From a virus, in the IMG/VR virus record IMGVR_UViG_3300030102_002467, positions 1 through 33,857 of that record: a stretch of 33,857 nt of DNA. The stretch is one strand, 5' to 3'. The translations under genes were made by a program, and so were the position numbers. How positions within the stretch are numbered: the first letter of the stretch is position 1; the number at the start of each line of letters is the position of its first letter. Shown piece by piece: positions 1 through 33,857 of this stretch. Under the pieces are notes generated by a model that saw only the letters and a program-made list of their open reading frames with translations, was not told the DNA's origin and did no database searches.

Positions 1-98
1 ATCCTGTTTGGCACAGACGATAGAACAAAGCTCAACCTGATGTACAGGATGCTAAAGTCAGGGAAGCTAGAGGCAGAGCGTGTTGGTGGCACTTGGTT
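1..98. repeat. Terminal direct repeat, left copy
   Basis: These 98 bases are identical to 33758-33855. The next base differs (G at 99, A at 33856), and base 100 matches the last base of the window. This is what is expected of a circular or terminally redundant phage genome written as a linear contig. An open reading frame crosses the repeat in frame at both ends, which supports true continuity. The sequence alone cannot separate a physical terminal repeat from an assembly overlap of a circular permuted genome. Confidence 0.95.
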
Positions 99-147
99 GA
101 TACCACGCAAGGCTCTGGTGGAATTGCATGGTCAAGATAATTTGTGA
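1..147 (+). CDS. Excisionase-like HTH protein, C-terminal part (gene split by the contig ends)
   Basis: Frame 1 is open from base 1 to TGA at 145-147 and continues the gene starting at 33689. Joined, the product is about 71 residues. It has the layout of MerR-like excisionase/HTH_17 DNA-binding domains: a YTAKEA helix start, a second helix around LNLMYRML, and the typical wing with a G-GTWLIPRKAL ending. Such proteins act as directionality factors or as transcription regulators of phage operons. No integrase is present in the window, so a regulator role is as likely as excision. The stop is overlapped by the next gene, which starts at 128. Confidence 0.75.
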   Translation: MLFGTDDRTKLNLMYRMLKSGKLEAERVGGTWLIPRKALVELHGQDNL

Positions 148-301
148 TGACTGCGAAAAAGAAGCAGCAAAACAAGTCAAGCATGGCTACTTCTGTAAGG
201 ACTGTGCAATGCGAGTATTGTGGCAAGACCCACAACGTGATGTCTGGGGGGTGGGTATACAACGGAAACCAGATCCCTCTATGTCACAATGGGGTTTCTG
301 A
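128..301 (+). CDS. Small zinc-ribbon-like protein (57 aa)
   Basis: ATG at 128 lies inside the end of the excisionase-like gene; the stop TGA is at 299-301. The N-terminal half has two CxxC pairs (C6/C9 and C23/C26) about 13 residues apart, a typical small zinc ribbon. It is linked to the next gene by TGATG at 299-303, which favours real translation. The C-terminal 25 residues have no recognisable features, and the region is also open in another frame (144-365) that encodes a second Cys-rich peptide. One of the two may be spurious, or both may be used. No function can be given beyond probable zinc binding. Confidence 0.55.
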   Translation: MVKIICDDCEKEAAKQVKHGYFCKDCAMRVLWQDPQRDVWGVGIQRKPDPSMSQWGF

Positions 302-365
302 TGGCTGTTGTTTCACTAAGCACCGTCAAGACAGAGAAATGGAACGAGGCGAGGAATCACGCTGA
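144..365 (+). CDS. Alternative overlapping Cys-rich small protein (up to 73 aa)
   Basis: This frame starts with ATG at 144 (or 184) and ends with TGA at 363-365. Its middle carries CEYCGKTH followed about 22 residues later by LCHNG and then GCC, spacing that would suit a zinc-binding fold. It overlaps the ORFs at 128-301 and 301-561 in a different frame, which is unusual even for a compact phage. It is listed because the cysteine arrangement looks selected rather than random. A frameshift between this frame and that of 128-301 is another explanation. Confidence 0.4.
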   Translation: MMTAKKKQQNKSSMATSVRTVQCEYCGKTHNVMSGGWVYNGNQIPLCHNGVSDGCCFTKHRQDREMERGEESR

Positions 366-561
366 TGCGTACTATCGCTTCCTTGTTGTCTCTGGCTGGG
401 GTATGTACCGAATCGGTGAGGCTCATGGGATTGAGCCTTACTATCCCAAAGGAAAAGGGATGTTGCCGGATGGCACAATGGCTAGGGGGGTATGGACTGA
501 AGAGTATATGATAGACCAACTCACCCAGTATCTATACAACGGCGGAGAGTTTGTAATCTAA
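301..561 (+). CDS. Small hypothetical protein (86 aa), last gene of the plus-strand operon
   Basis: ATG at 301 overlaps the previous stop as TGATG. An in-frame ATG at 289 would add four residues, but the coupling favours 301. The product is rich in aromatic residues and glycine, with a MYRIGEAHGIEPYYPKGKG stretch in the middle, and has no membrane segment or motif I recognise. It is the last gene before the shared terminator at 565-586, placing it at the end of the recombination operon that crosses the contig junction. Function unknown. Confidence 0.6.
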   Translation: MAVVSLSTVKTEKWNEARNHADAYYRFLVVSGWGMYRIGEAHGIEPYYPKGKGMLPDGTMARGVWTEEYMIDQLTQYLYNGGEFVI

Positions 562-564
562 GAA

Positions 565-586
565 AAGGGGGCGTAACAGCCCCCTT
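565..586. terminator. Bidirectional intrinsic terminator between convergent operons
   Basis: AAGGGGGC (565-572), loop GTAACA, GCCCCCTT (579-586) form a perfect 8-bp GC-rich stem. On the plus strand it is followed, after a short gap, by eight T residues from 593; on the minus strand it runs straight into a T-rich tract. It lies four bases after the plus-strand operon ends (561) and four before the last minus-strand gene ends (590), so one hairpin can end both. Confidence 0.88.
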
Positions 587-589
587 ACC

Positions 590-700
590 CTACTTTTTTT
601 TCTTTGGCTTCTTACCAGCTTTCTTCATAGATATTGCTGTAGCCGCTTGCTTCTTCATCTTGGCAGACTTCATGCTGCCACCTGATCTTTTTCCGTACAT
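590..700 (-). CDS. Tiny Lys-rich protein (36 aa), last gene of the late operon
   Basis: ATG at 700 overlaps the stop of the preceding gene as TAATG; the stop TAG is at 590-592. The 36-residue product is highly basic, about a third lysine, with alternating Met/Lys and a terminal run of lysines. It starts MYGKRSGG, a beginning I associate with tiny proteins near lysis genes of marine phages, though I cannot name a family. Tight coupling to neighbours and position before the terminator argue that it is translated. A DNA- or RNA-binding or packaging-related role is only a guess from charge. Confidence 0.6.
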   Translation of the reverse strand: MYGKRSGGSMKSAKMKKQAATAISMKKAGKKPKKKK

Positions 701-828
701 TACTTCTTCCCCTTCTTTTTAGATGCTATGATTCGCTTTTGTAGTGCTGCTGGCAAAGTCTTTTGTTTTGCCGTCAGCATACCGTTGCCGCTCTTGTTCA
801 TACCTTTCTTCATCTTTTTCCCAGGCAT
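700..828 (-). CDS. Tiny Lys-rich protein (42 aa)
   Basis: ATG at 828 overlaps the upstream stop as TAATG, and its own stop (700-702) overlaps the next start in the same way. The product starts MPGKKMKKGMNKSG and ends KKKGKK, with a central MLTAKQKTLPAALQKRII segment likely to form one helix. It has no cysteine and no membrane segment. Similar small basic proteins are common near lysis genes of marine phages, from my memory of the group. Function unknown. The coupling chain with flanking genes is the best evidence of expression. Confidence 0.68.
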   Translation of the reverse strand: MPGKKMKKGMNKSGNGMLTAKQKTLPAALQKRIIASKKKGKK

Positions 829-1136
829 TATGCTTTCCTCTTCTTAGCTTTGTTGCGCTTGGATATTGCAGCCGCCTTCTTCCTTGCATCAGCCTTGCTG
901 CTTGCACCCCATGCCCTAAGAGACAGGAGTAACCTCGTTGGCTTACCATTTTTATATTCAGCCCCCCTCATATTACCCATTCTGGCTAGAAAACTTGCTC
1001 TGCGTGGGTTGTCACCCTTTTTTACAGGCGGCTTTAAGTTCATACCCTGCCTTCTGGCAGACGCCCTTCCCTTGGCGTTTAAGCCCCCAGATTTAGCTTT
1101 ACCTTCTTTGCGCTGCCAAGCAGGGGTTTTAGCCAT
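828..1136 (-). CDS. DUF6321-like small basic protein (102 aa)
   Basis: ATG at 1136 overlaps the end of the lysozyme gene by eight bases; the stop TAA is at 828-830. The sequence has the conserved pattern of a family frequent in cyanophages and marine phages: TPAWQRKEGK at the start, SGGLNAKGRASARRQG, LKPPVKKGDNPRRASFLARM, then LLLSLRAWGASSKADARKKA and a Lys-rich tail. I assign it to DUF6321 from memory, so the number needs checking. It is strongly cationic and has no membrane segment. The conserved PRR-SFLARM core suggests a structured nucleic-acid- or virion-associated protein, but its role is unknown. Confidence 0.85.
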   Translation of the reverse strand: MAKTPAWQRKEGKAKSGGLNAKGRASARRQGMNLKPPVKKGDNPRRASFLARMGNMRGAEYKNGKPTRLLLSLRAWGASSKADARKKAAAISKRNKAKKRKA

Positions 1137-1584
1137 GATCGCTCTCCACGGCCCTCATACGAGCAACCAAACGCTTTGCACGGTTAGGCACTTGGTCAAA
1201 CCAGTTGCTATCCACCATCTCATCTGCTGCCCTGTTCCAATCTTTTGAATCAACGCCAGCCTTCATGCCCTTGAATTTAGACAGACGAGGCAACCCCATG
1301 TTAAACATCATATTGGCTACAATAAGTTGCACTTCTTCTGGTAACTCGTCAAAATTTTCATACAGCCTTTTGCAATCCTCAAGAGTTACTGCAACATCTC
1401 TGCGAAACAAAGATTGTACACGTTCTTCTGATATGGCTGTACCAACGCTTAAAGCTGATTCTGGGTCTTGTGCTGTAACCAAATGACCTATGCCACAAGT
1501 AGGCAAGCCAAGATGGTCTAAGTATATCTCATACTTACAGCCTTCATCTTCAGCAAGTTCTATGCGTAACTGATCTATGTTCAT
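1129..1584 (-). CDS. Endolysin, T4-type lysozyme (GH24 muramidase, 151 aa)
   Basis: This enzyme cuts the beta-1,4 bond between N-acetylmuramic acid and N-acetylglucosamine in peptidoglycan to release progeny. The catalytic triad of T4 lysozyme (E11, D20, T26) is present with identical spacing as E14, D23 and T29, and the GIGH motif follows at 31-34. The length (151 aa) is slightly below T4 lysozyme's 164. No signal peptide or SAR segment is visible, so it should need a holin; a GTA-type holin gene lies upstream at 2187-2564. Its ATG overlaps the preceding stop as ATGA, and its 3' end overlaps the DUF6321-like gene. Confidence 0.93.
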   Translation of the reverse strand: MNIDQLRIELAEDEGCKYEIYLDHLGLPTCGIGHLVTAQDPESALSVGTAISEERVQSLFRRDVAVTLEDCKRLYENFDELPEEVQLIVANMMFNMGLPRLSKFKGMKAGVDSKDWNRAADEMVDSNWFDQVPNRAKRLVARMRAVESDHG

Positions 1585-1757
1585 TTGTTTTTCTTTGCTT
1601 TTGCCTGTGCAGTTTTAGACAAGTCTTTGAAGTGAAACAAACGCTTGGATGTTTTGCCATGTGATTTGCCAGAATGTAACTGACCATTTGGCATCTTGTG
1701 TGTGCCACCCTTGTGCAAAGTACCGTCTCTAAAATAATGTTTTACGCCTTTAGCCAT
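1581..1757 (-). CDS. Small basic His/Lys-rich protein (58 aa)
   Basis: ATG at 1757 overlaps the upstream stop as TAATG; the stop TGA at 1581-1583 overlaps the lysozyme start as ATGA. The product starts MAKGVKHYFRDGTLHKGG and has repeated HKGG/HKMPNGQLHSGKSHGK motifs rich in histidine, glycine and lysine, then an FHFKDLSK segment and a basic tail. The regular spacing of His could suit metal or nucleic-acid binding, but that is speculation. I recall similar proteins in marine phages without a known function. Coupling on both sides makes it a confident gene. Confidence 0.78.
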   Translation of the reverse strand: MAKGVKHYFRDGTLHKGGTHKMPNGQLHSGKSHGKTSKRLFHFKDLSKTAQAKAKKNK

Positions 1758-2005
1758 TACTTCTTCCTTTTCTTTGCAGTTGTTTTCTTTTTCTTCTTGC
1801 CACCTCTAAGTAAATCACTATCAGCTTTTCTTGCGCCACCCTTGCCAGACACAAAAGATTTAACCCTGCCCATAGCCCACTGATGCGCTGATACCTTGGG
1901 CCTAGAGCCACTGCCATAGTATGCGCCAAGGCCACGTTTATACACCTTGTTTAAAGTTGCAGAAGAAAACCTTGATGCTCCTGATATACTTGCAAACCTA
2001 GACAT
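1757..2005 (-). CDS. Small basic conserved phage protein (82 aa)
   Basis: ATG at 2005 overlaps the upstream stop as TGATG; a GTG at 2008 could add one residue. The core reads SGASRFSSATLNKVYKRG, then YYGSGSRPKVSAHQWAMGRV and SFVSGKGGARKAD, followed by a Lys-rich tail. The S-HQWAMGRV-SF pattern is one I have seen in small phage proteins of unknown function (possibly the DUF5824/DUF5872 type; the number is uncertain). It is basic, soluble-looking and part of the coupled chain around the lysozyme. Confidence 0.78.
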   Translation of the reverse strand: MSRFASISGASRFSSATLNKVYKRGLGAYYGSGSRPKVSAHQWAMGRVKSFVSGKGGARKADSDLLRGGKKKKKTTAKKRKK

Positions 2006-2190
2006 CACCCTCTGCTCCTCTGCTTGCTTATCCGATCCATCATGGCTGGTGTAAGCTTGCCCTGTCTGTAGAGCTTGGCAGTACGCTTTATTTCTGCCTC
2101 ACGCTTCTTTGGGTTCTTTGCGCCACGCACATACTTCTTTGGCACACCGCCCTTGGTTTTGGGTACTTTTGGAAACTTTCTCTTGCTCAT
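2005..2190 (-). CDS. Small Lys-rich conserved phage protein (61 aa)
   Basis: ATG at 2190 overlaps the holin stop as ATGA; its TGA overlaps the next start. The product opens with a very basic, proline-containing stretch (KRKFPKVPKTKGG, then VPKKYVRGAKNP) followed by one predicted helix with REAEIKRTAKLYRQGKLTPAMMDRI. I recall the KNP-REAEIKRTA-LY--GKLT pattern in many marine and environmental phage genomes, without a known role. It has no membrane segment, so it is not itself a lysis pore, although it sits between holin and lysozyme. Confidence 0.8.
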   Translation of the reverse strand: MSKRKFPKVPKTKGGVPKKYVRGAKNPKKREAEIKRTAKLYRQGKLTPAMMDRISKQRSRG

Positions 2191-2564
2191 TTCTTAAAAC
2201 CCTTTATGCCTCGTATGCCAAAGCTTGCTCCAATACTAGCATACATAGCCCACTGAAACCACTGTGGGGTGTTTTCTAAGGCTGCAAACCCCTGCTCTAC
2301 ATAAGGCTGTGTAAAGGGAATGAAGCACATAGCTATGATTATAATAAATAAAATTGTCCAAGCTTCGTCTTTCCAGCTATTGTCACTGGCCTGTGCCATA
2401 ATCTTTTCCCAGCCAGCCTCATGTGTAGCGGCAACCTTCATAACCTCTGCTTCTGCCTCTGCCTTTGCTTTGGCAACAGCACCTTTGGCCTTTGTCTGCT
2501 CTACTTTGGATTCCATCCATGACCCAGCTAGTGAAGCAATAGGCCCAATCAATGCTTGAATCAT
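2187..2564 (-). CDS. Holin of the GTA three-TM family (125 aa)
   Basis: Holins form lesions in the inner membrane that let the endolysin reach the peptidoglycan. The N-terminus is a short hydrophobic segment (IQALIGPIASLAGSW), followed by a charged Ala/Lys/Glu helix, the DEAWTILF entry into a strong membrane segment around 69-90, an FTQPYVEQGFAAL linker with TPQWFQWA, and a final membrane segment around 105-120 ending SFGIRGIKGF. This is the layout of GTA_holin_3TM, found in alphaproteobacterial gene transfer agents and phages. It is ATGA-coupled to both neighbours and lies about 600 bases upstream of the lysozyme gene. Confidence 0.88.
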   Translation of the reverse strand: MIQALIGPIASLAGSWMESKVEQTKAKGAVAKAKAEAEAEVMKVAATHEAGWEKIMAQASDNSWKDEAWTILFIIIIAMCFIPFTQPYVEQGFAALENTPQWFQWAMYASIGASFGIRGIKGFKK

Positions 2565-2767
2565 TCTATAAACTCCAAGATTTCACCGTTGAGAACCATA
2601 ACCTTATGCTCTTTGCATGACCACTTCTGATCAAAGTTATTAGTGTGGCCTACATTGCGCTTAATCTTACGCCGGACTGACAAGCACTCAGACAAAGACC
2701 TGTATGGCGTGTACTCCATCTTTTCGCCATTCATCACTAATAATAAAACAAACGTAAGCTCAACCAC
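2561..2767 (-). CDS. Small protein with hydrophobic N-terminus (68 aa), lysis block
   Basis: It starts with GTG at 2767, overlapping the preceding stop, and ends with ATGA coupling to the holin. The first 11 residues are hydrophobic (VELTFVLLLVM) and could act as a short signal or anchor; an ATG at residue 12 would remove them. Two cysteines (28 and 51) flank a basic central part, compatible with a disulfide if the protein is exported. Position between membrane proteins and the holin suggests a lysis-associated role such as a spanin-like part, but no lipobox is seen and no family is recognised. Confidence 0.65.
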   Translation of the reverse strand: MVELTFVLLLVMNGEKMEYTPYRSLSECLSVRRKIKRNVGHTNNFDQKWSCKEHKVMVLNGEILEFIE

Positions 2768-3155
2768 CGTTACGCATCTTTTCTAAGTTTTCTTCAAGAT
2801 TGCTAATACGCTTCTCATAAAACTCTAGTGTTAGTTTCTGTTGCTGATCATAAGGAGCCATGCCGCCTTCTATTTCATTCTGTAACTTTTCTAACTCAAC
2901 TGCCAAGTGCTCTATCAACATGAATTGTTCGCTATCTGCTGGCAAACTACCCATCTCACCTCTAGGCCATTTAATACGAAACTCTGTATTCTGCTCTAAA
3001 TCAGAACGCATCATAGTCTGATTAGTCTCTAAAGTGTTTAGCCTTTCAATAAGACCGAAGTAAGCCCACGTTGCCAAACTAGCTGCCGCAACCATGCTGA
3101 TGATGTTGCGTAAAGGTAATGCTACCTCTGTGTTCTCATTTAACTTTGCCGCCAT
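2760..3155 (-). CDS. Membrane-anchored coiled-coil protein (131 aa), lysis or virion accessory
   Basis: ATG at 3155 directly follows the upstream stop (TAA then ATG). Residues 16-37 form one membrane segment (NIISMVAAASLATWAYFGL), followed by a long, mostly helical region rich in Glu, Leu and Asn ending in a clear coiled coil (LEFYEKRISNLEENLEKM). A short N-terminal cytoplasmic tail with a large periplasmic coiled coil is the layout of inner-membrane spanins, but also of several unnamed marine phage proteins. No catalytic motif is seen. Membership of the lysis block is inferred from order. Confidence 0.75.
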   Translation of the reverse strand: MAAKLNENTEVALPLRNIISMVAAASLATWAYFGLIERLNTLETNQTMMRSDLEQNTEFRIKWPRGEMGSLPADSEQFMLIEHLAVELEKLQNEIEGGMAPYDQQQKLTLEFYEKRISNLEENLEKMRNGG

Positions 3156-3362
3156 TTACTTCTCTGAGTTTAACCACACAGCTAGGCTACCTGTCATAGC
3201 ACCTGTGACAACAGATATAAGGCTTGCTTGTTGTGTTGTAAGGTCAGGCTGAGATAACGCCCACTCGATGCACCTGATGTACACACCTGTCATGCACAAC
3301 ATCATAAAACGTGGCAGTATTTTTAGCTCTAATAACTTTCTAGCAACTTCTTCTGCACTCAT
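3156..3362 (-). CDS. Small two-TM membrane protein, holin-like (68 aa)
   Basis: ATG at 3362 overlaps the upstream stop as ATGA. The product has a short charged N-terminus, a first hydrophobic segment at about 17-36 (PRFMMLCMTGVYIRCIEWAL), a polar turn with SQPDLTTQQ, and a second segment at about 47-64 (LISVVTGAMTGSLAVWL). Size and topology fit a class II holin or a pinholin. A second holin candidate lies downstream at 2187-2564, so the two could act as holin and antiholin or in different steps. The pattern is one I recall from pelagiphage-like genomes. Confidence 0.77.
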   Translation of the reverse strand: MSAEEVARKLLELKILPRFMMLCMTGVYIRCIEWALSQPDLTTQQASLISVVTGAMTGSLAVWLNSEK

Positions 3363-3805
3363 TTAAAGCCCCCCTTTAGCCAAACTATCCAAGCAACCAA
3401 ACCACCTACCATAGCAGCTATAAGCAAAGAAACAAAGCCAAGGCCCAGTATCTCCATAATCTCTTCTCGCCTACGCCTAGCAAGCTCCTCTTGCACTCTG
3501 CGTTCCTTACGAGCCTTTGCTTGAAACTCTTGCCAATCTCTGTATAGACCAGCACGACCATAAAGCTGCATCCAGCTACGCAATTCACTCTCTTGCTGTC
3601 TTAACTTCTCAAGAGCAATAAACTCTTCCAAGTCACCCTTGTTAACACCGCCTTTTCTTTTCTTGTTTCCTTTACGCTTAAGTTCTTCTTTTGCAATAAT
3701 CAGGTCAGATATTGCTTTACCGCACCTTGTCAAGTCACCTGTGTTTTGGATCGTCTTCTTTATTATTGCAAACGCAGCGTTGGCTGCAGCTAACTCTGCA
3801 AGCAT
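3359..3805 (-). CDS. Coiled-coil protein with C-terminal membrane anchor (148 aa)
   Basis: The first 25 residues are Ala-rich and helical, the middle is strongly charged with long helices (KEELKRKGNKKRKGG, then LEEFIALEKLRQQESELRSW), and residues about 118-143 form a C-terminal membrane segment with a WIVWLKGG end. Tail-anchored, basic coiled-coil proteins at this position between tail fibre and lysis genes are common in marine podoviruses, in my recollection, and are usually left unnamed. It is ATGA-coupled to the holin-like gene downstream. A role in lysis or in membrane-linked assembly is possible. No enzyme motif is seen. Confidence 0.75.
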   Translation of the reverse strand: MLAELAAANAAFAIIKKTIQNTGDLTRCGKAISDLIIAKEELKRKGNKKRKGGVNKGDLEEFIALEKLRQQESELRSWMQLYGRAGLYRDWQEFQAKARKERRVQEELARRRREEIMEILGLGFVSLLIAAMVGGLVAWIVWLKGGFK

Positions 3806-3807
3806 TT

Positions 3808-4359
3808 TTATAACTCATCAGGCCAATCAGCTATGGGGGCGTTGCCAGTAGGCTGTGGCGGGTCTTGGCTGTCCATTGGCGTATCAAACAAAGCCATAAA
3901 AGCAGCATGGTCTGCTGCGTCTGTTATAGATTTTTCTATTGTGCCAGACTTAGTGCGAACAGCAGCCCTGTATGTTGTAACGTCAGATGGTATTGTTGCT
4001 TTGCTGTCCTCTGCTTTGCGTGTGACATACCAATCTGTTGGTGCAAGTAACCCTGCCGCTTGTTGCTTGATGATAGCCTTCCACTGGCTTTTAAGGCCCA
4101 CCGTCACTACCTGTTCACCCTTTTCATCTAAAATAGCCTTGTCGTTTTCATCAACAGCGTTGACATCATCCAATGCTTTAGGTGTGCTTGCATCCCAGTA
4201 AAACCTGTTATCAAAAGATGCTGGTGGGTCTTCCCACGCTAGCCCTGCCGCTTTCTTATCTGCGTCTGACCAGATAGCCCAGTTGGCAGGATGGGTTATG
4301 CCATCGGCAGACCAACTACGTCCTTCTCTAATTATTTTATTGCCTAACTTCCACGGCAT
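3808..4359 (-). CDS. Tail fibre assembly-like protein (183 aa)
   Basis: It lies directly downstream of two tail fibre genes and has a good Shine-Dalgarno (AGGAG) before ATG 4359. The first 90 residues hold a Trp-rich beta-type region (WKLGNKIIREGRSW, FDNRFYWD); the second half contains a KSQWKAIIKQQAAGLLAPTD helix, the WYVTRKAE motif and IPSDVTTYRAAVR. This latter half matches the pattern of phage tail fibre assembly chaperones, which help fold or trimerise the tip of an upstream fibre. The tip it serves would be that of the LamG/SPRY protein at 4372-7392. Function is inferred from pattern and position. Confidence 0.72.
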   Translation of the reverse strand: MPWKLGNKIIREGRSWSADGITHPANWAIWSDADKKAAGLAWEDPPASFDNRFYWDASTPKALDDVNAVDENDKAILDEKGEQVVTVGLKSQWKAIIKQQAAGLLAPTDWYVTRKAEDSKATIPSDVTTYRAAVRTKSGTIEKSITDAADHAAFMALFDTPMDSQDPPQPTGNAPIADWPDEL

Positions 4360-4371
4360 CGTTATCTCCTA

Positions 4372-7300
4372 TCATCGGGCGTTGGAATATTTTGCGGGTT
4401 GTTCTGCAAAGGCGAGGTAAATGTAAGTTTGCCCATTACCATTGAAGCCATTTCCATTTGTTCTTGGTTGAAATCCATTACTAAAAATGTGTAAAAGGTC
4501 ATTAGTGCTTTCAGCATTAGCGGCACTAGGTAACAGATATCTATTCGCTCCGTTGTAACCAAGACGCTTATTGTCAAATACAATCCAGTTTTGACCAGTA
4601 GCAGTTGTGGTTTTTAACAAAATCAGAGCCGGCCTAAATCCTGTTTGAACAAACACACCATCACTAGACGATCCATTGCCCGTGTATGAGCCGACCTTGC
4701 TGTAGCCATCAACCGAATGAAACGCATAGCAAACAAATTCACTGCCACTATTATTAATATTTAAATGAGACCCTAAACCAAAAACAGAAGATGTGGGTAA
4801 TGTATTCCAATTTCCTGTGCTAGTTGCTCCAGTTGTATCTAGTAGCAATCTTTGTGTGGTTGAAAACCCATCTACCCAAACAACCCAGTTATAGCTTGTA
4901 TCACGCCCCTTTATAATTAAAAATTCAGGTGTACTGTTTAAACCATGACCAACCGTAGCATTTGACCCTGTACCAGTATAAGTAATAATACTAAACCCCG
5001 CCTTAGTATTCGCAGACACAGACGATGTTATTGACCCATTGCTGTTGCTGACCGCAGAACCGCCAGCCAGCCAGTTCCATGCGACATAAGTATCACTGCT
5101 TGCATTTACAGCAGTGTTTGACCCCAAAGAAAATCCATTAGAATCAAATGATGTTAACCCAGTAGACTGTGTAAGTTCAGCATCTGTGGAATCAGACTTA
5201 ATTCTTTTTGTCGCTCCTCTTACTGAGTCAAAAATAGCGTGAGAAGGAGTTCCGCTTCGTTCTTTAATCCACACCCAATTGGGCTGAAAAGACAATGATG
5301 AAATGCTTTGTGATGTACCATTACCAGTATACAGCACCGTATTAAAATAATCTGCTGGTTCTTCGTCCTGTGCAGGGTCTATAGCAGGGTCAGGCAGGTT
5401 GGCTGAACAAAGAGCTAAGAAGCCAGACGGTGGGCTGTAAAAAAAGTCACCGATGCCATTGCCATCTGCATTACCTTGCGCTGTTTCTGTGCCAGCAAAT
5501 GAGCCGTCTTGACCAAAGTTGTAAATAGAAGAACTTGTATCTCCACCACTAGCATTTTGAAAATAAACTGGAAAATTAGAAGCATCAGGCACAGTTAAGC
5601 TAGAACCTAATTGAGAATTATTTTGATAAACATCTAATGTTCCACTGTCAGCATCATATGCTAAACCTATAATATCTCCAGTTGCCCAACCACTTGTTTT
5701 TGCTGTAACCAAACTGCCATTTGCATATAATCCACCACCGCTTGAATTAAGAGCATAAAAACCAGCACCACCAGAATAAACGCCAGCATCGGTAATAACA
5801 TTGTTTACTCCGTGCGTACCCCAGTAAACTGAAGCATAAGGCTCTGTTAACCTTACTTCCCAATACCATTTTCCAGAGGAAACTTCAAAAGTAGAACCAC
5901 CCGTTCCATTGCCGCCACCAGTTTTAAGGTTACCCTCAGAAAGAGTCATTACAGATTGTTTATTTAAAGAGTTTAGCACACACCAGTTATTCGTAGGGCT
6001 ATCTAACACCACATCTGTAGACTGTAAATTAGCAGGATTGAAATGATTGCCTACACCTGATGCATCAAGCCCATATCCCCCAGCTAATTCCTGAATCTCT
6101 GCATCTGTTAATACACGGTTGAATATCCTAATTTGGTCTAATACACAGGCATAAAAAACAGGTGAATATGCAAAATAAGCAAACGATGTCTCATTGCTGT
6201 ACGCAGTTGAGTCTGTTGTTGTGTCTGATCCTGCATAGTTTCCGTCTACCCATAACTTACCTGTAGCTGTTCCGCCGCTAACAGATTTTGTAAATGCAAA
6301 ATGATGCCACTCACCGTCTGTTATTACTTCTGAGCCTGTAACTGTAATGCTGTTCCCATTTGAAGCATGACCAGTAGCCGCCTCAAGATAACCGCTTCCT
6401 TGCGAGTAAATGGCAAAGTAACCACCACCAGTGCCAGCGTTTCCATCAAAAACCAAATATTGGTAAGTTGCTGAAACCTGAAACCAGCCAGAAACTGAAA
6501 TATCTATATCGGTAGCATGTGAACCCAAAAGATGAGTACCAGCTACCCACTTACTGCTTGTTCCATTGAAAACACCAGCTTGAGTTCCAACAATACCATC
6601 AGTAAATGTAACGCTTGTCGTTGTTCCGTTGTAATTGCCGCCAGCATCAACAATGCTTCCATCGAATAAATAGGTAGCTACAGCGGATGAGTCACCGAAA
6701 ATATCGTGTGTTGTGTAGGCACTATCCGTGCCTAAATCCCCAGATTCTTTAAAAGTTAGATGAAACCCGTTTGTACCGTATGAGCCAGAATATTCTTTAG
6801 GTATCCAAATGCCAGCTTTTGTTTCACCAAATGAAGTAGGGTTTAGACTAGTTCCGTCAACAAAGTGCATCTCTGCTATATAACCATCGAAATGTTGACC
6901 AGTTCCCCCAAACCTTCCTATATTATGTGCTACTGTGTGGTTAAAATAACCGTTTGTGCTGGCCCTTGTTTCAGTCTGTAAATCTTGTTGGACGCCGTTA
7001 ACATAAATCTCAGAACTTGACCCGCTTCTTTGAACTAGGATGTGATACCAAGCAGACGTGTCTCTAAATGAACCGGACGTTTTTAGATGGTTTTGAACTG
7101 AACCACCGATGAAGTATATGTATCTGATACAGTCGTCACTATCAAATCTAATGTATTCAAAGTCATTTGCCCCAGAATATGCACTAAACATGTTAGCTGA
7201 AGAATAACTTAAATTCCCACGCTTTATCCACGCACTCCATGTCCATGTTGTTCTGTTAGATGAAGATGAAGGCGTTCGAGTAAGCTGTGGGCTATCACCA

Positions 7301-7392
7301 TCCTCAAACCGCAAAGATTGGTCTATGGAGTGCGGGTAAAAAGAGGTGGATGGATTGTACATCCACTGTGATGAGCCAAACGGGCCGCTCAT
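4372..7392 (-). CDS. Large tail protein with LamG, SPRY-like and repeated beta domains (1006 aa), probable receptor-binding protein
   Basis: This is the largest gene of the window. Two laminin-G/concanavalin-like domains lie at about 45-180 (WTWSAWIKRGN, WYHILVQRSG, IYVNGV) and 240-430 (VSGWFQVSATYQYLV, GEWHHFAFTKS, LWVDGNYAG, IRIFNRVLTDAE). A SPRY-type domain follows at about 490-620 (GKWYWEVRL, DIIGLAYDADSG). The last third holds three related units, each with a [FS]-P--[VIL]-[IL]K signature (FQPNWVWIKERSG, STPEFLIIKGRD, FRPALILLKTT). Such domains bind sugars, so it probably recognises the host surface. Its ATG overlaps the stop of the T7-type fibre as TAATG. Confidence 0.88.
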   Translation of the reverse strand: MSGPFGSSQWMYNPSTSFYPHSIDQSLRFEDGDSPQLTRTPSSSSNRTTWTWSAWIKRGNLSYSSANMFSAYSGANDFEYIRFDSDDCIRYIYFIGGSVQNHLKTSGSFRDTSAWYHILVQRSGSSSEIYVNGVQQDLQTETRASTNGYFNHTVAHNIGRFGGTGQHFDGYIAEMHFVDGTSLNPTSFGETKAGIWIPKEYSGSYGTNGFHLTFKESGDLGTDSAYTTHDIFGDSSAVATYLFDGSIVDAGGNYNGTTTSVTFTDGIVGTQAGVFNGTSSKWVAGTHLLGSHATDIDISVSGWFQVSATYQYLVFDGNAGTGGGYFAIYSQGSGYLEAATGHASNGNSITVTGSEVITDGEWHHFAFTKSVSGGTATGKLWVDGNYAGSDTTTDSTAYSNETSFAYFAYSPVFYACVLDQIRIFNRVLTDAEIQELAGGYGLDASGVGNHFNPANLQSTDVVLDSPTNNWCVLNSLNKQSVMTLSEGNLKTGGGNGTGGSTFEVSSGKWYWEVRLTEPYASVYWGTHGVNNVITDAGVYSGGAGFYALNSSGGGLYANGSLVTAKTSGWATGDIIGLAYDADSGTLDVYQNNSQLGSSLTVPDASNFPVYFQNASGGDTSSSIYNFGQDGSFAGTETAQGNADGNGIGDFFYSPPSGFLALCSANLPDPAIDPAQDEEPADYFNTVLYTGNGTSQSISSLSFQPNWVWIKERSGTPSHAIFDSVRGATKRIKSDSTDAELTQSTGLTSFDSNGFSLGSNTAVNASSDTYVAWNWLAGGSAVSNSNGSITSSVSANTKAGFSIITYTGTGSNATVGHGLNSTPEFLIIKGRDTSYNWVVWVDGFSTTQRLLLDTTGATSTGNWNTLPTSSVFGLGSHLNINNSGSEFVCYAFHSVDGYSKVGSYTGNGSSSDGVFVQTGFRPALILLKTTTATGQNWIVFDNKRLGYNGANRYLLPSAANAESTNDLLHIFSNGFQPRTNGNGFNGNGQTYIYLAFAEQPAKYSNAR

Positions 7393-9173
7393 TAGGCAAA
7401 CGCCAACTGTGGCGCACCCAATAGGATGCGACCTGATGCAGCCACCACATAAGGCACGATGTCTGTTGTGCTTGCGGCTGTAGATAATGTAAGACCAGCA
7501 CCGCCAGCAGTCTCGTAGTCTGTGCCAAGGCTAACAGTTCTGCCGCCTGTGCCATCTTGTATCAATACAATAAAACCGCTTTGCCCTGCAGATTCCGTGC
7601 TTGGGTTTGCCAGTGTAACATTGCCTGTCAAAGTAAGGACAAAGTTTTGATTAGCGTCAAAGTCCAACGTAACAGAACCAGTGTTTGATGTATCCGTGTC
7701 TGTGCTACCACGCTGTGCCGCCGTAAAAGAATGATTTGCATTTGTCGTCACAATGTTTGCACCAGCCAAACTTGTTGCACCAGTGCCGCCTTTTGATACA
7801 GCTACTTGTCCTGATAACTGACCTACGCCTATTGTTTTGTTTGTCAGTGTTTGAGTAGCACTTGTGGAAACTAATTCTTGACTAGCATCACCAGTGCTTG
7901 GAAGTGTTAAGGTAGAGGGGTTGCCAGAGCTACTATTTAAGTCGCTATGTGATGCGGCAATAATTTTTTGACCATGTGTGTTAGCCTCACAATTAAGCGT
8001 TAGAGAACCTTGATTTGTATTGCCTTTAATAACAACTTTGCCGGTGCCATTAGGATTTAGCTCAATGTCACGATTGCTTGTGGTGACAATATCAAACGTC
8101 ACCATATCCAAGTCACCCCCAAGTTGCGGTGATGTATCCCCAGATACGTTAGTTATCCCACCGCTACCATCATTGCCTGAGTATGAAAAATCTACTCTAA
8201 TGCCATCTGAGTTGCTAAATGTGCCATTAGACACAAGATGTGACACGGGAACTTTTGTGTAGCCTGATGCGTCTGTTACTGAACCTGTAACTTTATACAA
8301 AGCAAAGGTGGCTGGCGTTCCCTCTTTTTCTATATGCACAATGCCTCTGCCAGTTGCATTTGCAACATCATCAAAGCTTTGAATAAAGGTTGATATATCA
8401 GCACTATTGTCATCCGCATCATCAAAGTATATTTCTGTAACTGATGCCAACGTGCCGTTGTTAAGAGCAAGCTTTCCTGCACCTGGGTCTGCATCTGATG
8501 TACTGTTGTTAAATGTCATCTGCAATCCAGCACTGTTTCCTGTTGCGCCAGTGTTGCCTGTAACAAGACCAAAGGCCAAAGCAAGCGCACCAGTAGAGGC
8601 TGTGTAGGTTGCGCTAGCGGTAGGGCTGCCACCAGCAGATACAGCCGACACTGAGGCTGTAACGGTATCTACCTTGCCTTCGCTAACCTGTAGATTGCCA
8701 CTGCCATCAAAACCAAGTAACTTGTTTGCTCTGGCTGTTGCGTCCTCTGTAAACTCTGCTGTAGCAATTACATTTGTTTGAGATACTTTAAGCGTTCTTC
8801 CAAGCTCTTCCTCTAGCTCTTGTGCTATAAATGTCAGCTTGTCTAGTGCATCTTCATGTGTGGCTGCTGGAAATGGATCATTAGGCACATAATCTGTAAG
8901 CTGTGTTCTTGCAGTTGTGCGCAGCAACACCACTGTTTCACCGCTTGCTGGTATATTGCCTGATGTAAAGGTTACGTTGCCACCACTAGAGCTACCAACA
9001 CCTGAGACTGTGTAATGAGTTGTCTTGGTTTTGGTTGTTTCTGCACCAGTAGAATCAGTCCTGATAATTACAGTAATGTCATCATCATCAAAGATTTTAA
9101 AGCCATAAGCAAAGACATCGGTGCTGCCATTACCGCTATAGCTGTTTCTGGTTGTTGCGCTACTTACTGTCAT
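7392..9173 (-). CDS. Tail fibre with T7 gp17-type N-terminal domain (593 aa)
   Basis: Residues about 1-135 match the Phage_T7_tail domain that fixes fibres to the tail: TRNSYSGNGSTDVFAYGFKI, the VGSSSGGNVTFTSG turn, VVLLRTTARTQLTDYVPNDPFPA and THEDALDKLTFIAQELEEELGRTLKV. After this come Gly/Ser/Thr-rich beta segments typical of trimeric fibre shafts and a compact C-terminal domain (SVTLDFDANQNFVLTLTGN). It could be an adaptor fibre carrying the LamG protein encoded next. A Shine-Dalgarno GGAG precedes ATG 9173. Confidence 0.92.
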   Translation of the reverse strand: MTVSSATTRNSYSGNGSTDVFAYGFKIFDDDDITVIIRTDSTGAETTKTKTTHYTVSGVGSSSGGNVTFTSGNIPASGETVVLLRTTARTQLTDYVPNDPFPAATHEDALDKLTFIAQELEEELGRTLKVSQTNVIATAEFTEDATARANKLLGFDGSGNLQVSEGKVDTVTASVSAVSAGGSPTASATYTASTGALALAFGLVTGNTGATGNSAGLQMTFNNSTSDADPGAGKLALNNGTLASVTEIYFDDADDNSADISTFIQSFDDVANATGRGIVHIEKEGTPATFALYKVTGSVTDASGYTKVPVSHLVSNGTFSNSDGIRVDFSYSGNDGSGGITNVSGDTSPQLGGDLDMVTFDIVTTSNRDIELNPNGTGKVVIKGNTNQGSLTLNCEANTHGQKIIAASHSDLNSSSGNPSTLTLPSTGDASQELVSTSATQTLTNKTIGVGQLSGQVAVSKGGTGATSLAGANIVTTNANHSFTAAQRGSTDTDTSNTGSVTLDFDANQNFVLTLTGNVTLANPSTESAGQSGFIVLIQDGTGGRTVSLGTDYETAGGAGLTLSTAASTTDIVPYVVAASGRILLGAPQLAFA

Positions 9174-9228
9174 GCTTTACTCCAGTGTTGTCCTATCATA
9201 TCAAAAATCCTTACTTTCTGAAAGCCTG

Positions 9229-11850
9229 TTAAAACTTTGCTGCACTTTGACTAGGTGGGAAGTAAAACTGCTGCTCCATGTCCTTACGCATCCTACGCTC
9301 CATGCGTCTCAAATAGCCTGGATTTGTTTGCTCCATTAAACCGTAAATAAACATATAATCTGTTGCTGCCTTTAAATAAAATAAATTTAAACCTGGTGTA
9401 TTGCTTACAAGAAACTTAGCGGAATCTCTAGTAATAGCGTCTGTATCCCCAGCTAATACATTGCTGTAAATTTTTGCTATGTCATCTATCGTGCCAAAAG
9501 TAGGGCCAGCAAGGGTCTGTGTAAGCGATTGACCGAAACGGTTGTACTGACCAAACAAGAAGTCACCGTAAATACCAGCACCACCGCCCTGCACAAATGC
9601 TTTAGTAAGCAACTCAGGATTAAGCACATAGTCATCGCTAAAAACATCCATAGGTTCTTTGCCCTTGAGGATGTCTTTCATGGTAACAGCTAAGTAACCC
9701 ATCATTGTTGTGCCTACCATCATCTGTGCTATGCCCATAACGCCGCTTTGACCCATCTGCTTCTTAGCATAATACTGACTTGTTAGACCTTTTGTGATGT
9801 AAGTGATAGGGAAGCCTTTTAGCTGCATAATTGCTCTTATTGCCTCACCCATCACAGTACCACGCTCAGTGCCTTGGTTCATAATTGCACGTTCTTTAGC
9901 ACCTGGTGTTGGGATAGCGGTATCAGCAGAATCAGTAAGATATGTTGCAAACTTGGTAGACAACTCATCTCTGTACTTGTCTATCATAGCTTGCGTTGCT
10001 TTCTTTAGCGGTCTTTTGCGTGTGGCATTTGCTTTAGCTAATGCAGCTTGCTCGATGACATCATTGCCTATGCTATCCAGCCCAGAGGCAGTCATGTAGT
10101 CTCTACCATCTACAGCCTTCATGTCCATTTGACGCAGTATATTCCACTCGCCTTCTGTGATGCCGTAGCGTCCTAGTGCGTTTTGCACCTCTTGCGCTAA
10201 GTCACCAAAACCCTTGCCCCTGTTTCTAGCAAGGTCAGCAGACAGCATTTTAGCCAAACCAACCTTTTGTGCGTTATTCCACCACACCATGCCATTCAGC
10301 CGGAAATACACCTGATGTGCTTTGGCTACCATACCTGGGCCACTATCATTAGCACCAAACCTAGCGTGTACATCACCAAGCATAGCTTCAACGCCTACAT
10401 TTAGCAGATACGCCAGTTCCATTTGCTCATCTTTGCCGTAACGCTTGAAGATGTCTCCAAATGCTTGTGCGTATGATCCGAATACGCCACGCTCTGTATT
10501 GGCATTTATGAAGGTGGCTTTAGTGGCTATGTCACCAAATGATGATATTGTTGCCATTCCCAGCTTTGCCATGTTCTGTAGCATACGCCAACCAGCAGCT
10601 ATGCCAGCAAAGTCAGCACCAAATATAACAGGTTTACCAGCACCTCTAGCTCTTGTGCTTCCATCTAATTCCTTAAACTGATTGCGTATCTTACGCTCGT
10701 TGATAGTGTCTAGTTTTAGTGGCGTATCTTTTGCTCCTGTCTGTATATCGCTCAACACTCTGTTAAACATAGCCTCTGGGTTAGTTCCCAGTGTTTCCAT
10801 CATGCCAATAGCCTGTGCATCATGTGTGATGCCATTTAACACTGCCTCTGATAGCCTCATACGGTTATATTTCTTAAAATATTCATAAGCAGATTTACTG
10901 TTTGCAAAGTGCAAAACACGGCTCTGGCTCATCTTTTTAGCTAAATTACTTGGCCCAGTAAAAGCGTTTTTCATGTCAGGCGCACTGCCGTCATCGCCTT
11001 TTATTTTGCCAACTTTTTGATGATTGCCAGATACAAGGTTATCCCAAATGTCTTCTAAAAACATTTCCCTGCTGTACGCTACCTTTTTGCCGCCTACTTC
11101 TTTAAAAGCTGGCTTGTTGTCAAAGGTTTTAGAACTTAGACGATTAGGCTCAAGCATATATTGAACCCATTTGTTTCTAGCTGCTTTAATTTCGTCTGGT
11201 GTTTTTGCACCATCACGCAACAAAATAGGGTCATGCGCCTGTCTGACAGCGTAGTTTTCTGTTTCTGCAATCACAGCACCATGCCTGTTTTTTCTGTCTA
11301 GTAACTGTTTCTGCACTTTTTTAATAATATCGGCTATCTGCCTAGCCTCTGATCCACCAGCTTGTTTTTCATCAAATGCTTTTGGATTCCACATAGCTTC
11401 ATAGATTTTTTCATCTAAATCGCCACTCTTGAACAAGCGTTCTAAGCCCTTGCGTCTTAGCGCAGCCGCTATGTCACCAGCATATTTTACCATGATAGCC
11501 TGTTGCTTGGCATCTATGCTGTCTAGTTTGCCTGTCTTTGCGCTGCCAACAAGAATGGCTGACAGTGCGTCTGCCGGATTATCGGGGTGTGCGTTGATGT
11601 AACGCATGACATTAGCGTACGCTTGTGTATTGAGAATACGATTACGTTTTTCAATGACAGCATTAATTCGTGCTTGTTTGGCAATTTGCCTTGCCAACGT
11701 AAATATATCTACATACTCATCAGATGCAGCGTTCTCTATCTTTTTAGACAGTCTCTCATTTAAGATTTCAACAATTTCATCAGCTTCTTCTTTGTCAAAT
11801 ATAAGCCCTGCACGTTTAGCCGCATCTATAATTACTTCACTACAACTCAT
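9229..11850 (-). CDS. Large internal/ejection-type virion protein (873 aa)
   Basis: ATG at 11850 overlaps the upstream stop as ATGA; an earlier ATG at 11874 is possible but the coupling favours 11850. The protein is long, helical and Ala/Lys-rich, with several moderately hydrophobic amphipathic stretches (around AGWRMLQNMAKLGMATISSFGD and VMGIAQMMVGTTMMGYL) and no obvious enzymatic motif. Size and position, last of three large proteins between tail tubular B and the fibres, match the T7 gp15/gp16 ejection proteins that form the trans-envelope DNA channel. I see no lysozyme or transglycosylase signature such as that at the start of T7 gp16. Confidence 0.75.
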   Translation of the reverse strand: MSCSEVIIDAAKRAGLIFDKEEADEIVEILNERLSKKIENAASDEYVDIFTLARQIAKQARINAVIEKRNRILNTQAYANVMRYINAHPDNPADALSAILVGSAKTGKLDSIDAKQQAIMVKYAGDIAAALRRKGLERLFKSGDLDEKIYEAMWNPKAFDEKQAGGSEARQIADIIKKVQKQLLDRKNRHGAVIAETENYAVRQAHDPILLRDGAKTPDEIKAARNKWVQYMLEPNRLSSKTFDNKPAFKEVGGKKVAYSREMFLEDIWDNLVSGNHQKVGKIKGDDGSAPDMKNAFTGPSNLAKKMSQSRVLHFANSKSAYEYFKKYNRMRLSEAVLNGITHDAQAIGMMETLGTNPEAMFNRVLSDIQTGAKDTPLKLDTINERKIRNQFKELDGSTRARGAGKPVIFGADFAGIAAGWRMLQNMAKLGMATISSFGDIATKATFINANTERGVFGSYAQAFGDIFKRYGKDEQMELAYLLNVGVEAMLGDVHARFGANDSGPGMVAKAHQVYFRLNGMVWWNNAQKVGLAKMLSADLARNRGKGFGDLAQEVQNALGRYGITEGEWNILRQMDMKAVDGRDYMTASGLDSIGNDVIEQAALAKANATRKRPLKKATQAMIDKYRDELSTKFATYLTDSADTAIPTPGAKERAIMNQGTERGTVMGEAIRAIMQLKGFPITYITKGLTSQYYAKKQMGQSGVMGIAQMMVGTTMMGYLAVTMKDILKGKEPMDVFSDDYVLNPELLTKAFVQGGGAGIYGDFLFGQYNRFGQSLTQTLAGPTFGTIDDIAKIYSNVLAGDTDAITRDSAKFLVSNTPGLNLFYLKAATDYMFIYGLMEQTNPGYLRRMERRMRKDMEQQFYFPPSQSAAKF

Positions 11851-13631
11851 GTGCCTTTGCTCCCTACAACGCAAACACGCCCAGCTTCTACAATCTCTTC
11901 GTATTGATCTGCTTTGGCTATCAGGGTATCTGCATCACGCAAACTTGCTTTTGCCTCTTCTGGCAACAACGCTTGCACATCTTCGTCCTGTAAAGCGTCT
12001 AGCATCGTCTGGTTTTCCGCTTCCATAGCATCTGGATCAAGCTCACCAAATTCTGTTGGCTGTGCCTCTAATTGATCTGCTCCCTCACGAAACTCACCAA
12101 GTGCGCCAAGATTATCTGTCTGCATAGATGCAACGTCTCTTGCATCATCTATCTGCTGTGCAGTCTGTTGTCCTTGCTGTTGCACTGCCACATCATCAGC
12201 TTTCGCCAGCTTAGATTGTAACCGTGATATCTTTTCCTGATTTTCTGCAATCTTTGCTGTTTCTTCAAGCGTTAGCCTTGGGCTTACAATGTCACCAGAC
12301 TGAAACTCTAAACCCTCTGGCAAGTCTAATCTTCCAAAAACCCCTGTCCGTATATCTTCTGTTTGTTTTTGCGCCTTTTTTTGTGCGTTAGTTTGTATAT
12401 CATCTATCTCTTTTTGAAGGCGGTCTATCTCTGTTTTAGCGGCTTCTGTTTGGTCAACCTCTTTTGGGCGTTTTATTTTTTGACCAGCATTTCTTTTTGA
12501 TTGAATCTCAGCAGCTTTCTTGTCAGCCTTGGCTTTTGCTAACGCAATTTCATCCCCTGATTGAGTTGCAATTTCTACTTGTCCATCAATCGTTTGGCTT
12601 ATTTGACTTAACTCTTCTTTTGATAGTTCTGACAATTTTATCGGCGGTGCGCCATCGCCCATGTCATATTCGTAATCTTCGTCAAACGGTGACTTTGCTC
12701 TAGCATTGCTAGCATCAACAACTTTCTCTGTGCCATCTATCTCTCGAATAGTAATCTGACCCTCTACATCAGAATTGACAACATCAACTACCCTGCCATT
12801 GCCTTCTGAATCATAAACCACCATTGTTTCCGCTTCAGAGCGTACTGAGGCCGCATCTTCTGCATCCTCTATCAACCTACCAGCAGTAACCTCTTGGTCG
12901 CTTGCAACCTGTCCTATGGCTGTTTGCTGGGCTGTGTCTCTTGTTTGTGGGGGTGTCCTGTTGATTCGGTCAGTTAGCTTGCCAACGCCCCAATGCAGAC
13001 CACCACCCAAAGCAGACCCCAGTGCTACATTTAAGAAGCTATCTATCAGCCCATATTCACGGTCTTGTTCAGCGGCCGCTGCACCAATAACCAATGGCTC
13101 TACAACAGCCGCACCAATAGCACCGTCCATCATGCCAGTAGTAAAGCGGTTGCCTTTTCTGCCTAGCCTAGAGGCTACCGTGGCACCTCTTGCAAGGCCA
13201 ACTGTAGGAATAAACGCAGACGCTACGTTTAAGGGGTCAAGCACACTACCAGCCAGTGCTACACCAAACTGTGCCGCACCCAACCCAAAGCCACCCCTTG
13301 ATCGTCTAAGTGTAACTTGGAAATCAAGACGTTCATCATGCCTTTCTGCGAGAAGGTTAGCCAACCCCTCTTTAATGCCTTCTTCACCAACTTCGATACC
13401 CTCTCTGAAGAAATCACTTGAAGCCCACTCATCTTTAGACAAGACACGGCCTCTTGTGCCTTCAAGCAAATACTGGTCTGTTAGTCTGCCCAAAGCGTTG
13501 GCTGGGTTATAATACAGTGTCTCATCAAGAGTAGCCCCAAGAACATCCAACGTGCCAGCCTTGGCATAGGTGTGATACTGCTGTGTAAGGTTAGTATCTT
13601 CTTCTTGCTCTGGGATGTAGACATCTACCAT
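11847..13631 (-). CDS. Internal virion protein (594 aa) with Gly/Ala-rich hydrophobic core and coiled coil
   Basis: ATG at 13631 overlaps the upstream stop as TAATG. Residues about 105-215 are Gly/Ala-rich and hydrophobic (FGLGAAQFGVALAGSVLDP, then IGAAVVEPLVIGAAAA), which could insert in membranes; residues 330-480 are highly charged and helical with Lys/Glu/Gln repeats, probably a coiled coil. This layout is frequent in ejection proteins of podoviruses, released into the host envelope with the DNA. It lies between two other large internal proteins. No protease or muramidase signature was seen. Confidence 0.72.
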   Translation of the reverse strand: MVDVYIPEQEEDTNLTQQYHTYAKAGTLDVLGATLDETLYYNPANALGRLTDQYLLEGTRGRVLSKDEWASSDFFREGIEVGEEGIKEGLANLLAERHDERLDFQVTLRRSRGGFGLGAAQFGVALAGSVLDPLNVASAFIPTVGLARGATVASRLGRKGNRFTTGMMDGAIGAAVVEPLVIGAAAAEQDREYGLIDSFLNVALGSALGGGLHWGVGKLTDRINRTPPQTRDTAQQTAIGQVASDQEVTAGRLIEDAEDAASVRSEAETMVVYDSEGNGRVVDVVNSDVEGQITIREIDGTEKVVDASNARAKSPFDEDYEYDMGDGAPPIKLSELSKEELSQISQTIDGQVEIATQSGDEIALAKAKADKKAAEIQSKRNAGQKIKRPKEVDQTEAAKTEIDRLQKEIDDIQTNAQKKAQKQTEDIRTGVFGRLDLPEGLEFQSGDIVSPRLTLEETAKIAENQEKISRLQSKLAKADDVAVQQQGQQTAQQIDDARDVASMQTDNLGALGEFREGADQLEAQPTEFGELDPDAMEAENQTMLDALQDEDVQALLPEEAKASLRDADTLIAKADQYEEIVEAGRVCVVGSKGT

Positions 13632-16228
13632 TAGAACAACTGCCCTGCCTGTAGTTTCTGTAACATTGCAGCCCTTCTATCTCCAATATTTGCAATATAA
13701 CTGTCTTCTCCAAACGTACTCATTTTTGCAAAATCAGTTCCAACAGGCGAAAGTTTATCCATAGATATTGTGATGAAAGCATCTTGACCTGTTCTGCCTT
13801 GCCGTGTGACTACATTGCCAAGCTGATCAACCAGATAAACGCTCTTGTTATCAGTTGTTGTTCTCCAAGATCCAAACTTCATCAAATCATTAAAGTATTC
13901 GTTTTCGTAAACTTCAGCCTCTTGTGGAGATAAGCCTTGCGGTGCTGGCGGTGGGGCAACAATGCTTTTAAGATAATCGCCATTTTCTGTTAATGAGATA
14001 TTTAATACATCTGTCATTTCTTGAGGATGTTGAAATGCGCCTTTTTCAAAGCGGATGGCTGATTCACTGCTATTGCCCAATTCTGTAAACTCAAAGTGAT
14101 TGCCCATAACATCGTTATACGCTTGCTCTGCCGCATCCTCTGGATCAGTTATCTGACCTGAGAGTATGTAGCCTTGAGCCGTGTTTGCAACAATATCACG
14201 CATGGCAAACACATGGCTGGCTCTGCCTTTTGTAACACCGCCACCCAACACATCGTTAGTTATCCCACCTAAAATACTTGATGAATAGTCACCAATAAGC
14301 TCCGTGACAGCAGCGGAAACAACATCTCTTGTATCCTTTGGAAGCTCTCCCTTATATTTTTTTATTTGCTCCGCATCATTAAATATGGACACAGCCTTCA
14401 TGCTTACGTCTGTAGGATAAGCCATGATAAGATTGTCTACCAAGCCAATAGTGCCTGTCTTCATAAGATGGCGCATCACACGATTTTGATGTATGCCGTA
14501 CCTATTTAGGAAGTCTTGCCCTGCTTGCGCCTTGTCTTGGTAAGTTGCCGCATTGTCATACTCATCTTTGAAGGCAATCATTTCTGCGTTTGTGGCAACA
14601 CGAATATCTAACTCTGGAATACCCATATTGTCTTGTATTGTTATAAGTTGAGATGCTGTTGGCCTTACCCCTCTTTCACGAATGTAATAACCAACAAAAT
14701 CAGCTTCTCTTTCTTTTTTAGCCGCTGCCATTTTTGCTTGCAATCGCTCATACGTTTGTTTGCCAACGTCTGTGTCTACATTTCTTGACGCTTCGTCTAA
14801 CACAGCTTTTTGCTCTGCCTCGCTTGCAAACTGGATATTTGTAAATTGTTTTGATGCGTTTTGTTCTACGGCAACCGCTGTGTTTAATTTAAATGCAAGG
14901 TCTTCTCTGCCAGCCATATTCATAACCGATGTTATTTGAGCTAAAGAAGCCTCATCATCATCTTCCATAACGCCTTTGTTTGCGCCAATAGATGCTATTA
15001 AATCTGCTTGAGACTGCAATGCACCAGCTAGCTCTTTTCTGGCTACATCAGTTTTTGCTCTGGAAAGAGCCGCTCTAGCAGCATTAATATCGTTAATATC
15101 ATCCATGCCAGCAAAGCGGCCTGTTCTTGTGGCAAGCTGTTCTTCAAATTTTACGATGTCAGCTAAGGTAGTGTTTTCGTTATATAATTCTGCATCAAGC
15201 CCGACAAGCAAAGCGTTTTGCTCTTCGCCTTCCTTTCGCTGTAGTCTACCTCGCAATTTACTAATTAAGGTTTCCGCTGATGTGGATTTAAAATCTTTCA
15301 GTGAAAATTCAACGTCATTGCCGTCTGCGTCTTTGAAATCAATGACTTCCCCAGATCTTATTTGCTTTATAACTTTATCAACTTTTTCTTGAGTAAAATC
15401 TTTGTCAGGAATACTTACAAGTTGTTTAAAAACTGTTTCTACTAATTCATTTTGAATTACCGTTTCTTGTCTATCTAATGCCGTGTTTCTCGCAGAAAAT
15501 ACAGATGCAGAAAGGTCAGTTCTGCCCTCAAGATTCTTTCTCATCTGATCTATCTGCGCTTGACTTCCAGCCGCCTCAACGCCTCTGGAAAAGTTGCCAG
15601 CATCTACAGTTTTAAAAAACGAACTTCTATTTCGGTATGTTGTTGGGCTGATGCCTTGTGCTGTAAAACTATCATATTGTCTGCCAATTTCTGCGGTCTT
15701 TACTCTAAATAAATCACTATTCGGGTCTAAAGAAACCAATTCTGAGTATTGATTTTCCAAATAATTGTCTGCTGATTCAGTTCTTATCTTCATGTTTTTG
15801 GCATGAGCAATTTGTGAACCTTGAGCAACTTTAGTTGCAAATGTTGAATTAAATGTGTTTGTGACTTCTGCAAACTGTCTGCGTGTTAGTGAACCACGCA
15901 AGTTTTCTAAAGCTGATTTTTCCAACTGTTGTTTTTTTGTTTGAGCAGAATTTTGATAACCTGTAACAGTCGTATCAAGATTTTCTCTAGTCCAGCTGCT
16001 CATCTCCTGATCAACCAATGCAGTAATATCTCTTTTGGCTTTGTCAGTTTCCGCTTGCTTTTCAGCCATGCCGAACTGAAATGCGATTTGACCAGCTTCT
16101 GAGGCTAACCTTGCCTGTGCTTGCCCAGGTGCAGTAAACGCCCCTACGTTTGCCCTTGGTGACAACGCACCAGTTGCCATTCTGGTTGTTGCGCCTTGTC
16201 CTTGATTGTATAAAGGTATTTTTGGCAT
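13631..16228 (-). CDS. Internal virion protein, T7 gp15-like position (865 aa)
   Basis: A long, mostly alpha-helical, Ala/Gln/Glu-rich soluble protein starting MPKIPLYNQGQGATTRMATG. The N-terminal region has the G-A-TAPGQAQARLASEAGQIAFQ pattern often present in podovirus internal proteins, followed by helices with TRRQFAEVTNTFNSTFATKV. It is encoded next to the gp14-like gene (16237-16686), as gp15 follows gp14 in T7, and is of similar scale to gp15 (747 aa). A role in building the ejection tube or core stack under the portal is inferred from order and composition only. Confidence 0.78.
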   Translation of the reverse strand: MPKIPLYNQGQGATTRMATGALSPRANVGAFTAPGQAQARLASEAGQIAFQFGMAEKQAETDKAKRDITALVDQEMSSWTRENLDTTVTGYQNSAQTKKQQLEKSALENLRGSLTRRQFAEVTNTFNSTFATKVAQGSQIAHAKNMKIRTESADNYLENQYSELVSLDPNSDLFRVKTAEIGRQYDSFTAQGISPTTYRNRSSFFKTVDAGNFSRGVEAAGSQAQIDQMRKNLEGRTDLSASVFSARNTALDRQETVIQNELVETVFKQLVSIPDKDFTQEKVDKVIKQIRSGEVIDFKDADGNDVEFSLKDFKSTSAETLISKLRGRLQRKEGEEQNALLVGLDAELYNENTTLADIVKFEEQLATRTGRFAGMDDINDINAARAALSRAKTDVARKELAGALQSQADLIASIGANKGVMEDDDEASLAQITSVMNMAGREDLAFKLNTAVAVEQNASKQFTNIQFASEAEQKAVLDEASRNVDTDVGKQTYERLQAKMAAAKKEREADFVGYYIRERGVRPTASQLITIQDNMGIPELDIRVATNAEMIAFKDEYDNAATYQDKAQAGQDFLNRYGIHQNRVMRHLMKTGTIGLVDNLIMAYPTDVSMKAVSIFNDAEQIKKYKGELPKDTRDVVSAAVTELIGDYSSSILGGITNDVLGGGVTKGRASHVFAMRDIVANTAQGYILSGQITDPEDAAEQAYNDVMGNHFEFTELGNSSESAIRFEKGAFQHPQEMTDVLNISLTENGDYLKSIVAPPPAPQGLSPQEAEVYENEYFNDLMKFGSWRTTTDNKSVYLVDQLGNVVTRQGRTGQDAFITISMDKLSPVGTDFAKMSTFGEDSYIANIGDRRAAMLQKLQAGQLF

Positions 16229-16236
16229 TTAATCAC

Positions 16237-16686
16237 CTAGCTCATAAGAGTTGCCGATTGCTGTGCGCCAGACAAAAGCGAGCCTACAGCGGCGGTGCGG
16301 AAAGACGAACCTCTTGCAGCACCCTCTGTTCTTGCCAAAGCGGCTTCAGATTCTTTTTGTACTTGCTCAATGCTTGAAGCATATCTAATCATAGCTGCGT
16401 CCATTTCAGTGCTAAAGTATGCGTCTGCTAAAGTTTGCAAAGGACTGCCAGAAATCTCTACACCAGAGCCAGCAGTTGCAAGCCTTTGTGAGCTTGTTAG
16501 TCTTTCTGACTGTTTTCTTAAATTTACTTCCTCTGCTGTTTTTGCTCTTTGCAACAACACTGCTTCATTTTCTGCAAGCCTTGCATTATACTCGCCTACA
16601 GCTTCAGCATTTTTAGCCGCAGCCATATTGCCTTTGAAGCCCATCAGTCCTGCTAATACAGATGCTCCTGCTGCTACATCAGACAT
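16237..16686 (-). CDS. Internal virion protein, T7 gp14-like (149 aa)
   Basis: The start at 16686 gives TAATG overlap with the GNAT-like gene; upstream in-frame codons back to 16770 are inside that gene and are not needed. The N-terminus is hydrophobic and Gly/Ala-rich (SDVAAGASVLAGLMGFKG), followed by a long helix with NAEAVGEYNARLAENEAVLLQRAKTAEE, then SGVEISGSPLQTLADAYF, and a Ser/Ala-rich end. This is the standard pattern of gp14-like internal proteins of T7-type phages, which in T7 insert in the host outer membrane during DNA ejection. Confidence 0.85.
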   Translation of the reverse strand: MSDVAAGASVLAGLMGFKGNMAAAKNAEAVGEYNARLAENEAVLLQRAKTAEEVNLRKQSERLTSSQRLATAGSGVEISGSPLQTLADAYFSTEMDAAMIRYASSIEQVQKESEAALARTEGAARGSSFRTAAVGSLLSGAQQSATLMS

Positions 16687-17108
16687 TACATTAACCTCGC
16701 ATAACGAATATAGTCTGTGCCATCTGGCCCATACTTTTTCATAATACCCTCTTTTTGGAATCCAAGCCACTGTGCATATCTATTTGCTGTAAGGTCTAAT
16801 ACAGACACGCTTGCTTGAATCCTAAACAACTTATGCTCTTCCTGTATGTGCTGAAACAGCATATCAGTATATCTAGCAACAGTCTTAGGCTTGTTGTAGC
16901 CCTCTTTTCCTACTAACAACCATGCTTCCCCCACTCCTTCCCACATTGGATGTACGCCCCCTGTAGCTAACACTACATCACCATCCATGCCTGTGTAACC
17001 AATTACATCTTTACTTGCACCCAAAGATTCTTTGCCGCTGCTTGTCATATCAAACAGAAGGTTGATCTTGTACAGATGTTCTTTCTTAAATGGTATTATC
17101 TTAGGCAT
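16686..17108 (-). CDS. GNAT-fold protein, T7 gp13-like internal virion protein A (140 aa)
   Basis: ATG at 17108 overlaps the tail tubular B stop; a TTG at 17111 would add one residue. The sequence has the GNAT acyltransferase layout: a VLATGGVHPMWEGVGEAWLLVG beta core, a central helix and the C-terminal NRYAQWLGFQKEGIMKKYGPDG motif typical of GNAT proteins (GF-EG). In T7 the matching gene product, gp13, also has a GNAT-like fold and is needed for virion maturation. Position between tail tubular B and gp14 is the same. Whether it still binds acetyl-CoA cannot be read; the usual Q/R-x-x-G-x-G/A loop is not obvious. Confidence 0.82.
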   Translation of the reverse strand: MPKIIPFKKEHLYKINLLFDMTSSGKESLGASKDVIGYTGMDGDVVLATGGVHPMWEGVGEAWLLVGKEGYNKPKTVARYTDMLFQHIQEEHKLFRIQASVSVLDLTANRYAQWLGFQKEGIMKKYGPDGTDYIRYARLM

Positions 17109-19833
17109 CAAAAGTATTTGACCTTCTCATTATTGCTAACACTGTCATTGGCAAAGGCTGTGATTGTCTTATGACCACCTTTGCATCATTATCATATCCC
17201 GATGGAAAACTTATTTCTTTATCGCCGTTAAACAGCGGCACAGCTTCATCCATAGCCATGCTGCTATCTCTAAAAGGCAGTCTATCTAAATCTGTTACTG
17301 ATGGCCCTAGCTCTGCCCCTACCGTGTTGAAGAACCTTGCTGTAACGCCATGTATACGCTTTATTTTACCTTGTGCTACACCGTCTTCTGCACCAGCTTC
17401 TAGCCTAAGTGTTTCTATTGTTGATCTGTAACCAAAGCCAATATGAACTTTTGAGGCAGATCTATCTAGTGTGATCGCACCATTTGTTACTGTTTTATCT
17501 GGATGTGTTGAACCATCAGCCAAAACAGACACAATCTCTCCTTCAAGATGATTTAGACTTGTTATTGATGTTGTCGCTGTACTGTCGTAAGTCAAACCAC
17601 TATCCAAGAAAAAAGCATCTGTTACATCTTCTCCAAACTCTATCGGCTTAAGGAACTCTATGTGTCTCACAGTGCTACCATTAATTTCCCTTTTGACAGA
17701 CATATACACTTGATCTTCTGATCCGCTAGGTATTGCACTTATGCTCTCAACGATTGCTGCCGCCTGATTTGTTGTTGTAAGCCTAGTAGTGTCGGAGCTT
17801 TTAACAGACAAAAGCCCACCAGCCGTAGGGGATGTTTCCTTGATTGTCACAACTGCTGCTGCTGGGTTTTCTACTGTAAAATCTGCATGTGCATTGATGG
17901 CTGTAAAAATATTGTCTGCTGTTACATTGTTTGATGTGTTTGGCCTAAATCCAAGTGATGAAGACGGTGCTGAACTACCAACTGCCTCTGATGTAAATGT
18001 AACAGTTGTGCCATCACTCTTAGTGAATGTGAGCGTTGTGCCTACCGCTATATTGGCAAAGTCGCTTACTGTAACAGTTGCGTGTGCGCTTGTGCCGCCT
18101 ATAGTGTGGTCATGCCAGCCTACAGCATTATTAGCCCTATCGTATGTAAGGCCAATCAAACGTCCATCTGTATGAACAAACCAAAGTATTAGCTCTGGTT
18201 CTTGCTGCCACACCATGTCAGTCAAGCCGCCTTTTGTTATGTGTTCTGCAAGAATCGTAAGATCAATGCCCAACAATCCGTCTGTATCAAGATTAAAGGT
18301 AATTTCTTTTACTTTCTCCTGACCTTTTTGAATAAGTATTGTACTGTTGCCAGCCCTTACAGGACGCACTTCAGAACAGCCAAATGTTGTTTCTCGCAAC
18401 ACATTGACGTTTGTAGGCGAAACAGGCGTTGAGCCTGTGCCACCAGACAAGGTAAACTCTGAACTTGTGGTAAGTATCTGTAGAAATCTTGCTGGTAATA
18501 AATGCCTGATGACGTTTACTTTATCAGATGCAATCGTAAAGTTTACTGCCGAATCATCTAGCGTGCCTGGGGTATGGTTCTCAAAGTCAGCACTTACTGA
18601 GCCAAATATTGTCTGTGGCTGTCCTGTAGTGCCAGCAAAGTATAGACGCTGCTCGTAAAAACCAACCGCCTTTGGAAACGCCTGATCTCCACCAAAAGCA
18701 CCTAATGACCACTTTGTTGTTGTATTGCCGCCTCCAACTACACTAGCTGGCAACACACCATCTTCGTTTTTAAACAGTGCTGTAACCTCTGTTGCGCTTG
18801 TAAAGTTAGTAATTTTTACAAACCCTGACCCACTATGCTGAAACTCCCATGTGATTGAGCCATAAGTTTCTGAACCAGATAAATGTACAGGTGGGCTAGT
18901 ACCACTGGATTGTGATCCGGAATTGGTTTTTTTGTAAACATTATCACCCTGACGCACTAAATCATTTTGGGCATAACTTGTGCTTGCCGCCCATGCGTCA
19001 TGCTCTACCTCGATGACCTCTCTAAACCGTATAAGTCTTCCTACATCTGCTGACGCAAATAAATCTGCTGATGCTGTAATAGTCACACTGCCAGTATTTG
19101 CAGAAGAAGACAAAGTTGTGTCAGTTATATTCTCATCAAGGTATGGGCCATCTGTAAAATCTATGTCAGCAAGTGTAAAACTTGTTGCTGTCGTTCTTGT
19201 CAGCTTTGCTGGCTCATGGCTTTTGTGTGCAAGAAACAAAACATCTGCTGATTGAGCATGAGTAATTTCAAATATATCTGTAACACTGTAAGTGGTTGTA
19301 ACCTCTACTATCTTGCCAACTGTGCCGCCACTTGTGTATGTGGTAAACGCACTGCTGTTGATGCCTGACAACTCAAAGGTATTCGTTGTTTTGTTTGCTA
19401 CAGTAAACTCAAGATTGTTTACCTCTGTCATACCAGCAACAGACTTAATAAACACCCTGTCACCATCACTCAAGCCATGTGAGTTTGCAGTGACCACTGC
19501 TGGGTTTGCTTTTGTGATTGCAGTTATGTTAGTGGTTGCTTCTGTAAGTATGCCACCATCTTTGTAGAATCTTATGTAGGTTGCACCAAACTCAAGCACA
19601 TAAGCCTGCTCATCGCTAAACTCAAAGTTGATGAGCCTTACCTTACCACCGTCTTTTGAGCGTCCAGCAAAGAAAGAACCCGGCCTTCTAGTCACGCCGC
19701 CAGAAGGGAAGCCCATCATATTATTTACTGTTTGTGCTGCCTCGTTATATTTCTGAAGATCTATCCTACCTTCAAGTTTAGGCGATATCTCCCCAGCCCG
19801 AAAGTTGGTGATGATGGTAGAAACTCTTGCCAT
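17101..19833 (-). CDS. Tail tubular protein B / tail nozzle (910 aa)
   Basis: The N-terminus carries the hallmark of T7 gp12-type and related stabilising tail proteins: TNFRAGEISPKLEGRIDLQKY, then NNMMGFPSGGVTRRPGSFF, followed by RLINFEFSDEQAYVLEFG. The middle is long and beta-rich with Thr/Ser repeats and a FLAHKSHEPAKLTR element, and the second half contains the typical AFPKAVGFYEQRLYFAGT motif with a later FPSGYDND near the end. It forms the lower tail tube or nozzle under the gatekeeper (tail tubular A), whose gene lies just upstream. T7 gp12 is 794 aa; the extra length is mostly inserted beta domains. Confidence 0.93.
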   Translation of the reverse strand: MARVSTIITNFRAGEISPKLEGRIDLQKYNEAAQTVNNMMGFPSGGVTRRPGSFFAGRSKDGGKVRLINFEFSDEQAYVLEFGATYIRFYKDGGILTEATTNITAITKANPAVVTANSHGLSDGDRVFIKSVAGMTEVNNLEFTVANKTTNTFELSGINSSAFTTYTSGGTVGKIVEVTTTYSVTDIFEITHAQSADVLFLAHKSHEPAKLTRTTATSFTLADIDFTDGPYLDENITDTTLSSSANTGSVTITASADLFASADVGRLIRFREVIEVEHDAWAASTSYAQNDLVRQGDNVYKKTNSGSQSSGTSPPVHLSGSETYGSITWEFQHSGSGFVKITNFTSATEVTALFKNEDGVLPASVVGGGNTTTKWSLGAFGGDQAFPKAVGFYEQRLYFAGTTGQPQTIFGSVSADFENHTPGTLDDSAVNFTIASDKVNVIRHLLPARFLQILTTSSEFTLSGGTGSTPVSPTNVNVLRETTFGCSEVRPVRAGNSTILIQKGQEKVKEITFNLDTDGLLGIDLTILAEHITKGGLTDMVWQQEPELILWFVHTDGRLIGLTYDRANNAVGWHDHTIGGTSAHATVTVSDFANIAVGTTLTFTKSDGTTVTFTSEAVGSSAPSSSLGFRPNTSNNVTADNIFTAINAHADFTVENPAAAVVTIKETSPTAGGLLSVKSSDTTRLTTTNQAAAIVESISAIPSGSEDQVYMSVKREINGSTVRHIEFLKPIEFGEDVTDAFFLDSGLTYDSTATTSITSLNHLEGEIVSVLADGSTHPDKTVTNGAITLDRSASKVHIGFGYRSTIETLRLEAGAEDGVAQGKIKRIHGVTARFFNTVGAELGPSVTDLDRLPFRDSSMAMDEAVPLFNGDKEISFPSGYDNDAKVVIRQSQPLPMTVLAIMRRSNTFDA

Positions 19834-19835
19834 GC

Positions 19836-20432
19836 TTACAACCTGATGTTCGTAAAGTCATCTGCTTGTGGCTGCTCTGGGAAGCCTTCCATACTGTCAA
19901 CACCCTTTGCCTCTTTCAAGCGGTCTTCGTAGATTGCTATCATGCCCTGAGATACGCTGTTGCTACCTGTAATGTTGTAGGCTATCTCTGCTGCTAATCT
20001 TGCGGATATGGCCTTATTTAGAAGGCTGTCATACTGTTCTGTGTCTGTTACACGACCTATGTAGATAATATTACAAGTGCCTTCGTTAGATAAAACTTTA
20101 CGACCCTCTATCTTGAACATGACGTTGCTGTCATAAGCTGCAACATCGTTGTTTACATTGCTATTCCAGAAGGACAGCACACGCAAACAGAAAGGATCTG
20201 TAGGCAAAGAATATTGAAATGAAAAGCCGAAAGCTGGCGTATCTGTGTCTTTTGCTAAAGCTCTTCTGGTGATTGCTATATTCCAAGGATGTGAGCGTAA
20301 AACAGCATCCCTGACATCGTCAAAGTTGCCATTGCATAATCTAGCTTCTTTTGAGTTTTCTGTAAGAGATGTGATGTTTGCAGCACCCAGAAGATCCAAA
20401 GCTCTGTTACATAAATCTACAACTGATGCCAT
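19836..20432 (-). CDS. Tail tubular protein A / gatekeeper (198 aa)
   Basis: The sequence begins ASVVDLCNRALDLLGAANI, then ARLCNGNFDDVRDAVLRSHPWNIAITRRAL, and contains FQYSLPTDPFCLRVL, the established signature of T7 gp11-like proteins. These form the ring between portal and tail nozzle. Length is the same as T7 gp11 (196 aa). The C-terminal third has the helix AISARLAAEIAYNITGSNS, also typical. It is three bases upstream of the tail tubular B gene. Confidence 0.93.
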   Translation of the reverse strand: MASVVDLCNRALDLLGAANITSLTENSKEARLCNGNFDDVRDAVLRSHPWNIAITRRALAKDTDTPAFGFSFQYSLPTDPFCLRVLSFWNSNVNNDVAAYDSNVMFKIEGRKVLSNEGTCNIIYIGRVTDTEQYDSLLNKAISARLAAEIAYNITGSNSVSQGMIAIYEDRLKEAKGVDSMEGFPEQPQADDFTNIRL

Positions 20433-20459
20433 AGCAAAAACCTTTTACAATAAGGTGAA

Positions 20460-20498
20460 TGGGCAACCAACTAGGATTGGCGTTGCGTCAGCTGCCCA
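20460..20498 (-). terminator. Hairpin in the gap before tail tubular A (possible attenuator or processing site)
   Basis: TGGGCA (20460-20465) pairs with TGCCCA (20493-20498), and CCAA/TTGG inside it (20467-20470, 20477-20480) can pair again. It lies in the only gap of more than 70 bases within the structural genes, just after the decoration-like gene. There is no T-run on the minus strand, so it is not a full intrinsic terminator. A partial stop or an RNA-end stabiliser separating highly expressed capsid genes from tail genes is plausible. Confidence 0.35.
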
Positions 20499-20505
20499 AA
20501 CATTC

Positions 20506-20988
20506 TTAGTTTACAACGTAGTGAATAATGAACGACATATCACCGCCAGTGCCACCAGTGGCATTGAATGTTGCGGCTATGTAGTAATACCCACCTGGAT
20601 CGGATGACTCTCCAGCATTTGTGAAGAGTTTTGCACCAATCGTGTTGATGTCTGCTGCCTCTGTCCTCAGATCAGCTACGGCTGTTGTGCCGTCTGCTAC
20701 TGATGTTGCAAAGAAGTCTTCGTCAACAACAGTACCGTCTGTCTGATAGATGCCAACATTAAACGTACAGCTACCACCCAAAGCATCTGCTGCAACCTGT
20801 ATGGCTGTAATAGATGCGTTACTTGGGATAGGTGCTAACATGACAATATCATTGTCTGTGCTATCACCAGCAGCTAACGCAATAGTACCTTGAGCAACAC
20901 GCAAAACACCGTGTAGCTCTTGGCTATCGTTGGCAACCTGTGGAGAGGCTTCAAAATTAGCTACAAGATCTGAATTTTTCGTAGTCAT
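20506..20988 (-). CDS. Probable head decoration or structural protein (160 aa)
   Basis: It lies between major capsid and tail tubular A and has a Shine-Dalgarno GGAG nine bases before ATG 20988. The product is acidic, rich in Ala/Thr/Gly/Asp, low in Lys, with many predicted beta strands (GVLRVAQGTIALAAGDS, SCTFNVGIYQTDGTVVDEDF, GGYYYIAATFNATGG). Such proteins next to the capsid gene in marine podoviruses are usually head fibres or decoration proteins, and the composition fits. No specific family was recognised, so the role rests on order and composition. Confidence 0.75.
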   Translation of the reverse strand: MTTKNSDLVANFEASPQVANDSQELHGVLRVAQGTIALAAGDSTDNDIVMLAPIPSNASITAIQVAADALGGSCTFNVGIYQTDGTVVDEDFFATSVADGTTAVADLRTEAADINTIGAKLFTNAGESSDPGGYYYIAATFNATGGTGGDMSFIIHYVVN

Positions 20989-21001
20989 AATTTACCACTC
21001 C

Positions 21002-21865
21002 TTATGCTGATTCGTCACAGTCAATCTGGACAACTTTTTCTTCTTCCATGCGAGTGGAGCCGATGCTCATGCAATAGTAGACTTGTGTTGCGTAACCCTT
21101 ATCGGAACGCTCGTCTATTCTTGCCATTACATCTTTACCAATCGCCAGAGCAAGACCATCCTCTGCCCATGCAAAACATGAACGGATGTTGCCAGCTTTT
21201 GACAAACGATTTGATACGATGAAGGTAAAGCCCATGAACTGGTTTACCTCACCTTGGACTAACGCTTTGACCGTGTTGAAGTCGCTGCTTGTGACGTTTG
21301 TGTCACCTAACAGTGCTTCAATCTGATCTGGGCCAACAGCGATATAGCGTGGTATTGACGGATCAACTGACGCAAGATCTAAGGTCTTTTTTGCAGTCCT
21401 TAGTTTTGCAACAGTCAAGTCAGCACTACCATCAGCAATTTGCTGACCGGCAGGAAGCGCAGTTGATGTGCTGCCTGTCTCACCAGTAAATGCCGTGCCT
21501 AAAGCTGCTGAGATGATTTCATCGTCCATCGCTCTACCCAATGCAAAAGCAGCCGCCTGTGCATAAGCCGATGTCGGGTCAATCAACATACGAACTTTAT
21601 CCTGCTCATCAATCAGATCAGCATATTCGTAGTCTACAAGGGTCACACGCCGCCTTGCATGGGGTGTGTCGATCTGGGGAGTGTCGGCATGTCTCGTTGT
21701 ACGCTTCTGCGCTGTTGCCTTGCCCACCTGATCAAAGAAAGCATTTTTGCCCTGCATACTTTCTACACGCACAGCATCACGCAAAAGAGAACCTTTTTGC
21801 TGTGATAGCATCTGCACGTTTGCAGAGTATTGCTGGACAAATGCCGTGGTTACTTCGATAGACAT
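21002..21865 (-). CDS. Major capsid protein (287 aa)
   Basis: It is encoded downstream of portal and scaffold as expected for a podovirus and has the strongest ribosome-binding site of the window (AAAAGGAGA at 21871-21879). The sequence has the pattern of a HK97-fold capsid family frequent in marine T7-like phages: SIEVTTAFVQQYSANVQML, then QGKNAFFDQVGKATAQKR, RRVTLVDYEYADLIDEQDKVRMLIDP and FALGRAMDDEIISAALG, plus the late GFTFIVSNRL and RMEEEKVVQIDCDE. The length is shorter than T7 gp10A (345 aa), as is common in this group. A separate scaffold gene is present at 22119. Confidence 0.93.
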   Translation of the reverse strand: MSIEVTTAFVQQYSANVQMLSQQKGSLLRDAVRVESMQGKNAFFDQVGKATAQKRTTRHADTPQIDTPHARRRVTLVDYEYADLIDEQDKVRMLIDPTSAYAQAAAFALGRAMDDEIISAALGTAFTGETGSTSTALPAGQQIADGSADLTVAKLRTAKKTLDLASVDPSIPRYIAVGPDQIEALLGDTNVTSSDFNTVKALVQGEVNQFMGFTFIVSNRLSKAGNIRSCFAWAEDGLALAIGKDVMARIDERSDKGYATQVYYCMSIGSTRMEEEKVVQIDCDESA

Positions 21866-21870
21866 CTCTG

Positions 21871-21879
21871 TCTCCTTTT
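21871..21879 (-). promoter_or_regulatory. Strong Shine-Dalgarno of the major capsid gene
   Basis: On the minus strand AAAAGGAGA lies five bases before ATG 21865, the closest match to the AAGGAG consensus among the late genes. Most other late genes are started by overlap coupling. A strong site here fits the high copy number needed for the capsid protein and fixes the start. Confidence 0.8.
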
Positions 21880-21907
21880 ACCAAGTTACATTTGATTTTG
21901 CAGATTG

Positions 21908-22126
21908 CTACCCGATAGCTCGGACACTCCTAGAATTTTTGGCCTTCTTGTGGCCTTCGTCTTTCCGATTGTCATCAGGACGAGTTTCCTCGCTCCCCTG
22001 CATTACCCACTCATAGTACAAGTCTGCAAGTAGGTGTGGTTGGAGTATATCACGACTTTTACCATTTTCAACAGCAAGTCTTAAACACTCCAACCTAATT
22101 TCTTTTTTTGTCAAACCTTCATCCAT
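21908..22126 (-). CDS. Small hypothetical protein between scaffold and capsid (72 aa)
   Basis: ATG at 22126 overlaps the end of the scaffold gene by eight bases. The sequence has a helical N-terminal half (KKEIRLECLRLAVENGKSRD), a short DLYYEWVMQ segment and a charged, disordered C-terminus. I have seen the KEIRLECLRLA pattern in small proteins of other marine podoviruses next to the capsid gene. No catalytic motif or membrane segment is present. Role unknown; head assembly is suggested by position only. Confidence 0.72.
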   Translation of the reverse strand: MDEGLTKKEIRLECLRLAVENGKSRDILQPHLLADLYYEWVMQGSEETRPDDNRKDEGHKKAKNSRSVRAIG

Positions 22127-22964
22127 GTATGACTTCCATTAACTCTTGCACCCGATTAACCGCCCTGTCTCTCGCAAGGGCATCTCTGCTGGTGTAATCT
22201 GGGCCTCGCATGATTGCATCTACTTCAGCTTGCGCTGTCTGCTTTGTCATGTGATTTACCTGTGAGCTTTCCTTTACTGTATCTTCACTTGTTACAGACT
22301 GTTTGAACTCTGCAAACTTTGCAAATGTCTTGATAAACTCTGGATGATCTCCCAAGTTTGTGCCATCTGCCAAAGCGATATTTGTAATAGATTCAACGTC
22401 AGAAAATTCTTTAGCTACAGCTTTTGCTCTCTCCACATTCTGCTCATAAGCAGAACCCCACTCAGCTTTAAGTGCCGCAACAGAATCTACTTGCGCCTGA
22501 TGTTTTACATCTGCATCTGCTTGCACAGATTTTTCAACAGCACCCTTGTAGTATTCAAGAATGGCACTAGCAGCAGATGGGGTCAGACGATTTTTGTGAG
22601 CTATCTCTGAAAACTCTTTTGCTACATCTTCTGTGACTATCTGACCATCTACAGGTATTTCATATCCTGTTGCTGCTTCTGGTCTGCCAAGTCTGTCAGC
22701 AATCCTATCTAAATCCTCATCTGTAGGATTGGCTGGCAATGGCAACTTGTCTGCCCCCAGTAACTTAGACTGATTGACGTATGACCTTGCTAGGTTTGGT
22801 ATATCTTTAATAGGTGAAAGACTTGGATGCTCTCGCAAGTCCTCTGGTATCATGTTCAAAAACTCGTTACCAGACCCACCTGACGCTACCTCTGCTGGCG
22901 TTTCTACCGCTGGTGCAGAGTTTGCCTCTGGCTGGGCTACCTGTTCGGCGTTTTCTAATGACAT
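22119..22964 (-). CDS. Capsid scaffolding protein (281 aa)
   Basis: Acidic N-terminus rich in Ala/Pro/Glu, then FLNMIPEDLREHPSLSPIKDIPNLARSYV, the pattern commonly found at the start of podovirus scaffolds, followed by LGRPEAATGYEIP and a long helical, Lys/Ala/Glu-rich region ending in a basic helix. The order portal, Bbp19-like, scaffold, small protein, capsid agrees. It directs capsid shell assembly and is lost from the mature head. The start overlaps the upstream stop as TAATG. Confidence 0.9.
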   Translation of the reverse strand: MSLENAEQVAQPEANSAPAVETPAEVASGGSGNEFLNMIPEDLREHPSLSPIKDIPNLARSYVNQSKLLGADKLPLPANPTDEDLDRIADRLGRPEAATGYEIPVDGQIVTEDVAKEFSEIAHKNRLTPSAASAILEYYKGAVEKSVQADADVKHQAQVDSVAALKAEWGSAYEQNVERAKAVAKEFSDVESITNIALADGTNLGDHPEFIKTFAKFAEFKQSVTSEDTVKESSQVNHMTKQTAQAEVDAIMRGPDYTSRDALARDRAVNRVQELMEVIHG

Positions 22965-23170
22965 TATTGCTCCTCTCTCATCATGTTGTAAACGTGAAGA
23001 ATGACTGCTCTTTTGCCCTCTTCATAAGCTGTTGCGTTGGCATCGCCAGCAACGTAACTAGGCGTTCTAAAGTTACACCTAGCCTCCAGATCAGCCAGAA
23101 CTTTACTTCCGCTGTCTGTATTAAATGTTTGTTTATACAGGTCTTTTAGTTTGTCTATCTGTTGGTTCAC
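22964..23170 (-). CDS. Bbp19-like small phage protein (68 aa)
   Basis: Starts with GTG at 23170, overlapping the portal stop as GTGA. The sequence shows LYKQTFNTDSGSKVLADLEARC, then the A-AYEEGKRAVILHVYNMM pattern typical of the Bbp19-like family (named from a Bordetella phage), short proteins found beside portal and scaffold genes in many podoviruses. The function is not known; a link to head assembly is inferred from the constant position. The non-ATG start with no clear Shine-Dalgarno suggests translation depends on the upstream portal gene. Confidence 0.85.
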   Translation of the reverse strand: MNQQIDKLKDLYKQTFNTDSGSKVLADLEARCNFRTPSYVAGDANATAYEEGKRAVILHVYNMMREEQ

Positions 23171-24759
23171 TTGCTTATCATTCTGCTAGCCTGTGCAAGC
23201 TGTGCTACATTCTGCACATCTTCAGAATCTTGCATGGCTTCTGCCTGTCTTGCTTGCTCTTCTGCCCTTGCCTGTCTTGTTTGTTGTATTTCTGCTTGTG
23301 ACCTTAGTGTTGTTTTTGGAACGCCAAGAGATTCTGTAACGTGCCTTACCAATCCATCTGGGTCTATGTGGTCACCCACAGGCAGTGATTGCGCCAGTGG
23401 CATAAGTATTTCCAACGCCTTCATTGTGCTGTTGAGGCCGCTTGACTTCTGCGCACGAGCCAGTGGTGATACATATTCTATATCCACATCACGCCCCTGT
23501 AGTATTTCTGGTGCTTGTTGTAACATATCTGCTCTAAGCATTAGGGCAAACACACGATCTATGAGTGGACGCAGCATTTCATTCTTAAGGCGGTCTAAGG
23601 CTGGGCCTATCACTCTCATCTGTTCTTGCTGACGCTGCACTACTTCTGTTGCAGTCATGTTTGGCCCACCGCCCGTAAGAAGCTGGTCTACATAAAACGC
23701 TGACCTGATAGCTTCTCTGCGCTGTTGCTCCATATTCAAACCGATAGGGATGTTTGCGCCTGTGTTTAGCGGTGTGATGGTATCTCTTGTACCACTTCTA
23801 AAGAAGTTCAATCCCCCTGGCTGTGTCCGGATTGGGAGGAGGAATCCATCATCAGGAACAAGTAGAGGAGGGTCTATTTGTTTCTGAGCAGCTTGTATGA
23901 TGGTTTTAGACATAAGATTTAGCATCTTTACGTCAGGCAACGCCACCATAGCAGGGGAACGCCCCATTATCTCACCTGTTGCCTTCAAAAACCGTGGGAC
24001 AATGTAAGGGAACTCTTGGAAGCCACTCTCTGACAACATAGAAGATGATTCCATATCTATATAAATAGATGCGAAAGGCATATTCTTATTGTCTATCTTT
24101 TCTGAATCTCTGTCCTCTCTAGGCATAACAATATGAAGCAACTCGATGTCTTCATCTGGTTTGTCTTGAAACTTCTTCATGATGTATTCAGTTACATTCT
24201 CCTGCCCAAACCTTTGCACAACTTGTCGTGCTGGGCTTTTGTATGATCTGAATACTGTATCAACTATGCCAAACTGGTTTTCCTGTACATAAAACTCTGA
24301 GATGTGTCTTGTGCTAAAACGTAAAGCACCTTCTTCCATCTCAACAAACATGCAACCTGTGCCAAACACAACAAGGTCTACATACATCTCATGCACTTCA
24401 GTGCCAAAGTTTGACTGATTAAAGGCTCTCATCATACGCATACTGGTATCTTGCAGCCATTCTTTTACATCATCATCCCTGCCTAAGTTTTCTTCTTTAA
24501 GGTCAAGGTGAAACCAAGGCATAGCCCCACTGGTCAACATACCGTGTAAGCTAGATGACAACAGGTCTACAGCTTGCAACGCTGTGCTGTCAAAGATAAG
24601 CTCCATGCGCTTATCTCCCCTAGAGCGACTTTTAACAACGTCAGCTTTTCTAGGGAGCATAAAGTCAGCCAACTCTTGATAGTGACTGTTCCAGTTGTCT
24701 CTTTGCGTTTTAACATGCTCGTATCTGCTGACAAGAGCCTTGGTAAAGTTTTTGTCCAT
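23167..24759 (-). CDS. Portal / head-to-tail connector protein (530 aa)
   Basis: The 12-subunit portal forms the DNA entry vertex and docks terminase and tail. The N-terminus has RYEHVKTQRDNWNSHYQELADFMLPRKA, then IFDSTALQAVDLLSSSLHGMLTSGAMPWFHL, the signature of the T7 gp8-type head-tail connector family. Later elements FGTGCMFVEME, FPYIVPRFLKATGEIMGRSP and the MTATEVVQRQQEQMRVIGPALDRL stem helix also match. The length (530) is close to T7 gp8 (536). It sits between terminase and scaffold. Confidence 0.95.
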   Translation of the reverse strand: MDKNFTKALVSRYEHVKTQRDNWNSHYQELADFMLPRKADVVKSRSRGDKRMELIFDSTALQAVDLLSSSLHGMLTSGAMPWFHLDLKEENLGRDDDVKEWLQDTSMRMMRAFNQSNFGTEVHEMYVDLVVFGTGCMFVEMEEGALRFSTRHISEFYVQENQFGIVDTVFRSYKSPARQVVQRFGQENVTEYIMKKFQDKPDEDIELLHIVMPREDRDSEKIDNKNMPFASIYIDMESSSMLSESGFQEFPYIVPRFLKATGEIMGRSPAMVALPDVKMLNLMSKTIIQAAQKQIDPPLLVPDDGFLLPIRTQPGGLNFFRSGTRDTITPLNTGANIPIGLNMEQQRREAIRSAFYVDQLLTGGGPNMTATEVVQRQQEQMRVIGPALDRLKNEMLRPLIDRVFALMLRADMLQQAPEILQGRDVDIEYVSPLARAQKSSGLNSTMKALEILMPLAQSLPVGDHIDPDGLVRHVTESLGVPKTTLRSQAEIQQTRQARAEEQARQAEAMQDSEDVQNVAQLAQASRMISK

Positions 24760-24762
24760 AAC

Positions 24763-24990
24763 CTATCCCAGTATGGTTGGAGTACCGCCGTATGAAGGAG
24801 ATCCTTCACCTTCTACCATGCCGCCAGCAACAATGGTTGACCTACGGCCTCTTTTTCTACGCTGTGTTCTTACTGCCTCATCAGCCATAGCTTCTGCACG
24901 AACTGTGTCTTCTCTGCCCATTTCCATAGGCGGGGGTGGTGGTGGCGGTGCTGGTGGCGGCGTAACTGTCTTAGGTCTTAGGAATGACAT
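24763..24990 (-). CDS. Small Pro-rich protein (75 aa)
   Basis: ATG at 24990 has a good AAGGAG upstream; the stop is three bases before the portal start. Residues 8-21 form a poly-proline tract (TPPPAPPPPPPP), followed by a charged helix and RTQRRKRGRRSTIVAGG, then a Gly/Ser/Pro-rich tail. A short SFLRP start, poly-Pro and an RG-RSTI-AGG element are features I associate with a small protein between terminase and portal in marine podoviruses. It may be a virion linker or terminase accessory; no defined function. Confidence 0.75.
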   Translation of the reverse strand: MSFLRPKTVTPPPAPPPPPPPMEMGREDTVRAEAMADEAVRTQRRKRGRRSTIVAGGMVEGEGSPSYGGTPTILG

Positions 24991-25036
24991 GGCTGTATCT
25001 CCTTGTTTGATGCCATAGTATCACCTTTTTAACTTT

Positions 25037-26323
25037 TTACAAAGTAAACGGATTATACTCATTAACTGCGACTTGTTGAGGGGGCTTAATATAACTTTGT
25101 CTATTTTCCAACCCAACAGCCAGATACCTAAACGCATCCGCAGCATGGCTTGTGAAATCATGCCTTGGATGATCCCTAAATATTTTTTTACGTTCATCCC
25201 ACTCTTGCCTATATTGCTTGAGCATTTCTACGCCTTCAGCGCACATATCACGGTCAAAGTGACACTTGGGTATCAATAAACGTGCTGCATTGATACCGTC
25301 AGCAACTTTCATTTTCGGGATGACTTTGAACCTGATGCCGAGGCTGAACGCCGTTTCGAGGCGGCTTTTGCCCGAACCGAGTTCTCTGACTTCGATGTCA
25401 TGGGGGGCGAGATGATCTCCCCAGTGGTAGTCTTTTTGCCGCAAGACTTCAGCATAGTGATCAAGTCCAACACCGCTGTTCTCATAGTAGTCAATAACAT
25501 TTACTGCTCCACTTCTAAATATCTGTGCAAACCAAATAGCTGTGCTATCGTTTATACCTAAATCCCATGCAGTATGTACAGGGTATGCAGGGTCATACGG
25601 CACTCTTGTTACCCTGCCAGCATCCTCTGCTTCTGAAAGCAACCGCCCATAATAAGCACCAATAATAGCTGCTGTAAACGAACACTCATACTCTTGCTCA
25701 TACTGCTCCAGTGTCATTTGGGTCTGAGCCGCTTCTAGCTCTTCTTCTTTTACCAAACCACTCTCAGAAGCCTTGACTATCTTCCAGTACCACTGGTCTG
25801 ACTCACTTTGCGTTTCAGTCTTAGCAGTTTCCAGTAAATCATAAAAATGATTATGTCCTGCTGGCGTACCTAAAAACACAGCTGCCCCCTGTCTGTCAGA
25901 TAGGGCCGGTCTTACAACCTCCCCCCATACCCTAGGGTTCTGCATCCCATACTCATCAAATACACATAAGTCTAAATAAATACCACGTAAGCTGTCAGGA
26001 TTCTCAGCCGACAACAGCATTAACCGCCCCCCATTCGGAAAGTCTACACGCAGTTCTGTCTCATTAAAGCTAACACCTGGTATAACACCAGCGTAATACT
26101 TTACATAATCCCAAGCTATTCTCTTAGCCTGTGTAAAGGTGGGGGCTACAAAGGCAACTCTTGGCCTTGGTAACTCGCAAGTCAAACAATGTTTTATTAA
26201 ATGATTTACAGCCCAGACAGTCTTGCCAAAACGCCTGTGCATCACAAGCACATTCCAACGCTTCAAACTCTCGTGCATCTCAGCCTGTAATACTCTAGGC
26301 TTGTAAGGTATCTTAACTTGCAT
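25037..26323 (-). CDS. terL: Terminase large subunit (428 aa)
   Basis: ATP-driven motor that packages DNA and a nuclease that cuts it. Walker A is HRRFGKT at 29-35, preceded by NVLVM; Walker B is LDLCVFDE around 116-124; the coupling motif follows in AVFLGTPAG. The nuclease domain shows HTAWDLGINDSTAIWF with its first catalytic aspartate, and the end carries the usual HDFTSHAADAFRYLAVG. The length (428 aa) is short compared with T7 gp19 (586) but normal for many marine podoviruses. The gene overlaps the small subunit gene by 11 bases. Confidence 0.96.
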   Translation of the reverse strand: MQVKIPYKPRVLQAEMHESLKRWNVLVMHRRFGKTVWAVNHLIKHCLTCELPRPRVAFVAPTFTQAKRIAWDYVKYYAGVIPGVSFNETELRVDFPNGGRLMLLSAENPDSLRGIYLDLCVFDEYGMQNPRVWGEVVRPALSDRQGAAVFLGTPAGHNHFYDLLETAKTETQSESDQWYWKIVKASESGLVKEEELEAAQTQMTLEQYEQEYECSFTAAIIGAYYGRLLSEAEDAGRVTRVPYDPAYPVHTAWDLGINDSTAIWFAQIFRSGAVNVIDYYENSGVGLDHYAEVLRQKDYHWGDHLAPHDIEVRELGSGKSRLETAFSLGIRFKVIPKMKVADGINAARLLIPKCHFDRDMCAEGVEMLKQYRQEWDERKKIFRDHPRHDFTSHAADAFRYLAVGLENRQSYIKPPQQVAVNEYNPFTL

Positions 26324-26699
26324 CTGTTTCCCAGACTATCCGAACAGTGCCATCACCTATCTCAACACCAGCCCTGTTCTTCTGCTCCCCATACCTGTCA
26401 GGCAATAACTTCCCAACCTTCCACCTGACATGAGTGGCATAATCCCTCAGCACATTAGGGTCATAATCCTTCTCACCCCTCAAACGCTGCTGATATAACT
26501 CATCCAACTCCTCAACAGCCTTCTCAGCACTCTGCTGCTGGGCCGTCCTGATCCTACGCTCTAACTCAGCATCCTTACCCATACGGCTGTAAATGTTACG
26601 CCTGCTTATCTTCAACTCAGTACAAGAACGAGCAAGACTATGGCCCTCCATAATCATGCCAACTAAGTCATCAACCCTTGTCTTTGTAAGCTTTGCCAT
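26313..26699 (-). CDS. terS: Terminase small subunit (128 aa)
   Basis: First gene of the long minus-strand late operon, overlapping the large subunit gene by 11 bases. Residues 5-45 form a helix-turn-helix of the terminase small subunit type (VDDLVGMIMEGHSLARSCTELKISRRNIYSRM), followed by a long oligomerisation helix (AQQQSAEKAVEELDELYQQRL) and a WKVGKLLPDRYGEQ segment, which is typical before the C-terminal portion that meets the large subunit. It recognises the packaging site on phage DNA. Confidence 0.92.
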   Translation of the reverse strand: MAKLTKTRVDDLVGMIMEGHSLARSCTELKISRRNIYSRMGKDAELERRIRTAQQQSAEKAVEELDELYQQRLRGEKDYDPNVLRDYATHVRWKVGKLLPDRYGEQKNRAGVEIGDGTVRIVWETDAS

Positions 26700-26875
26700 G
26701 CCTCAACATAGTCATTCAGGCCGTGTGTGTAAATGTACTATTTAACATATATACAATGCAGCAGTCGGCATGGGTGTGCATGCCTTTGTAATATGCCCCC
26801 CGTCACGCAATGATCAGTCATGCAGATCTGTCTGTGCATTGCCGCACGAAGCAGTGTGTGCTGAGCGTGATTAGA

Positions 26876-26903
26876 CATATAAAATCCAACCACAATCAAT
26901 CAA
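26876..26903 (-). promoter_or_regulatory. Possible sigma70-type promoter for the late operon (weak)
   Basis: On the minus strand TTGATT (26903-26898) is followed after 16 bases by TATATG (26881-26876), four of six matches in each box. It would give a leader of roughly 170 bases before the terminase small gene at 26699. No other better pair was found for this strand, and the late operon must have a promoter nearby. Confidence is low. Confidence 0.25.
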
Positions 26904-26942
26904 AATAAATCTGGCTGATCCAGTCTGCAATGTCTGTCTAAT

Positions 26943-26997
26943 AATGTATGGAATGTTTGCCTAGCATTGTGAGCAATGTTTGCTGATCAATGTATGC
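26943..26997. repeat. AATGT[AT]TG short repeat cluster (iteron-like)
   Basis: AATGTATGG at 26943, AATGTTTGC at 26952, AATGTTTGC at 26975 and AATGTATGC at 26989 lie in the same orientation, and further AATGT cores occur at 26929 and 27030. Spacing is irregular (9, 23 and 14 bases). They sit immediately upstream of the early promoter, so they could be binding sites for a phage regulator or replication initiator. No initiator gene is recognised in the window. Confidence 0.5.
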
Positions 26998-27004
26998 AAT
27001 TCTT

Positions 27005-27022
27005 AATATCATATATTTTTAT
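27005..27022. repeat. 18-bp direct repeat, copy 1 (also at 29637)
   Basis: AATATCATATATTTTTAT occurs here just upstream of the early promoter and again at 29637-29654, overlapping the end of the Hjc-like gene. The two copies bracket the whole early small-gene block. They are AT-rich, which raises the chance of coincidence, but an exact 18-base match in the same orientation is unusual. An UP-element role for this copy is possible because it lies directly upstream of the -35 box. Confidence 0.6.
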
Positions 27023-27024
27023 TG

Positions 27025-27053
27025 TTGACAATGTGAACACTGTTCACTATATA
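27025..27053 (+). promoter_or_regulatory. Early promoter with palindromic operator in the spacer
   Basis: TTGACA (27025-27030) matches the -35 consensus exactly, and after exactly 17 bases comes TATATA (27048-27053), five of six for the -10 box. The spacer is almost entirely a perfect palindrome, GTGAACA-C-TGTTCAC (27033-27047). A protein dimer bound there would block RNA polymerase, so this is probably a repressed early promoter read by host sigma70 polymerase. The Xre proteins at 29303 or 30845 are the candidate binders. Confidence 0.72.
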
Positions 27054-27060
27054 TAAGATA

Positions 27061-27085
27061 TAGCAAACAAATATTGAGGATCAAA
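27061..27085 (+). repeat. Repeated early leader TAGCAAACA...GGATCAA, copy 1
   Basis: First of about eight related leaders in front of early genes: 27061, 27255, 27458, 27665 (degenerate), 28088, 28711, 28986 (only the GGATCAA half) and 29261. The consensus is TAGCAAACA, then 3-8 bases, then [AG]AGGATCAA, then 2-8 bases and ATG. The AAGGA part serves as Shine-Dalgarno; the TAGCAAACA part is outside any ribosome-binding need and so has another reason to be conserved. Several copies begin at the stop codon of the previous gene. Confidence 0.82.
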
Positions 27086-27089
27086 TAGA

Positions 27090-27257
27090 ATGTTAAACAC
27101 CATCAAAAAAGTAAGAACGGGCGGCAAAGGCTCGAAGATGATCGCCTATTATATACGCCGTGGCTATATAATCATTGGATATCATCATGGTTCAGTGGCT
27201 CTTAAAAAGTCAAAGTCTTGTGAATTAAAACCTACAATCACGATTGCAGCAAAATAG
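27090..27257 (+). CDS. Small basic early protein (55 aa)
   Basis: ATG at 27090, TAG at 27255-27257. It follows the early promoter by about 40 bases and the first repeated leader, with GAGGA nine bases before the start. The product is basic with a Gly/Lys-rich N-terminal part and a central YYIRRGYIIIGYHHGS stretch, rich in Tyr and Ile, probably one beta hairpin. It is the first gene transcribed from the early promoter, a position where small host-takeover proteins are often encoded. No family recognised. Confidence 0.68.
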   Translation: MLNTIKKVRTGGKGSKMIAYYIRRGYIIIGYHHGSVALKKSKSCELKPTITIAAK

Positions 27258-27282
27258 CAAACAAATATAAAGGATCAAAACA

Positions 27283-27456
27283 ATGGACAATAAAGACACA
27301 ATTTTATTTATGACACTTGGCATGGTTTTTATGTTATCGGCAATTATTGATATGCTGACTCAAGTTATGCCGCATCCATTCCTAACCATTCTGTTAGGTG
27401 TTACAGGCCTTGTTACTTTCTGGCTTCCTATGATTGTAACAAGCCTTGATGATTAA
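27283..27456 (+). CDS. Small two-TM membrane protein (57 aa), early
   Basis: ATG at 27283 is preceded by the second leader copy (TAGCAAACA at 27255, AAAGGATCAA). The product has two hydrophobic segments, about 7-27 (ILFMTLGMVFMLSAIIDML) and 33-52 (FLTILLGVTGLVTFWLPMI), separated by a Pro-containing turn and ended by acidic residues. Early membrane proteins of phages may block superinfection or alter the host membrane, but nothing identifies this one. It is not beside the lysis genes and so is unlikely to be the holin. Confidence 0.68.
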   Translation: MDNKDTILFMTLGMVFMLSAIIDMLTQVMPHPFLTILLGVTGLVTFWLPMIVTSLDD

Positions 27457-27480
27457 TCAGCAAACGGAAGGATCAAAACA

Positions 27481-27675
27481 ATGTCTTATAAAGATATCTC
27501 AAATTATGATATTGCCATGGATATTTACCAAAAGATAATGGCAGCTAAAACAATGTATGCCTGTAAATACGGATCATTGAGATATAATCCAGAACAAAAT
27601 CATATAAATATAAATGAGATTGTTGAGCATTTATATTTTATCAAACACACTGATAAAACACCTATAGCAGACTAA
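27481..27675 (+). CDS. Small early protein (64 aa)
   Basis: ATG at 27481 follows the third leader copy (GCAAACGGAAGGATCAAAACA). The product is rich in Asn, Ile, Tyr and Lys with an N-terminal DISNYDIAMDIYQKIMAAK helix and a NINEIVEHLYFIKH helix near the end. No membrane segment, cysteine pair or known motif. The end of the gene itself forms part of the degenerate fourth leader (TAGCAGACTAATGGAAGGATCAA). Confidence 0.7.
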   Translation: MSYKDISNYDIAMDIYQKIMAAKTMYACKYGSLRYNPEQNHININEIVEHLYFIKHTDKTPIAD

Positions 27676-27691
27676 TGGAAGGATCAAGCTA

Positions 27692-28006
27692 ATGACTAAG
27701 CAAAAAGCAAAACAATTCGTTGTGGCGTATCGTGAAAAGAAAGGCCGTAAAAAAGAGGACTGGAATCACGAAATGTATTTCACTTCCCTCATGGTTACTC
27801 ATATTGACGGAAAAGAGTTATCCTATGAAAACCAATTCGATCTTGGTTGGGTAAGAGCTAATTGCCACATCAAACACCAAGAAAAGTATTTTGGAAAAGA
27901 TCTAGAATACACAATCTTTATCCGGCCTTGTAATTGGGATGAGGCGGGTACAGTAAAACAATACACAGCCATTGTTGAGCCTTATGAGGAAAAAGAAACA
28001 GCGTAA
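27692..28006 (+). CDS. Early hypothetical protein (104 aa)
   Basis: ATG at 27692 follows GGAAGGATCAA. A basic N-terminal stretch (TKQKAKQFVVAYREKKGRKKED) is followed by mixed beta-type sequence with aromatic residues (EMYFTSLMVTHIDGK, LEYTIFIRPCNWDE) and an acidic end. One cysteine near the middle and one at about 83. No known domain. The stop is followed by a probable terminator hairpin (28019-28037), so some transcripts may end here. Confidence 0.72.
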   Translation: MTKQKAKQFVVAYREKKGRKKEDWNHEMYFTSLMVTHIDGKELSYENQFDLGWVRANCHIKHQEKYFGKDLEYTIFIRPCNWDEAGTVKQYTAIVEPYEEKETA

Positions 28007-28018
28007 AGATAACTGGTT

Positions 28019-28045
28019 AGGCCGTGTAATACGGCCTTGCCTTTT
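28019..28045 (+). terminator. Probable intrinsic terminator or attenuator within the early operon
   Basis: AGGCCGT (28019-28025), loop GTAAT, ACGGCCT (28031-28037) form a perfect 7-bp stem followed by TGCCTTTT. The short T-run after a two-base interruption suggests partial termination. It lies 13 bases after the stop of the 104-aa gene, and further early genes follow, so it probably lowers rather than ends transcription. Confidence 0.6.
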
Positions 28046-28112
28046 CAATATCTCAAAAGAGGTGTTGAAATGGCAAAAACGCCAACATAGCAAACAAAGG
28101 AAGGATCAAGCT

Positions 28113-28508
28113 ATGATAAACGCAAAACAAAAAGCCTTAATCAATAAGGGATATTCAGCAATACAAGGCTTAAACTTTTTGAGATGGGAACATTATCGTG
28201 AAGATCTGTATAAGATTGAAAAAGACTATGAAAAAAGCCATAGGCAATTTCAGTATGGTCGCAAACATGGCATGACCATTGATCAAGCTGCAAAGTATTT
28301 TGCTGTGAAACATATCCTTGAGGCATTAGAAAAGCCTGATCGGTATTCTGTCAGGGATTACTTGCATCTCAAAAAATCTGCATTCATGGCTCAGGCATTA
28401 GTGCAAGAATATCCGGACAAGATCAAAGATATGTTTTATGACTTTGACATAGAGGCATTTAAGGATCTGGATTATGTTCATATGATATCAGCTTGTGAAG
28501 CTAAATAA
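28113..28508 (+). CDS. Early hypothetical protein (131 aa)
   Basis: ATG at 28113 is chosen because it follows a full leader copy (TAGCAAACAAAGGAAGGATCAA at 28088-28109); the frame is open further upstream but through the hairpin. The product is helical and mixed-charge: KQKALINKGYSAIQGLNFLRW, LYKIEKDYEKSHRQFQYGRKHG, MTIDQAAKYFAVKHILEAL, and an acidic end. The IDQAAKYFAV helix could be an HTH-like element but the match is weak. The largest early gene; function unknown. Confidence 0.75.
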   Translation: MINAKQKALINKGYSAIQGLNFLRWEHYREDLYKIEKDYEKSHRQFQYGRKHGMTIDQAAKYFAVKHILEALEKPDRYSVRDYLHLKKSAFMAQALVQEYPDKIKDMFYDFDIEAFKDLDYVHMISACEAK

Positions 28509-28612
28509 TGTTTAGAAAGATAAACAACTTCCTAATCAAATACGAAAACTTATTAGCTGGCCTTGTCTTTATGGCTACAGTTTGGGGCTTTACAGTTTTA
28601 ATGATGATTTAA
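28508..28612 (+). CDS. Tiny membrane protein (34 aa), early
   Basis: ATG at 28508 overlaps the previous stop as TAATG and the frame ends with TAA at 28610-28612. A positively charged N-terminus (FRKINNFLIKYEN) is followed by one hydrophobic segment of about 19 residues (LLAGLVFMATVWGFTVLMM) at the very end. This is a typical single-pass phage miniprotein, expressed by coupling rather than with its own leader. It may modify a host membrane protein; no family known. Confidence 0.6.
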   Translation: MFRKINNFLIKYENLLAGLVFMATVWGFTVLMMI

Positions 28613-28631
28613 AGCCCTACAGCTTTTATGT

Positions 28632-28688
28632 CTGCCCTGTTTGGTGTCTACCTACCAGCAGGGCAGTGATAAACGCTGAGAAGCGTTT
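28632..28688 (+). terminator. Two tandem hairpins in a 120-bp early gap
   Basis: CTGCCCTG (28632-28639) pairs perfectly with CAGGGCAG (28659-28666), and AAACGC (28671-28676) with GCGTTT (28683-28688), loop TGAGAA. Neither is followed by a long T-run, so termination would be incomplete; RNA processing or protection of transcript ends is as likely. The gap ends with the next repeated leader (28711). Confidence 0.45.
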
Positions 28689-28732
28689 AAATCGCCAATA
28701 ATGGCACAACTAGCAAACAGGAAGGATCTGTT

Positions 28733-28981
28733 ATGACTAAAAAATCAGACTGGGAAATTAAAAGAGAAAAGCAAGCGGCAATAAATGACAAGGCCATGCA
28801 AGGTATGACCGCCGATCAGCTTGCCACAATAAAGGATCTTAAGAATCATTTGGGGCATTGCCTGTCTATGATTGCAGAAACAAACGATCTTTATATGTCT
28901 GACGTTGGCAAATTAGATAACTTGTTTCATAAGCTAAACAGGCATTTTAACATGGATCACAGCTACAGATCAGACGACTAA
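28733..28981 (+). CDS. Early hypothetical protein (82 aa)
   Basis: ATG at 28733 follows a full leader copy (TAGCAAACAGGAAGGATCTG). The product is helical and charged: KSDWEIKREKQAAINDKAMQG, MTADQLATIKDLKNHLGHCLSMI, then an Asn/Asp/Met-rich part. The TADQLATIKDL helix start resembles many short regulators but no complete HTH is visible. One cysteine; no membrane segment. Its stop lies within a 16-bp sequence repeated at the end of the next gene. Confidence 0.72.
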   Translation: MTKKSDWEIKREKQAAINDKAMQGMTADQLATIKDLKNHLGHCLSMIAETNDLYMSDVGKLDNLFHKLNRHFNMDHSYRSDD

Positions 28982-28991
28982 AAGAGAAAGG
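28976..28991 (+). repeat. 16-bp repeat around two early stop codons
   Basis: GACTAAAAGAGAAAGG occurs at 28976-28991 and again at 29207-29222, each time placing the TAA stop of an early gene inside the repeat. A degenerate form, GACTAGCAGAGAAAGATCAATG, follows the Xre gene at 29489. It shows that gene borders, not only starts, are shared between early genes, as expected from duplication or exchange of gene cassettes. Confidence 0.7.
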
Positions 28992-28999
28992 ATCAAACA

Positions 29000-29212
29000 A
29001 TGAATATTAAAGTAGTGCAATCTGGGCAAGGGTTGCTTTCTGTAATGATTAACAATCAATTTAGCGGTTGGAAGATTGCCAACAGATTAGGCATCTGGAA
29101 TCTATACAAGGCAGAAACAGATCTAAAATGGAATCATGATCTTGCGTCAGTGGTTCACAAACCAGATCAACTAAATAAACTTATCGCTGAATTTATTAAA
29201 GCAGCAGACTAA
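29000..29212 (+). CDS. Early hypothetical protein (70 aa)
   Basis: ATG at 29000 follows GAAAGGATCAAACA. The first half is beta-type (NIKVVQSGQGLLSVMINNQFSGWKIAN), with NLYKAETDLKWNHDLASVVHK and a final helix QLNKLIAEFIKAAD. Compact and soluble; possibly a small alpha-beta fold that binds a host protein. The stop lies in GACTAAAAGAGAAAGG, the same 16 bases found at the previous gene's stop (28976-28991). No family recognised. Confidence 0.72.
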   Translation: MNIKVVQSGQGLLSVMINNQFSGWKIANRLGIWNLYKAETDLKWNHDLASVVHKPDQLNKLIAEFIKAAD

Positions 29213-29217
29213 AAGAG

Positions 29218-29256
29218 AAAGGGCAACTAGGCTGTTGGATAACCTGGCTGCCCTTT
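29218..29256 (+). terminator. Hairpin before the early Xre regulator
   Basis: AAAGGGCA (29218-29225) pairs perfectly with TGCCCTTT (29249-29256); AGG/CCT inside can extend pairing. The 3' side ends in TTTCGATT, a short T-run only, so this may be a partial terminator or attenuator that lowers expression of the regulator gene at 29303 relative to upstream early genes. Confidence 0.5.
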
Positions 29257-29302
29257 CGATTAGCAAACATAGGCGGATCAAGGCCTATGAGAAAGGGATA
29301 AC

Positions 29303-29494
29303 ATGAATAAAGAAATGACACCAGCAGAATTTAAAGCTGAGAGAGAGAGGCTGAAAATTACAGCTAAACAATTCGGTCAACTGCTAGGCGTATCAGAAAG
29401 AGCAGTGTTTTACTACGAACATGGTCAGAGAAAGATACCCAAGCCAGTGCAGTTTTTAGTGCTGCTGTATAAAAAGCATGCAGTTGTAGACTAG
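29303..29494 (+). CDS. Xre/Cro-type HTH regulator (63 aa)
   Basis: The sequence has the full five-helix Cro/C1-like core: PAEFKAERERLKITAKQFGQLLGVSERAVFYYEHGQRKIP, with the recognition helix at about SERAVFYYEHG, and a short C-terminal helix (PVQFLVLLYKK). As a single-domain protein of Cro size it probably binds DNA as a dimer. It is the last gene of the early operon, so it may act back on the palindromic operator at 27033-27047. The leader upstream is a changed copy (TAGCAAACATAGGCGGATCAA at 29261), and AAAGGG serves as Shine-Dalgarno. Confidence 0.87.
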   Translation: MNKEMTPAEFKAERERLKITAKQFGQLLGVSERAVFYYEHGQRKIPKPVQFLVLLYKKHAVVD

Positions 29495-29524
29495 CAGAGA
29501 AAGATCAATGCCGTACGGCAAAAC

Positions 29525-29562
29525 AGCAATGCTTTGTAATGATGCAGAGCATTGCTTTTTTT
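29525..29562 (+). terminator. Intrinsic terminator of the early operon
   Basis: AGCAATGCT (29525-29533) pairs perfectly with AGCATTGCT (29548-29556), followed directly by TTTTTTATTT. A classic rho-independent terminator 30 bases after the Xre gene. A 20-codon reading frame runs through it (from 29508, after a degenerate leader), which may be a relic of a deleted gene but is not called as one. Confidence 0.88.
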
Positions 29563-29579
29563 ATTTATAAAAAAGAAGA

Positions 29580-29622
29580 AGAGAAAAGTAGCATTGCAAG
29601 GCAGTTCTGCCGCATGGCAATG
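29580..29622 (-). terminator. Intrinsic terminator of the minus-strand repressor/methylase operon
   Basis: CATTGC (29592-29597) pairs with GCAATG (29617-29622), with an inner GGCAG/CTGCC stem (29600-29604, 29607-29611). On the minus strand the hairpin is followed by TACTTTTCTCTTCTT, a T-rich tract. It lies about 20 bases past the end of the nuclease gene at 29641 and faces the terminator of the plus-strand early operon. Confidence 0.68.
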
Positions 29623-29636
29623 TAAAGAGAAATCTA

Positions 29637-29654
29637 AATATCATATATTTTTAT
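29637..29654. repeat. 18-bp direct repeat, copy 2 (also at 27005)
   Basis: Second exact copy of AATATCATATATTTTTAT. It overlaps the last codons of the minus-strand nuclease gene (stop at 29641). With the copy at 27005 it frames the early module, as would be expected if the block had been exchanged or inserted by recombination at short homologies. Confidence 0.6.
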
Positions 29655-30048
29655 CTTCGCCAAGCCCCTGTTCAGATATTTTTTCACGGATAATGTACCA
29701 AAGATCTGAGAGAGAGAGTGTGCAAGTTATGCCTGTATAGTCATAATCGCTGTTGATAACTGACAGAGAAATGACTGCCCTTGGTTCTTGATAATCATAC
29801 TTATACACAAGGACAGGTTCATTATCCCCAGCCTGTTCACAGGCTTGCATCCACCAATCTGCTTTATGAGTGTAGCCCTTGGCATATGCCTTACACTCGA
29901 TGGCAAAGCCAGGGATTATAATATCTGACTGACCCTTTGTTTGATATTGAGAGAGGTTACGCTTTGGTCTGAATCCTAAATGCTGATCTATCTCATTGCA
30001 TAACCAGCGTTCAAAGGCTGCACCTTTATCCCTGCTTTTCTTGCCCAT
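29641..30048 (-). CDS. Hjc-like PD-(D/E)xK nuclease, putative Holliday junction resolvase (135 aa)
   Basis: ATG at 30048 overlaps the methyltransferase stop as TAATG. Catalytic pattern: GAAFERWLCNEI with E13, then RNLSQYQTKGQSDIIIPGFAIECKAY with D42, E51 and K53, the standard order for archaeal Hjc and phage counterparts. Length matches (130-150 aa). Such enzymes cut branched DNA, needed to clear recombination or replication intermediates before packaging. It complements the RecB-like nuclease and annealing protein of the plus-strand operon. A general endonuclease of the same fold is the alternative. Confidence 0.78.
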   Translation of the reverse strand: MGKKSRDKGAAFERWLCNEIDQHLGFRPKRNLSQYQTKGQSDIIIPGFAIECKAYAKGYTHKADWWMQACEQAGDNEPVLVYKYDYQEPRAVISLSVINSDYDYTGITCTLSLSDLWYIIREKISEQGLGEDKNI

Positions 30049-30695
30049 TAGATCCAATCCAATCTTGTATCTGTGTTGCCTTGCTCCCATACAAACCATG
30101 CAAAGGCTATGAACCCTGACGATCCTTCTGGTTGCTCTTGGTCGCCACGCCACATGGTCAGGCGTTCAGAGAAAACATGAACCCTTGCTGGCGGTTGTCT
30201 GTCATATATGTCAGCCCTGCGCTGCTTGCCTTCCAAGAAAGCGAGACGTAGAAGCATGGCAAAGTACGGCAGCTTCATATCCATGCACTTGATGACAAAC
30301 TCATTAGCTAGTTTGTAAGGTGGATTCGTAACAACGGCTGGTGCAAGTGGCTTACACTCCATAAGAAAGTCCACACCTGACTTGCCATAGCCCCAATCGT
30401 TTAGGTCTGTAGATATAACATTGTGATTGCTGGCAATTAGAGGCTTGCTGATAGCCCCATCACCACAGGCGCACTCCCAGATATCTTTTGGTAGCTTCTC
30501 AGCGTTTATGAGGGCTTCTACTGCCTCTGGTGGGGTAGGATAGAAATCATCCTTCTGTCTAGTCAAGACACCATACCCAGACCGACCATGGTGACCATGT
30601 AATAAAGTAAACTCCCAGCCATTAGGTATAGGGTTATCTTTATGCGTGTAACGACAAATGATCGGAAACTTACTCTCATTTGATTGCTCCGGCAT
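30048..30695 (-). CDS. Adenine-specific DNA methyltransferase (215 aa)
   Basis: The SAM-binding motif is WECACGDGAISKPL (74-80 for ECACGDG), preceded by FYPTPPEAVEAL, and the catalytic NPPY is at 124-127, the N6-adenine methyltransferase signature. The start at 30695 follows GGAG; ATG codons further upstream lie in the preceding gene. No restriction partner is encoded, so it is an orphan enzyme, useful for protection against host restriction or for regulation. The target cannot be predicted. It is the third gene of the minus-strand operon headed by the Xre repressor. Confidence 0.88.
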   Translation of the reverse strand: MPEQSNESKFPIICRYTHKDNPIPNGWEFTLLHGHHGRSGYGVLTRQKDDFYPTPPEAVEALINAEKLPKDIWECACGDGAISKPLIASNHNVISTDLNDWGYGKSGVDFLMECKPLAPAVVTNPPYKLANEFVIKCMDMKLPYFAMLLRLAFLEGKQRRADIYDRQPPARVHVFSERLTMWRGDQEQPEGSSGFIAFAWFVWEQGNTDTRLDWI

Positions 30696-30864
30696 TGTTA
30701 ATCTGCTCCAGTGTTTGTTCATCTTTAACAGGTTCTTTACCTGTGCCGTCACAATCCCAGCAGGAATCAGGCACTACATCACCGCCAGTTGGATCAAAGT
30801 TGTTACGCACATAAACCCAACCTTTGCCCTTACACTTAAAACAATCAGTCTCTAAAGAAGTCAT
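30676..30864 (-). CDS. Small protein with DnaJ-like CxxCxGxG zinc motif (62 aa)
   Basis: Two CxxC knots, CFKCKGKG and CWDCDGTG, lie about 24 residues apart, the same CxxCxGxG repeats that bind zinc in DnaJ and related proteins. The start at 30864 is favoured by GAAAGG nine bases upstream; ATG 30882 would add six residues. The gene overlaps the repressor gene by about 20 bases. No J domain is present, so it is not a chaperone; a zinc-binding accessory protein is more likely. Found in other phages as a tiny zinc finger; partner unknown. Confidence 0.75.
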   Translation of the reverse strand: MTSLETDCFKCKGKGWVYVRNNFDPTGGDVVPDSCWDCDGTGKEPVKDEQTLEQINNAGAIK

Positions 30865-31033
30865 CGGCCCGCACCTTTCCATCTGTAGCCTGATAAATAA
30901 TCTGCATCACCCTCAGACTTGGTTGTCTCTCACCGCTGATCATGCGACTGACAGAAGACAGAGACAAGCCAGTTTGTTTTGCAAACTGAGTTTGTGTCAT
31001 TCTTGACTGACGTATGTATTGTTTTAACTTCAT
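30845..31033 (-). CDS. Xre-family repressor-like regulator (62 aa)
   Basis: ATG at 31033 is chosen over a TTG at 31069 because the HTH begins just after it: KLKQYIRQSRMTQTQFAKQTGLSLSSVSRMISGERQPSL, with recognition helix SLSSVSRMISGER, then RVMQIIYQATDGKV. Single-domain size (62 aa) is closer to Cro than to CI. It lies at the head of the minus-strand operon and is divergent from the nuclease operon at 31118, the usual place for a phage repressor. Its probable binding site, TTGAC-N5-GTCAA, lies in the gap at 31055-31069. Confidence 0.88.
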   Translation of the reverse strand: MKLKQYIRQSRMTQTQFAKQTGLSLSSVSRMISGERQPSLRVMQIIYQATDGKVRADDFFRD

Positions 31034-31117
31034 GCTTTTATCGTAAAATAATTCTTGACCTATTGTCAAAACATATTTACTTCTTGCACTATCTTACACG
31101 ATTAGGAATTGATTGGT
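31034..31117. promoter_or_regulatory. Divergent promoter/operator region between repressor and nuclease operons
   Basis: TTGAC-CTATT-GTCAA (31055-31069) is a perfect inverted repeat. Its minus-strand arm reads TTGACA, an exact -35 box for the repressor gene, with a TACGAT -10 (31045-31040, 18 bases away), which would place the start of transcription near the ATG at 31033 and make a leaderless RNA. The plus-strand arm reads TTGACC, but no good -10 box follows at normal distance. The repeat is a likely operator for autoregulation. AGGA lies about ten bases before ATG 31118. Confidence 0.55.
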
Positions 31118-31975
31118 ATGAAATTAACACATGATAGCGCAAGCGGGGCGACCCGCCCAAAATATGAAAGGGTGCTTGATCTTTGGCTTAGAGATCAAGG
31201 CATTCGTCTGCCTATGGCTTCACGGCCTTGGGCTGGAATCTGTGTGCAACACGGAGCTGACCTAGCCCTTGGGCTTGCAGACTTCAACGAACTGCTGGGG
31301 CAACAAGAGCCTGTGCCTATGGCTCAAGCAGTTAGATCAGCGATGGCAAAATATGACGAGTATAAGCCACGAACATGGGATGAGGGCAAAGATGCAGAGG
31401 AATATGAAGCGTTCAGAGAACACATCCCAGAGATGATTGCTCAAGCTATTGCGGCAGTCAAAGATTGTTTTTCAAAAGCAAACCTCATTGAAGGTGAGTA
31501 CCAGCGTTGGCATGATGTTGATGGGCTAAACCACCGCATCATGCTCTATCAGGACTACAGTGCTGGCGGTCAGCAAGCAGATCTTAAATGCTCACTGCCG
31601 TTACGCAACCCACCAAAAAAAGATGGCACAAGAAGCTGGCGCATACCCAAGCCCAAGACAGAGCCGTCATGGATACAAGTTACACAACAGTCAGTGTATG
31701 AAAGGGCTACAGGCCAAGAGCCATCGCTGCTGTTTGTTACGGCTTCTGGCTATCACATAGCTAACAAAGAGAATTGTAAGGCACTGTCCAGAGAAAGTCT
31801 TGACCTTGCCTACAATGATGCAGTCCGTAGTTGGAAGACTACACAGAACCTAGTAGAGGCTGCAAACGGCAACTGGCAGCGTCTCGCTGGTCTGGTACAG
31901 CCAGACTTTGTTGAGATCGCACAGCGTCATGGCCCAGATATAGTGAAACTAGCAAGACAATTATGGAGAGACTAA
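31118..31975 (+). CDS. RecB-like PD-(D/E)xK nuclease, putative recombination exonuclease (285 aa)
   Basis: ATG at 31118 follows AGGA; an earlier TTG (31109) is less likely. A SASGATRPKYERVLDLWL start and the GICVQHGADLAL element (35-52) correspond to the RecB/Cas4-type helix with an active-site histidine. The metal-binding core is ADLKCSL (D155, K157), followed by W185-IQVTQQSVY (Q187, Y194), the Q-x6-Y motif typical of RecB-family nucleases. It probably resects double-stranded ends to give single strands for the annealing protein encoded at 32708. Exonuclease polarity cannot be read. Confidence 0.8.
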   Translation: MKLTHDSASGATRPKYERVLDLWLRDQGIRLPMASRPWAGICVQHGADLALGLADFNELLGQQEPVPMAQAVRSAMAKYDEYKPRTWDEGKDAEEYEAFREHIPEMIAQAIAAVKDCFSKANLIEGEYQRWHDVDGLNHRIMLYQDYSAGGQQADLKCSLPLRNPPKKDGTRSWRIPKPKTEPSWIQVTQQSVYERATGQEPSLLFVTASGYHIANKENCKALSRESLDLAYNDAVRSWKTTQNLVEAANGNWQRLAGLVQPDFVEIAQRHGPDIVKLARQLWRD

Positions 31976-32247
31976 TGTTTGATATTCTTTGGGGAAAACT
32001 TAGGGGCGTGAAAGAAGGTAGGAGAATACCTTACCCTATGGATCGCCAGCCATCTATGGCAGAGGCAAGACAGATAGCATACGAAATGGATGTTAATGAC
32101 TATGTTATTTGTCCAGACAGAAAACAAGCTCAACGCATCTACGGTTTTATAAAGCGACTTACAAAAATCAAAGCTGAAGGTGATGTTATGACACGCTCTG
32201 TTATGCACAACGGCAAAGAGGCAATCAAGGTATGGAGAATCAGATGA
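31975..32247 (+). CDS. Small hypothetical protein of the recombination operon (90 aa)
   Basis: ATG at 31975 overlaps the nuclease stop as TAATG; ATG 31963 would lie inside the nuclease. Basic, with RRIPYPMDRQPSMAEARQIAYEM, DYVICPDRKQAQRIYGFIKRL and a C-terminal AIKVWRIR strand. The RKQAQRIYGFIKRLTK helix and wR-R ending are typical of small nucleic-acid-binding phage proteins, but no family is recognised. The next gene starts with ATGA at 32244. Confidence 0.72.
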   Translation: MFDILWGKLRGVKEGRRIPYPMDRQPSMAEARQIAYEMDVNDYVICPDRKQAQRIYGFIKRLTKIKAEGDVMTRSVMHNGKEAIKVWRIR

Positions 32248-32573
32248 ATGACCTATTTGACACACCAGCTTTCAAGCTGGTTAGGCGTGATGACCCAGCT
32301 ACTAGCCATGATGCTGCTGAGTCATTGCCTGTCAGTGACATGGAGAGGATTGTTGCTGATACGATTGCAAGGTTTGGGGCGACAGGCGCAATATCTGACC
32401 AGATAGTCAATGCCCTGCCGCACTTGAGATATAGCACAATTACGGCACGTTACAAGCAGTTGAAGGAAAAAGGTATCATCTGCGTAGATGACCGAAAGCT
32501 GAAGGCCGAATCAGGCAGACAGCAACACATTATGTGGCACAAAGATTTTTATCGGGAGCAAGCAAATGACTGA
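32244..32573 (+). CDS. Winged-helix-like DNA-binding protein (109 aa)
   Basis: ATG at 32244 overlaps the previous stop as ATGA; an ATG at 32232 would add four residues. The sequence begins with RRDDPATSHDAAESL, a motif common in small phage proteins, then a winged-helix-type domain: ADTIARFGATGAISDQIVNALPHLRYSTITARYKQLKEKGIICVDD, with a recognition helix at YSTITARYKQL and a wing after it. A wHTH regulator or origin/helicase-loader type protein is possible. It sits within the recombination operon. Confidence 0.78.
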   Translation: MNDLFDTPAFKLVRRDDPATSHDAAESLPVSDMERIVADTIARFGATGAISDQIVNALPHLRYSTITARYKQLKEKGIICVDDRKLKAESGRQQHIMWHKDFYREQAND

Positions 32574-32718
32574 ATCAGAAATGGAAATGCACCAGCGTAT
32601 AGATGTGATGGGAGATCGAATTGAGGAGCTTGAAAAGATTGTAGATGATCAAGTCAGAGCATTTACAGTTGCGGTTCGTCTTATAGCAGAATTGTTGGAG
32701 AAAAAGAATGGCAAATAA
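32566..32718 (+). CDS. Tiny coiled-coil protein (50 aa)
   Basis: ATG at 32566 overlaps the previous gene by eight bases; TAA at 32716-32718 overlaps the next start by eleven. The product is one long acidic helix (QRIDVMGDRIEELEKIVDDQV, then AVRLIAELLEKK) with regular heptads, so probably a coiled coil or dimerisation peptide. Its length and coupling suggest that it partners the annealing protein encoded next. No known family. Confidence 0.62.
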   Translation: MTESEMEMHQRIDVMGDRIEELEKIVDDQVRAFTVAVRLIAELLEKKNGK

Positions 32719-33379
32719 ATTTAGTGATGTCATGGACTTTGTGCATGAGCTTAACAAAACTCATGGCGTAAAGCAGCGTGGCGGCAAGATGTACACCCAA
32801 GTGGTACATCGCATGGAAGCGTTCCGGCGTTTTTATGGTACTGAGTACGGTGTGGACACACAGATCCTTGTAGATGATGGGCAGCGTGTAGTTGTCAAAG
32901 CTACAATCACAAACTCTGATGGCATTGTGGTAGGCTCTGGCATGGCTGAAGAAATCAGAGGTCAGGGCCATGTCAATCAGACATCAGCCTTAGAAAACTG
33001 TGAGACTTCCTCAATCGGAAGAGCTTTGAGTTCTATAGGAATAAGCGGTGGTGAGTATGCGTCTGCAAACGAGATGGACGCAGTGAGCCGCAAGCGTGAA
33101 GCACAGGCAGAAGCAGAGAATAAGCCTGTAGTTGACCCAGAAAACCCTGTGCCAGCCAAGCGTGATGACGATCCAGAGGTACGCAAAACGCAAGACTTTT
33201 TTGGTGAGGTAAACAAGAAGGTGGGTGAAGTAAATAATAAATCTAACTTCATCGCTTGGTGCAATACTGATCATGTTAAGAACGGGATTGCTCACATGAA
33301 GCAACACAATCCTGATTTAGCAAAGATGGCTGTAGATAGAATACAGTTAAGAATGAAACAACTTAAAGGAGAGGCGTAA
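32708..33379 (+). CDS. ERF/Rad52-type single-strand annealing protein (223 aa)
   Basis: The central segment reads VVGSGMAEEIRGQGHVNQTSALENCETSSIGRALSSIGI, the characteristic pattern of the phage annealing proteins of the Sak/ERF kind (G-A-E-----VN-TSA-E-CETSAIGRAL), preceded by a beta-rich region with VVVKATITN. The C-terminal 90 residues are charged and flexible, with a WCNTDHVKNGIAHMKQHNP helix that could be a partner-binding part. It pairs complementary strands exposed by the nuclease at 31118. Next gene encodes an SSB-like protein. Confidence 0.82.
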   Translation: MANKFSDVMDFVHELNKTHGVKQRGGKMYTQVVHRMEAFRRFYGTEYGVDTQILVDDGQRVVVKATITNSDGIVVGSGMAEEIRGQGHVNQTSALENCETSSIGRALSSIGISGGEYASANEMDAVSRKREAQAEAENKPVVDPENPVPAKRDDDPEVRKTQDFFGEVNKKVGEVNNKSNFIAWCNTDHVKNGIAHMKQHNPDLAKMAVDRIQLRMKQLKGEA

Positions 33380-33711
33380 TGGCTAGAAGATATATCAAAG
33401 TTACCACAATCAAAGTGTTTCCAAATGATGATCATAAGCGAGGCACACATGGAAATGGTAATTGGAAACCGTTTGTAGATGGATCGCCAGCAGACATACA
33501 CTTGCGAGGTGATTCAAGATATTCTGTTGCAGTCTTTGAAAACGATGACAACAGTTTGTCCATAGCAATATCTGAGGTAAGAGATTACGAATCAAAAGAC
33601 AACATCGCTGACGGTATATCGCAAGGCGGCCTCAAGCCTGTTGGTGATGCCATCAATCAGAAGTATCAGCCAGCAGTTAAGGAAACAGATGATGATGACA
33701 TCCCATTTTAA
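33379..33711 (+). CDS. SSB-like protein with acidic DDDDIPF tail (110 aa)
   Basis: ATG at 33379 overlaps the previous stop as TAATG. The last residues, ETDDDDIPF, closely match the conserved tip of bacterial SSB (DFDDDIPF in E. coli), which recruits repair and replication proteins. The N-terminal part has strands compatible with an OB-type fold (YIKVTTIKVFPND, WKPFVDGSPADI, YSVAVFENDDNSLSIAISE) but no clear SSB domain. It probably binds single-stranded DNA and the host partners of SSB. The adjacent annealing protein supports this. Confidence 0.75.
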   Translation: MARRYIKVTTIKVFPNDDHKRGTHGNGNWKPFVDGSPADIHLRGDSRYSVAVFENDDNSLSIAISEVRDYESKDNIADGISQGGLKPVGDAINQKYQPAVKETDDDDIPF

Positions 33712-33857
33712 AAATGCTGATGGCAAGCTGTTATACACAGCAAAAGAAGCGTGTCTTATCCTGTTTGGCACAGACGATAGAACAAAGCTCAACCTGATGT
33801 ACAGGATGCTAAAGTCAGGGAAGCTAGAGGCAGAGCGTGTTGGTGGCACTTGGTTAA
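33689..33857 (+). CDS. Excisionase-like HTH protein, N-terminal part (continues at base 1)
   Basis: ATG at 33689 begins a run of three ATG codons (33689, 33692, 33695), any of which could be the start. The frame overlaps the end of the SSB-like gene by about 20 bases and runs off the window, continuing exactly in frame at base 1. This part carries the first half of the HTH (YTAKEACLILFG and the second helix) and the GGTW wing. It is the last but few gene of the recombination operon, so it is probably made with the annealing and SSB-like proteins. Function as excisionase versus regulator is open. Confidence 0.75.
   Translation, partial: MMMTSHFKNADGKLLYTAKEACLILFGTDDRTKLNLMYRMLKSGKLEAERVGGTWL
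33758..33857. repeat. Terminal direct repeat, right copy
   Basis: Right-hand copy of the repeat at 1-98. It matches for 98 bases and then carries A instead of G at 33856. In the reading frame crossing it this changes TTG to TTA, both leucine, so the only difference between the copies is silent. That fits strain variation in the sampled population or an end-of-contig error. Confidence 0.93.

Follow-up and report, generated by a model that had tools for sequence, protein, structure and literature searches.

A repeated leader in the early operon of a marine phage resembles a start-associated translation-initiation element

The repeat preceding most early genes of the window (the whole stretch of 33,857 nucleotides of viral DNA that was analysed) is probably a start-associated leader for translation initiation, that is, the 5' untranslated region of the early transcript, which would be reused for each exchangeable gene. 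This reading is derived from sequence comparisons. The position, strand and spacing of the copies, their restriction to the early operon and their conservation across clades are established, as are the match with homology breaks and the structured, covarying spacers that precede some of the copies. The features of the operon are listed in Table 1.

Table 1. Features of the early operon in the window (genes were called with a heuristic of this analysis).
Feature	Position	Strand	Description	Support
Early promoter	27025..27053	+	TTGACA-17-TATATA; the hexamers enclose the inverted repeat GTGAACACTGTTCAC (27033-27047)	read directly
Leader 1	27061..27089	+	TAGCAAACAAATATTGAGGATCAAATAGA; where the early transcript is predicted to begin	
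Early gene 1	27090..27257	+	55 aa, no assigned function; stop codon coincides with the TAG of leader 2	
Leader 2	27255..27282	+	TAGCAAACAAATATAAAGGATCAAAACA	
Early gene 2	27283..27456	+	57 aa, family F0, found in most relatives	
Leader 3	27458..27480	+	degenerate, CAGCAAACGGAAGGATCAAAACA; slot holds TTAGCAAACGAAAGGATC in relatives	
Early gene 3	27481..27675	+	64 aa	
Leader 4	27665..27691	+	degenerate, TAGCAGACTAATGGAAGGATCAAGCTA; within end of gene 3	
Early gene 4	27692..28006	+	104 aa	
Spacer I	28007..28087	+	two strong hairpins and a closing/third hairpin	covariation
Leader 5	28088..28112	+	TAGCAAACAAAGGAAGGATCAAGCT	
Early gene 5	28113..28508	+	131 aa, family F14	
Early gene 6	28508..28612	+	34 aa, hydrophobic, leaderless, directly adjoining gene 5; similar to family F2 of relatives	
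Spacer II	28621..28710	+	long hairpin, second hairpin, conserved TTTAAATCGCCAATAATGGC segment	covariation
Leader 6	28711..28732	+	TAGCAAACAGGAAGGATCTGTT	
Early gene 7	28733..28981	+	82 aa	
Shine-Dalgarno of gene 8	28984..28999	+	GAGAAAGGATCAAACA, without TAGCAA	
Early gene 8	29000..29212	+	70 aa	
Spacer III	29213..29260	+	hairpin AAAGGGCAACTAGG...CCTGGCTGCCCTTT	covariation in 13 relatives
Leader 8	29261..29302	+	TAGCAAACA; hairpin CATAGGC-GGATCAAG-GCCTATG (29268-29289); Shine-Dalgarno AGAAAGGG	
HTH/XRE-type regulator	29303..29494	+	63 aa; constant gene at the end of the operon	PF01381 above cut-off; phrog_14076

Exact copies of TAGCAAACA are located at 27061, 27255, 28088, 28711 and 29261, which makes five in the region 27001-29320 versus 0.034 expected (first-order Markov simulations; maximum 2 among 5000). 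Beyond the early region of the window, the sequence occurs just at 4727 (+) and 19392 (-). The copies at 27458 (CAGCAAACG) and 27665 (TAGCAGACT) are degraded, and the site at 28986 consists of AAAGGATCAA alone, without TAGCAA. The element AAGGATCAA was found exactly at 27270, 27468, 27679, 28101 and 28988, and in the variants GAGGATCAA at 27076 and AAGGATCTG at 28722. At 29275, GGATCAA forms the loop of a small hairpin and is not the Shine-Dalgarno sequence; the real one, AGAAAGGG, follows 3' of the loop. The composite TAGCAAACA-N2..10-GGATCAA was detected four times on the forward strand of the window, and neither on the reverse strand nor in a reversed control. The initial annotation had described about eight copies before unrelated small genes. 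The repeat itself is real and the open reading frames behind the copies are indeed small and unrelated, but the count has to be corrected to five full copies, two partial ones and one without the first half.

Among about 35 relatives from IMG/VR (terminase 82-100% identical), the common core is [AC]CTAGCAA, which is shorter than the repeat of the window and lies 17-30 nt before the ATG, directly 5' of the Shine-Dalgarno sequence. The GGATCAA part occurs only in the window's subclade (A) and is missing in subclade B. Exact TAGCAA was present at -32 to -14 in 65 of 125 early genes of subclade A (1.4 expected; all matches from -20 to -29) and in 54 of 107 of subclade B (1.2 expected; -17 to -30, mode -20/-21), counts that are not independent because the relatives share ancestry. 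The start codon is ATG in 148 of 149 leader genes. Late or minus-strand genes showed only loose matches (2/31), and the leader is absent from late genes. In both clades a leader directly follows the early promoter, which in relatives occupies the same place with the same spacing and different inverted repeats; in L013, L014, L020, L021, L023 and L024 it also follows a second promoter. The motif recurs wherever the early region of a close relative was readable, and the absence from close relatives which the initial annotation had named as an argument against a function was not observed. The leader was not found in Pelagibacter phage isolates (terminase ~50%), and the early DNA had no similar counterpart among phage records. 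Broad pattern scans of IMG/VR beyond this group yielded mostly single matches or matches inside coding sequence, and a few distant contigs with one or two motif copies.

The presence of the leader is associated with the distance of a gene from the previous stop codon. The loose core was detected in 77/81 (A) and 56/74 (B) genes starting at least 20 nt past the previous stop versus 12/44 (A) and 2/33 (B) of those at less than 20 nt (Fisher 1e-15 and 9e-12, respectively), an association that is partly geometric, as the leader takes up about 25 nt. Gene 8 starts 18 nt from the previous stop, and its missing TAGCAA is typical of closely packed genes. The upstream gene terminates with the TAG of TAGCAA in 13 cases in subclade A and in 6 in subclade B. 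A role in translation, one of the options raised previously, is supported by this position: the leader stands only before ATGs, at -17 to -30 and together with a Shine-Dalgarno sequence, and is missing at tightly packed genes.

The early 5' untranslated region, (A)CUAGCAA-(0-10 nt)-AAGGA-(5-9 nt)-AUG, has probably been copied before each independently starting early gene, and unrelated early genes probably swap as cassettes behind it. The leader would probably work as RNA. The spacers, which appear to be hammerhead ribozymes in relatives and other structures in the window's subclade, might split the transcript, and several leaders would become 5' ends resembling that of the promoter-made RNA. 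Ribosomes would be recruited at these 5' ends, and genes close behind a stop would use coupled re-initiation. The six fixed bases UAGCAA may be read either by the ribosome or by a trans factor. TAGCAA and the Shine-Dalgarno sequence are separated by a distance that differs by about 10 nt between leaders, and a single rigid ribosome contact is disfavoured by this variation. A six-base match of UAGCAA to 16S rRNA would be expected by chance.

A possible, albeit tentative, alternative to the start-associated leader is a translational operator, at which a factor of the phage or the host, be it a small RNA or a protein resembling RegA or CsrA, reads UAGCAA and switches the translation of all early genes together; equally tentatively, GGAUCAA might be recognised as well in the window's subclade. 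Six bases are fixed beyond the need of a Shine-Dalgarno sequence. Furthermore, the GGATCAA loop in the leader of the HTH gene is invariant in 13/13 sequences on a covarying stem although the real Shine-Dalgarno sequence lies 3' of it, so that the loop is apparently preserved by something besides anti-Shine-Dalgarno pairing. In T4, a single protein can act at the start region to repress some 30 early mRNAs, RegA sites are without a clear common sequence, and RegB cuts GGAG (PMC3014915). The joint control of many early mRNAs at the start region would be shared with the RegA/RegB systems, but no candidate protein or other factor of such a type was identified here. Additionally, the absence of GGATCAA from subclade B speaks against a general bipartite site, and the spacing of the two parts varies. 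With regard to the CsrA/RsmA-type motif, ANGGA in a hairpin loop, the loop of the leader before the HTH gene contains a GGA, which is missing in subclade B; a terminase search of genome contigs for the host revealed no relative. It is possible, though less likely than not, that UAGCAA is the recognition code of a dedicated trans factor switching translation of the whole early set, while ribozymes or their equivalents free the leaders as 5' ends. Any gene landing behind the leader would then join the early programme, which would amount to a post-transcriptional regulon for cassette exchange.

The repeat is unlikely to be a plain, good ribosome-binding site that was spread by recent duplication and carries a functionless TAGCAA. 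The leader is A-rich and little structured with AAGGA, and copies in the same operon could be recent duplicates, but TAGCAA is kept across subclades with differing flanks, Shine-Dalgarno wording and genes, and the late genes of the same phage dispense with it. Moreover, the openness of the leaders does not exceed that of shuffled sequences of matched composition (0.677 versus 0.667, p 0.06); low structure therefore does not account for the fixed bases, and an explanation by openness or of the S1 type was rejected.

Between the fixed promoter and the fixed HTH gene, which is kept in relatives whose locus extends to that point, 51 gene families are shuffled in 20 operons. The same slot holds unrelated genes behind the same leader, and the sequence of leader 1 precedes unrelated first genes in L004, L009 and L087. 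Of the ends of homology blocks between relatives, 58% fall within -32 to +12 of a start, versus 14% at random, and a start lies at a homology break for 83 of 87 leader starts versus 26 of 36 leaderless starts. The recombination seam proposed in the initial annotation is hence supported as a boundary, but not as the cause of exchange. A seam without any role in expression, i.e. a short common sequence kept for the exchange of early genes, is quite improbable: it would fit the concentration of breaks at leaders and the unrelated genes in one slot, but leaves the fixed distance to the ATG, the restriction to independent starts and the presence in the first 5' untranslated region unexplained. Twenty-odd bases are also short for homologous exchange, and breaks occur at leaderless starts, too.

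Three spacers are constant in the window's subclade; each lies ahead of a leader and has an RNA structure that covaries. For spacer I, the alignment of 16 relatives comprised 27 pairs with 98.4% of the cells paired and 56 double-change cells versus 16.8 in shuffles. A three-way junction is an alternative drawing of this spacer, and H1 with the TTTT behind it looks like a terminator. For spacer II, double changes were seen at five pairs among 14 relatives, and its 3' segment is conserved in all clades. The equivalent spacers of L013, L016, L023, L029, L031, L035, L038 and L039 are predicted hammerhead ribozymes of types I and II with the exact core CUGANGA...GAAA...UH, three stems, 100% of the cells paired and compensatory changes; the Rfam family RAGATH-1-hammerhead matched in L029 with 28.1 bits, which is below the gathering score of 56.3. 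Cleavage is predicted to generate a new mRNA 5' end upstream of TAGCAA in these relatives. Neither the window nor any locus of subclade A has the hammerhead core, and no known Rfam family was found in the window; cleavage of its spacers is suggested by analogy only. Clusters of type I/II hammerheads between genes are known from prophages, where they were suggested to cut transcripts into single-gene mRNAs, and one of them flanks the anti-restriction gene ardA (PMC3088659). Here, in contrast, the hammerheads are found in relatives and not in the window, and each is followed by a constant translation leader. As the spacers lie directly upstream of the leader, the question of ribozymes between phage genes becomes accessible to reporter experiments.

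That TAGCAA itself is the RNA cleavage site producing single-gene early mRNAs is very unlikely. Structured spacers or hammerheads lie directly 5' of some leaders and the first copy lies at the predicted 5' end of the transcript, but the predicted hammerhead cut is well upstream of and outside the motif, many leaders directly follow a stop codon without any structure, and the TAG can double as that stop. The processing site considered in the initial annotation would accordingly have to be sought in the spacers upstream of some leaders and not in the motif. Likewise very unlikely is a DNA site, i.e. a half-operator or stoperator for the repressor of the phage: palindromes of the form AGCAAACATTGCT, which contain AGCAAACA, lie ahead of the early promoter (~26955-26998 in the window), TGTTTGC repeats occur upstream in most promoter-holding clade A loci, and the leader is, like L5 stoperators as far as PMC3203893 describes these repressor-binding DNA sites, short, asymmetric and in one orientation relative to transcription within the early region, and a partial match to the upstream repeats exists in clade A only. 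However, subclade B and L102 have TAGCAA leaders without upstream TGTTTGC repeats, which led to rejection of the shared AGCAAACA as a general half-operator, and DNA binding does not predict the tie to start codons or to intergenic distance.

The start-associated leader is of a kind that is already known, contrary to the statement in the initial annotation that no described system has it; the motif, the structured spacers and the cassette traffic are new. The start-associated sequences (SAS) of cluster K mycobacteriophages (consensus GGGATAGGAGCCC) are, like the leader, conserved beyond rRNA pairing, and their function is not established (PMC3203893; PMC11373665; PMC12699233). In our literature search they were the only close precedent, and nothing was found on the TAGCAA motif. 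Like the leader, SAS are short asymmetric repeats including the Shine-Dalgarno sequence, in a single orientation directly before starts (mostly ATG) of non-structural genes of different families with larger upstream gaps, and at times overlap the upstream stop codon. The sequences, however, are unrelated: the leader does not match GGGATAGGAGCCC and is of the same kind without being a family member, and its fixed part is a separate hexamer at variable distance 5' of the Shine-Dalgarno sequence. About half of the SAS genes have ESAS inverted repeats, which are read as DNA sites or promoters, whereas the upstream spacers here are covarying RNA structures without promoters. The PeSLs of T4-type phages, composite promoter-terminator motifs according to the account in PMC4503421 (citing Arbiol 2010 and Comeau 2014), are, as far as that account goes, likewise repeated early-region regulatory elements at seams of heavy gene shuffling with adjoining stem-loops. 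Spacers I-III do hold hairpins, but no promoter above the level of shuffled sequences, and the elements are tied to a ribosome-binding site; membership in the PeSLs was therefore rejected.

The leader would represent a second, independent case of start-associated sequences of the mycobacteriophage type, here with hammerheads or structured spacers directly upstream, and has the appearance of a generic module for translation start, behind which a set of take-over genes can be plugged in. Early regions of phages are hotspots of small, uncharacterised take-over and anti-defence genes, and a universal leader provides a sequence handle for them: an open reading frame 17-30 nt behind ACTAGCAA plus a Shine-Dalgarno sequence in these phages marks an early cassette. 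The early cassettes already include ArdC-like and Gp88-like proteins.

The short repeat standing 5' of the ATGs of early genes in the window, here called the leader (a TAGCAA core followed by a Shine-Dalgarno sequence), contains exact TAGCAAACA five times within 2.3 kb (0.034 expected), and its AAGGATCAA half is also exact at five places. About eight copies had been claimed in the initial annotation; five exact and two degraded copies stand, and a further one lacks TAGCAAACA (table). The window is a 33.9-kb virus record with 43.5% GC. Its gene order is that of HTVC010P-type podoviruses: the minus strand carries the terminase, connector and tail genes, the plus strand the early genes. The terminase shares about 50% identity with those of Pelagibacter phage isolates; a search with this protein found no relative in sequenced bacterial genomes. 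The early operon leads from its promoter over small ORFs to a gene for an HTH regulator.

Coordinates of early-region features in the window and in IMG/VR relatives (L numbers)
Feature	Position or loci	Strand	Remark
Repeats AATGTTTGC / AGCAATGTTTGCT	26950-27000		5' of early promoter
Early promoter TTGACA-17-TATATA	27025-27053	+	inverted repeat between hexamers; early operon begins here
Inverted repeat between -35 and -10	27033-27047
Leader, exact TAGCAAACA	27061, 27255, 28088, 28711, 29261
Leader, degraded TAGCAAACA	27458, 27665
Copy without TAGCAAACA	28986
Spacer I	28007-28087
34-aa protein gene	28508-28612
Spacer II	28621-28710
Small hairpin, leader 8	29268-29289
GGATCAA	29275		not a Shine-Dalgarno sequence
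HTH regulator gene	29303
Intrinsic terminator	29525-29556
Hammerhead, L029	3898-3951	reverse complement
Hammerheads, L031	8227-8280, 9587-9640
Type I hammerheads	L013, L016, L029, L031, L038
Type II hammerheads	L023, L031, L035, L039
Exchangeable ArdC-like genes	L085 1789, L090, L091, L029 3981, L027 4717
ACTAGCAA core, subclade B	L013, L014, L016, L020, L023, L024, L026, L027, L029, L031, L035, L037, L039, L050
ACTAGCAA leader, replication-side operon	L013, L014, L020, L021, L023, L024		first gene behind promoter

Relatives were gathered by a terminase search (80 IMG/VR loci), an HTH-protein search (12 loci) and pattern searches, which added more. Absence of the motif from close relatives, which the initial annotation had named as a refuting outcome, is not seen: the full leader recurs 5' of many genes across subclade A, to which the window belongs. 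A k-mer scan beyond subclade A revealed ACTAGCAA as the deeper core, with GGATCAA missing, in a second group of relatives (subclade B) and in the low-GC loci L077 and L079. Exact TAGCAA precedes 65 of 125 genes in subclade A (1.4 expected) and 54 of 107 in subclade B (1.2 expected), counts that stem from heuristic gene calls, partly on fragments, in relatives not independent of one another. In both subclades its T lies 17-30 nt upstream of the ATG, most commonly at -20 to -23. Although somewhat exaggerated by anchoring on one mismatch, the near-invariance of the hexamer positions contrasts with flanks that are only A-rich. The leader was not found in the cultured Pelagibacter phages Lederberg and Greip.

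Genes beginning at least 20 nt past the previous stop mostly carry the loose core (77/81 in subclade A, 56/74 in B); among closer or overlapping genes it occurs in 12/44 and 2/33, respectively. Nearly all leader genes start with ATG (148/149), and in 19 cases the TAG of the leader is itself the upstream stop codon. In both subclades the leader also stands directly 3' of the early promoter. In six relatives a ACTAGCAA leader occupies a second position, behind the promoter of the replication-side operon, which is not the case in the window. Because of this tie to independent starts and the place directly behind promoters, the leader is read as the early 5'UTR, which would be repeated before internal genes starting on their own.

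Judged from sequence, the leader most likely works at the RNA level, as a start-associated translation element. The initial annotation knew of no described system; this needs correction, since the start-associated sequences (SAS) and ESAS of cluster K mycobacteriophages are the same kind of element. The leader differs from these in sequence and in the arrangement of distances, and also in its structured spacers, its ribozymes and the traffic of cassettes, so it falls outside the cluster K family.

The strongest rival is that a trans factor reads the leader as a translational operator. Before the HTH gene, spacer III together with leader 8 comprises a hairpin, TAGCAAACA, a small hairpin and only then the true Shine-Dalgarno sequence. 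The stem of the small hairpin covaries around an invariant GGATCAA loop; because the loop is unchanged while the stem changes, GGAUCAA seems to be under a constraint other than ribosome pairing. With GGA in its loop, the arrangement is CsrA-like. A trans factor reading the leader could be part of the mechanism preferred here, a translation element acting as RNA. Subclade B, in which the repeats upstream of the early promoter are absent, argues against a DNA half-operator as a general reading of the leader, and generic openness of the leader is not supported.

Between the fixed promoter and the fixed HTH gene, the operons of 20 subclade A phages hold 51 protein families. Regardless of the flanking genes, three intergenic spacers are constant in length, measuring about 105, 118 and 87 nt between the stop of one gene and the start of the next. 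In spacer I, 27 pairs are 98.4% paired over 16 sequences, with 56 double-change cells (16.8 in shuffles), and slid controls collapse. It can be drawn as a three-way junction or as three separate hairpins, which are indistinguishable because the outer closing helix is invariant. Spacer II shows five doubly changed pairs, and its 3' segment is retained in all clades. Searches of the spacers gave no Rfam match and no promoter that stands out. Many operons of subclade A retain, just 5' of spacer II, a gene for a tiny hydrophobic 34-aa protein (early gene 6 in the window, resembling family F2 of the relatives' early operons).

The subclade B spacers directly 5' of early-gene leaders read as hammerhead ribozymes, whose stems all pair with compensatory changes. 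The L029 copy scored 28.1 bits against RAGATH-1-hammerhead in Rfam, below the gathering score. The predicted type I cut would leave a short 5' region able to form a hairpin (UGUCAUAAGACA), with AACACUAGCAA after it. A scan for the shared type I stem II (CTTAATGAG) yielded 49 copies on 47 IMG/VR contigs; nearly all of these are complete hammerheads and lie some tens of bases 5' of a ribosome-binding site, and ten were flagged with a leader, the flags in L277 and L283 probably by chance. An earlier study proposed that phage transcripts are divided into gene-length mRNAs by clustered hammerheads (PMC3088659). The hammerhead core was not found in the window or subclade A, where the strongly covarying spacer I holds the same slot. 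By analogy, spacer I may do the same job, possibly as a ribozyme or processing element not described before. In the reading preferred here, spacers and ribozymes would create or insulate 5' ends.

When operons of subclade A are compared, stretches of DNA with at least 85% identity end within -32 to +12 of a start 58% of the time, compared with 14% at random; 35% begin there, others at the beginning of spacers. A homology break coincides with 83 of 87 leader starts and 26 of 36 leaderless ones. Since homology breaks at leader starts, the leader bounds exchangeable cassettes. The recombination seam proposed initially is supported as a boundary; promoting exchange and being merely retained through it both fit. 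The cassettes include ArdC-like anti-restriction proteins (PF08401 plus PF18818 in L085) and Gp88-like proteins. Some ArdC-like genes stand right 3' of spacer I or a hammerhead.

The inverted repeat within the early promoter is not the same in different phages (GTGAACACTGTTCAC, GGCAAGTATTGCC, TGCAATCCTTGCA), as though repressors were diverging in specificity. The repeats upstream of this promoter are possible operators; most loci of subclade A have them, and those of subclade B do not. A good intrinsic terminator (14-pair stem, T-run) ends the early operon 3' of the HTH gene.
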